Source: Syntrophomonadaceae bacterium (GTDB lineage: Bacteria > Bacillota > Dethiobacteria > DTU022 > UBA8154). From it: 38,187 bases of DNA. This document shows, in pieces, positions 1 through 38,187 of the stretch. A program made the position numbers and the translations under genes. Numbering within the stretch: position 1 is the stretch's first letter; every line of letters begins with the position of its first letter. The DNA lies in the NCBI GenBank assembly GCA_007131175.1, contig SLRC01000103.1, positions 1-38,187 of the forward strand. The letters run 5' to 3'. Below the pieces are notes generated by a model. It ran no database searches and was not told the origin of the DNA. It saw only the letters and a list, made by a program, of their open reading frames with translations.

Positions 1-1
1 C

Positions 2-373
2 TTTCTTAAAGTGAAGGAAAAGTTGGACAAAGATAAGACTGCAAAAGAGATGCTTGCCGATTTTCGCAATGCCCAATGGGAATTGCAGAAACAAAAACTG
101 GCAGGAACGGATGTCACCCCGGAACAAGAAAAACGGATTTCCAGATTACTGGAAGTTATTGGACTTAACTTATTGGTTAAAGATTTTCTTGAAGCAGAAT
201 ATCGCTTCAGCATCATGGTTGCAGACATTCAAAAAATTATTGGAGAAGCTATGGAGCCCCTCCTTTCAACAGACCTGATGGGAAGCTTTCTGAAACAGGA
301 AACTGGTGCTGCACCTTCAGAAGAGAAGGTTGGGCCAGCAGCGCAAGAAGGAAAAGACCTGCCAGAACAATAA
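2..373 (+). CDS. YlbF/YmcA family protein, 5' end cut off by window edge
   Basis: The reading frame is open to the first base of the window, so the GTG at 11 in the ORF track is probably an internal valine and the true start lies outside. The visible 123 residues begin with the typical YlbF-family pattern (charged helix, then AKEMLADFRNAQWELQ) and continue with a second long helix. The C-terminal tail is Glu/Pro/Ala-rich and looks disordered. Family members are small helical proteins; in Bacillus YlbF, YmcA and YaaT form a complex that affects RNase Y and development. Whether this copy does so is inference. It converges with the minus-strand gene at 2365, and the insertion sequence sits between them. 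Confidence 0.7.
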   Translation, partial: FLKVKEKLDKDKTAKEMLADFRNAQWELQKQKLAGTDVTPEQEKRISRLLEVIGLNLLVKDFLEAEYRFSIMVADIQKIIGEAMEPLLSTDLMGSFLKQETGAAPSEEKVGPAAQEGKDLPEQ

Positions 374-453
374 AACTAAGGGAATATCTGGTAAAATCTT
401 ATTCTCCGGACAGCTATTTTCAGGTTGCTTATTTTTTATTTTTATCGCTTTAC

Positions 454-476
454 CTAGCGTGAGTTTACTACACCAA
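454..476 (+). repeat. Left terminal inverted repeat of the IS element
   Basis: This 23-bp sequence begins CTAGCGTGA and is repeated in inverted orientation at 2324-2346 with three mismatches. It lies 126 bp upstream of the transposase ATG. Confidence 0.7.
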
Positions 477-532
477 TTGTAAAAATCACCAAAAAACCCA
501 ATCTCAAACTATATTTGCAGCAACATTAATGC

Positions 533-545
533 GTATAAACTAAAA
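533..545 (+). repeat. Subterminal 13-bp repeat of the IS (copies also at 589-601, 727-739 and inverted 2255-2267)
   Basis: GTATAAACTAAAA at 533 recurs as GTATAAACTAAAT at 589, GTATAAACTAAAG at 727 (inside the gene) and as a perfect inverted copy at 2255-2267, which spans the transposase stop codon. They may be internal transposase-binding sites or older nested ends. The function is inferred only from position. Confidence 0.5.
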
Positions 546-601
546 TATAATGTCTTAAAGTGCCTATTGACAGGCGTTAACGGATAGTGTATAAACTAAA
601 T

Positions 602-2260
602 ATGGCAACTATTCGTAAAACCAAGGTTGGTAAATACACTTACTGGCAGATTGTTGAGTCCCGCAGGGTTAACGGCAAGCCAAGGCCCTTTGTGCTGGCC
701 CATTTGGGCACTGCTGAACAGCTATTGTATAAACTAAAGGAGGGACCGTTAAAAAAGAAAGTTCGTTCAGCATCCCATGGAGCAGTGCACCTTTTTTACA
801 AGACTGCTGAGGAAATGGATCTGGTTAATATCTTCAGAAAATCCTTTGCCCAACAGAAGCGGGACGGCTTGGAAACGGGCCAATCTCTGTTGCTTGCGGC
901 CTTGCACCGGGCCATCTGCCCGGGCAGCAAAAGAGCCTTCGCCAGCTGGGCAAAGCAAACCACCTTGCCGCAGCTGGTAAAATTTGATCCGAAAAAACTC
1001 GACAGCCAGCATTTCTGGGACCAGATGGATACGGTAAGTGAAGAGGTTCTGGATAAAGTGGAAAGGGAAATCACCTTGAAGCTTAAAGAAAAAGGTTTTC
1101 TTTCCCCCAGGCTTTTATTCTACGATCTGACCAACTTCTTCACCTACATCGACTCGGCAAACGGAAAAGCGGAACTGGTAAGGCGGGGGCATAACAAGCA
1201 AAAGCGCAATGATTTAAAACAGTTCGGCCTCATCCAAGTGGTCACCAGGGATTTCCTTCTCCCCGTCTTCTCCTCCGTCTATGCGGGTAACAAAACGTAT
1301 AAGGAGCTTTTCATTCCCCAGCTCACTAAGCTGCGCAAAGAGCTTGCAGAACTGAGCATCTCTGTAGAAGAGATTACCCTTGTTTTCGATAAAGGCAGCA
1401 ACACCAAGGACAACTTCGCTGCGCTGGATGAAGAGGAAATACCCTTTGTAGCCAGTCTGAGTGCCGCTTATCATGAGGATCTAATCAATATACCGGATAG
1501 CAGTTACACAAAAACAGAAGAACTTGTATACTGTCGTACCCGTAAAAAGATCTGGGGCAAGGAACGAACAGTTGTGCTCTACATCAGCGAAAAGCTGTGC
1601 CAGGGCCAAATTCGCGGCCTTAAGCAAACGCTGGCAAAAAAATATGAGCAGTTAAGCGCACTGAAAACAGCGCTGTTAAACCCCCGAGTACGGAAAAAGG
1701 AGCGTTCTGCTGTTGAAAAAAAGGTCCAGGAAATTCTCAAGGGTGAACGGGTGCCGGAACTGGTCAAGGTAACGATCCTGGAAAAAGAAAAGGGACGTTT
1801 CGACCTGAGCTGGGAACTTAACAATGAATTTTACCAGTGGCTCACAAAGACCTACTATGGGAAAAAGATCCTGGTCACCTGTCGGGACGAATGGAGCAGC
1901 GAAGATATTATTGCCGCATATCACGGCCAAAGCAACGTGGAACGGGTGTTTAAGCATTTCAAGAATCCTTACCACAACACTGTACGGCCCCTGTTTCACT
2001 GGACGGATCAGAAGATCAAGGTACACACCTTTATTTGTGTTGCCGGGTTGTTGCTGTCCCAGCTGGTATGGAAAAAGGCTAAGGAGCTTGGCTACACCTC
2101 CTCCATTGAAACTATTATTGATGAGCTATCCAAGGTAAGACAGACGGAAATTGTTACAATAACCGGCTTGGAAGGCAAGGCTCCCAAAGAAATTCAACTG
2201 GAAGATATGGAACCGGAGCTTGAAAAAATGTATACCGATATGGTGAATTTAACGTTTTAG
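602..2260 (+). CDS. IS1634-family (IS4 superfamily) DDE transposase
   Basis: The 552-residue protein catalyses cut-and-paste movement of the surrounding element. The N-terminus (ATIRKTKVGKYTYWQIVES) is typical of the long IS1634-type transposases. The likely catalytic triad is Asp175 in FYDLTNFF, Asp263 in LVFDKGSN and Glu447 in the GQSNVERVFKHFK segment, with the large insertion between the second Asp and the Glu that this group carries. No internal stop or frameshift is seen, so it may be active. I start at the ATG at 602, not the GTG at 587 in the ORF track, because the protein homology begins with MATIRK. The GTG lies inside a repeated TATAAACTAAA motif that may be a regulatory or transposase-binding site. 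No good ribosome site precedes either start. Confidence 0.85.
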   Translation: MATIRKTKVGKYTYWQIVESRRVNGKPRPFVLAHLGTAEQLLYKLKEGPLKKKVRSASHGAVHLFYKTAEEMDLVNIFRKSFAQQKRDGLETGQSLLLAALHRAICPGSKRAFASWAKQTTLPQLVKFDPKKLDSQHFWDQMDTVSEEVLDKVEREITLKLKEKGFLSPRLLFYDLTNFFTYIDSANGKAELVRRGHNKQKRNDLKQFGLIQVVTRDFLLPVFSSVYAGNKTYKELFIPQLTKLRKELAELSISVEEITLVFDKGSNTKDNFAALDEEEIPFVASLSAAYHEDLINIPDSSYTKTEELVYCRTRKKIWGKERTVVLYISEKLCQGQIRGLKQTLAKKYEQLSALKTALLNPRVRKKERSAVEKKVQEILKGERVPELVKVTILEKEKGRFDLSWELNNEFYQWLTKTYYGKKILVTCRDEWSSEDIIAAYHGQSNVERVFKHFKNPYHNTVRPLFHWTDQKIKVHTFICVAGLLLSQLVWKKAKELGYTSSIETIIDELSKVRQTEIVTITGLEGKAPKEIQLEDMEPELEKMYTDMVNLTF

Positions 2261-2323
2261 TTTATACAGTACCGGTGTCCCACAAATGCACTTTTCCAGT
2301 AGCCTGAAAGACCATATTTTATG

Positions 2324-2346
2324 TTGGCGTTGTAAAGTCACGCTAG
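2324..2346 (-). repeat. Right terminal inverted repeat of the IS element
   Basis: Read on the minus strand this begins CTAGCGTGACTTTACAACGC and matches the left end at 20 of 23 positions. It lies 64 bp after the transposase stop codon and 18 bp before the stop of the convergent gene at 2365. Confidence 0.7.
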
Positions 2347-2364
2347 TCAGTTCGGTAATAACGT

Positions 2365-2937
2365 CTATTTTGTTTCTTCTGCCCCTTCTTCTTCATCATC
2401 ATCATCATCTTCTTCTTCACCCGTATCCTTTTTCTCCCAGAAAGGAACGATGCGACTAAGCAACCGGTTCTCACTATCTACAAAATTCCATACTACACCA
2501 TCGTGGTCAACATCCCGGCGGTCTACTGTAATAACATGAAAATATTTTTCTTTTGGTTCCACCTCAACACGGATATCCACCCCGTCATCAAGGGCAGGCA
2601 GAACGTCCAGGCTTTGAATCTCCCCATTTACCGCAAAAACAGCTATTTCCTGGGCTGCATTAAAGGGATAATCGGGAAGTGCTATACCCATATCCTGGGA
2701 AACCCTGGCCCATTCTTCATAATCGGCAACTAGAGTAAATGAAACGGGTGAAGAAATAACGCCACTATCCGTGGTAGTAAACATGATCCCCCCCGGTTCC
2801 TCGGGAGGTGCAACCACTTGTTCCGCGCGGAAAAAATTGTCGTAAACAGTCAGGCTGAGCAGCAATACCAATAAAAACAACAACGGAATCAGACGCCGCA
2901 CCTCTACAACAAAAAATTTGCCTTTCTTTTTCATCAT
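2365..2937 (-). CDS. Membrane-anchored protein of unknown function (PrcB-like at best)
   Basis: This 190-residue protein has a short basic cytoplasmic start (MMKKKGKFF), one hydrophobic segment at about residues 13-28, and an extracytoplasmic domain. That domain has the order 'SFTLVADYEEWARV...EIAVFAVNGEI', which loosely recalls PrcB-type domains (a surface-protease partner). I treat that resemblance as weak. The last 20 residues are almost all Asp/Glu, encoded by a run of GAT/GAA-type triplets. A GGAGGGG ribosome site lies directly upstream of the ATG pair. It is the first gene after the end of the heat-shock operon on the same strand, but the 116-bp gap suggests separate expression. It could also be a species-level orphan. 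Confidence 0.6.
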   Translation of the reverse strand: MMKKKGKFFVVEVRRLIPLLFLLVLLLSLTVYDNFFRAEQVVAPPEEPGGIMFTTTDSGVISSPVSFTLVADYEEWARVSQDMGIALPDYPFNAAQEIAVFAVNGEIQSLDVLPALDDGVDIRVEVEPKEKYFHVITVDRRDVDHDGVVWNFVDSENRLLSRIVPFWEKKDTGEEEDDDDDEEEGAEETK

Positions 2938-3053
2938 TCTCCCCTCCGCATAAATAAATACTTAATCTTTCCCATGATCATATGCAAGGGGAAGAACGAT
3001 TATGCCATCGGTAACAGAATTCAAGAGGCAGAATTAGACCCTCTTTATTAACT

Positions 3054-4382
3054 TTAATGAATTGTGCCTTTTAGATATTCCTCTGTGGTGGATTGGAGCA
3101 GGACGTTTCGTATCTGACCACGCAAATCCGCTGTGGCGTGAACTCGCACACGGAGGTAATTGGTGGTCAATCCTTCAAGCAACATGGGGGCATGGGCTTC
3201 CCCCATATCTTTAACCTTAACAGTTTTTTCAAATAGAACGGGAAGGATGCATCCATCAAAGCTATGAAAAAACTTTCTTGAAAGAATTTTACCAAGAGCA
3301 ATCATTTCCCGGCTCCGTTCCTTTTTAACTGCAGGAGAGACAACCGGAGTCATTTTTTCGGCCCGGGTACCACGCCGTGGTGAAAAAGGAAATACATGCA
3401 GACGGCTAAACCCACACTCTTCCACAAAGGAAAGGGTGTTTTTAAAGTGTTTATCCGTTTCACCGGGAAAACCAACTATGACGTCGCTACTCACGGCAAG
3501 ATCGGGTATAACAACGCGTAAATTATTCAGCAAGGTTCTATAGTAATCAGTATCATAGTGCCTGCCCATCCTTCGTAAAATAGTATCATCGCCGCTTTGC
3601 AGCGGAATATGAAGGTGAGGACAGATATTATTATTTTTGCCTATTACATTAATAAGTCCTTCACTAAAATCGGCCGGTTCGATGGAACTAAGGCGAAGTC
3701 GCTGTATGCCTGGAAGGTGCACTGCTTTGTTTAATAAAGCAGCAAGGGTTTTGGGAGGGTTTAAATCCACTCCATAAAGGCCAAGGTGAACACCTGTAAG
3801 TACGATCTCCAGGTAACCGGCATCAATAATCTCCCGCAAGCTCTGCAGGGCTTGCGAGGATGGAAGGCTGCGCAGAGGGCCTCTGGCCAGGGGAATCACA
3901 CAATAACTACAGTATCGATCACAACCGTCCTGAATTTTAAGAAATGCTCTGGTACGATCCTGTTCAGGAGTCCAGGGTAATTTTTCAAAGTGACCCTTAT
4001 GGCCATAAGGCTGGACATTATGCAACACCTCTTCACCTTGCAGCTTCTTTTTAATAAGGCTTGGCAATATAAGGCGTTGCGTAGTCCCGGCAACCAGATC
4101 CACACCAGGGAGAGCAGCAACCGCATCTGGTTCAACCTGGGAGTAACAGCCACAAACAACCACCATCCCTTGGGGGTTTTGGCGCCTGGCCTGGCGTACT
4201 ATCTGTCGTGATTTACGATCGGCCAAATGGGTAACGGTACAGGTGTTAATGATATAAACATCCGCCCACGCCTTGAAAGGGACAAGGGAAAAACCCTCTT
4301 TGCGGAACTGTTCCCTGAGAGCTTCCGTTTCATAATAATTCACTTTACAACCAAGGGTTTGAAATGCCACCTTGAGAGACAC
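3054..4382 (-). CDS. mtaB: tRNA ms2t6A37 methylthiotransferase MtaB
   Basis: The 442-residue radical SAM methylthiotransferase converts t6A to ms2t6A at position 37 of tRNAs that read ANN codons. The N-terminal UPF0004 domain carries the auxiliary-cluster cysteines at about 12 (LGCKVN), 48 (NTCTV) and 77 (VCGCY). The radical SAM motif CxxxCxxC is at residues 154-161 (CDRYCSYC). A C-terminal TRAM-like region follows. The LGCKVN start distinguishes MtaB from MiaB and RimO. Translation starts at a GTG 23 bp after the rsmE stop, with AGAGG upstream. It is the last gene of the dnaK operon, and the rsmE-mtaB pair after dnaJ is a familiar Firmicute arrangement. Confidence 0.93.
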   Translation of the reverse strand: MSLKVAFQTLGCKVNYYETEALREQFRKEGFSLVPFKAWADVYIINTCTVTHLADRKSRQIVRQARRQNPQGMVVVCGCYSQVEPDAVAALPGVDLVAGTTQRLILPSLIKKKLQGEEVLHNVQPYGHKGHFEKLPWTPEQDRTRAFLKIQDGCDRYCSYCVIPLARGPLRSLPSSQALQSLREIIDAGYLEIVLTGVHLGLYGVDLNPPKTLAALLNKAVHLPGIQRLRLSSIEPADFSEGLINVIGKNNNICPHLHIPLQSGDDTILRRMGRHYDTDYYRTLLNNLRVVIPDLAVSSDVIVGFPGETDKHFKNTLSFVEECGFSRLHVFPFSPRRGTRAEKMTPVVSPAVKKERSREMIALGKILSRKFFHSFDGCILPVLFEKTVKVKDMGEAHAPMLLEGLTTNYLRVRVHATADLRGQIRNVLLQSTTEEYLKGTIH

Positions 4383-4405
4383 ACATATACCTCTTTTTCA
4401 ATAAG

Positions 4406-5155
4406 TTAACCAAGGTCACCCCAAAGTGCCATAATTACGGAAATTACTGCGAGGGGGGCATGCTGTGCGCTTAAAATACGAGGCCCCAGGCTTACCGGGC
4501 GGACAGGGGAAAGCCCTTCCAGCTGCTTCATCTCTAAGGAAGTTATGCCTCCCTCCGGCCCGGTAAAAACCAGGACTTCCCCTGGCGGAACTTTAATGCC
4601 CTGTAATAATGATAATAGTCCCCTTTTCTTTTCCTTTTCCCAAGGGACTATCGCTAACTCTTTTTCAGCAATAAGTTTCAGCAAGGCCTCAAACTCCAGG
4701 GGAAAGTGTACCTGCGGAATATAACTGCGACGACAAAGTGCTGACGCAGCCATGGCAATTTTTTGCCAACGGGACACTTTTCCCTCCCTTTTGGCTCCGG
4801 GCAACTGGACTACTGTGCGACTGGTAACCACAGGGATAATTGTTTTCACACCAAATTCCACCGCTGCGCGTATCATCTGATCCATTTTTTCACCTTTGGT
4901 AATTCCGGTGATAAGGGTAACATCAATGGGAGGTTCACTATTTGGCACCAGCTCTTCTTCAATTACAGCCTGGGAAAGATGACCGCCCTGTACCACCAGT
5001 CGGGCCTGCCATGCCCGCCCAATGCCATCGGACAGCACTATTTTGTCGCCTTCTTTAAGACGGAGGACTCGGATATGCTGAACCGTTTCCCCGGGCAGGG
5101 GAATAAAACCATTGCGTAATTCAGCAGGGAAAAGGAAAAACCATGCACCTGACAT
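4406..5155 (-). CDS. rsmE: 16S rRNA m3U1498 methyltransferase RsmE, with altered C-terminal motif
   Basis: The 249-residue SPOUT enzyme methylates N3 of U1498 in 16S rRNA using AdoMet. It has the N-terminal PUA-like RNA-binding part (LPGETVQHIRVLRLKEGD) and the knotted C-terminal domain with FTGPEGGIT. The last SPOUT motif, normally LGxRILRxETA, here reads LGPRILSAQHA: the Arg and the Glu-Thr are replaced. This is a direct reading, not a frameshift, since the frame continues normally to VISVIMALWGDLG. Function may be kept or weakened. The ATG has an AGGAG site 8 bp upstream. The gene follows dnaJ by 26 bp and precedes mtaB by 23 bp, so all three are probably cotranscribed. Confidence 0.9.
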   Translation of the reverse strand: MSGAWFFLFPAELRNGFIPLPGETVQHIRVLRLKEGDKIVLSDGIGRAWQARLVVQGGHLSQAVIEEELVPNSEPPIDVTLITGITKGEKMDQMIRAAVEFGVKTIIPVVTSRTVVQLPGAKREGKVSRWQKIAMAASALCRRSYIPQVHFPLEFEALLKLIAEKELAIVPWEKEKKRGLLSLLQGIKVPPGEVLVFTGPEGGITSLEMKQLEGLSPVRPVSLGPRILSAQHAPLAVISVIMALWGDLG

Positions 5156-5181
5156 AAATTAGACTCCTAAGTGGGCAAACC

Positions 5182-6315
5182 TTACTTGCCGCCCAGAGTA
5201 TCTTTTACCTTATCAAAAAACCCCTTTTCCGACTGGCTACTTACTTTGGCGCCTCCTGCCTCCGCAAATTCGCGCAATATCTTTTTTTGGCGGGGATTGA
5301 GACGCCGTGGAATTTCCACTTTAACGCTTACCAGCAGATCCCCCCGGCCATAACCTTTCAAATGGGGCACTCCCTCACCCTTTAGACGAAAAACAGTTCC
5401 CGTTTGTGTCCCTTCAGGAATATTAAAATGGGCCACATCATCGATGGTAGTAACCTCTATCTCTCCGCCCAAAGCAGCATCAATCATGCTAATAGGCACT
5501 TCACAACTAAGGTTATCCCCCCGACGCTTAAAAATATCGTGCACACGTATATGAATAATTACGTAGAGATCACCGGGAGAGCCTCCCCGTATACCCCCTT
5601 CACCTTCTCCGTTAAGGCGCAGACGGGAGCCATCCTCAACCCCGGCCGGGATCTTTACCTCGATCTCCCGATCACGGGTAATACGACCATCGCCGCGACA
5701 ATTAGGACAACGGTCTTTCACAACACGTCCCTCGCCGCGACAGGCTTCGCAGGTACGTATACTGACGAAACTGCCAAAGGCTGTATTACGCACCACCTGC
5801 TGTTGACCTGTCCCGCCACAAGCGGAGCACGTTTCGGCGGCTGAGCCATCCCTGGCACCGCTACCCCCGCAATCAGAGCATGTTTCCCTGCGGGGGATTT
5901 TTATATGGGTTTCTTTACCCTTCACCACATCCTCCAGGGTAATCTCCATGTCATAACGGAGATCGGCTCCCCGTTGGGGACCTGCCTGCCGCCTGGTGCG
6001 GCGTGAACCTGTGAAGCCGCCACCAAAGAACGTCTCAAAAATATCCTCAATTCCGGAGCCAAAATCACCCATGCCACCAAATCCGCCATAGCTTTCATCC
6101 TGATGACCAAAACGATCATAGTGCCTTCTTTTTTGCGGGTCACTTAAAGTATCATATGCTTCCTTTATTTCCTTGAACTTTGTTTCTGTTTCCTTGTTTC
6201 CGCCATTCATGTCAGGATGGTATTGCCGGGCCAAACGGCGATAGGCTTTTTTAATATCTTCTGACCCGGCATCCCTGTTTAGCCCCAGCACCTCATAAAA
6301 ATCCCTTTTGGCCAT
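5182..6315 (-). CDS. dnaJ: Chaperone DnaJ (Hsp40)
   Basis: This 377-residue co-chaperone delivers unfolded clients to DnaK and stimulates its ATPase. All canonical parts are present: a J domain (1-70) with HPD at 33-35, a Gly/Phe-rich linker (about 75-105), and four zinc-binding CxxCxGxG repeats from Cys146 (CSDCGGSG, CSACGGTG, CEACRGEG, CPNCRGDG). The C-terminal substrate domains follow. It is a full-length class I DnaJ. It lies 203 bp downstream of dnaK with a stable hairpin in the gap, so its level may be set separately from dnaK within the same operon. Confidence 0.97.
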   Translation of the reverse strand: MAKRDFYEVLGLNRDAGSEDIKKAYRRLARQYHPDMNGGNKETETKFKEIKEAYDTLSDPQKRRHYDRFGHQDESYGGFGGMGDFGSGIEDIFETFFGGGFTGSRRTRRQAGPQRGADLRYDMEITLEDVVKGKETHIKIPRRETCSDCGGSGARDGSAAETCSACGGTGQQQVVRNTAFGSFVSIRTCEACRGEGRVVKDRCPNCRGDGRITRDREIEVKIPAGVEDGSRLRLNGEGEGGIRGGSPGDLYVIIHIRVHDIFKRRGDNLSCEVPISMIDAALGGEIEVTTIDDVAHFNIPEGTQTGTVFRLKGEGVPHLKGYGRGDLLVSVKVEIPRRLNPRQKKILREFAEAGGAKVSSQSEKGFFDKVKDTLGGK

Positions 6316-6412
6316 TTACATTCTCGCCCCTAACTACATATTAACATTTCAGTTTAAGACAAAACCCCTACAAGTATAACAATAAATATAATAAATACCT
6401 TTACAGCACAAC

Positions 6413-6438
6413 CACGGGCGAAGCATGCCTCGCCCGTG
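6413..6438 (-). other. Stable hairpin between dnaK and dnaJ
   Basis: The arms CACGGGCGA and TCGCCCGTG form a perfect 9-bp GC-rich stem, with GCATGC in the loop region. No U-tract follows on either strand, so it is not a classical terminator. On the operon mRNA it could act as a processing or stability element that lowers dnaJ relative to dnaK. That role is inference. Confidence 0.55.
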
Positions 6439-6518
6439 AACAGTATATTATATAGGTCTTATCTTTATCTCTGTTAACCATATCTTCTACTTACTGCTTT
6501 CTGGTTCCTGCCTTTTAA

Positions 6519-8387
6519 TTATTTTTTTTCTTCGTCATCCACAACTTCATAATCAGCGTCGACCACACCATCGTCTGCAGCGTCACCGGGTTGTTCTTCA
6601 GCTGTCTGGCCCGAAGCTCCTGTTGCACCTCCTCCCGCAGCCTCCTCCTCTTTGCGTACCTGCTCATACAACTCAGAGGATACCTGGTGCAGCGTTGTGC
6701 TCAGTTTCTCTGAAACCTCCTTAATACGGGAAGCATCATCACCACTTACAGCATCTTTCAATTCCTGGATAACCTTTTCTATTTCTTCCTTTTTATCTGC
6801 GCTTACTTTTTCGCCCAGATCCCGCAGTGTTTTTTCCGAGGAGTAGATCAGCGAATCGGCCTGGTTGCGGCTTTCGGCTAGCTCTTTTCGTATTTTATCC
6901 TCTTGCTCATATTTTTGTGACTGATTAACCATTTCTTCAATTTCTTCATTGCTTAATCCGGAAGTGGCTGTAATTGTAACTTTCTGTTCCTTACCCGTTG
7001 CCAGGTCCTTGGCAGAAACATTAACGATACCGTTTGCATCAATATCAAAAGAGACTTCGATCTGTGGAACACCTCGCGGGGCAGGGGGAATACCATCAAG
7101 CACAAACCTCCCGAGCGTTTTATTGTCAGTTGCCATAGGACGCTCACCCTGCAGTACATGAATCTCCACACTGGTCTGGCTGTCGGCGGCAGTGGAAAAG
7201 ATTTGTTTCTTAGATGTGGGGATGGTTGTATTCCTTTCAATAATCTTGGTAAAAACACCACCCAGGGTCTCAATGCCCAGTGATAAGGGTGTAACATCGA
7301 GCAATAGTACATCTTTTACCTCTCCCGAAAGAACACCTGCTTGAATGGCTGCACCAAGGGAAACCACCTCGTCAGGGTTAACACCCTTGCTGGGTTCCTT
7401 TCCCGTAATGTCCTTAATAACTTTTTGCACATAAGGAATACGTGTTGATCCCCCAACGAGAATTACCTTATCGATCTCCTTTGGATCCAAGCCCGAATCA
7501 GAGATAGCCTGTTTCATTGGTCCTACCGTTTTATCCACCAGGTCAGAAATAAGGTCCTCAAATTTGGCCCGTGTAAGATTAATATCCAGATGCTTGGGCC
7601 CATCGGCCGTTGCCGTAACAAAAGGAAGGTTAATATTTGCCGTAGTCACGCTGGAAACTTCGATCTTAGCCTTCTCTGCAGCGTCCTTTAATCGCTGCAT
7701 GGCCATACGATCTTTGCTTAAGTCAACACCCGTTTCTTTTTTAAACTCAGCGACTAAAAATTCAACGATCCTTTCATCAAAATCATCACCGCCAAGGCGA
7801 TTGTTACCACTGGTCGCTTTCACCTCAAAAACGCCCTCGCCAAGCTCCAGAATTGAAACATCGAAGGTGCCGCCACCCAGGTCAAAAACCAGAATTGTCT
7901 GATCCTCACCTTTGTCAAGCCCGTAAGCCAGGGCTGCAGCTGTAGGTTCGTTGATAATGCGGAGAACTTCAAGACCTGCGATCTTGCCCGCATCCTTGGT
8001 AGCCTGCCTCTGACTGTCACTAAAGTATGCGGGAACTGTGATAACCGCTTTATCCACTTTTTCCCCTAAGTAACTTTCTGCATCCGCTTTTAGTTTTTGC
8101 AAAATCATAGCCGAAATCTCCGGTGGCCCATAAGTTTTACCGTCTATGTTAACAGTATATTCGTTACCCATCTCCCTTTTGATAGAGGAAATGGTGCGAT
8201 CGGGGTTTGTAATAGCCTGTCTTTTTGCCACCTGACCTACAATTCTTTCACCTTCCTTGGTAAAAGCCACCACAGAAGCGGTTAATCTGCTGCCTTCCGC
8301 ATTGGAGATGATCTCCGGCTCTCCCCCTTCCATAACAGCAACCACAGAATTTGTTGTTCCAAGGTCAATACCCACTACTTTAGACAT
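6519..8387 (-). CDS. dnaK: Chaperone DnaK (Hsp70)
   Basis: This 622-residue ATP-dependent chaperone is the centre of the cytoplasmic protein-folding machine. The nucleotide-binding domain has [13 protein letters not shown] at the start, phosphate-loop [10 protein letters not shown] and adenosine-motif [11 protein letters not shown]. The linker [16 protein letters not shown] leads into the substrate-binding domain and lid. The lid ends in a Gly/Ala-rich stretch and an acidic tail ([12 protein letters not shown]). This is the short Gram-positive type. A strong AAAGGAGG site precedes the ATG. It is the third gene of the hrcA operon and is expected to be under CIRCE/HrcA control. Confidence 0.98.
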
Positions 8388-8454
8388 AAAATTGTCCTCC
8401 TTTGCTTTTAATTTATTAGATAATCAAAAGACTGATAATGAGACTGTATGCCAT

Positions 8455-9054
8455 TTATTTATCATTATCAACGGCCACTTTTACCATACTGGGCCGCAAT
8501 ACACGGTCCTTCATCTTATACCCTTTTTGCAACTCATCCACCACAGTATTGGGCGGATATTCACCACTTTCCTCACGTATTACAGCCTCGTGACACTGGG
8601 GGTCAAAAGGTTTACCTTTACAGTCAATGGCCTGCAATCCTTCTTTTTCCAGCAACTCTTTTAACTGTCGGGCAATCATGAATACACCGTCAAACAAACC
8701 CTCCGGGCTATCTTCAGCAGCAGCACAAGCCCGGTCCAGGTTGTCGATAACCGGTAAGAGACTTCGTATCAGTTCAATAGTTGCATAATCCACCATTTCT
8801 TGCTTTTCTGCCCGTGAGCGTTTGCGGTAATTATCAAAGTCAGCTTGCAAACGAAGCAACCGTTTGTTCAGCTCTTCATTTTCCTGTTCAAGGGCTGATA
8901 ATTTTTCCTGCACCTGTCCCGGATTCATGCTCTCAGTTTGATCCGTTTCAAACGGTGTGGAGCCTTCAGCATTATTCGATTGAGGGGATAGCGTTTCGCC
9001 TGTGTTCATTTTTCCAGGTGTTTCTCCTTTGTGGAATTTATTATGCTCATTCAA
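8455..9054 (-). CDS. grpE: Nucleotide exchange factor GrpE
   Basis: This co-chaperone releases ADP from DnaK. The N-terminus is acidic and disordered, then comes the long coiled-coil (ALEQENEELNKRLLRLQADF) with FDNYRKRSRAEKQE. The C-terminal beta domain ends LRPSMVKVAV, as in the family. The ORF track starts at a GTG at 9063, but that GTG lies inside the sequence AAAGGGGTGA, which is a near-perfect ribosome site. The TTG at 9054 sits 8 nt after it and gives the 199-residue protein reported here. The gene is 43 bp downstream of hrcA in the heat-shock operon. Confidence 0.95.
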   Translation of the reverse strand: MNEHNKFHKGETPGKMNTGETLSPQSNNAEGSTPFETDQTESMNPGQVQEKLSALEQENEELNKRLLRLQADFDNYRKRSRAEKQEMVDYATIELIRSLLPVIDNLDRACAAAEDSPEGLFDGVFMIARQLKELLEKEGLQAIDCKGKPFDPQCHEAVIREESGEYPPNTVVDELQKGYKMKDRVLRPSMVKVAVDNDK

Positions 9055-9097
9055 TATACTCACCCCTTTCTACAAGCTTTCCCGAAAAACTATTTTT

Positions 9098-10117
9098 TTA
9101 CAGCCTTTCAAATTGACCGACCACTTGCTGTAATACAGCCACTACCCGTGAGTATTCCATCCGTGTGGGACCAAGAATACCAATAGTCCCCACCACCTCT
9201 TTACCCAGGCAGTAGGTTGTCATTACCAGGCTGCACTCCTGTACTTCCTCAAGTATATTTTCACGCCCGATCTTAATCACAATACCTTCAACACCAGCCA
9301 GCGGCCGGGAGAGTAAATTTGCCAGCAGAGCATGCTGTTCAAAAAGCATAAGCAGAGACTTTACTTTTTCAATATTGCCAAATTCGGGTTGGTTAAAAAT
9401 ATTGGTGGTCCCCCCGAGAAAAACACGGCTCTCATCTTCCGCAAGTGATTCTTCCAAAAGCGTAAATGTAGCCTCCAGAAAATTAATGTGATGATATAGA
9501 TCGCGACGCAATTCCCGGATCAGGCGGGAAGTAATTCTGTCTATGGTTAACCCTTCCAACCGCCTGTTAAGATGTGCGACAATTCGGTTCAGCTCACCCT
9601 GGGAAAGGGCTTGCGGGAGATTAATAACCTTGTTTTTAATTACACCCGTATCAGCAACAAGAACCAACAAACCTCTCTGCCTGTCAATTGGCATAATCTG
9701 TAGCTTCTTAAATGCACTCTTTTGTAAGCGGGGACCCAGAATCAAGGATGTATAATTTGTGAGCGATGAGACAAGTTGTGATGTTTGACGAATAATATTT
9801 TCAATCTCCCGCATCTTTTCAAAGGAAAATACTCCGTAGATACGTTTTTTTTCATCATCATCCAATTGAATTTCCTGCATTAGCTCATCAACATAATAAC
9901 GGTAGCCTTTTTGTGAAGGGATCCTCCCTGCCGATGTATGGGGTTGAAGCAGATAACCCATCTCTTCAAGATCAGCCATTTCATTACGAATGGTTGCCGG
10001 ACTGAATCCCATCTTATAACGACGGGCAATCGTACGTGAACCCACAGGCTGAGCCGTTTTAACATAATCGGTAACCACTGCCCTGAGAATCTCCATTTTC
10101 CGTGCACTGAGCCCCAT
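9098..10117 (-). CDS. hrcA: Heat-inducible transcription repressor HrcA
   Basis: This 339-residue repressor binds CIRCE elements and shuts off class I heat-shock genes; in known cases GroEL helps keep it active. The N-terminal winged helix (residues 1-75, LSARKMEILRAVVTDYVKTA) has the recognition region GFSPATIRNEMADLEEMGYL, typical of HrcA. A GAF-like dimerisation region follows, ending in SRVVAVLQQVVGQFERL. An AAAGGGGGG ribosome site precedes the ATG. It is the first gene of its operon and is autoregulated through the CIRCE immediately upstream. Confidence 0.96.
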   Translation of the reverse strand: MGLSARKMEILRAVVTDYVKTAQPVGSRTIARRYKMGFSPATIRNEMADLEEMGYLLQPHTSAGRIPSQKGYRYYVDELMQEIQLDDDEKKRIYGVFSFEKMREIENIIRQTSQLVSSLTNYTSLILGPRLQKSAFKKLQIMPIDRQRGLLVLVADTGVIKNKVINLPQALSQGELNRIVAHLNRRLEGLTIDRITSRLIRELRRDLYHHINFLEATFTLLEESLAEDESRVFLGGTTNIFNQPEFGNIEKVKSLLMLFEQHALLANLLSRPLAGVEGIVIKIGRENILEEVQECSLVMTTYCLGKEVVGTIGILGPTRMEYSRVVAVLQQVVGQFERL

Positions 10118-10147
10118 ACCATCCCCCCTTTGCCGTCTATTTACAAA

Positions 10148-10174
10148 TTAGCACTCTAAGCTCTAGAGTGCTAA
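10148..10174 (-). promoter_or_regulatory. CIRCE operator (perfect)
   Basis: TTAGCACTC-N9-GAGTGCTAA matches the CIRCE consensus at every position, with the standard 9-bp spacer. It lies 31 bp before the hrcA start and at or just after the predicted transcription start. HrcA bound here should block hrcA-grpE-dnaK-dnaJ-rsmE-mtaB. Confidence 0.98.
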
Positions 10175-10186
10175 CCATCTTCCTTA

Positions 10187-10215
10187 ACAATACCATCGTC
10201 CTGCCAATTTGTCAA
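10187..10215 (-). promoter_or_regulatory. Sigma-A promoter of the hrcA-dnaK operon
   Basis: On the minus strand there is a perfect -35 TTGACA (10210-10215), a 17-bp spacer and a -10 TATTGT (10187-10192). Transcription would start near 10180, placing CIRCE at the 5' end of the transcript, as is usual for HrcA-regulated operons. Confidence 0.85.
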
Positions 10216-10245
10216 GATTTAACTTCATAATTTCTAACCATATAT

Positions 10246-12429
10246 TCAGCTGTTATCAATCATTTGCATTCGTTTCAGCACCGCTGCAGGAGTTGCGAAA
10301 CGTTGCCGCGGATCTTTTTGCAACAGACCGGAAATAACCTCATCCAAAGCCTCCGGGATAGCGGGATTCAATCGTAAGGCCAGGGGAATTAAAGTGGAAC
10401 GATGATAAGATCGGAGTGACTTGATATCCGCTCCGCCACAAGGTAACAAGCCCGTAGCCATTTCAAACAAGATAACACCAAGAGAATATAGATCTGCACG
10501 GTGATCAACACCTTCCAGGGCCATTTCAGGGGATTCACTTCCCAGGCCACGTCCAGTGATAAAGGTGAGCAGGGATGATTTCCAGTTAAAGCGCTCCGGT
10601 GCAGCGTACAAATATGTCCTTAAAAATGCGGGATGCTGCCTTATAAAAGGTGAAGAAAACATTTTTGACCCTTCAATGGTTTCAATCAGGTCAAAATCAC
10701 TGATTATGGGGAACTCTTTCCTGTCAAAAAGAATGTTTTCCGGCTTAATAGCGCCATGTAAGTAGGCCTTTTTATAGCGGTAAAGATAATCGAGGGACAT
10801 TAATAATTTACGGGCAATTTTTAGAAGGTATTCAAGAGAAAAGGGGGCTTGTTTTAGCTTTTCCGCCAAATTTCCCCCTTCCATATATTCCATGACAAAG
10901 TACAAATCACCGTTATAATAACAGTCCCCTTCCGGAAAAAGTAAACCCGGTTGGTCAATATCCTGCATAAGTTTCAAACGGCCCTGGAGGCGCCGAACAG
11001 TTTGGGGATCTTTTAAGAAGGTTGCCTGAATTTGCTTGATTGCTATTTTTCTTCCCCGGGCCTGTTCCCTGCCCAGATAAACCTGGCCCGCCGGTCCGTT
11101 AGCTATTAGATCAATAATTTCATATTTACGCCAAAAAGCAGATCCCATGCTGCGTTTGTATATATCCCTTTTTAACTGATAATCCAAATCCACCGTGCTG
11201 GCAACTTCGCACCAGGTAGCAGCGTGGGCAGGATGTTCTGCTGCCAGTGTTTCTTCCATGAGGCGACAAAGTTCAAAATAATCCTTTTCCATCTCGAAGC
11301 GCACAGCTGGGGGAATAATTCTCAGGATCGCCTGTGCCCCTTTAAAATCTCCCTTATGAAGCGCGATGCGCACAAGCCCTGCCTGTGCCAGTCCGTAAAA
11401 TTTAGCAGTGGTCGCAACCGCACGGTAAAACTCCTCGGCAGCAGCATAATCCCTTTCTTCTTCGCGCAGCAATCCCATAAGATAGTTTTTCTTACAATGA
11501 AAAGCCTCAAGGAATGCGGCATTCTCTCCCGCACTATTTTTAATGCCAGCCTCTGCTTTTTTAAGCAGTTCTTCACCACGCAAAAGTTCGTTTGTCATGA
11601 GGTACAGCCAGGAAAGATCAAGGGCTATCCAGGTGTTCCCGCTTCGTTCCCAGGCCTCCTCTAAATATCGCATGGCCTGATTGTACATGCCGAGTCTGTG
11701 ATAAAGCTTACCCAGACGCAGAACCACACTTGTATCGTCGGGCATTAATCCGTAAAGGCGGAGATAAAAACGAATATATTCCAAATCTGTACGACACTGG
11801 GAAAGTGCTTCACGATAAATAAACGCGGCCTCTTTTTCCCCTTCTTCACAAGCTTCCATTACTCTGCCCAGGTTTTCATAAATATCCAGATCACGAGGAT
11901 TAAGTTTAACTGCTTTGCGGTAAAGATACTCCGCTTCTGAAAGCCCGGTTGCACCACGGGTATAAAAAAGGCGTCCTTTCTTTTTTATAATATTAATATC
12001 CTGCGGATTATTTCTTAAAACTTCTTCATAAAATAAAAGGGCTTCTTCCGTAAGATTACGGCTTAACAGGCAATCTCCCGTTGCTTCCCATATCCGATTA
12101 AAGACACGCTTCAAAAGGGTATATTTTTGCGTATCCACTCGGCGTTTATTATAAAAGCCTTCTAAAAGGGAATAAAGTTCATTACAAGTTTTAAGCGAGG
12201 CAGTGAAGCTCTCTGTAAAAAACTGCATTTCGGCAATCTGTATTAGTTCCAGAGCCCGTTTTTGCTCCGGATAAGCGTTCTGTAACAAAGCATCCAGTTT
12301 AACATCGTCATGCAGATCTTTTGGTTCAAGTTTAGTCCCAGCCGGTAGGATAAGCAAGGCACTAAAAGATCCATCAAGAAGCTGTGCCAGGGATAAATGT
12401 CCCTTTTTTTCCAGAATCCTTCTGTCCAT
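10246..12429 (-). CDS. TPR protein with C-terminal Ser/Thr kinase-like domain, predicted pseudokinase
   Basis: This is a 727-residue cytoplasmic protein with no membrane segment. Residues about 110-380 are helical TPR-type repeats (for example DIYENLGRVMEACEEGEKEA and VVLRLGKLYHRLGMYNQAM). Residues about 436-720 are a bacterial Ser/Thr kinase fold. The ATP-site Lys465 (IAIKQ), Asn565 (KPEN), APE (610-612) and the DLYSLG motif are present. The catalytic HRD is HGA (558-560), so the base Asp is Ala560, and DFG is DFD (578-580). The helix-C Glu is not evident and the glycine loop is poor. Catalysis by the usual route is therefore unlikely; a scaffold or sensor role is inferred. The start is clear: AAGGAG 9 nt before ATG. 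It lies upstream of hrcA but outside the CIRCE transcript. Confidence 0.85.
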   Translation of the reverse strand: MDRRILEKKGHLSLAQLLDGSFSALLILPAGTKLEPKDLHDDVKLDALLQNAYPEQKRALELIQIAEMQFFTESFTASLKTCNELYSLLEGFYNKRRVDTQKYTLLKRVFNRIWEATGDCLLSRNLTEEALLFYEEVLRNNPQDINIIKKKGRLFYTRGATGLSEAEYLYRKAVKLNPRDLDIYENLGRVMEACEEGEKEAAFIYREALSQCRTDLEYIRFYLRLYGLMPDDTSVVLRLGKLYHRLGMYNQAMRYLEEAWERSGNTWIALDLSWLYLMTNELLRGEELLKKAEAGIKNSAGENAAFLEAFHCKKNYLMGLLREEERDYAAAEEFYRAVATTAKFYGLAQAGLVRIALHKGDFKGAQAILRIIPPAVRFEMEKDYFELCRLMEETLAAEHPAHAATWCEVASTVDLDYQLKRDIYKRSMGSAFWRKYEIIDLIANGPAGQVYLGREQARGRKIAIKQIQATFLKDPQTVRRLQGRLKLMQDIDQPGLLFPEGDCYYNGDLYFVMEYMEGGNLAEKLKQAPFSLEYLLKIARKLLMSLDYLYRYKKAYLHGAIKPENILFDRKEFPIISDFDLIETIEGSKMFSSPFIRQHPAFLRTYLYAAPERFNWKSSLLTFITGRGLGSESPEMALEGVDHRADLYSLGVILFEMATGLLPCGGADIKSLRSYHRSTLIPLALRLNPAIPEALDEVISGLLQKDPRQRFATPAAVLKRMQMIDNS

Positions 12430-12525
12430 AAGGTTGATCTCCTTATCAACCAGGTATTAAGCAGAGGTATCCATCCCCTTCAATGTGAAAATATTCGCCA
12501 GGCATATACATCACCCCTGCTTATA

Positions 12526-12783
12526 TTATACATCGGCAACTTTTTCAGTAATAATATCCTGTAGTTTTTCCCAGAACAATTTCCATGGCAAAGCATATTC
12601 CCGGCCGGCAAAAGTAATAATTAACCCCCGTTCTTCCGTGGCAAAAAAAAGAGCCTGCCTGGTTTCTTTCAGGCCGACAAGTTCCTGGGTCCCCTGTTCT
12701 GTAACGTTAAGACCAATATAAAGAAAGGTCAGCAAAATTGCCAACCCTGACAGCACAACAAAAAAGCCGAAGGTTTTGTGCAA
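12526..12783 (-). CDS. Small single-pass membrane protein, in the yqxA position
   Basis: This 85-residue protein has one N-terminal hydrophobic segment (FFVVLSGLAILLTFLYIGL) and a short soluble part. I do not recognise a domain. In Bacillus the gene yqxA (DUF3679) lies directly between spoIIP and the lepA-hemN-hrcA region, and this gene holds the same place here, so a distant YqxA relationship is possible. The case rests on position, size and membrane topology, not sequence. It follows spoIIP by 124 bp on the same strand. Confidence 0.6.
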   Translation of the reverse strand: MHKTFGFFVVLSGLAILLTFLYIGLNVTEQGTQELVGLKETRQALFFATEERGLIITFAGREYALPWKLFWEKLQDIITEKVADV

Positions 12784-12907
12784 GCCATATCGCCCTTTCC
12801 AAACCTTTAGCTTTTAATATTGACAACGCACTAATCTTTTATACTGTACATCATTCCTGTGATGGTAGCGCCAGGAAGGTTTGTCCCTTTACAGATTACA
12901 GTATATT

Positions 12908-13981
12908 TTAATCGAAGGCTTTGGCAAGGGCTTCTGCCAGATATGGTACAGCCCGCAGCACTTCATCTTTTTTATTCTCATGGCTCCCGATTTCCACAAG
13001 CACACTTCTGGGATGAACATGCTGGTTATAAGTAAATCTCTGTTTTCTTGTCCCCCGGCAGAGGCCAGGATATTTTTCATCCAGTATGTTCTGTAAAAAA
13101 AGGGCAAAGCGAAGGTTGCTGTTCCAGGCTTCGTGCCTTGTTCCCACAACGAATAAAATGCGGGCTGTATCATTTCCGTTTAAAGCAAAGGTGGTAATTT
13201 CCCGCGAGATTCCATCGCGGTGCAAATCCACTACCACTTCAATTTGGGGATTATCTTCCAGGATCTTCGTTATTGCTGGACGAGCCTGGGCATAAGCATT
13301 GCTACGGGGAATATCAAATATCTCCCTGTGGTGGAGTACTGGTACACCATACTCCGACTCAAGTATTTCCGCCAGGTAACTACCAAGGATAACTACACTC
13401 TGCGTTAAATCAGTAGTAAACGCTTTCCCGGAAACGGGGAGAAATGATTCTGTAGTATGGGTGTGATAAATAAGCAGCCGCGGTGAGTGCTGCTTCTCGC
13501 CGGCATCAATTTCAGCAGCAGGTGGTGACGCAAGGAGTGAAAGGGTTGTGCTTTCTGGCGCAGGTGCTAAAGGGTTTTCTGACGTTATAGCAATAAGATG
13601 CTCCGGAGTGGGATTACGGCTCTTTTCAACATTCAAAGCGGCCTTCTGCGCCGTTTTTTCACTTCCGAAACCGGGAGGCATACTGCCAAGAAGCAACCGG
13701 TTATAAGCATCTTTTAAAGTTAGTCCGTTTTCAATTAGCGCTGAGGGGTTCTTTTTTACATGTTCGGCCATTCCCGGCAAATGCTGTTCTACCAGAATAA
13801 GGTAGCCAGTGCCAGAACCTCCCAGAGAGGCAGGAAAAAAAATAATTGCCGCCATTGTTAACGCCATCATTAGTAAAAGAATGCGGATCAAGCCTATGAT
13901 ATCAGTTCCTTTTGTCACGGGAATAAAGTGATGTTTATAAATTTCTTTTTGCCATGCAACACGACTGCCTTGATACAACAA
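12908..13981 (-). CDS. spoIIP: Stage II sporulation protein P (peptidoglycan amidase/endopeptidase)
   Basis: This 357-residue membrane-anchored enzyme acts with SpoIID and SpoIIM in the mother cell to thin septal peptidoglycan and drive engulfment. A cytoplasmic start of about 27 residues is followed by a membrane segment (28-50). The zinc-type catalytic motif IYHTHTTESF places His173, His175 and Glu178; DLHRDG and EIGSHENKKDE come later, as in the family. Translation begins at TTG 13981 or the adjacent TTG 13978, both just after an AAAAGGGGGGG tract. That tract is also the 3' arm of the iscU terminator. Its presence shows the host is a spore former. Confidence 0.93.
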   Translation of the reverse strand: MLYQGSRVAWQKEIYKHHFIPVTKGTDIIGLIRILLLMMALTMAAIIFFPASLGGSGTGYLILVEQHLPGMAEHVKKNPSALIENGLTLKDAYNRLLLGSMPPGFGSEKTAQKAALNVEKSRNPTPEHLIAITSENPLAPAPESTTLSLLASPPAAEIDAGEKQHSPRLLIYHTHTTESFLPVSGKAFTTDLTQSVVILGSYLAEILESEYGVPVLHHREIFDIPRSNAYAQARPAITKILEDNPQIEVVVDLHRDGISREITTFALNGNDTARILFVVGTRHEAWNSNLRFALFLQNILDEKYPGLCRGTRKQRFTYNQHVHPRSVLVEIGSHENKKDEVLRAVPYLAEALAKAFD

Positions 13982-14029
13982 AACCCCCCCTTTTCATATC
14001 CCGCTTTCTATAGATATGAAAAGAAGGGG
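13976..14029 (-). terminator. Terminator of rrf2-nifS-iscU, overlapping the spoIIP ribosome site
   Basis: On the minus strand CCCCUUCUUUUCAUAUC pairs with GAUAUGAAAAGGGGGGG: 15 Watson-Crick pairs plus two G-U pairs, with a 12-nt loop. UUUUGUUGU follows, which is a classical intrinsic terminator. The 3' arm is the G-rich ribosome site of spoIIP and the U-tract contains its TTG start. Confidence 0.8.
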
Positions 14030-14058
14030 CCGAAATATGTGTTCAAATGAAAAGTAAC

Positions 14059-14433
14059 CTAGGCGCTTGGGTTGTTACTCTGGTAGTCTTCAATCGCTTT
14101 ATGCAAAGCATCGGCTGCCAGGTTGGAACAGTGCAATTTTGCATCGGGCAGCCCCCCTAAATTCTCGGCCACATCCGTGTTTGTAATTTTCAAGGCCTCT
14201 TCCAATGTTTTCCCTTTAACAAGTTCAGTGAGCATACTGCTGCTGGCAATAGCTGCTCCACAACCAAAAGTAAGAAAATTAATATCCTCAATACGGCCGT
14301 CTTCCACCTTGATAAAAATTTTCATAATGTCGCCACACTTCATATTACCCACTTCGCCCACTCCGCTTGGTTTGAGCATCTCTCCGGCGTTACGGGGATT
14401 TTGAAAATGATCCATTACTTTTTTGTTGTACAT
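14059..14433 (-). CDS. iscU: Fe-S cluster assembly scaffold IscU/NifU N-terminal type
   Basis: This 124-residue protein assembles Fe-S clusters from sulfur supplied by the desulfurase encoded just upstream. The three ligand cysteines are Cys33 (MKCGD, with the conserved Asp35), Cys58 (FGCGAA) and Cys102 (LHCSN). It starts MYNKKVMDHFQNPRNAG, which is typical of the NifU-like scaffold of Clostridia. The start overlaps the end of nifS by 19 bp, so translation is probably coupled; GGAGAGGAG precedes the ATG. A strong terminator follows. Confidence 0.95.
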   Translation of the reverse strand: MYNKKVMDHFQNPRNAGEMLKPSGVGEVGNMKCGDIMKIFIKVEDGRIEDINFLTFGCGAAIASSSMLTELVKGKTLEEALKITNTDVAENLGGLPDAKLHCSNLAADALHKAIEDYQSNNPSA

Positions 14434-15638
14434 GTTTTCTCCTCTCCAATATTTCGTTTTTTTTCGACCTGCCTGCGGTAATCCCTATATAACGAAGACA
14501 TTCCGCGTAGCCTTTCCACACTATCTTTTAGTGTGGCCACCGTATAATCAACTTCTTCTGCCGTATTGCCATGCCCCAGGGTTAGGCGCAAGGAACCGTG
14601 GGCTGTCTGTTGATCCATTCCACAGGCCATCAGGACATGGGAAGCTTCAAGAGAACCGGATGTGCAAGCAGAGCCGCTGGAAGCGGCTACGCCTTTAAGG
14701 TCAAGATCCAAAAGGAGCGATTCACCCTCAACAAATTTCACGCTGATATTGACATTACCCGGTAACCGGTGTTCAGGATGCCCGTTGAGCTGTATCGCAT
14801 CAATTTTCTCAAGCAGTTTTTCAATCATGCGATCACGCAGTGCAGCTACAGCCTTACTTTTACCAGGAATATCGGCAGTGGCCATTTCAATGGCTTTTGC
14901 CAAGCCAACAATTGCGGGAAGATTTTCCGTTCCGGGACGAAGTTTTCGCTCCTGTCCACCACCGAACATTAGTTTGCCCAGCTTCGTCCCCTTGCGTATG
15001 AAAAGGGCGCCAATCCCCTTGGGGCCATAAAGTTTGTGTGCCGATAGGGAAAGGAAATCAATGGGCACTTCTTTCAGGTTAAGGGGAATGTTGCCAATTG
15101 CCTGCACCGCATCCGTGTGAAAGAGGACACCTTTTTCCCGGCAGATGGCAGCAAGCTCCATCACGGGTTGGATGGTACCGATTTCATTATTGGCTGTCAT
15201 AATGCTAACAAGGACCGAATCGTCCCTGATTGCTTTTTTTAATTCATGGGGATCTACCATACCGCACCGATCCACCGGCAATACGGTCAGTGAGCAACCC
15301 TTTTGCGACATTTTATTCATTGTATCCAACACGGCGTGATGTTCCACCGCACTGGTAATCATATGACTTCCTTTATGGGAAAGAGATTCAATCACCCCCT
15401 GAATAGCAAGGTTATTTGCTTCTGTTCCCCCGGAAGTAAAAATTATCTCTTCTGGGGCCGCTCCCAATGCCAGAGCTGTTTTTTCCCGGCTTTCGTCCAG
15501 GGCTCGACGTGCTTCCCGTCCAAAAGAATGGACACTGGAGGGATTACCGAAATATTGCCTGTAATAAGGTAGCATCGCTTCAACCACTTCTGCATGTGGA
15601 GGTGTGGTGGCACCATGATCCAGGTATATTCTTTCCAA
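14415..15638 (-). CDS. nifS: Cysteine desulfurase (NifS/IscS)
   Basis: This 407-residue PLP enzyme removes sulfur from cysteine and passes it to the scaffold. The PLP lysine is Lys202 in SLSAHKLYGPKG. The catalytic cysteine is Cys325 in the short loop SSGSACTSGSLEASHVL, the loop form of NifS/IscS (group I) enzymes. The start is a TTG preceded by a perfect AAAAGGAGG. The C-terminal tail (EEKTCTTKK) overlaps the iscU start. The gene lies between rrf2 and iscU. Confidence 0.95.
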   Translation of the reverse strand: MERIYLDHGATTPPHAEVVEAMLPYYRQYFGNPSSVHSFGREARRALDESREKTALALGAAPEEIIFTSGGTEANNLAIQGVIESLSHKGSHMITSAVEHHAVLDTMNKMSQKGCSLTVLPVDRCGMVDPHELKKAIRDDSVLVSIMTANNEIGTIQPVMELAAICREKGVLFHTDAVQAIGNIPLNLKEVPIDFLSLSAHKLYGPKGIGALFIRKGTKLGKLMFGGGQERKLRPGTENLPAIVGLAKAIEMATADIPGKSKAVAALRDRMIEKLLEKIDAIQLNGHPEHRLPGNVNISVKFVEGESLLLDLDLKGVAASSGSACTSGSLEASHVLMACGMDQQTAHGSLRLTLGHGNTAEEVDYTVATLKDSVERLRGMSSLYRDYRRQVEKKRNIGEEKTCTTKK

Positions 15639-15682
15639 AGCTATAATCCTCCTTTTAGAAGTTCTTTGAAATTTCTTATTAT

Positions 15683-16105
15683 TTAATACTTCCAGTTAAG
15701 CATATCCTGGAGTGTTATCCCATCTAAGAGTTGATTGATGTGGTCTCGTAACTTTATCCAAAGGCTGCGTGCCAGACAGTCGTCACTCTTGCCACAACGG
15801 CAATCATCATCAGATCCTTCGTCAGACACACAATTTACAGGGGTGATGGGCCCATCCAGGACACGTATAATATCACCCACACAGATGGCCTGAGGCGGCG
15901 AAGCCAAAGCATAACCGCCTTTAACCCCACGGTTGCTGCGGATCAGTCCGCCACGCCGTAAATTGGCAAAAATCTGTTCCAGGTACTGTTGGGATATATC
16001 TTCCACAGCCGCAATCCTGCTTAAAGGAATAAATCCCTCGTTATAATTGAGGGCCAGGTGGATCATGGCCCTTACACCATATTCTCCCCGTGATGAGAGG
16101 CGCAT
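15683..16105 (-). CDS. iscR: Rrf2-family Fe-S regulator (IscR-like)
   Basis: This 140-residue winged-helix regulator is encoded at the head of the nifS-iscU operon. The DNA-binding part is at the N-terminus (RLSSRGEYGVRAMIHLAL, then the wing GGLIRSNRGVKGGYAL). The C-terminal half carries cysteines at 92, 102, 104 and 110, which fit Fe-S cluster binding of the IscR type. By family knowledge it would sense cluster status and repress its own operon; the paired dyad half-sites upstream are candidate operators. The ATG follows a GGGGGTG ribosome site. Confidence 0.88.
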   Translation of the reverse strand: MRLSSRGEYGVRAMIHLALNYNEGFIPLSRIAAVEDISQQYLEQIFANLRRGGLIRSNRGVKGGYALASPPQAICVGDIIRVLDGPITPVNCVSDEGSDDDCRCGKSDDCLARSLWIKLRDHINQLLDGITLQDMLNWKY

Positions 16106-16137
16106 GATTACACCCCCGTTAAATCTTTTAAAACCAT

Positions 16138-16199
16138 ACTGGATTACTCAGGATTAGGGTAAAAATATCTAAGCTAAAAACAAATCCGACTATTCCAGT
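16138..16199 (-). promoter_or_regulatory. Possible Rrf2 operator: two inverted ACTGGA...GGAT half-sites
   Basis: ACTGGATTACTCAGGAT (16138-16154, plus strand) and ACTGGAATAGTCGGAT (16184-16199, minus strand) are imperfect inverted copies in the leader of rrf2. They lie downstream of the predicted start of transcription, where a bound repressor could block the operon. This is inferred from symmetry and position. Confidence 0.4.
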
Positions 16200-16216
16200 C
16201 AGCTTTTATAAATAGA

Positions 16217-16245
16217 ATCTTAGCACAGATAAATAATACCGTCAA
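16217..16245 (-). promoter_or_regulatory. Promoter of rrf2-nifS-iscU
   Basis: On the minus strand: -35 TTGACG (16240-16245), a 17-bp spacer and -10 TAAGAT (16217-16222). It gives a leader of about 105 nt before the rrf2 ATG. Confidence 0.7.
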
Positions 16246-16267
16246 GGCAAATATAGGAGCAGATAGA

Positions 16268-17626
16268 TTAGTTGGTAAGGCTGTGAACAGGAGCAGGGAT
16301 ACGGCCACCCCGTTTTACAAAGTCCGCTGCTGAAAAGGGGTTTACGGCCATAACCGGGGCGCTCCCCAAAAGCCCTCCCATTTCCACTTTATCTCCAACG
16401 CTCTTACCGCAAGCGGGGATAATACGTACTGCCGTTGTTTTTTGATTAATCATACCAATTGCCGATTGGTCTGCTATTATGGCTGCGATCGTTTCGGCAG
16501 GGGTATCACCGGGAACGGCAACCATGTCCAAGCCTACAGAGCAAACACAGGTCATAGCCTCCAGTTTATCCAATCCCAGGGCTCCATCAAGCACAGCCCG
16601 AATCATTCCCGCGTCTTCACTTACCGGGATAAAAGCCCCTGAGAGCCCCCCCACGTAAGATGAGGCCATCGCTCCCCCTTTTTTGATGGCATCATTAAGC
16701 AAGGCCAGTGCGGCAGTGGTACCGTGAGTGCCGCAGCGCTCCAGGCCCATAGCCTCCAGTATTTCCGCAACACTGTCTCCCACGGCCGGAGTGGGTGCCA
16801 GGGATATATCCACAATACCAAAAGGAACTCCAAGCATATTTGCCGTGGTACGCCCCACCAGTTCACCCATCCGGGTGACTTTAAAAGCAGTCTTCTTAAT
16901 TTCCTCGGCAAGGGTACCGAAATCCACTGCCCCCAACCGTTTCACTACATTTTTAACCACACCGGGCCCGCTAACTCCTACATTGATAACGCATTCCGGT
17001 TCGCCCACCCCGTGAAAGGCTCCGGCCATAAATGGATTGTCCTCGGGAGCATTGGCAAAAACTACAATACGGGCACAGCCGGCTCCCTGCCGGTTCTCAG
17101 TGAGGCAGGCCGTTTTCTTGATAACATGCCCCATCTGTAGCACTGCATCCATATTGATACCAGCCTTTGTGCTTGCTACGTTCACTGATGCACATACCCG
17201 CTCTGTGGCAGCAATTGCTTCAGGGATAGAGTTAATAAGGCGACGATCACCTAAAGTATAACCTTTTTGGACCATTGCGGAAAAGCCACCGATAAAGTTC
17301 ACACCGGTGGCAGCCGCCGCCCGGTCAAGGGTATTTGCAAAAGGTAAATAATTTTCCGTATTGCTGCATTCCGCCACCAACGTAACAGGTGTAACAGCGA
17401 TACGCTTGTTCACAATGGGAATACCGTATTTGCGTGAAATTACCTCTCCCGTTTCCACCAAATCACCAGCCAGCCTGGTAATTTTGTCATAAATACGGCC
17501 ACATGACGCCTCCGTATCGGGATGTCCGCAGTCACGCAGGCTTATTCCCATCGTGATTGTACGAATATCAAGATGCTCCTCCTGGACCATCTTGATTGTT
17601 TCCAGAATTTCCTGCATTGTGAGCAT
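16268..17626 (-). CDS. UPF0210 (PFL) family protein
   Basis: This 452-residue soluble protein belongs to the widespread UPF0210 family, whose biochemical role I do not know. Family-like segments include [12 protein letters not shown] near residue 80, [10 protein letters not shown] and [20 protein letters not shown], with many glycine-rich turns. Length and content are normal and complete. AAAAGGAGTG lies 9 nt before the ATG. The gene directly follows the ACT-domain gene UPF0237 (45-bp gap). This pairing recurs in Firmicutes and suggests that the ACT protein regulates or partners it. Confidence 0.9.
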
Positions 17627-17671
17627 AACTAAACACTCCTTTTGACCTTCACTATGACACCTGCATACAGA

Positions 17672-17971
17672 TCAGAGGCGGTGCATATAGTTGAAAGCGT
17701 CTGTGTGCTGAACATCAATACGAACACCCAGTTCCGTCCCCAGCTCGGTAAGTTTTTCTTTCAAATCCTCCAGGTTAATAGTACTGTTACTAATATCAGC
17801 CATGAGAATCATGGCAAAATATTCCTGAATAATTGTCTGGCTGATATCAAGGATATTAATGTTAACTGCGGAAAGCACCCCGGCTACAGAAGCAATAATG
17901 CCCACCCGATCCTTTCCCAGCACACTGATGATTACACGGTTTCCTTGAGGAATATCGTTTTGCGGGAGCAT
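17672..17971 (-). CDS. ACT-domain protein, UPF0237 family
   Basis: This 99-residue protein is essentially one ACT domain, a small ligand-binding fold usually used for amino-acid sensing. The pattern VIISVLGKDRVGIIASVAGVL followed by NINILDISQTI is characteristic. It probably dimerises and binds a small ligand; which one is unknown. A strong AAAGGAGG precedes the ATG. It is cotranscribed with the UPF0210 gene just downstream. Confidence 0.92.
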   Translation of the reverse strand: MLPQNDIPQGNRVIISVLGKDRVGIIASVAGVLSAVNINILDISQTIIQEYFAMILMADISNSTINLEDLKEKLTELGTELGVRIDVQHTDAFNYMHRL

Positions 17972-18027
17972 AAAATCCTTCCTCCTTTTACAAATGCTTT
18001 AAGCTACATTATACCATATGTACTTTC

Positions 18028-18501
18028 TTAATCGTTCCCCTTGGCTTCTTCTTTCTGGTTCCTGTATGCCACCGCAAATGCAATGCCCCAAGGCCCATCA
18101 TGGGAAAGGGATAAAGCTATCCCTGAAATGCCCTTTTCCTGCGCCACACGCCCCGCTTTACCGCATAGAACTACGGTTGGGATTCCGCTTATGCCCGGCA
18201 AAATTTCCATTTCATTCCAGCTAACCGGACCAATGCCACATCCAAGAGCTTTAGATACCGCTTCCTTGGCAGCAAAACGGACTGCCAGCACAGCCGCGGA
18301 AAAACTCCTTTGAGACAGGAACGCTTGTTCGCGGGCTGAAAATATACGCTCCATGAAACGAACGGGCCGGCGCAAATACGCCTGCTCCACCCGCTTAACC
18401 CGAATCAGATCCACGCCCACACCGGCAACGAAATCTTCAAAATGTCTATTAACAGAAAGGGGTATTATGGCTCCACAGTAATGGCATGTCCCAGACTTCA
18501 T
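18028..18501 (-). CDS. acpS: Holo-[acyl-carrier-protein] synthase with short CxxC N-terminal extension
   Basis: This enzyme transfers 4'-phosphopantetheine from CoA to acyl carrier protein. The core has GVGVDLIRVKRVEQ (metal-binding Asp), the helix with FAAKEAVSKALG (metal-binding Glu) and the C-terminal LSLSHD motif. AcpS usually starts just before GxGVDL. Here no start codon exists close to that point in frame, and the nearest ATG (18501) adds about 30 residues including CHYCGA, a single CxxC pair. The ORF track goes back to 18606, but that overlaps the upstream gene by 67 bp. No good ribosome site is seen at 18501, so the start is uncertain. Confidence 0.88.
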   Translation of the reverse strand: MKSGTCHYCGAIIPLSVNRHFEDFVAGVGVDLIRVKRVEQAYLRRPVRFMERIFSAREQAFLSQRSFSAAVLAVRFAAKEAVSKALGCGIGPVSWNEMEILPGISGIPTVVLCGKAGRVAQEKGISGIALSLSHDGPWGIAFAVAYRNQKEEAKGND

Positions 18502-18539
18502 CCGTAAATTTTTCTTTAGTATACGGCCCTTGTTAACTT

Positions 18540-20618
18540 TCAACTTTCCTTTTCCCCTGTCAACTGTTTCAGCAGTCCTTCCACGCTGGTAACGGGAGCC
18601 TGGCAACTGTAATCATAACAGACATATGCGGTTGACTTCCCCTGCACCGCCGCTTTATCATCCAGGTACGGAAAGAGTTTGTTTAAACGCCCGTCCCCGT
18701 CAGAGCAGAGTAAGACACGCCGGGGCAAAAAAAGCTCCTTCACCTTGCCCAACATTTTTTCTGCAAGTTCATCACCGGTTACTGCAGCAATTATAATCTG
18801 CCTCACCGGTCCCAGGCTAAAATCAAAAGCGGTAAGCATTGCCGTAAAACCAGTGGGAGAGGAATTTATAAGCCGGGCAAAACTGCCAAACAGGGATTTA
18901 GCCTTCTGTTCAAGCTTATCATCGGCCATGTATGCTGCAAGGCGCAGCAGGTTAAGGGCCGCTACCGAATTGCCGGAAGGTGTTGCCCCATCGTAAGCTT
19001 CCTTGCCCGTCAGGGGCAATTCTGCATTGACCGACTGTGCGAAAAAAAGTCCCCCTTGTTCTTGATCCCAAAAAAGCTCCAGCATTTTTTTATTTAATTG
19101 AATGGCGTTTTCAAGATAATAGGGGTCCTGCGTTGCCTCAAACAGATCCAGCAAACCAGCACAGAAAAATGCATAATCCTCCAGGAAGCCCGGAAAGGCC
19201 ACATCTTTATCCATATAACGATGATACAATATCCCGTTAATTACCATTTCAGCCAGGATAAAATCGGCTGCCCGACGGGCCTCCTGCAAATAGACATCGC
19301 CGCGCAGGGCTCCGCTTCCTTTAGCCAGCGCGCTGATCATGAGACCGTTCCAGGATGTAAGGATCTTCTGATCACGGGATGGCCTGATTCTCTTTTGCCG
19401 TGCTTCAAGCAAAGCTTTGCGCGATTGCTCAAGCGTAAAATGCCACTGTCTTTCCGTAAGGCCATGCTTATTTAAAAATGCAGACTCATCGAAGGGAAGA
19501 TGCAAAACATTTTGCCCTGTACCCATATTCCCCTCTTCCGTGACACCAAAATATTCACAAACAAGATTGCCTTCCTGATCACCTAAAATATCCATGATTT
19601 CGTCTCGTTGCCAGGTATAGTACTTACCTTCAACCCCTTCACTTTCAGCATTTTCCGCTGAATAAAAAGCACCACTCCGGTCCTGCATTTCACCCAGGAC
19701 ATACGTAAAAACAGCATGAGCTGAATCGGAAAAGAGCTTTTCTCCAGTCGCCTGATAAGCTTCAACATAGGCGATGGCCAGCAAAGCCTGATCATAGAGC
19801 ATTTTCTCAAAGTGGGGAACCAACCATTTTTCGTCCACTGAGTAACGGTGAAAACCGTACCCAAGCTGATCAAAAATGCCTCCCCGGCGCATTTGTTTCA
19901 GGGTGTTTACAATTATCTTTAACGTTTCAGCATCACCGCTCCGCTCCCATGTGCGGAGTAAAAATGTAAGGGAATGGGGTATGGGGAACTTGGGCGCCTT
20001 ACCAAAACCACCATGCTGACGGTCATATTGCTGCTGCAGATCATAAGTTGCCTTTTCCAACAATTCCCCTTTAATCCCATCACTGTCTGCTTTTTCATCT
20101 TGCTCCATCTGTACCAAAGCACTGACCAGGCCCTGTCCTTTTTCCTCCAACATCTCCCGCTTCTCTCCCCAGATACGGGCAATTCCTTTTAGAATATCTT
20201 TAAAGCCGGGAAGATTATATTTCTTCTCACGGGGAAAGTACGTGCCCGCAAAAAAAGGGATTTTTTGCGGAGTCATAATAATGGTCAAAGGCCATCCCCC
20301 TTGTCCGGTGAGGGCCTGGCATACTTTCATGTAAGCATGATCAATATCGGGCCGTTCTTCACGGTCTACTTTGATAGATATATAGTACTCATTTAGAAGT
20401 GCGGCAACATCTTCCGCCTCAAACGAATCCCTTGCCATATTATGGCACCAGTGGCAGGTGCTATAGCCTATGGAGAGGAAAATGGGCTTATTCTCCTTTT
20501 TAGCCCGCGCAAAGGCCTCATCCCCCCACTCGTACCAGTCCACGGGGTTATATGCATGCTGCAGCAGGTAAGGACTTTTTGCATTAACAAGCCTGTTGGG
20601 CTTACCTTTGGCTTCCAT
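18540..20618 (-). CDS. DUF255 thioredoxin-like protein (YyaL/SPATA20 type)
   Basis: This 692-residue soluble protein has an N-terminal thioredoxin-like DUF255 domain: [18 protein letters not shown] at 15-32, then a CxxC-type motif CHWC at 55-58. A long alpha/alpha-barrel region follows, with patterns seen in the six-hairpin glycosidase-like fold ([20 protein letters not shown], then [11 protein letters not shown]). The function is not established; a redox or sugar-related role is a guess. It is intact. Two short broken copies of its N-terminal part occur elsewhere in the window (near 22060 and 30190). Confidence 0.9.
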
Positions 20619-20695
20619 GGAGCACCACCTTCATCAGTTTTTTATTATAATGCCCTTTAATAAAAGTATCATTTAAGACAATGCATTGACTTCTA

Positions 20696-21166
20696 TTACT
20701 CAATGCTCTTTATCAGCTCATTAGCAATATTGGAGTTTTGCAGCATCTGCAAAATGCTTATCCACAACTGCATCGTTTAGGGGGCATATGCTTTATTATT
20801 ACAAGTATTACAAGGTGTTTTTGGCTTCTGACATAATCCATGTTTCCATTCATCGAAGTCCCCTTTTTGTGGTTTTCCCATCTTTTTGCATAAACATCAT
20901 CCCGTCCTTTAAAGAGGGACATAAACAGCTTGATCTTTTCTTGAGGTTCGGACATATTGTCAATGTTCGAAGGCGATTCTTGCAAAGTTCCTTCCGTTTC
21001 ATCTTTTTCAAGTTCAAATTTATCCAAAGGGAATTCAACAGAATTAGCTCCGGGCGTTTCAAGGCAAAGTTGAGCTTTTAAATATGCTATTTCTGCTTTG
21101 AGATTTTTGTTTTCCGATAATAAAGACTGGTATATAATTAACCAAATATTTGAGTTTCCTAATTCG
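20696..21166 (-). pseudogene. Relic of a TOTE-type primase/helicase gene: N-terminal part joined to last residues
   Basis: The minus strand encodes a coiled start (SENKNLKAEIAYLKAQL), then EKIKLFMSLFKGRDDVYAKRWE, the signature opening of proteins annotated as TOTE conflict-system archaeo-eukaryotic primases. After a frameshift comes DEWKHGLCQKPKTPCNTCNN, their zinc-binding region, and after another LNDAVVDKHF. It then jumps directly to SNIANELIKSIE-stop, which matches the C-terminal end of the same family. The roughly 2.5 kb in between is gone. No start codon is visible at the 5' end. The 89-residue ORF in the track (20758-21027) is only part of this dead gene. Confidence 0.72.
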
Positions 21167-21333
21167 TTTAAACAACAAACTAATTACATTTTACCATAAT
21201 TTTTGATCAGTGATAGAAGTTTAGTTTATTATGCTTTTAGGATTGTTGGATTTGGAATAATCGATACAGGATTAATGCAAAAGAAAACATTTCATGGTAT
21301 TATTGTGTTAATTAGCTGTAAGGAGGATTTACA

Positions 21334-21564
21334 ATGCAGTTTTCACGAATTACTGTTGAACCGGAGAAAATGGGAGGCGTCCCTTGTATTCGTGGACTTC
21401 GTATTCCTGTTGCCACAGTGGTTGGGCTTATTGCCAACGGCATGTCTATTGAAGACATCTTATCAGAATATCCCAATTTAGAAAAAGAAGATATTTATGA
21501 AGCTTTAGTGTATGCGTCCGAAGCGGTGCGGGAGCGGCAATTGCCATTGGTAAAAACCAAATGA
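21334..21564 (+). CDS. DUF433 antitoxin
   Basis: This 76-residue protein is of the DUF433 type, a small helix-turn-helix-like antitoxin. The family pattern is clear: GGVPCIRGLRIPVATVVGLIANGMS followed by EDILSEYPNLEKEDIYEAL. A good GTAAGGAGG site lies 7 nt before the ATG. The stop overlaps the start of the DUF5615 gene by 4 bp (ATGA), the usual coupled layout of toxin-antitoxin operons. The product probably neutralises the partner and represses the operon. It is one of the few plus-strand genes here and lies between two TOTE relics. Confidence 0.92.
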   Translation: MQFSRITVEPEKMGGVPCIRGLRIPVATVVGLIANGMSIEDILSEYPNLEKEDIYEALVYASEAVRERQLPLVKTK

Positions 21565-21935
21565 GATTTTTAATAGATAATGCTTTATCAAGTAGTATGT
21601 CTAATGGACTTAACAACTCAGGCCATGATGCTGTCCATGTTCAAGACCTTGGCATGGAAAGGGCAACGGATATCGAAATTATGGAGTTTGCCCTTAAGGA
21701 AGATAGGGTTATAGTTTCTGCCGATACTGATTGCGGTACTTTGCTTGCTTTACGTCGTCTGGCGAAACCTTCTTTTCTTTTATTTCGACAAACCGATAAA
21801 CGTCCTCTTTCGCTTTTAACACAGCTTTTAGCTAATCTTGAACAGATAGAAGACACACTATCCAAGGGAGCAATTATCGTAATTGAAGATGAAAGAATCA
21901 GAATCCGTTTGTTACCTGTCGGTATTCAAGAATAA
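21561..21935 (+). CDS. DUF5615 PIN-like toxin
   Basis: This 124-residue protein is of the DUF5615 (Mut7-C-like PIN) family, a likely ribonuclease toxin. The acidic residues expected of a PIN fold are visible: Asp6 (RFLIDNAL), then HDAVHVQDLG, DIEIMEFA and SADTDCGTLLA. The gene is complete and directly coupled to the DUF433 antitoxin by an ATGA overlap. The target RNA is unknown. In the family these pairs are usually stabilising or stress-related modules. Confidence 0.9.
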   Translation: MRFLIDNALSSSMSNGLNNSGHDAVHVQDLGMERATDIEIMEFALKEDRVIVSADTDCGTLLALRRLAKPSFLLFRQTDKRPLSLLTQLLANLEQIEDTLSKGAIIVIEDERIRIRLLPVGIQE

Positions 21936-22049
21936 TCATTGTTACAGGCAACAATAGACCTCTTATTTAACCCCGTTAAACACAACTGGTCATTTTATTG
22001 TCCTTAATAAAACACAGCTTAGTTACATTTGGCAAGGTTGTATTTTATT

Positions 22050-22085
22050 GATGTGGCACCAGTGGCAGGTGGAATAACCAATACT
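22050..22085 (-). pseudogene. Fragment of a second DUF255 gene (CHWC segment)
   Basis: On the minus strand this reads [12 protein letters not shown], matching residues 48-59 of the intact DUF255 protein ([14 protein letters not shown]). It shares GGCACCAGTGGCAGGTG with the intact gene. It abuts the PLD-domain relic at 22086, so the junction is a rearrangement scar. Confidence 0.65.
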
Positions 22086-22323
22086 AAATTGATACTACCA
22101 TACCATACTACTCTTTGATCAATAACTGCAAATTTTTAATATATGTTTGTTTTAAAAACCAGGCTAATGCCAAAATCTTTCAACATATTCAAAGTGCCCT
22201 GCAAAGCACTTACATCATATCCTTAAAGTCTTCAGCAGGCCTGGTAACAACAATTACTTTTACTTGTCGTTCAAGAGCTATCTCTAGGCTCTGCAGCATC
22301 TGCAAGCTACGTTTTGTGGTAAT
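22086..22323 (-). pseudogene. Relic of the C-terminal PLD-like domain of a TOTE-type helicase protein
   Basis: The minus strand gives KRSLQMLQSLEIALERQVKV-IVVTRPAEDFKD, then after a frameshift LNMLKDFGISLVFK, an in-frame stop, and KFAVIDQRVVWYGSINL. These are consecutive segments of the PLD-like nuclease domain found near the C-terminus of long TOTE-family helicases. The HxK motif is damaged (IYstopKF where IHQKF is expected). It ends abruptly at the DUF255 fragment. It is probably from the same ancestral gene as the relic at 20696-21166, but the pieces are out of order. Confidence 0.68.
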
Positions 22324-22368
22324 TTAGCAGCACTTACTATATCTTTAAAACAAATACCGGAAAGAAAT

Positions 22369-23040
22369 CTAATTCAAATCCTTTCGTTCTCCTGTTACTA
22401 GAAATATTACATTCTCACCGATGTTGGTGGCGTGATCAGCAATACGCTCCAAGTAGCGGCTGATAAAAAGGAGATGGGTGGCCTGGGTAATGGTGCGGGG
22501 GTTTTCCATCATGATGGTAAGCAATTCCCGGAAGATCTGCTTGTGCAGCATATCCACCTCATCATCATGCTGGGCCATGCTCACGGCCAGGGACACATCT
22601 TCCTTGATATAAGAGTCAAGGGATTCTTTTACCATTAGCTGGGTAATTCTGGCCATCCTGGGTATATCCACCAGAGGCTTAATCAATGGCTGATTGCCAA
22701 TATTTTTGATTGTTTTGGCAATGTCCAAGGCATAATCGCCCATCCGCTCCAGGTCCATAATCATTTTTAAAAGGGTGGCAACTTTGCGTAAGTCTTTGGC
22801 CATGGGCTGCTGGGTGGCAATGAGTGCAAGACAACCTTCTTCGATCTCCAACTCCAGTTCATCGATGCGATCATCATTATTAATTACTTTCTCAGCCATT
22901 TCCAGGTCCTGACTTTTTAAAGAATCAATGGCCCTGGCGATAGCTTCCTCAACAAGGCCGCCCATTTGTAAAAGTTTATTTTGCAATTCCCCAATCTTTT
23001 TTACATAAACAATCTTTTTATCCTGATGACTTGTTTCCAT
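22369..23040 (-). CDS. phoU: Phosphate transport regulator PhoU
   Basis: This 223-residue, mostly helical protein links the Pst transporter to signalling and restrains phosphate uptake. Two PhoU repeats are visible, each with its acidic metal-binding helix (EKVINNDDRIDELELEIEE and VSMAQHDDEVDMLHKQ) and the arginine-rich turn (DLERMGDYALDIA and YLERIADHATNIGE). The ORF track starts at a TTG (23061), but that codon overlaps the GGAGAGGAGAG ribosome site; the ATG at 23040 is the better start. It is the last gene of the pst operon, 35 bp after pstB. Confidence 0.95.
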   Translation of the reverse strand: METSHQDKKIVYVKKIGELQNKLLQMGGLVEEAIARAIDSLKSQDLEMAEKVINNDDRIDELELEIEEGCLALIATQQPMAKDLRKVATLLKMIMDLERMGDYALDIAKTIKNIGNQPLIKPLVDIPRMARITQLMVKESLDSYIKEDVSLAVSMAQHDDEVDMLHKQIFRELLTIMMENPRTITQATHLLFISRYLERIADHATNIGENVIFLVTGERKDLN

Positions 23041-23075
23041 GAGCTTTTCTCTCCTCTCCAAACGTTTATTCTGAT

Positions 23076-23840
23076 TTAACCAAAACGTCCCGTAATGTAT
23101 TCTTCGGTGCGGTTGTCCTTGGGGTTAGTGAATATTACCTCTGTCCTGTCTGTTTCAATAAGCTCACCGTTTAAAAAAAAGAACGTTTCATCTGATACCC
23201 GTCCTGCTTGTTGCATATTATGAGTTACAATAATAATATTGTAATGTTTCCTCAAGCTGCGCACCAAGTCTTCAATTCTTGATGTAGCCGCAGGATCCAA
23301 GGCAGATGTGGGTTCGTCCATGAGGATAACCTCAGGTTCGTTGGCAAGCGTTCTGGCAATACATAGCCGCTGCTGCTGTCCTCCTGAAAGGCTAAGCCCC
23401 GGTTCATTAAGACGGTCTTTTACTTCATCCCATAGCGCAGCCTGCCTCAAACTTTTTTCGACCAGTTCATTCAACTCTGACTTTTTATGCTTCCCGTGAA
23501 TACGGGGGCCAAAGGCAACATTTTCGAAAATGGACTTGGGGAAAGGATTTGGTTTTTGAAACACCATCCCAACTCGGGTCCTCAGATTAACAAGATTTAT
23601 GTTTTCATCAAAAATATTATGTCCTTGAAGATTTACACTCCCTGTATATTTTACGTTAGGAACCAGATCAACCATGCGGTTAAGAACTTTAAGAAATGTA
23701 GACTTGCCGCAGCCGGATGGCCCTATAATAGCTGTGACTTTTTGCATTTTAATATTAACATTTATATTTTTTAAGGCTTGATTTTTACCATACCACAGAT
23801 TTAATGCTTCTGTAGAAAATATCACTCCGTTATCTGACAT
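23076..23840 (-). CDS. pstB: Phosphate ABC transporter ATP-binding protein PstB
   Basis: This 254-residue ATPase powers high-affinity phosphate import. Walker A is GPSGCGKST, the Q-loop is [13 protein letters not shown] (characteristic of PstB), the signature is LSGGQQQRL, Walker B is [13 protein letters not shown], and the switch His is in IVTHN. A perfect AAGGAGG precedes the ATG. It follows pstA in the operon. Confidence 0.97.
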
Positions 23841-23873
23841 ACTTATCCTCCTTCTCTATATCTATATTTTTAA

Positions 23874-24749
23874 TTACCATGTTTGCTTTTTACGAATTTG
23901 GTAGCGCCAGATAATAGCCACCATATTTAAACCCATAACCATGGCTATAAGGACCAGTGCAGTTGCATATGCGATCGGCCGAACCTGGGCAGGGCTCATA
24001 TGCTGTGTGGCAAGAATATAAAGATGATAAGGCATTGCCATGAAGCGATCACTTAAAGAAGTGGGCAGCGCCGGCAGAAAAAAAGCTGCCCCGGTAAGGA
24101 TAATGGGAGCAGTTTCACCGGTAGCCCGTGCAAGGGCAAGAATGGAACCGGTTGCCATTCCGGATATGGCATTGGGTAAAACCAACTGTCGAATCATCTG
24201 CCACTTTGTGGCACCAAGCGCCAGCCCTCCTTCACGAAACGATTGGGGAACCGCTTTTAAGGCCTCCTCTGACGCAGTAATAACCCAGGGGAGACTCATA
24301 ATGGAGAGCGTAAGTGCCGCAGAAATCAGCGATGTCCCCAAACCAAGGGTTGCCGCAAAAAGGCCAAGCCCAAAAAGGCCGTAAACGATAGAAGGTACTC
24401 CAGAGAGGTTACGGATACTGAGCCGTATGACCCTCACCAAAGTTCCTTTGCTGGCATATTCATTAAGGTAAATTGCAGATGTGATACCAACGGGAACAGA
24501 AATTATAATTGTGAGAGAGGCTACATAAAAAGTCCCCACAATAGCGGGCCAGATTCCCCCTGCTGTCATTTGCTCACGGGGCCGGTCTGTGAGAAAAGTC
24601 CAATTAATGGTGCTGTAACCTTTGGAAGCAACATCGTATAAAATCCAAAACAAAACAGCAATTGTCAAAATCATAAAGAGACCACACATTGAAAAATAGA
24701 CTTTCTCCGCTATTTTCTTATTACGTAAATTCCTTTCCATTTCAGTCAT
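23874..24749 (-). CDS. pstA: Phosphate ABC transporter permease PstA
   Basis: This 291-residue inner-membrane permease has six hydrophobic segments. The EAA loop that contacts PstB is visible in EGGLALGATKWQMIRQLVLP. The conserved region RNLSGVPSIVYGLFGLGLF follows the second segment. Its ATG overlaps the end of pstC by 8 bp (ATGACTGA), with AGGAGGTGA upstream, so translation is coupled. With PstC it forms the phosphate channel. Confidence 0.96.
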   Translation of the reverse strand: MTEMERNLRNKKIAEKVYFSMCGLFMILTIAVLFWILYDVASKGYSTINWTFLTDRPREQMTAGGIWPAIVGTFYVASLTIIISVPVGITSAIYLNEYASKGTLVRVIRLSIRNLSGVPSIVYGLFGLGLFAATLGLGTSLISAALTLSIMSLPWVITASEEALKAVPQSFREGGLALGATKWQMIRQLVLPNAISGMATGSILALARATGETAPIILTGAAFFLPALPTSLSDRFMAMPYHLYILATQHMSPAQVRPIAYATALVLIAMVMGLNMVAIIWRYQIRKKQTW

Positions 24750-25758
24750 TGCGGTTCACCTCCTGAAAACGGGAAAGCATTATATCGGAAACAAGGTTTA
24801 CAAGAAAAGTTATCACAAAAAGAACAACTCCGATCACAAATAAAGCATGATAGTGGGTGCTGCCCCAGGGCACGTCACTGGCTTCAATGGCGATCGTGGC
24901 AGTCAAAGTCCGCATAGACTGCATAAGTGTAGGCACAGGGATATTGAGTATTTCTTTAAGGGGCATGTCAAGAGCGTTACCTGCAGCCATCAAAACTGCC
25001 ATTGTCTCTCCAACAACCCGGCCAAAACCCAGCATAACAGCGGCTACTATACCTGAACTTGCTGCAGGTATACTAACATACCGGGCCGTCTCCCAATTGG
25101 TTGCACCCAAGGCAATAGCAGCTTCCTTGTAATCTTTTGGAACACTGTTAAGGGCGTCTTCACTGATTGAAATAATCGTTGGCAAAGCCATAATGGCCAA
25201 CACTATAGCACCGGTAAGGCCGATCAGACCACTGGACAGATTAAAGACACGGGCGATAAAGGGCCCCACCACAACAAGGGCTATAAACCCGAGCACAACG
25301 GAAGGGAATATTTCCAGCACTTCAATCACGGGTTTTAAAATTTCCCTGATTAATCGGGGAGCAGCTTCACCCAAGTAAACAGCAGCAGCCAGAGACCAAG
25401 GCACAGCCATGAGCAAAGCTCCTACTGTAATAATAATTGAACCAAGGATCAGGGGCAAGGCCCCAAAACCGGGGTTAGGAGAAGACGGCATCCATCGCTG
25501 ACCAAAAATAAATTCACTGATACGAACTTCCTGTAAGGCAGGCCAACTGTTTTTCAACAAGAAGTACAAAATCAGGAGTAACACGAAAATAGAAAGCATC
25601 CCACATATTAAAAAAAACTTCTCTAAAATAAAGTTTCCCAAGTTGCTTTTAATCGACTGCTGGGTCAAGTCATCCTGCATCTTTCTGGAAGACGTTCCGA
25701 CTGCAGGTTGTTTTTGTACCTGAATCTTATAGAAATCTGCCTCATCAAGTTTGGCCAT
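24742..25758 (-). CDS. pstC: Phosphate ABC transporter permease PstC
   Basis: This 338-residue permease has a soluble N-terminal stretch of about 45 residues before the first membrane segment, longer than in many PstC proteins. The EAA loop KEAAIALGATNWETARYVSIP is typical. Six main membrane segments follow the extension. AAGGAGG precedes the ATG. It lies between pstS and pstA and overlaps pstA by 8 bp. Confidence 0.95.
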   Translation of the reverse strand: MAKLDEADFYKIQVQKQPAVGTSSRKMQDDLTQQSIKSNLGNFILEKFFLICGMLSIFVLLLILYFLLKNSWPALQEVRISEFIFGQRWMPSSPNPGFGALPLILGSIIITVGALLMAVPWSLAAAVYLGEAAPRLIREILKPVIEVLEIFPSVVLGFIALVVVGPFIARVFNLSSGLIGLTGAIVLAIMALPTIISISEDALNSVPKDYKEAAIALGATNWETARYVSIPAASSGIVAAVMLGFGRVVGETMAVLMAAGNALDMPLKEILNIPVPTLMQSMRTLTATIAIEASDVPWGSTHYHALFVIGVVLFVITFLVNLVSDIMLSRFQEVNRND

Positions 25759-25787
25759 TTTTTTCCTCCTTCTGCAATAATAATATA

Positions 25788-26780
25788 TTAGTTGCCAAGG
25801 ACTGTGGCATTCATCTGCCTGTATTCATCATGGATACCGTAAAATCCGGCTTCCACTACTGCAGCCTGCCCTTCATCAGATAGAACCCAATCAATGTAGT
25901 GACGGATGAGCCCTTCAGGATAGCCATTCAGATAAAAGAAGAGAGGACGGGAAATGGGATAAGAGCCGTCTGAGACATTGGATGCTTCCCTGGGTGAGAC
26001 TGCCGGCTGCCCTACATGGCCAACATTAATTGCCTTAACCCCGTCAGTCAGGTAACCAATGCCGCTGTAGCCGATGCCACCACGGTCAGCTTTTACCCCT
26101 TCGACCACCTGTGACGAACCGGGCTGAAAGCGGGTTCCCGCTGCCCAGTCTTCACCATGCATGATATTTTCATTAATGTAAACGTACGTTCCTGAATTAG
26201 ACTGGCGTGAAAAAATGTCGATATGGCCGCCATCTGCCCAGCCAAGCTCGCTCCACTCGGTTATTTTGCCGGTAAAAATGTCTTTTAACTGGGCAACATC
26301 CAGCTCATCAATAGGATTTTCCTCGTTCAGGTATATTGCAAGCCCGTCCTGGGCTACTATTATTTCATAAGCCTCAACTCCATTTGCCTGTGCTTCCTCA
26401 AACTCACTGTCCCGCATGGTACGGGAAACCTGAGCTATATCAATATTGTCGTTAATCAAAGCTGCTATTCCGGTGCCCGAACCTCCGCCCGTTACAGATA
26501 TGGCCGCATTAGAATTTACGTTGTCCATGTAAACTTCCGCCAGGTGTTGTCCCATGTTCACCATCGTGTCAGATCCTTGAACAGAAAAACTTCCTGCAGG
26601 CAACTCATCTGCTACAGCACCGCTATTTTCACCCTGACTGGGCGCAGGATTGGGTGTCGGAGTGGGTGCCCCGCCTCCACATCCTGTGAGAATCCCCACC
26701 GCCAAAAAAATCGCCGCCAGCACAAAAATGAATAAACAATTGTCGTAACTCCTGCCCGTATTCCTCCTACCATAGTACAT
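25788..26780 (-). CDS. pstS: Phosphate-binding lipoprotein PstS
   Basis: This 330-residue substrate-binding protein hands phosphate to PstC/PstA. It is a lipoprotein: a hydrophobic signal (residues 15-31) ends in lipobox LTGC with Cys34, followed by a Pro/Ala/Asn spacer. Phosphate-site features include SFSVQGSDTMVNMGQHLAE near the start, VTGGGSGTGIAAL in the middle and SRQSNSGTYVY later. GAGGAGGG precedes the ATG. It is first in the pst operon and lies behind the PhoP-box array, so strong induction under phosphate starvation is expected. Confidence 0.96.
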   Translation of the reverse strand: MYYGRRNTGRSYDNCLFIFVLAAIFLAVGILTGCGGGAPTPTPNPAPSQGENSGAVADELPAGSFSVQGSDTMVNMGQHLAEVYMDNVNSNAAISVTGGGSGTGIAALINDNIDIAQVSRTMRDSEFEEAQANGVEAYEIIVAQDGLAIYLNEENPIDELDVAQLKDIFTGKITEWSELGWADGGHIDIFSRQSNSGTYVYINENIMHGEDWAAGTRFQPGSSQVVEGVKADRGGIGYSGIGYLTDGVKAINVGHVGQPAVSPREASNVSDGSYPISRPLFFYLNGYPEGLIRHYIDWVLSDEGQAAVVEAGFYGIHDEYRQMNATVLGN

Positions 26781-26831
26781 CTTTTTTGTCCCTCCTCTTT
26801 TTCGTGGGATTAACTCCCGCTGGTATAAAGC

Positions 26832-26837
26832 ATAATA
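26832..26837 (-). promoter_or_regulatory. Likely -10 element of the pst operon
   Basis: TATTAT on the minus strand lies just downstream of the last PhoP box, where a -10 is expected in PhoP-activated promoters that lack a good -35. An overlapping alternative is TATGCT. Position, not a match to both hexamers, is the main support. Confidence 0.5.
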
Positions 26838-26843
26838 TGCCTA

Positions 26844-26904
26844 AGTTAAAAACCCGCGAAAAAAAGGTTAATTTGAAGTTAAATGTTTTTTAAAAGAATG
26901 TTAA
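26844..26904 (-). promoter_or_regulatory. PhoP-box array: five TTAACA-type repeats with an 11-bp period
   Basis: On the minus strand TTAACA (26899-26904), TTAAAA (26888), TTAACT (26877), TTAACC (26866) and TTAACT (26844) fall exactly on an 11-bp grid; only the position at 26855 (TTCGCG) deviates. This matches the known PhoP site of Gram-positives, TTAACA repeats with 5-bp spacers. It lies upstream of the pstS -10 region. Confidence 0.85.
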
Positions 26905-26959
26905 ATTAGAATAACCCTGAAGGTGAGGTGAAGCTGTCTGAGGTTAGTTAAGTGAAAAG

Positions 26960-26998
26960 CCAGGGGGTGTTCCCGTCGTTACCGGGTACACCCCCTGG
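26960..26998 (-). terminator. Terminator at the end of phoP-phoR-arsC
   Basis: The arms CCAGGGGGTGT and ACACCCCCTGG form an 11-bp stem topped by a CCCG/CGGG inner stem. On the minus strand it is followed by CUUUUCACUU, a modest U-tract. It isolates the regulatory operon from the pstS promoter just beyond. Confidence 0.75.
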
Positions 26999-27068
26999 TT
27001 GATGAATATAATTTACAATACGTTTCAGTTTCCAGCCCGGACAATCAGGTTACTCTCAGCATTGCCCT

Positions 27069-27512
27069 CTATCCTTCCGGTGCAAGCAAGCCGGCACTTT
27101 GCAACCAATCTTTTATGCGTTGTTCAATCTGATCACGGATTTCACGAAACTTGACCAGCTTTTCCTCATCACTGCCTGCCAGGGCAGCCGGATCATTAAA
27201 CGACCAGTGCAGGATAGCTCCCGCCTTCGGAAATACGGCTGGACAACTTTCTTCCGCCTTGGAACAAACAGTAACAACGTAATCAAAATGAACCTTGCCC
27301 ATGTATTCCTTTATATGTTTGGAGTAATGTCCTTCCAGGCTGATTCCTTTTTCCTGCATTACCTGCCTGGTGTAGGGATTTACGCCCTGGGGTTCAAGTC
27401 CGGCACTAAACGCTTCAAATCGCTCCCCGTCATAATAATGCAAAAAAGCCTCGGCCATTTGACTGCGTGCAGAATTGCCGGTGCATAAAAAAAGCACTCT
27501 GCTTTTGCTCAA
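27069..27512 (-). CDS. arsC: Arsenate reductase, thioredoxin-dependent ArsC type
   Basis: This 147-residue protein has the LMW-phosphatase fold and reduces arsenate to arsenite. The P-loop is VLFLCTGNSARSQ with Cys10; the redox pair is Cys83 and Cys90 (VTVCSKAEESCPAVFP). This triple arrangement is that of the thioredoxin-linked ArsC of Gram-positives. The ORF track begins at GTG 27521, which overlaps the AGGAGG ribosome site; TTG 27512 has ideal spacing and gives Cys10 in the family numbering. It begins 20 bp after phoR ends and is probably in the same transcript. Confidence 0.92.
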   Translation of the reverse strand: MSKSRVLFLCTGNSARSQMAEAFLHYYDGERFEAFSAGLEPQGVNPYTRQVMQEKGISLEGHYSKHIKEYMGKVHFDYVVTVCSKAEESCPAVFPKAGAILHWSFNDPAALAGSDEEKLVKFREIRDQIEQRIKDWLQSAGLLAPEG

Positions 27513-27532
27513 TATGACCACCTCCTATTTTT

Positions 27533-29308
27533 TCATTTTTTGCAAAACGACAACGTAAAAATGCTGCCCTCGCCCAAGGTACTTTTTACTTCAATTGCAG
27601 CATTATGGGCCTCCACAATATGCTTGACCACGGCAAGACCCAAGCCTGTTCCGCCGAGACGTCTTGAACGGGCTTTATCGGCCCGGTAAAAACGATCGAA
27701 AATATACGGCAGATCCTCCGGGGAGATACCTATACCCGTGTCCCTGATCTTAACAACACATTCGCTATCCTGCTTTTCAATGGTAATAAAGATCTTTCCC
27801 TGATCCGGCGTGTATTTAATGGCGTTGTCCAACAGATCGATAAACAGCTGTAGCAGCCAGTCAGGATCTCCCTGAATGCTACACCCTTCGTGCATCACGT
27901 CTAACTGCATATCCAGATTTTTGCTGTCAGCCTGTTTTTGCAGCATGGAAACAGCCTCTTTAACAACCAGCTCCAACATTACCTTTTGCTTTTTCATTAC
28001 CCCTTTATTATTTTCAATCTGTGATAGATTGAGCAGGTCATTTAAAATACGGGATAATCTTTCCGCTTCTTTATCGATAATACTCAAAAAGTGCAACACC
28101 GTATCCCGATCATCCCAGTTTGTTTCATCCAAAAGGGTTTCGGCATATCCCTTGATTGTTGTTAACGGGGTACGAAGTTCGTGGGAAACATTGGCTGCAA
28201 ATTCACTTCTCATCCTCTCCAGGGAGCGCAAACCTGTAATATCATGTAAAACAGCAAGGGCGCCGGTTACCCTGTTAAATTGATCCCTGATCGGGATAAT
28301 ATACACTTGTAAAACTTTGGTTTCAGGGAAAATTAGGTTTAAATCAAATGATTTTATGGCGCCACCGGCCAGCGCTTCCTGAAACTGGTCATAGAGGAGA
28401 TAGTTGCGAAAGGCCATATTTACAGGCAGCCCCAACACTTTTTCCCTGTCCAGGCCAAATAAGTTAATCACCGCATCGTTAATGAAATCTATTTCACCCT
28501 TATTATTACAAAGGATTACACCGCTTGTCATGGCGGACATAACTGTCTCCAGCCTGTTTTTCTCATAAACTATCAGGTCTACATTTTCTTTTAAAGTCTC
28601 TCCCATTTCATTAATGGTTCTGGCCAGAGTACCCAGTTCATCATCCCGCTCATATTCAACCCGTTTGCTAAAATCACCTGAAGCAATGCCCCTGGCGACC
28701 CGTCCCACTGCTTCAAGTGGCCTTGTGATTTTACTGGAAAAACGAAAGCTTAGCAGAGATGAAATGAAAAGGGCCAGAAACAGGCCTGATATTAAAATTG
28801 TTCGTAGTTGGCTGATATTGCTTCTGATAAAAGAAAGGGGCACAGAAATGCGGACGAAACCACTGGTCTCCTCTTCCCTTTCCAAAACCAGCGCCACATA
28901 ATACATTTGCATACCCACAGTTGAGCTGTACCTCTGGCTCGTTCCTTTGCCTTCCCTTAAAGCCGCCTGGATTTCAGGCCGGTTAAGGTGGTTTTCCATC
29001 AGGACCGCTTCTTCCAGCGAATCCCCGATTACCCTGCCATCAGGTGCTATATAGGTAATGCGCTGCCCCGTGTTGGCCCCAATCCTCTCACACATATCAT
29101 CCACCAGCTGTTCTTTACTTCCCCCTGTGAGCATGTTGTTGATTAATTCCCCTGTAATAAATGCTTCGTTAACAATTTGCCTTTCCAAATTTGCCATATA
29201 GAAACTCTCGATGCGCCAGATTAAATAGCCACCGATCGTCAATAAACTAACCGTAATAATCATAAAATGGAGCATTGTCAGTCGCCAGCGGATACTGTGA
29301 AATGGCAT
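27533..29308 (-). CDS. phoR: Phosphate-regulon sensor histidine kinase PhoR
   Basis: This 591-residue membrane kinase has a membrane segment at about 12-31, an extracytoplasmic domain, a second membrane segment at about 170-190, a HAMP linker and a PAS domain (VILCNNKGEIDFINDAV). The HisKA domain has phospho-acceptor His376 in SHELRTPL. The ATPase domain has the N box (LDNAIKYTP), G1 (DTGIGIS) and G2 (GGTGLGLAVVKHI). It would phosphorylate the PhoP encoded directly upstream when phosphate is scarce. AGAAAGAAGG precedes the ATG. Confidence 0.95.
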   Translation of the reverse strand: MPFHSIRWRLTMLHFMIITVSLLTIGGYLIWRIESFYMANLERQIVNEAFITGELINNMLTGGSKEQLVDDMCERIGANTGQRITYIAPDGRVIGDSLEEAVLMENHLNRPEIQAALREGKGTSQRYSSTVGMQMYYVALVLEREEETSGFVRISVPLSFIRSNISQLRTILISGLFLALFISSLLSFRFSSKITRPLEAVGRVARGIASGDFSKRVEYERDDELGTLARTINEMGETLKENVDLIVYEKNRLETVMSAMTSGVILCNNKGEIDFINDAVINLFGLDREKVLGLPVNMAFRNYLLYDQFQEALAGGAIKSFDLNLIFPETKVLQVYIIPIRDQFNRVTGALAVLHDITGLRSLERMRSEFAANVSHELRTPLTTIKGYAETLLDETNWDDRDTVLHFLSIIDKEAERLSRILNDLLNLSQIENNKGVMKKQKVMLELVVKEAVSMLQKQADSKNLDMQLDVMHEGCSIQGDPDWLLQLFIDLLDNAIKYTPDQGKIFITIEKQDSECVVKIRDTGIGISPEDLPYIFDRFYRADKARSRRLGGTGLGLAVVKHIVEAHNAAIEVKSTLGEGSIFTLSFCKK

Positions 29309-29356
29309 TTGCCGACCTTCTTTCTATCAACCTGCTGTCCGCAACCGCCAAACGGC

Positions 29357-30076
29357 TCAGCTGTTAGAGTCCAAATAATAACCCACGCCACGGATTGTTT
29401 TAATGTAGCGGGGGTTGGCAGGATCTGTTTCTACTTTTTGCCTTAAATGCCTGATATGGACATCCACTGTGCGGGTATCAATCTCTGTATCATAACCCCA
29501 GATCTTTTCCAACAATAAATCTCTATTTAAAACCTTACCCCTGTTGCTCATTAAAAGCTTTAACAGCTCAAATTCTTTATGAGTAAGGTTAATCTGCTTT
29601 TCCCCCACATATGCTTTGTATTCATCCAGTTTGAGGTTTAGCTCTCCCGTCTGCAGGGTTGAAGATCCATTGTCAGTTCCATTTTGCGGCATCTTTTCTG
29701 AATCTGTTTTACTACGTCGCAAATGGGCTTTGATGCGGGAAAGGAGTTCCCGGATACTGAATGGTTTCGTTACATAATCATCGGCCCCAAGCTCCAGGCC
29801 AAGCACCACATCCAGCTCTTCACTCTTTGCCGTAAGCATAATAACAGGTGTATCTTTAAAGCCATCCCAAGAGCGAAGTATTCGGCAGATCTCATAACCG
29901 TCCACTTCCGGCAACATAATATCAAGCAGAATTAGATCAGGCTTTTCATCCTGAAGCATGCTCAAAGCTTCCCGGCCATCGGCAACAGAAACAATATTAT
30001 AACCTTGTTTCGTTAAATTGAATTCCAATAACCCTTTAATCTCTTCGTCATCTTCAATAATAAATATCTTTTTCAT
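29357..30076 (-). CDS. phoP: Phosphate-regulon response regulator PhoP
   Basis: This 239-residue OmpR-type regulator has a receiver domain with phospho-acceptor Asp52 (LLDIMLPEVDG), the acidic pocket (IEDDEE) and the switch Lys in TKPFSIREL. The C-terminal winged helix has EFELLKLL and DTRTVDVHIRHLRQKVE, with GVGYYLD near the end. It would bind the TTAACA array in front of pstS. An AAAAGAGGTG ribosome site precedes the ATG and lies in a small CTCTTT/AAAGAG palindrome. Confidence 0.95.
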   Translation of the reverse strand: MKKIFIIEDDEEIKGLLEFNLTKQGYNIVSVADGREALSMLQDEKPDLILLDIMLPEVDGYEICRILRSWDGFKDTPVIMLTAKSEELDVVLGLELGADDYVTKPFSIRELLSRIKAHLRRSKTDSEKMPQNGTDNGSSTLQTGELNLKLDEYKAYVGEKQINLTHKEFELLKLLMSNRGKVLNRDLLLEKIWGYDTEIDTRTVDVHIRHLRQKVETDPANPRYIKTIRGVGYYLDSNS

Positions 30077-30495
30077 CTAAGCACCTCTTTTAAAGAGTTT
30101 GCCATATCCATACGGGATAATATTTCGCTTTTCTGAGGTCCCTTCGGTTCTATTTTATCAAATGCCTTCTCCCCACTCGTACCATTCCACGGGGATTATA
30201 AGCTGCTGCAGTAGGTAGGGATAACCAACCACTTTACATTTTACCATATTTTTGAAGTTGTAAAACTTATAACAATTATTTCTATTGCATCATTCTATTG
30301 CATTAGCAAATAACGGGAAGAAGTTTCGATACTTATCTGTTGACCCCATTTCTGTGGTTCGTTATATCTTCACAAGCATAACGATTGGGGAAAAAAATTT
30401 ATAGAAAATAAAAATTATAAACTTTGTTTTTATAAACTACCACTGCTCAAGTTCAAGTTCAAGGGAGGATAATTTAATTTGTATTCCCCAATAGT
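30077..30495. other. Intergenic stretch with a DUF255 relic and AT-rich DNA
   Basis: About 420 bp contain no credible gene. A DUF255 fragment lies at 30163-30222. TTACATTTTACCATA at 30234-30248 is repeated exactly at 21184-21198, beside the TOTE relic. The rest is AT-rich, and I see nothing I can name. Confidence 0.5.
30163..30222 (-). pseudogene. Fragment of a second DUF255 gene (N-terminal segment)
   Basis: On the minus strand the fragments YLLQ, AYNP and PVEWYEWGE can be read across two frameshifts. They match residues 17-35 of the intact DUF255 protein ([18 protein letters not shown]). The plus strand shares CCCCACTCGTACCA and TCCACGGGG with the intact gene. Its missing continuation resembles the fragment at 22050-22085. 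Confidence 0.65.
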
Positions 30496-30978
30496 TCAGA
30501 CAGACTGTTTTTCATAATACTTCACTTCTTGTCCAGTATACAGGTAACCGTTGCCAAAATGGCGCCAGTTGCTTCTCTCATAATAACCGTCCAGTTCCGT
30601 GCATAAAAAAACCCTGTCAAATCCCTTGCGTTTTGCCTCCTTAACTACATGATGCTGCAGCGCAGTCCCGATCCCGTTTACCCTTTCCCCGGGAACAACA
30701 TAAAGGCACGCAAGCCAGGGAGACAGATCCTGTCGGCTCACAAAATCATACCGTAAAAGCGCACACGTTCCCACAACACTGTCGTTTTTTAGATAAATAT
30801 AAAATTTGGGCAGAGTATTTTCAGGCCTGCAAGAATGCATAACCAAATCCTCAAAAAAATTATAATTATTTTCATCCCCCCACTGGCTCCATAGCATCTT
30901 AATCGCTTCATCCAGGCATGGAGAATCTGCTGTTAACTCTACAATAATATGCATCAAGGGATTTCCTTTCTCCTTCAT
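30496..30978 (-). CDS. GNAT-family N-acetyltransferase
   Basis: This 160-residue protein of the GNAT superfamily transfers an acetyl group from acetyl-CoA; the substrate is unknown. Features are SVVGTCALLRYDF (strand 4), SPWLACLYVVPGERVNGIGTAL (the acetyl-CoA loop, a variant of RxxGxG/A) and the C-terminal DRVFLCTELDGYYERSNWRHFG. Two starts are possible: ATG 30978 with GGAG at 9 nt, or ATG 30954 after AAAGG. The ORF-track start is kept. It stands alone between the phoP upstream region and the LCP gene. Confidence 0.85.
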   Translation of the reverse strand: MKEKGNPLMHIIVELTADSPCLDEAIKMLWSQWGDENNYNFFEDLVMHSCRPENTLPKFYIYLKNDSVVGTCALLRYDFVSRQDLSPWLACLYVVPGERVNGIGTALQHHVVKEAKRKGFDRVFLCTELDGYYERSNWRHFGNGYLYTGQEVKYYEKQSV

Positions 30979-31107
30979 AATTCCTTACTCCACTTTTACA
31001 CTCCAGCAAATAAACAGGACAGGTAATAAAAGTATATTTTTCCTCCTTTTGAATTTCGCTACTGCCATATTGAATCCTTCTTTTTATTTTACCAGCAACT
31101 GCTATTG

Positions 31108-32052
31108 TTAATTTGTGTGGCCCATAAAATTATTAATAATATCCTGAACCCGTTCAATTTCTTCATCAGGAACAATTTCATACCAGGCTCCATTTATTAG
31201 ATAGCCTCCGCCTTGCAGTGAAGTTGTCTCCAGCCCCTGCACGTCTATAGCATAGAACCTTTTAACCAGTGTATCCAATTCATCTACGGTCAAACTTGTT
31301 TTAATATTTGCACTTAAAATATTCATTATATTATTAATCCTGGTAATCTTCCTGTTCGATGCCAGTTTCTTGCTTAATTCGGCCAGTGCCTGCTGTTGAC
31401 GCTCCATCCTTTCATAATCACTGGAATGTCTTCCATCGTTGCTTTTACGGAAACGGACAAAATCGAGGGCATTTTTTCCATCTAAAACTTGCTCGCCCTT
31501 TTTCAGATTAATATTTGTACCATCCGCAAGGTCATCGTACCTCATATCCCGGGGGACATTTACCTTAATGCCTCCCACCAGGTCCACCAGGTCAATAAAT
31601 CCTTCAAAATTAATACTTGCAAACCCATGAATATTAATGGAGAGCCAGTTTTCCAGGGTTCTTTTTAAAAGGTCAGCACCACCCTGGGGGTAAGCAGCAT
31701 TAATTTTCTTATTTCCATATCCTGGTATATCCACATAGGCATCCCTGGGAATGGAAATTAATTTAATCCTCCCCAATTCAGGATCTGCCAGGGCCAGCAT
31801 GATCGTGTCGGCCCTTCCTGGATCATTTAGAGTCGTTCTTTTACTGATACCGAATAGTAAGAGAATAAAGGGATGATGTGGTTCCCTTTCTTCAGTAATT
31901 TCAGCAGGTTTATCCTCTTCATCCCTGTCCTTTTCCGGAACTGCAGCAATGCTCGTTAATGTCTGTTTATATTTTGTATTAATAAATAGTCCAAAGCCAA
32001 CTGCTCCAAAAACAAACAAGACTAAAAGAATGTATATTATTGGTTTTTTCAC
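31108..32052 (-). CDS. LytR-CpsA-Psr (LCP) family cell-wall glycopolymer transferase
   Basis: This 314-residue enzyme has a short cytoplasmic N-terminus and one membrane segment (residues about 5-25). The LCP domain attaches anionic or capsular polymers to peptidoglycan from lipid-linked precursors. Key residues are visible in RADTIMLALADP, SIPRDAYVDIPGYG, KINAAYPQGG and DFVRFRKSNDGRHSSDYERM, which carry the conserved Arg and Asp positions that bind pyrophosphate lipid and Mg. It starts at GTG with GGAG 9 nt upstream. It is monocistronic as far as can be seen. Confidence 0.93.
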   Translation of the reverse strand: MKKPIIYILLVLFVFGAVGFGLFINTKYKQTLTSIAAVPEKDRDEEDKPAEITEEREPHHPFILLLFGISKRTTLNDPGRADTIMLALADPELGRIKLISIPRDAYVDIPGYGNKKINAAYPQGGADLLKRTLENWLSINIHGFASINFEGFIDLVDLVGGIKVNVPRDMRYDDLADGTNINLKKGEQVLDGKNALDFVRFRKSNDGRHSSDYERMERQQQALAELSKKLASNRKITRINNIMNILSANIKTSLTVDELDTLVKRFYAIDVQGLETTSLQGGGYLINGAWYEIVPDEEIERVQDIINNFMGHTN

Positions 32053-32160
32053 TATTTATACTCCAACCTCTCCTAACATGTCCTCATCTATATTTTACTC
32101 GCTTTTTGGTATAAAGTCCTCTTTTTTTTGCTGGGAAATTATCCTTTTAAAAAGCTGTTA

Positions 32161-32200
32161 AAAAAACCTGCCCCCAATATCCGGGGGGGCAGGTTTTTTT
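32161..32200 (-). terminator. Strong bidirectional terminator
   Basis: AAAAAACCTGCCCCC pairs with GGGGGCAGGTTTTTT, giving a GC-rich stem flanked by A and T runs on both strands. On the minus strand it ends the small membrane-protein gene at 32209 and separates it from the LCP gene. Confidence 0.9.
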
Positions 32201-32208
32201 AATTTTCA

Positions 32209-32580
32209 TTATGCTGCCTTGACAAACCTGAAATAGCCAAGACCCAGAGCCAGTAACAACCATATTAATACAACAAACCAACCGAGCGCATTAAGCAAAC
32301 CAGTGAGTTGAGCTTGGAGTGCCACAATAAAACCAATAGCATCTGTTATAAAAAGAGATAGAAGGATTCCCTCAATTGCATGATAAGCCTTATTTTTTTC
32401 AACTAAACAAATTAATCCAAGACCGATCATTGCTATTCCAAAATAACGAGTCATAAAAATTCCAACTTGTTCCAATGTAACACCAAACAATGACATGGTG
32501 CCTGCGGGGAACACCAGGAACAAAACGCCAAAAACGAGAGTGATAACACCTTTTATCAACAAAAACCTGCTCAGTTTCAT
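32209..32580 (-). CDS. Small four-helix membrane protein of unknown function
   Basis: This 123-residue protein is almost entirely hydrophobic, with about four membrane segments (for example LLIKGVITLVFGVLFLVFPAG and VVLIWLLLALGLGYF). I do not recognise a family with certainty; the size and pattern recall HdeD/DUF308-like or DUF4345-like proteins. The ORF track starts at 32604, but GGAGGTGAT lies between that codon and the ATG at 32580, which is therefore the start. A strong terminator follows. Confidence 0.75.
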   Translation of the reverse strand: MKLSRFLLIKGVITLVFGVLFLVFPAGTMSLFGVTLEQVGIFMTRYFGIAMIGLGLICLVEKNKAYHAIEGILLSLFITDAIGFIVALQAQLTGLLNALGWFVVLIWLLLALGLGYFRFVKAA

Positions 32581-32908
32581 GGATTTATCACCTCCTCCCC
32601 ACATTGATTTCGTGTACTATAGAACCTTACGCTGTTGATCAATAAAAATAAGCCCTCACTGCCCGGTCTGACTTTTACAAAATTGCTATCTCCATTTAAA
32701 GTGTAACTGTGGTGATATTTATGTGACATACAATGGGAATAGTCGCTTAAAATAATGCATTATTAAAACAATTCTATTAAATATATGGACATTCCTGCTT
32801 TTTCGGAAATGTTTTAAAACAAGCCGGAAAATAAAGATGCTCCCTAAGAAAAATAATACCGGGGAGCTGTCTGTGTATTCATTCTATTTTTTGAATATCT
32901 GAATGATC
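32581..32908. other. Intergenic stretch without recognised features
   Basis: About 330 AT-rich bases lie between two small membrane-protein genes. Apart from the ribosome site next to 32580 and a weak GCTCCC/GGGGAGC dyad near 32840-32870, I see nothing. It probably contains the promoter of the 32209 gene, but no clear one stands out. Confidence 0.4.
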
Positions 32909-33142
32909 CTATAGTTCTAATATTTTTTTCCAAAAGCCATTATTAGGAGCTTCTTTTTGCAATGCTTCATGACCCAGTTTGCGGCGGCTGTTAAACTCAT
33001 AACTCCGGGCCTGGGTCCGGTCCCTTACCAGAAGCAATAAAAATACTGTACCTAAGATCAAAACGGAGCAAACCCCCGTAATCAGTATCAGCTGCTCTGC
33101 CAAAGATTGGAGATCTTGCAGCAAGATCAATTGTTCGCCCAT
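32909..33142 (-). CDS. Small single-pass membrane protein, unknown
   Basis: This 77-residue protein has one membrane segment (ITGVCSVLILGTVFLLLLV) in its first half and a basic, polar tail. No family is recognised. The ORF track gives an earlier start (33172), but AAGGAGG is perfectly spaced before the ATG at 33142, which I use. It has its own upstream region with an 18-bp palindrome. That a real ribosome site exists supports it as a gene. Confidence 0.65.
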   Translation of the reverse strand: MGEQLILLQDLQSLAEQLILITGVCSVLILGTVFLLLLVRDRTQARSYEFNSRRKLGHEALQKEAPNNGFWKKILEL

Positions 33143-33273
33143 TCCCACTGCCTCCTTTTTATGGCACAGCAAGAGGTAGATTTTGAATAAATAGAATTTT
33201 GCCCTTGAATCCCGCCACTGTAGAAGGGATGAGTGTCTTAATAATAAATTTTACCATATTTGATTTATTTCAC

Positions 33274-33291
33274 ATGGTACCAAGGTACCAT
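33274..33291. promoter_or_regulatory. 18-bp palindrome, possible operator
   Basis: ATGGTACCAAGGTACCAT is symmetric in its 8-bp arms with AA at the centre. It lies in the 187-bp gap between the ygiQ stop and the small-protein start. No U-tract follows on the minus strand, so an operator is more likely than a terminator. The binding protein is unknown. Confidence 0.4.
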
Positions 33292-33329
33292 TTTCTCTGG
33301 TTATTTAGAGTAATGTTACAATATCTAAA

Positions 33330-35153
33330 TTAACCACCCTTTACCTTAGCAAAGTTTTTTTTCCTCGGTTTAATTAAGCATTTCTTACCATATCCTATTA
33401 AATCTTCCCGACCAGCCTTCTTTAGTGCTTCATAAACCAGCTGATAATTTTTCGGATTTTTAAATTGTATCAATGCCCTTTGCATCGCTTTTTCATGGGG
33501 CGAGCGGGGTATATATAACTTTTCCATAGTGCGGGGATCAATCCCTGTATAATACATGCAGGTTGAAAGAGTCCCCGGGGTGGGATAAAAGTCCTGTACC
33601 TGTTCGGGCATATACTCCATGTCCCTTACATATTCTGCCAATTGAATGGCGGCATTTAAATCTGCCCCGGGATGACTGGACATAAAGTAAGGAACTAAAA
33701 ATTGTTTCATCCCGTGTTTTTTGTTGATCGTTTCATATTTCCTTGCAAATTCTTCGTACACTTTATGTCCAGGTTTCCCCATTTTCTGAAGGACTGAGGG
33801 AGCTACATGTTCGGGAGCGACCTTCAACTGACCGCTTACATGAAAGCGGCAAAGCTCCTCAAAGAATTCACTGTTTGGGTCATAAGTTAAATAGTCATGC
33901 CTGATTCCGGAACGGATGAAGACCTTTTTTACACCTTTGAGATTCCGCAGCTTTCTTAACAAGGCAAGGTATTCACTGTGGTCGATTATAAGGTTTTTAC
34001 AAGGGCGAGGAAAGAGGCATTGCTTGGTGGCACACACCCCGCGTTTCTCCTGTTTTTGGCATGCCTTTTCCCGGAAATTTGCCGTGGGGCCTCCCACATC
34101 GTGAATATAGCCCTTAAAATCTCCATCCGCAATCATCGCTTCCGCCTCTTCCACAACTGATGCGATGCTCCTTTTTTGAATGGTCCTTCCCTGGTGAAAA
34201 TTTAAAGCACAAAAACTGCATCCACCAATACAACCTCTGCTGCTCAAAAGGCTGTACTTAACTTCGTTTATTGCAGGAACTCCACCCTCTTTTTCATACA
34301 TAGGATGGTATCTTTTTGTAAAAGGCAGACTGTAGATACTGTCCAGCTCATGGGTGGAAAGGGGTTCGGCAGGAGGGTTCTGAACAACTAAGGTATGCCT
34401 GTACGGTTCAATCAGGGGAGCAGCACTGACTGTATCGGTATTTTTGTATTGGGTTATAAAACTATTCGCATATGCCTTTTTCGAGGCAATGAGTTCATCG
34501 TAAGAGGGCAGCTTTCTTGCCCCGTAAACACCATCTAAAGTTGAGGTTTTGTAAACTGTACCTTTTATATACGTAATATCTTTAATGGAAAGCCCGCTTT
34601 GCAAAGCTTCGGCAATTTCTATAACCTGCCTTTCACCCATACCGTATACAAGCAGGTCTGCTTTGGCATCCAGAAGAATGGAGCGGCGCACTTTATTATC
34701 CCAGTAATCATAATGGGCCATGCGGCGCAAGGCCGCTTCCAACCCACCCAGGATTACAGGGACCTTTTTATAAGCTTCTTTGACCTTGTTTGAATATACT
34801 ATTACCGCCCGATCAGGCCGCAGCCCCCCACGCCCACCGGGTGAGTAAACATCCTTTTTCCTTCTTTTTTTTGCCACAGTGTAATGATTTACCATGGAAT
34901 CCATATTGCCACCAGAAATCAAAAACCCCAGCACTGGTTTGCCAAGTTTTTTAAAGTTTTTCGCATCGCGCCAATCGGGCTGGGCAATTATACCAACCTT
35001 AAAACCGTGGGCTTCAAGATACCTTCCTATAATAGCCGCACCAAAGGTCGGATGATCAACATAAGCATCCCCGGTAATTATAATAAAATCCGGCCGGTCC
35101 CAACCCCGCTTCTCCATATCTTCTTTAGACACAGGCAAAAATTTGCCTTCCAT
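33330..35153 (-). CDS. ygiQ: YgiQ family radical SAM protein (UPF0313)
   Basis: This 607-residue protein has an N-terminal cobalamin-binding-like domain and a radical SAM domain with the cluster motif CxxxCxxC ([17 protein letters not shown]). A Cys-rich insert follows ([18 protein letters not shown]). Family segments such as [17 protein letters not shown] and [15 protein letters not shown] are clear. The length is that of the family, and the substrate is not established. The likely start is ATG 35153. It is divergent from the LysR gene across 239 bp. Confidence 0.92.
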
Positions 35154-35314
35154 ATAGTATTAACCTCCACAGGGTAACTAGATTAGACATTATCTTTGTT
35201 GTTAGTTTCCTGAAACAGCCATATCTAGATAACATGTGAGAATGTTACTATGGCCCAAAGCTCTTGTCAACAAAATTCCTTATAAATTGTGTTCATTATA
35301 AATTCCTCATAAAT

Positions 35315-35331
35315 AGGGACAATCCCTACAA
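35315..35331. promoter_or_regulatory. Dyad in the ygiQ-lysR divergent region
   Basis: TAGGGA-CAA-TCCCTA is a perfect 6-bp dyad between the two divergent genes. It lies just upstream of a TATAAT (about 35350) that could be the -10 of the LysR gene. LysR proteins usually bind such dyads beside their own promoter, so it may be an autoregulatory site. This is inference. Confidence 0.4.
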
Positions 35332-35392
35332 ATATGAGCATTAAGATGTTATAATCAGGTTTAGTAATTACCAGAAAGTGCGTGATTAATTT

Positions 35393-36337
35393 ATGGATTT
35401 TCATCAACTAAAAGTTTTTGTTGAGGTGGTACGTCAAAGAAGTTTTTCCCGGGCAGCAGAGTGTGTTTTCCTGAGTCAGCCCACTGTAAGCGCTCATATA
35501 AAAGCACTGGAAAGTGAGGTCGGCACTCCCCTGCTGGACCGGAGTCAAAGGGAGCTTGTTCTTACAGAAGCGGGCAAAATACTATACCGTTATGCTCAGC
35601 AACTTCTCGGTTGCAAAGAGGAAGCCCTCTCTGCCATCCAGGAAAAATACCATATTATTAAAGGCCACCTGGAAATTGCCGCAAGCAGCGTGCCCGGAAC
35701 ATATTATTTGCCTGGCGTACTTTATGCTTTTAGCAAACGGTACCCGGATGTTACTTTTTCCGTACTCATCCGCGATACCAGGCAGGTCATTGATAGTATC
35801 AGAGATTTTACTTATGACCTGGGAATGGTAGGAGAAGCGGGACAACTGGAAGATTTAAACCAGTGCCCCCTGGTGGAAGATGAGCTAATCCTGGTGACCC
35901 CACCTGTACTGGAGTTAAAGGCGACACCGGCAAATGATGTTAAAGCAATAAACGGGCGTAAAGAACATTTTGAGCTGCCTGTAACTGACCTGAGTTCCTG
36001 CATTCAACTTCCTTTTATTTTACGTGAACCAGGCTCGGCAACACGCCTTGTTTTTGAAAAGGCTTTAAAAAAGGCAAAGGCAAACCAATCCCGCCTTAAT
36101 ATAGTTGCATACCTGGAAGGACAGGAAGCAATCAAAGAAGCAGTCAAAGCCGGGTTGGGAATAACTGTGATATCTCGTAAAGCAGTGGAAAATGAACTGC
36201 AAGCGGAAACTTTGAAAGGTTACCGTATACAGGGCCTTTGCCTGGAACGGAGCTTTCACCTCGTTTACCGCAAAAAACGTATTTTTTCACCCCTGAGCAA
36301 AACATTTCTTGACTTTACAATCAATTATTTTAAATAA
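35393..36337 (+). CDS. LysR-family transcriptional regulator
   Basis: This 314-residue regulator has the N-terminal winged HTH (1-60: MDFHQLKVFVEVVRQRSFSR, then LSQPTVSAHIKALESEVGTPL). An effector-binding domain follows, with AYLEGQEAIKEAVKAGLGIT near the end. The sequence resembles the CysL-like and selenium-metabolism-associated LysR groups of Clostridia; no selenium gene lies in the window, so the effector is open. It is divergent from ygiQ and convergent with the TrpB2 gene. Confidence 0.9.
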   Translation: MDFHQLKVFVEVVRQRSFSRAAECVFLSQPTVSAHIKALESEVGTPLLDRSQRELVLTEAGKILYRYAQQLLGCKEEALSAIQEKYHIIKGHLEIAASSVPGTYYLPGVLYAFSKRYPDVTFSVLIRDTRQVIDSIRDFTYDLGMVGEAGQLEDLNQCPLVEDELILVTPPVLELKATPANDVKAINGRKEHFELPVTDLSSCIQLPFILREPGSATRLVFEKALKKAKANQSRLNIVAYLEGQEAIKEAVKAGLGITVISRKAVENELQAETLKGYRIQGLCLERSFHLVYRKKRIFSPLSKTFLDFTINYFK

Positions 36338-36378
36338 GGAACGTAAAGTTAACAGAAACCAGGAGCAAGTTTAAAGAT

Positions 36379-36434
36379 CAGCATACATACAGAAAAACCC
36401 CCGTCTAACCGGGAGCTTTTCTGTATGTATGCTG
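36379..36434. terminator. Bidirectional terminator hairpin between lysR and trpB2
   Basis: CAGCATACATACAGAAAA pairs perfectly over 18 bp with TTTTCTGTATGTATGCTG, with an inner CCCG/CGGG stem. The convergent genes end on either side (36337 and 36455). The four-base A/T runs are inside the stem and no long U-tract follows, so termination may be partial. Confidence 0.65.
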
Positions 36435-36454
36435 CTAAATATTTTGTTGCTTTT

Positions 36455-37825
36455 CTAAGAAACCTTAGGCTTGGGATAGCTTTCCAGAACCTTTAATGCT
36501 GCCTGGATCTCCTCCTCCGGCATCTCGTAATTGGTCAGCTTATTGTCCATGTACGCATCGTAACCAGCAAGATCCATGATACCATGGCCGCTAAAGTTAA
36601 AGAGGATGGTCTTGGCCTCGCCCGTCTCCTTGCATTTGAGGGCTTCGTGAATTGCTCCGGCAATGGCGTGGTTTGTTTCCGGTGCGGGGACAATTCCCTC
36701 GGTGCGGGCGAAAGTCATTCCCGCCTCATAGGTCTGAATCTGGTTGAAAGACATGGGCTCAATGAGGTTGTCCATAACAAGCTGGCTCACAAGGGGAGCC
36801 ATTCCATGATAACGCAACCCACCGGCATGGAACGGTTGGGGGATAAAGTTATGCCCAAGAGTGTGCATGGGCAGCAGCGGCGTGGTCGCTGCAGTGTCAC
36901 CGAAATCATAAAGGAAACTACCCTTGGTCAATGTGGGGCAGGCGGAAGGTTCCACTCCAACTATTCGCAAGTTTTTACCATAGATTTTATCACGGATGAA
37001 GGGAAAGGCTAAACCGGCAAAGTTGCTGCCGCCGCCACAGCAACCCACAACTATATCGGGATAGGCACCCACCATTTCGCATTGTTTCAGGGCTTCCAGC
37101 CCGATGATCGTTTGGTGCAACATGACATGGTTGAGCACGCTGCCGAGGGCGTAACGTGTGTCTTTACTTGTTACCGTATCTTCAATGGCCTCACTGATGG
37201 CAATCCCCAGACTACCCGGAGTATCCGGATATTCTGCCTGCATTTTACGGCCGAAACTGGTATCCTGGCTGGGACTGGCCACACACTCAGCACCCCATGT
37301 GCGCATCAGGATTTTACGGTATGGTTTCTGCTCAAAACTGATCCTTACCATGTATACTTTTAACTCAATGCCTAAAAGCTGGCAAGCCATGGCAAGGGAG
37401 CTGCCCCACTGACCGGCCCCGGTTTCAGTGGCGATACGCTTAATCCCAAAAGCCTTGTTATAGTAAGCCTGGGCAACGGCCGTATTGGGTTTATGACTGC
37501 CGGAGGGGCTGACTGATTCATCTTTAAAATAGATTTTGGCAGGTGTACCCAAAAACTTTTCAAGATTGTAGGCCCTTGTCAACGGTGACGGTCTCCAAAT
37601 TGCCAGGATTTCCAGGACTTCTTCCGGAATATCTATCCAGCGTTGGGTACTCACTTCCTGCTCAATGAGATTCATAGGGAAAATTGGAGCCAAGTCATCC
37701 GGCCCGATAGGCTGCCCTGTACCGGGATGAAGGGGCGGCTGCATAGGAGTGGGCATATCTGCAGCGATGTTGTACCATTGCTTTGGCATATCGCTTTGAT
37801 TAAGGTACACTCTTTTTGTTTCCAT
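36455..37825 (-). CDS. trpB2: TrpB2-type tryptophan synthase beta-like PLP enzyme
   Basis: This 456-residue PLP-dependent enzyme belongs to the TrpB-like group 2. The PLP lysine lies in SGSHKPNTAVAQ and the phosphate loop in GCCGGGSNFAG. The N-terminus (PTPMQPPLHPGTGQPIGPDD) and the segments around ETGAGQWGSSLAMAC are typical of TrpB2. TrpB2 makes tryptophan from indole and serine, or may use phosphoserine; it often lacks a TrpA partner nearby, as here. AAGGAGG precedes the ATG. A leader of about 300 nt with an attenuator lies upstream. Confidence 0.93.
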   Translation of the reverse strand: METKRVYLNQSDMPKQWYNIAADMPTPMQPPLHPGTGQPIGPDDLAPIFPMNLIEQEVSTQRWIDIPEEVLEILAIWRPSPLTRAYNLEKFLGTPAKIYFKDESVSPSGSHKPNTAVAQAYYNKAFGIKRIATETGAGQWGSSLAMACQLLGIELKVYMVRISFEQKPYRKILMRTWGAECVASPSQDTSFGRKMQAEYPDTPGSLGIAISEAIEDTVTSKDTRYALGSVLNHVMLHQTIIGLEALKQCEMVGAYPDIVVGCCGGGSNFAGLAFPFIRDKIYGKNLRIVGVEPSACPTLTKGSFLYDFGDTAATTPLLPMHTLGHNFIPQPFHAGGLRYHGMAPLVSQLVMDNLIEPMSFNQIQTYEAGMTFARTEGIVPAPETNHAIAGAIHEALKCKETGEAKTILFNFSGHGIMDLAGYDAYMDNKLTNYEMPEEEIQAALKVLESYPKPKVS

Positions 37826-38139
37826 GCTTATTCCTCCTTGGATTTAAACTAAAATCCACCCTGTGGGGGACGGTGGATCTCCGTTGATACCACCTAAAAG
37901 TACCCTTTAAAAAAAACTTTTCGTCAAAAATCAAAACCCTTTCGCCCTTTGTTGCCCCTGAATTCTTTGTAGTCATTAACCTCCTACAATTAAAAAATAC
38001 AAAAGCCCCTTTAACCCTTTACCGAAAACCCCTGGTTAACAAGCCAACAAGAAAGTCTTTTGTCTGCCTGCCAACTTTTCCGGTATGATAGTCCCTCTGC
38101 CGATCACATCCTTTCCTAATGTTCATTAAGTTTAAAGTA
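37826..38139 (-). promoter_or_regulatory. Transcribed leader of trpB2, probably T-box-like
   Basis: A leader of about 300 nt precedes trpB2. Near its end, AGGTGGTATCAACGG...CCACCGTCCCC (minus strand) recalls the T-box element (AGGGTGGNACCGCG...CGTCCC). GGUGG (37890-37894) can pair with CCACC (37872-37876), which is also the 5' arm of the terminator, so the two folds exclude each other. I could not identify a convincing stem I or specifier codon. The element may be a divergent T-box or another attenuator. Confidence 0.5.
37846..37878 (-). terminator. Attenuator terminator hairpin before trpB2
   Basis: On the minus strand AUCCACC pairs with GGUGGAU across an 11-nt loop, followed by UUUAGUUU. 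It lies about 20 nt before trpB2. Its 5' arm is also part of the alternative antiterminator pairing, so readthrough is likely to be regulated. Confidence 0.7.
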
Positions 38140-38168
38140 CCTTAGCACAATTCATCTCTTATTGTCAA
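38140..38168 (-). promoter_or_regulatory. Candidate promoter of trpB2
   Basis: On the minus strand a perfect -35 TTGACA (38163-38168) is followed after 17 bp by CTAAGG, or after 18 bp by TAAGGT. The -10 is poor, so the promoter is provisional. It would give a leader of about 305 nt. Confidence 0.45.
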
Positions 38169-38187
38169 TATTATATTTACACAAAAA

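Follow-up and report, generated by a model that had tools for sequence, protein, structure and literature searches.

Bacterial pseudokinases have barely been studied, and TPR fusions go unmentioned in a review of their families from 2025 (PMC12599244). In the DYD pseudokinases and in POMK (motif DLD), the acidic residue of the DYD/DLD motif is proposed to offset the missing helix-C Glu, and models of the DYD pseudokinases make the motif Asp the partner of the beta-3 residue (PMC12599244). MviN/ActPs3 and EssB/YukC are bacterial pseudokinases in non-catalytic scaffold roles (PMC12599244). Kinase folds are also found in spore formation: the bacterial spore kinases CotS, YtaA, YutH and YsxE include several pseudokinases and some of them are under sigma-E (PMC2860764). 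The plant brassinosteroid-signalling kinases BSK3 and BSK8 combine TPRs with a kinase-like domain whose activity is doubtful and are proposed to act as scaffolds (PMC6336344).

The window analysed here is a stretch of 38,187 nucleotides from a Syntrophomonadaceae bacterium (contig SLRC01000103.1). It contains a TPR-pseudokinase gene, named PSK, whose open reading frame and translation give a protein of 727 aa (ATG at 12429, stop at 10246-10248). A first reading of the DNA, made from the sequence only, had placed it at the correct coordinates, to which the strand is now added.
10246..12429, minus strand: PSK, TPR-pseudokinase gene (ORF, translation, Pfam, orthologs)
11152..12270, minus strand: TPR-type helical repeat region of PSK, aa 54-426 (Pfam TPR families and AlphaFold helix pairs)
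10282..11124, minus strand: kinase-fold domain of PSK, aa 436-716 (PF00069, E 8.7e-31; Foldseek)

The kinase domain belongs to the protein kinase superfamily: its Pfam match to Pkinase scored 107.7 bits against a curated cut-off of 31.7, and it has the bilobal kinase fold. The top Foldseek match of this part is Staphylococcus aureus PknB (4eqm, TMt 0.83), with PknB and PknA of Mycobacterium tuberculosis also near. By sequence, the nearest solved chains in the PDB are PknB and StkP, and the best NCBIfam match is NF033483, the PASTA kinase family. Several TPR families match PSK between about aa 110 and 375, and TPR families were found by Pfam in 12/12 aligned members. An AlphaFold model built from 12 orthologs (mean pLDDT 84, pTM 0.79) shows paired helices over aa 54-426; the TPR-type repeats first noticed before the kinase domain are thus present but extend further than the approximately 270 residues then assigned to them. 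The N-terminal hydrophobic stretch is weak (Kyte-Doolittle up to 1.8), with no clear membrane helix.

Twelve PSK orthologs were found besides that of the window, all in the same family and with 36-70% identity. The motif residues of the window protein are K465, HGA 558-560, K562, N565, DFD 578-580, APE 610-612 and DLYSLG 646-651. The sequence-only reading had described these residues accurately, namely Lys465, Asn565, APE and DxxxLG as kept, HGA and DFD as degenerate, and the helix-C Glu as not evident.
11035..11037, minus strand: codon of Lys465, the beta-3 Lys, invariant (ortholog alignment)
10735..10758, minus strand: HGAIKPEN, the degenerate catalytic loop, in which the HRD Asp is replaced by A/N/G (ortholog alignment)
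10690..10698, minus strand: DFD replacing DFG, with Asp580 invariant and Asp578 replaced by Gly in 4/13 (ortholog alignment)

In all 13 members in which the region is covered, the window's included, Ala, Asn or Gly stands in for the HRD Asp, and Gly for the HRD Arg. The DFG-equivalent motif reads [D/G][F/I]D: the DFG Gly is lost in 13/13 in favour of an invariant Asp, which is the sole acidic residue of the motif in the four members whose first position is Gly. The helix-C Glu is missing in all 14 aligned rows, where its position is occupied by R/L/I/F/M/T/Y (R484 in the window PSK). Invariant across members are Lys465, Lys562, Asn565, Asp580, Glu612, the helix-F Asp646, Arg710 and APE, and the glycine-rich loop is mostly conserved. 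The PASTA kinases of the same family, the same genomes and the order have canonical residues at these positions. By a sequence criterion that asks for the loss of at least one of the beta-3 Lys, the HRD Asp and the DFG Asp, conserved in orthologs, PSK would be classed as a pseudokinase, the second being lost in 13/13 members and the third in 4/13. The sequence-only reading had said that orthologs mostly with HRD and DFG would make this a local mutation; no ortholog has either, and that refutation fails. The orthologs it had expected in related Clostridia do exist, but in the Dethiobacter lineage and not in Clostridia at large.

Purifying selection acts on the kinase part. Between genomes G000 and G003 its dN is 0.155 and its dS 1.07, giving a dN/dS of about 0.14, as compared with about 0.19 for the TPR part, 0.19 for spoIIP and 0.04 for hrcA (Nei-Gojobori); these values are approximate, dS being close to saturation. 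Since the motif loss is shared by all orthologs and accompanied by purifying selection, PSK represents a conserved pseudokinase family and not a local mutation, and the first impression of a TPR-pseudokinase is borne out by 13 members. That the gene is decaying, or that its motifs come from a sequencing or assembly error, could be suspected from the incomplete assembly of the window genome (76.9%), but this explanation can be practically dismissed: 13 separate genomes share an uninterrupted frame and the same substitutions, dN/dS is well below 1, and the orthologs refute it.

Because Lys465, Asn565 and the glycine-rich loop are conserved, nucleotide can probably still bind. Loss of the HRD Asp speaks against ordinary phosphotransfer, which is presumably absent; with Asn565 and Lys465 retained and one acidic residue left in the motif, some weak or altered catalysis may persist. 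A Lys465-Asp580 pair is proposed because the helix-C Glu is lost and an invariant Asp stands at the DFG Gly position, recalling the DYD pseudokinases and POMK. PSK could instead be a rewired enzyme in which Asp580 takes over metal binding and phosphorylation or AMPylation proceeds by a non-canonical route, as in WNK, POMK or SelO. The conservation of Lys465, Lys562, Asn565, Asp580 and most of the glycine-rich loop would fit such an enzyme, as would the position of Asp580 as only acidic motif residue where the DFG Asp is Gly and the occurrence of HG for HR in SelO as well (PMC12599244). This is nevertheless unlikely: no ortholog retains the HRD Asp, and the residue in its place may be A, N or G, a variation to be expected once a catalytic base has been abandoned; the helix-C Glu is lost throughout, and assignment to the SelO AMPylases was rejected, no SelO match being found in Pfam at E 0.001 in 12/12 members.

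The distribution of PSK is narrow. No full-length match outside the family was found in 399 genomes drawn from the phylum. Another family of the order has one diverged, contig-truncated relative with 27% identity, in G025 and beside a selD-like gene. The relatives include assemblies of Dethiobacter sp. and D. alkaliphilus, and from record names the PSK-bearing family appears to be Dethiobacteraceae; some of the hosts are spore-forming soda-lake bacteria. No pseudogene remnants were detected in the genomes without PSK (best tblastn E 0.18). Kinases of other phyla with HG[AN]KPEN (68 loci) were rejected as members of the same family, since they mostly keep DFG or have other endings, and none of those read by eye has DFD. 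In one family genome, a 1715-aa open frame (L021, G007:C69) encodes a very long multidomain protein starting with a degenerate kinase (HGN for HRD, GF for DF). No paper describing a TPR-pseudokinase fusion of the PSK kind was found in the open-licence literature searched, in agreement with the initial remark that such a fusion was not recognised as described. The most fitting label for PSK is that of a new family of bacterial pseudokinases, PF00069 in type and fused to TPRs.

PSK lies between a sporulation gene and the heat-shock operon.
12908..13981, minus strand: spoIIP, first gene of the proposed unit (PF07454, E 4.6e-64)
12526..12783, minus strand: small YqxA-like membrane protein, conserved between spoIIP and PSK
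10187..10215, minus strand: sigma-70-like promoter of the hrcA operon, TTGACA-17-TATTGT with TG before the -10 (consensus scan, such sites being at chance level)
10148..10174, minus strand: perfect CIRCE operator between PSK and hrcA (motif)
9098..10117, minus strand: hrcA, followed by the heat-shock operon genes grpE, dnaK and dnaJ (Pfam)

The order spoIIP, YqxA-like gene, PSK is constant across genera, which upholds the synteny with spoIIP pointed out from the window alone; the YqxA assignment relies on position and on sub-threshold DUF3679 scores in orthologs only. On the other side of PSK, genera g2, g4 and g6 have a PAS-PAS-GGDEF-HD-GYP gene before hrcA and g8 has an adenine deaminase gene. 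Sigma-70 promoter and terminator scans were at chance level. Elsewhere in the window, translations indicate a phosphate-uptake type cluster at 22369-30076 (PhoU-like protein, ABC transporter parts and binding protein, together with a histidine kinase, a response regulator and an arsenate-reductase/phosphatase-like protein) and a transposase-like frame of 557 aa near the window edge (587-2260, plus strand).

An accessory role in the HrcA/DnaK heat-shock system would suit the window genus, in which PSK adjoins hrcA codirectionally, and TPR proteins are known to be able to bind Hsp70. Such a role is very unlikely in view of the perfect CIRCE that separates the two genes wherever the region was covered, the genes inserted between them in other genera, and the presence of hrcA in nine family genomes without PSK. 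All relatives for which the sequence upstream of hrcA was covered likewise have a perfect CIRCE there, and the single CIRCE of the window is downstream of PSK rather than upstream, for which reason membership of PSK in the HrcA/CIRCE regulon was rejected. The functional tie to the heat-shock operon suggested at first is thus unsupported, and the link is positional only.

The upstream side of the unit carries a different signal.
14012..14038, minus strand: sigma-E-like promoter motif ATATT-N15-CATATCT upstream of spoIIP (12/14 spoIIP upstream regions, 1.2 expected)

In Bacillus subtilis, spoIIP is reported to be under sigma-F and sigma-E, and the sigma-E -35 element of Clostridioides difficile to contain ATA (PMC3789822). 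The motif ATA-N15-18-CATA, for which a closely similar sigma-E pattern had been fixed before the upstream sequences were viewed, was found upstream of spoIIP in 12 of 14 genomes with 1.2 expected, of dnaK in 3/12 (0.75 expected), of PSK in 0/10 and of none of the other genes. Co-transcription of PSK with spoIIP and expression in the mother cell would fit this arrangement; the gap between spoIIP and PSK is about 480 bp and could hold an unrecognised promoter.

The occurrence of PSK also follows that of sporulation genes. Among 23 family genomes, PSK is present in 13 of the 18 that are SpoIIP-positive and in none of the five that are SpoIIP-negative; order-wide, all 14 PSK bearers encode SpoIIP and none of 36 SpoIIP-negative genomes has PSK. 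Four of the five SpoIIP-negative family genomes (G006, G008, G013, G018) also miss SpoIVA and SpoVA. The fifth, G002 (69% complete), is without SpoIIP and SpoIVA and keeps SpoVA; here a single deletion could account for the absence of both spoIIP and PSK. In that genome (L174, 8837-9107) nifU adjoins hrcA, and spoIIP, the YqxA-like gene and PSK, which other members of the genus have, are all missing between them. In three genomes without spoIIP (L176, L177 and L180, in G013, G018 and G008), a lepA-like GTPase gene stands between nifU/iscS and hrcA, the site of spoIIP and PSK in PSK genomes; lepA is found elsewhere in some PSK genomes.

A plain Fisher test of the association gives p 0.007 with relatedness ignored. 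Mapped on a tree built from HrcA, DnaK and IscS, PSK requires five changes, against two for sporulation. In pairs differing in sporulation, PSK agrees in direction whenever it differs, the two independent sporulation losses being too few for significance. Three of the five PSK changes are accounted for by spore-forming lineages, at least three in number, that miss the gene (G007; G010 with G016; G014); sporulation therefore does not need PSK. PSK thus has a link to sporulation without being indispensable for it, and this link is better than that to heat shock.

The spore-forming lineages that do without PSK would also suit a conserved TPR-pseudokinase of general signalling, for example linked to the cell envelope or to c-di-GMP, that is merely downstream of spoIIP. 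In g2, g4 and g6 the next gene after PSK is the PAS-PAS-GGDEF-HD-GYP gene with intact GGDEF and HD motifs, which points the same way. However, the window genus and g8 do not have that gene in this position, it stays where PSK is lost (G007, G016), and PSK never occurs without SpoIIP; general signalling is a minority possibility, still to be taken seriously. The protein itself, with both motifs intact, is encoded directly upstream of hrcA in several genera, PSK adjoining or not (L179 and L183, in G007 and G016; L035, L036, L038, L040, L042).

The reading preferred here, with a probability of roughly one half, is that PSK is a lineage-specific, catalytically defective kinase of PknB/PrkC type behind a TPR superhelix, encoded by the third gene of the spoIIP unit, expressed under sigma-E in the mother cell and acting as a scaffold or switch. 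During sporulation, a sigma-E-type promoter before spoIIP would drive all three genes of this unit in the mother cell. The TPR part would dock a partner; the pseudokinase domain, with its probable nucleotide, would set the conformation of the protein or bind a second partner, and Asp580 would pair with Lys465, compensating for the lost helix-C Glu. Given the TPR superhelix in front, a scaffold or nucleotide-gated switch is most likely, as the most economical role. A more specific proposal can be put forward only tentatively: a new family joining a TPR superhelix to a nucleotide-binding, non-phosphorylating kinase domain, with Asp580 replacing the helix-C Glu as partner of Lys465, made alongside SpoIIP in the mother cell and with a part in engulfment or in assembly of the spore. 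If true, sporulation would gain a PknB-type pseudokinase, and a natural test would be at hand of an acidic DFG-position residue offsetting helix-C Glu loss. The PSK clade offers a clean case, with one gene at a fixed locus, losses that stand next to orthologs still present, and kinases of canonical type in these genomes as well.

Among known systems, the PASTA serine/threonine kinases (PknB, PrkC, StkP) are closest to the PSK kinase domain in sequence and fold. In contrast to them, PSK is without the HRD Asp, the helix-C Glu and the DFG Gly, and has N-terminal TPRs instead of a C-terminal transmembrane helix and PASTA domains; with canonical motifs lost and no PASTA match, PSK was rejected as a PASTA kinase of PrkC/PknB type. 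It resembles the DYD pseudokinases and POMK in the missing helix-C Glu, the Asp as third DFG-equivalent residue and the retained catalytic-loop Asn, and Firmicutes are among the hosts of DYD pseudokinases too. The latter are, however, membrane-associated and have Arg for the beta-3 Lys, whereas in PSK this Lys is invariant, the HRD Asp is lost, TPRs are fused and there is no clear membrane helix; assignment to the DYD pseudokinases was rejected on Lys465, although the helix-C Glu loss and the second motif Asp do fit. MviN/ActPs3 and EssB/YukC are scaffold-type pseudokinases, as proposed for PSK, but both belong to the membrane, their beta-3 Lys is degraded and they have no TPR fusion; no match of PSK to either family was found. 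CotS, YtaA, YutH and YsxE are spore-coat proteins of choline/aminoglycoside-kinase type, unlike the PF00069 type with TPRs seen in PSK. The TPRs of BSK3 and BSK8 are C-terminal, and an origin independent of PSK is presumed for these plant proteins. In terms of how it would work, the scaffold or switch role proposed for PSK is comparable to BSK3 (PMC6336344).
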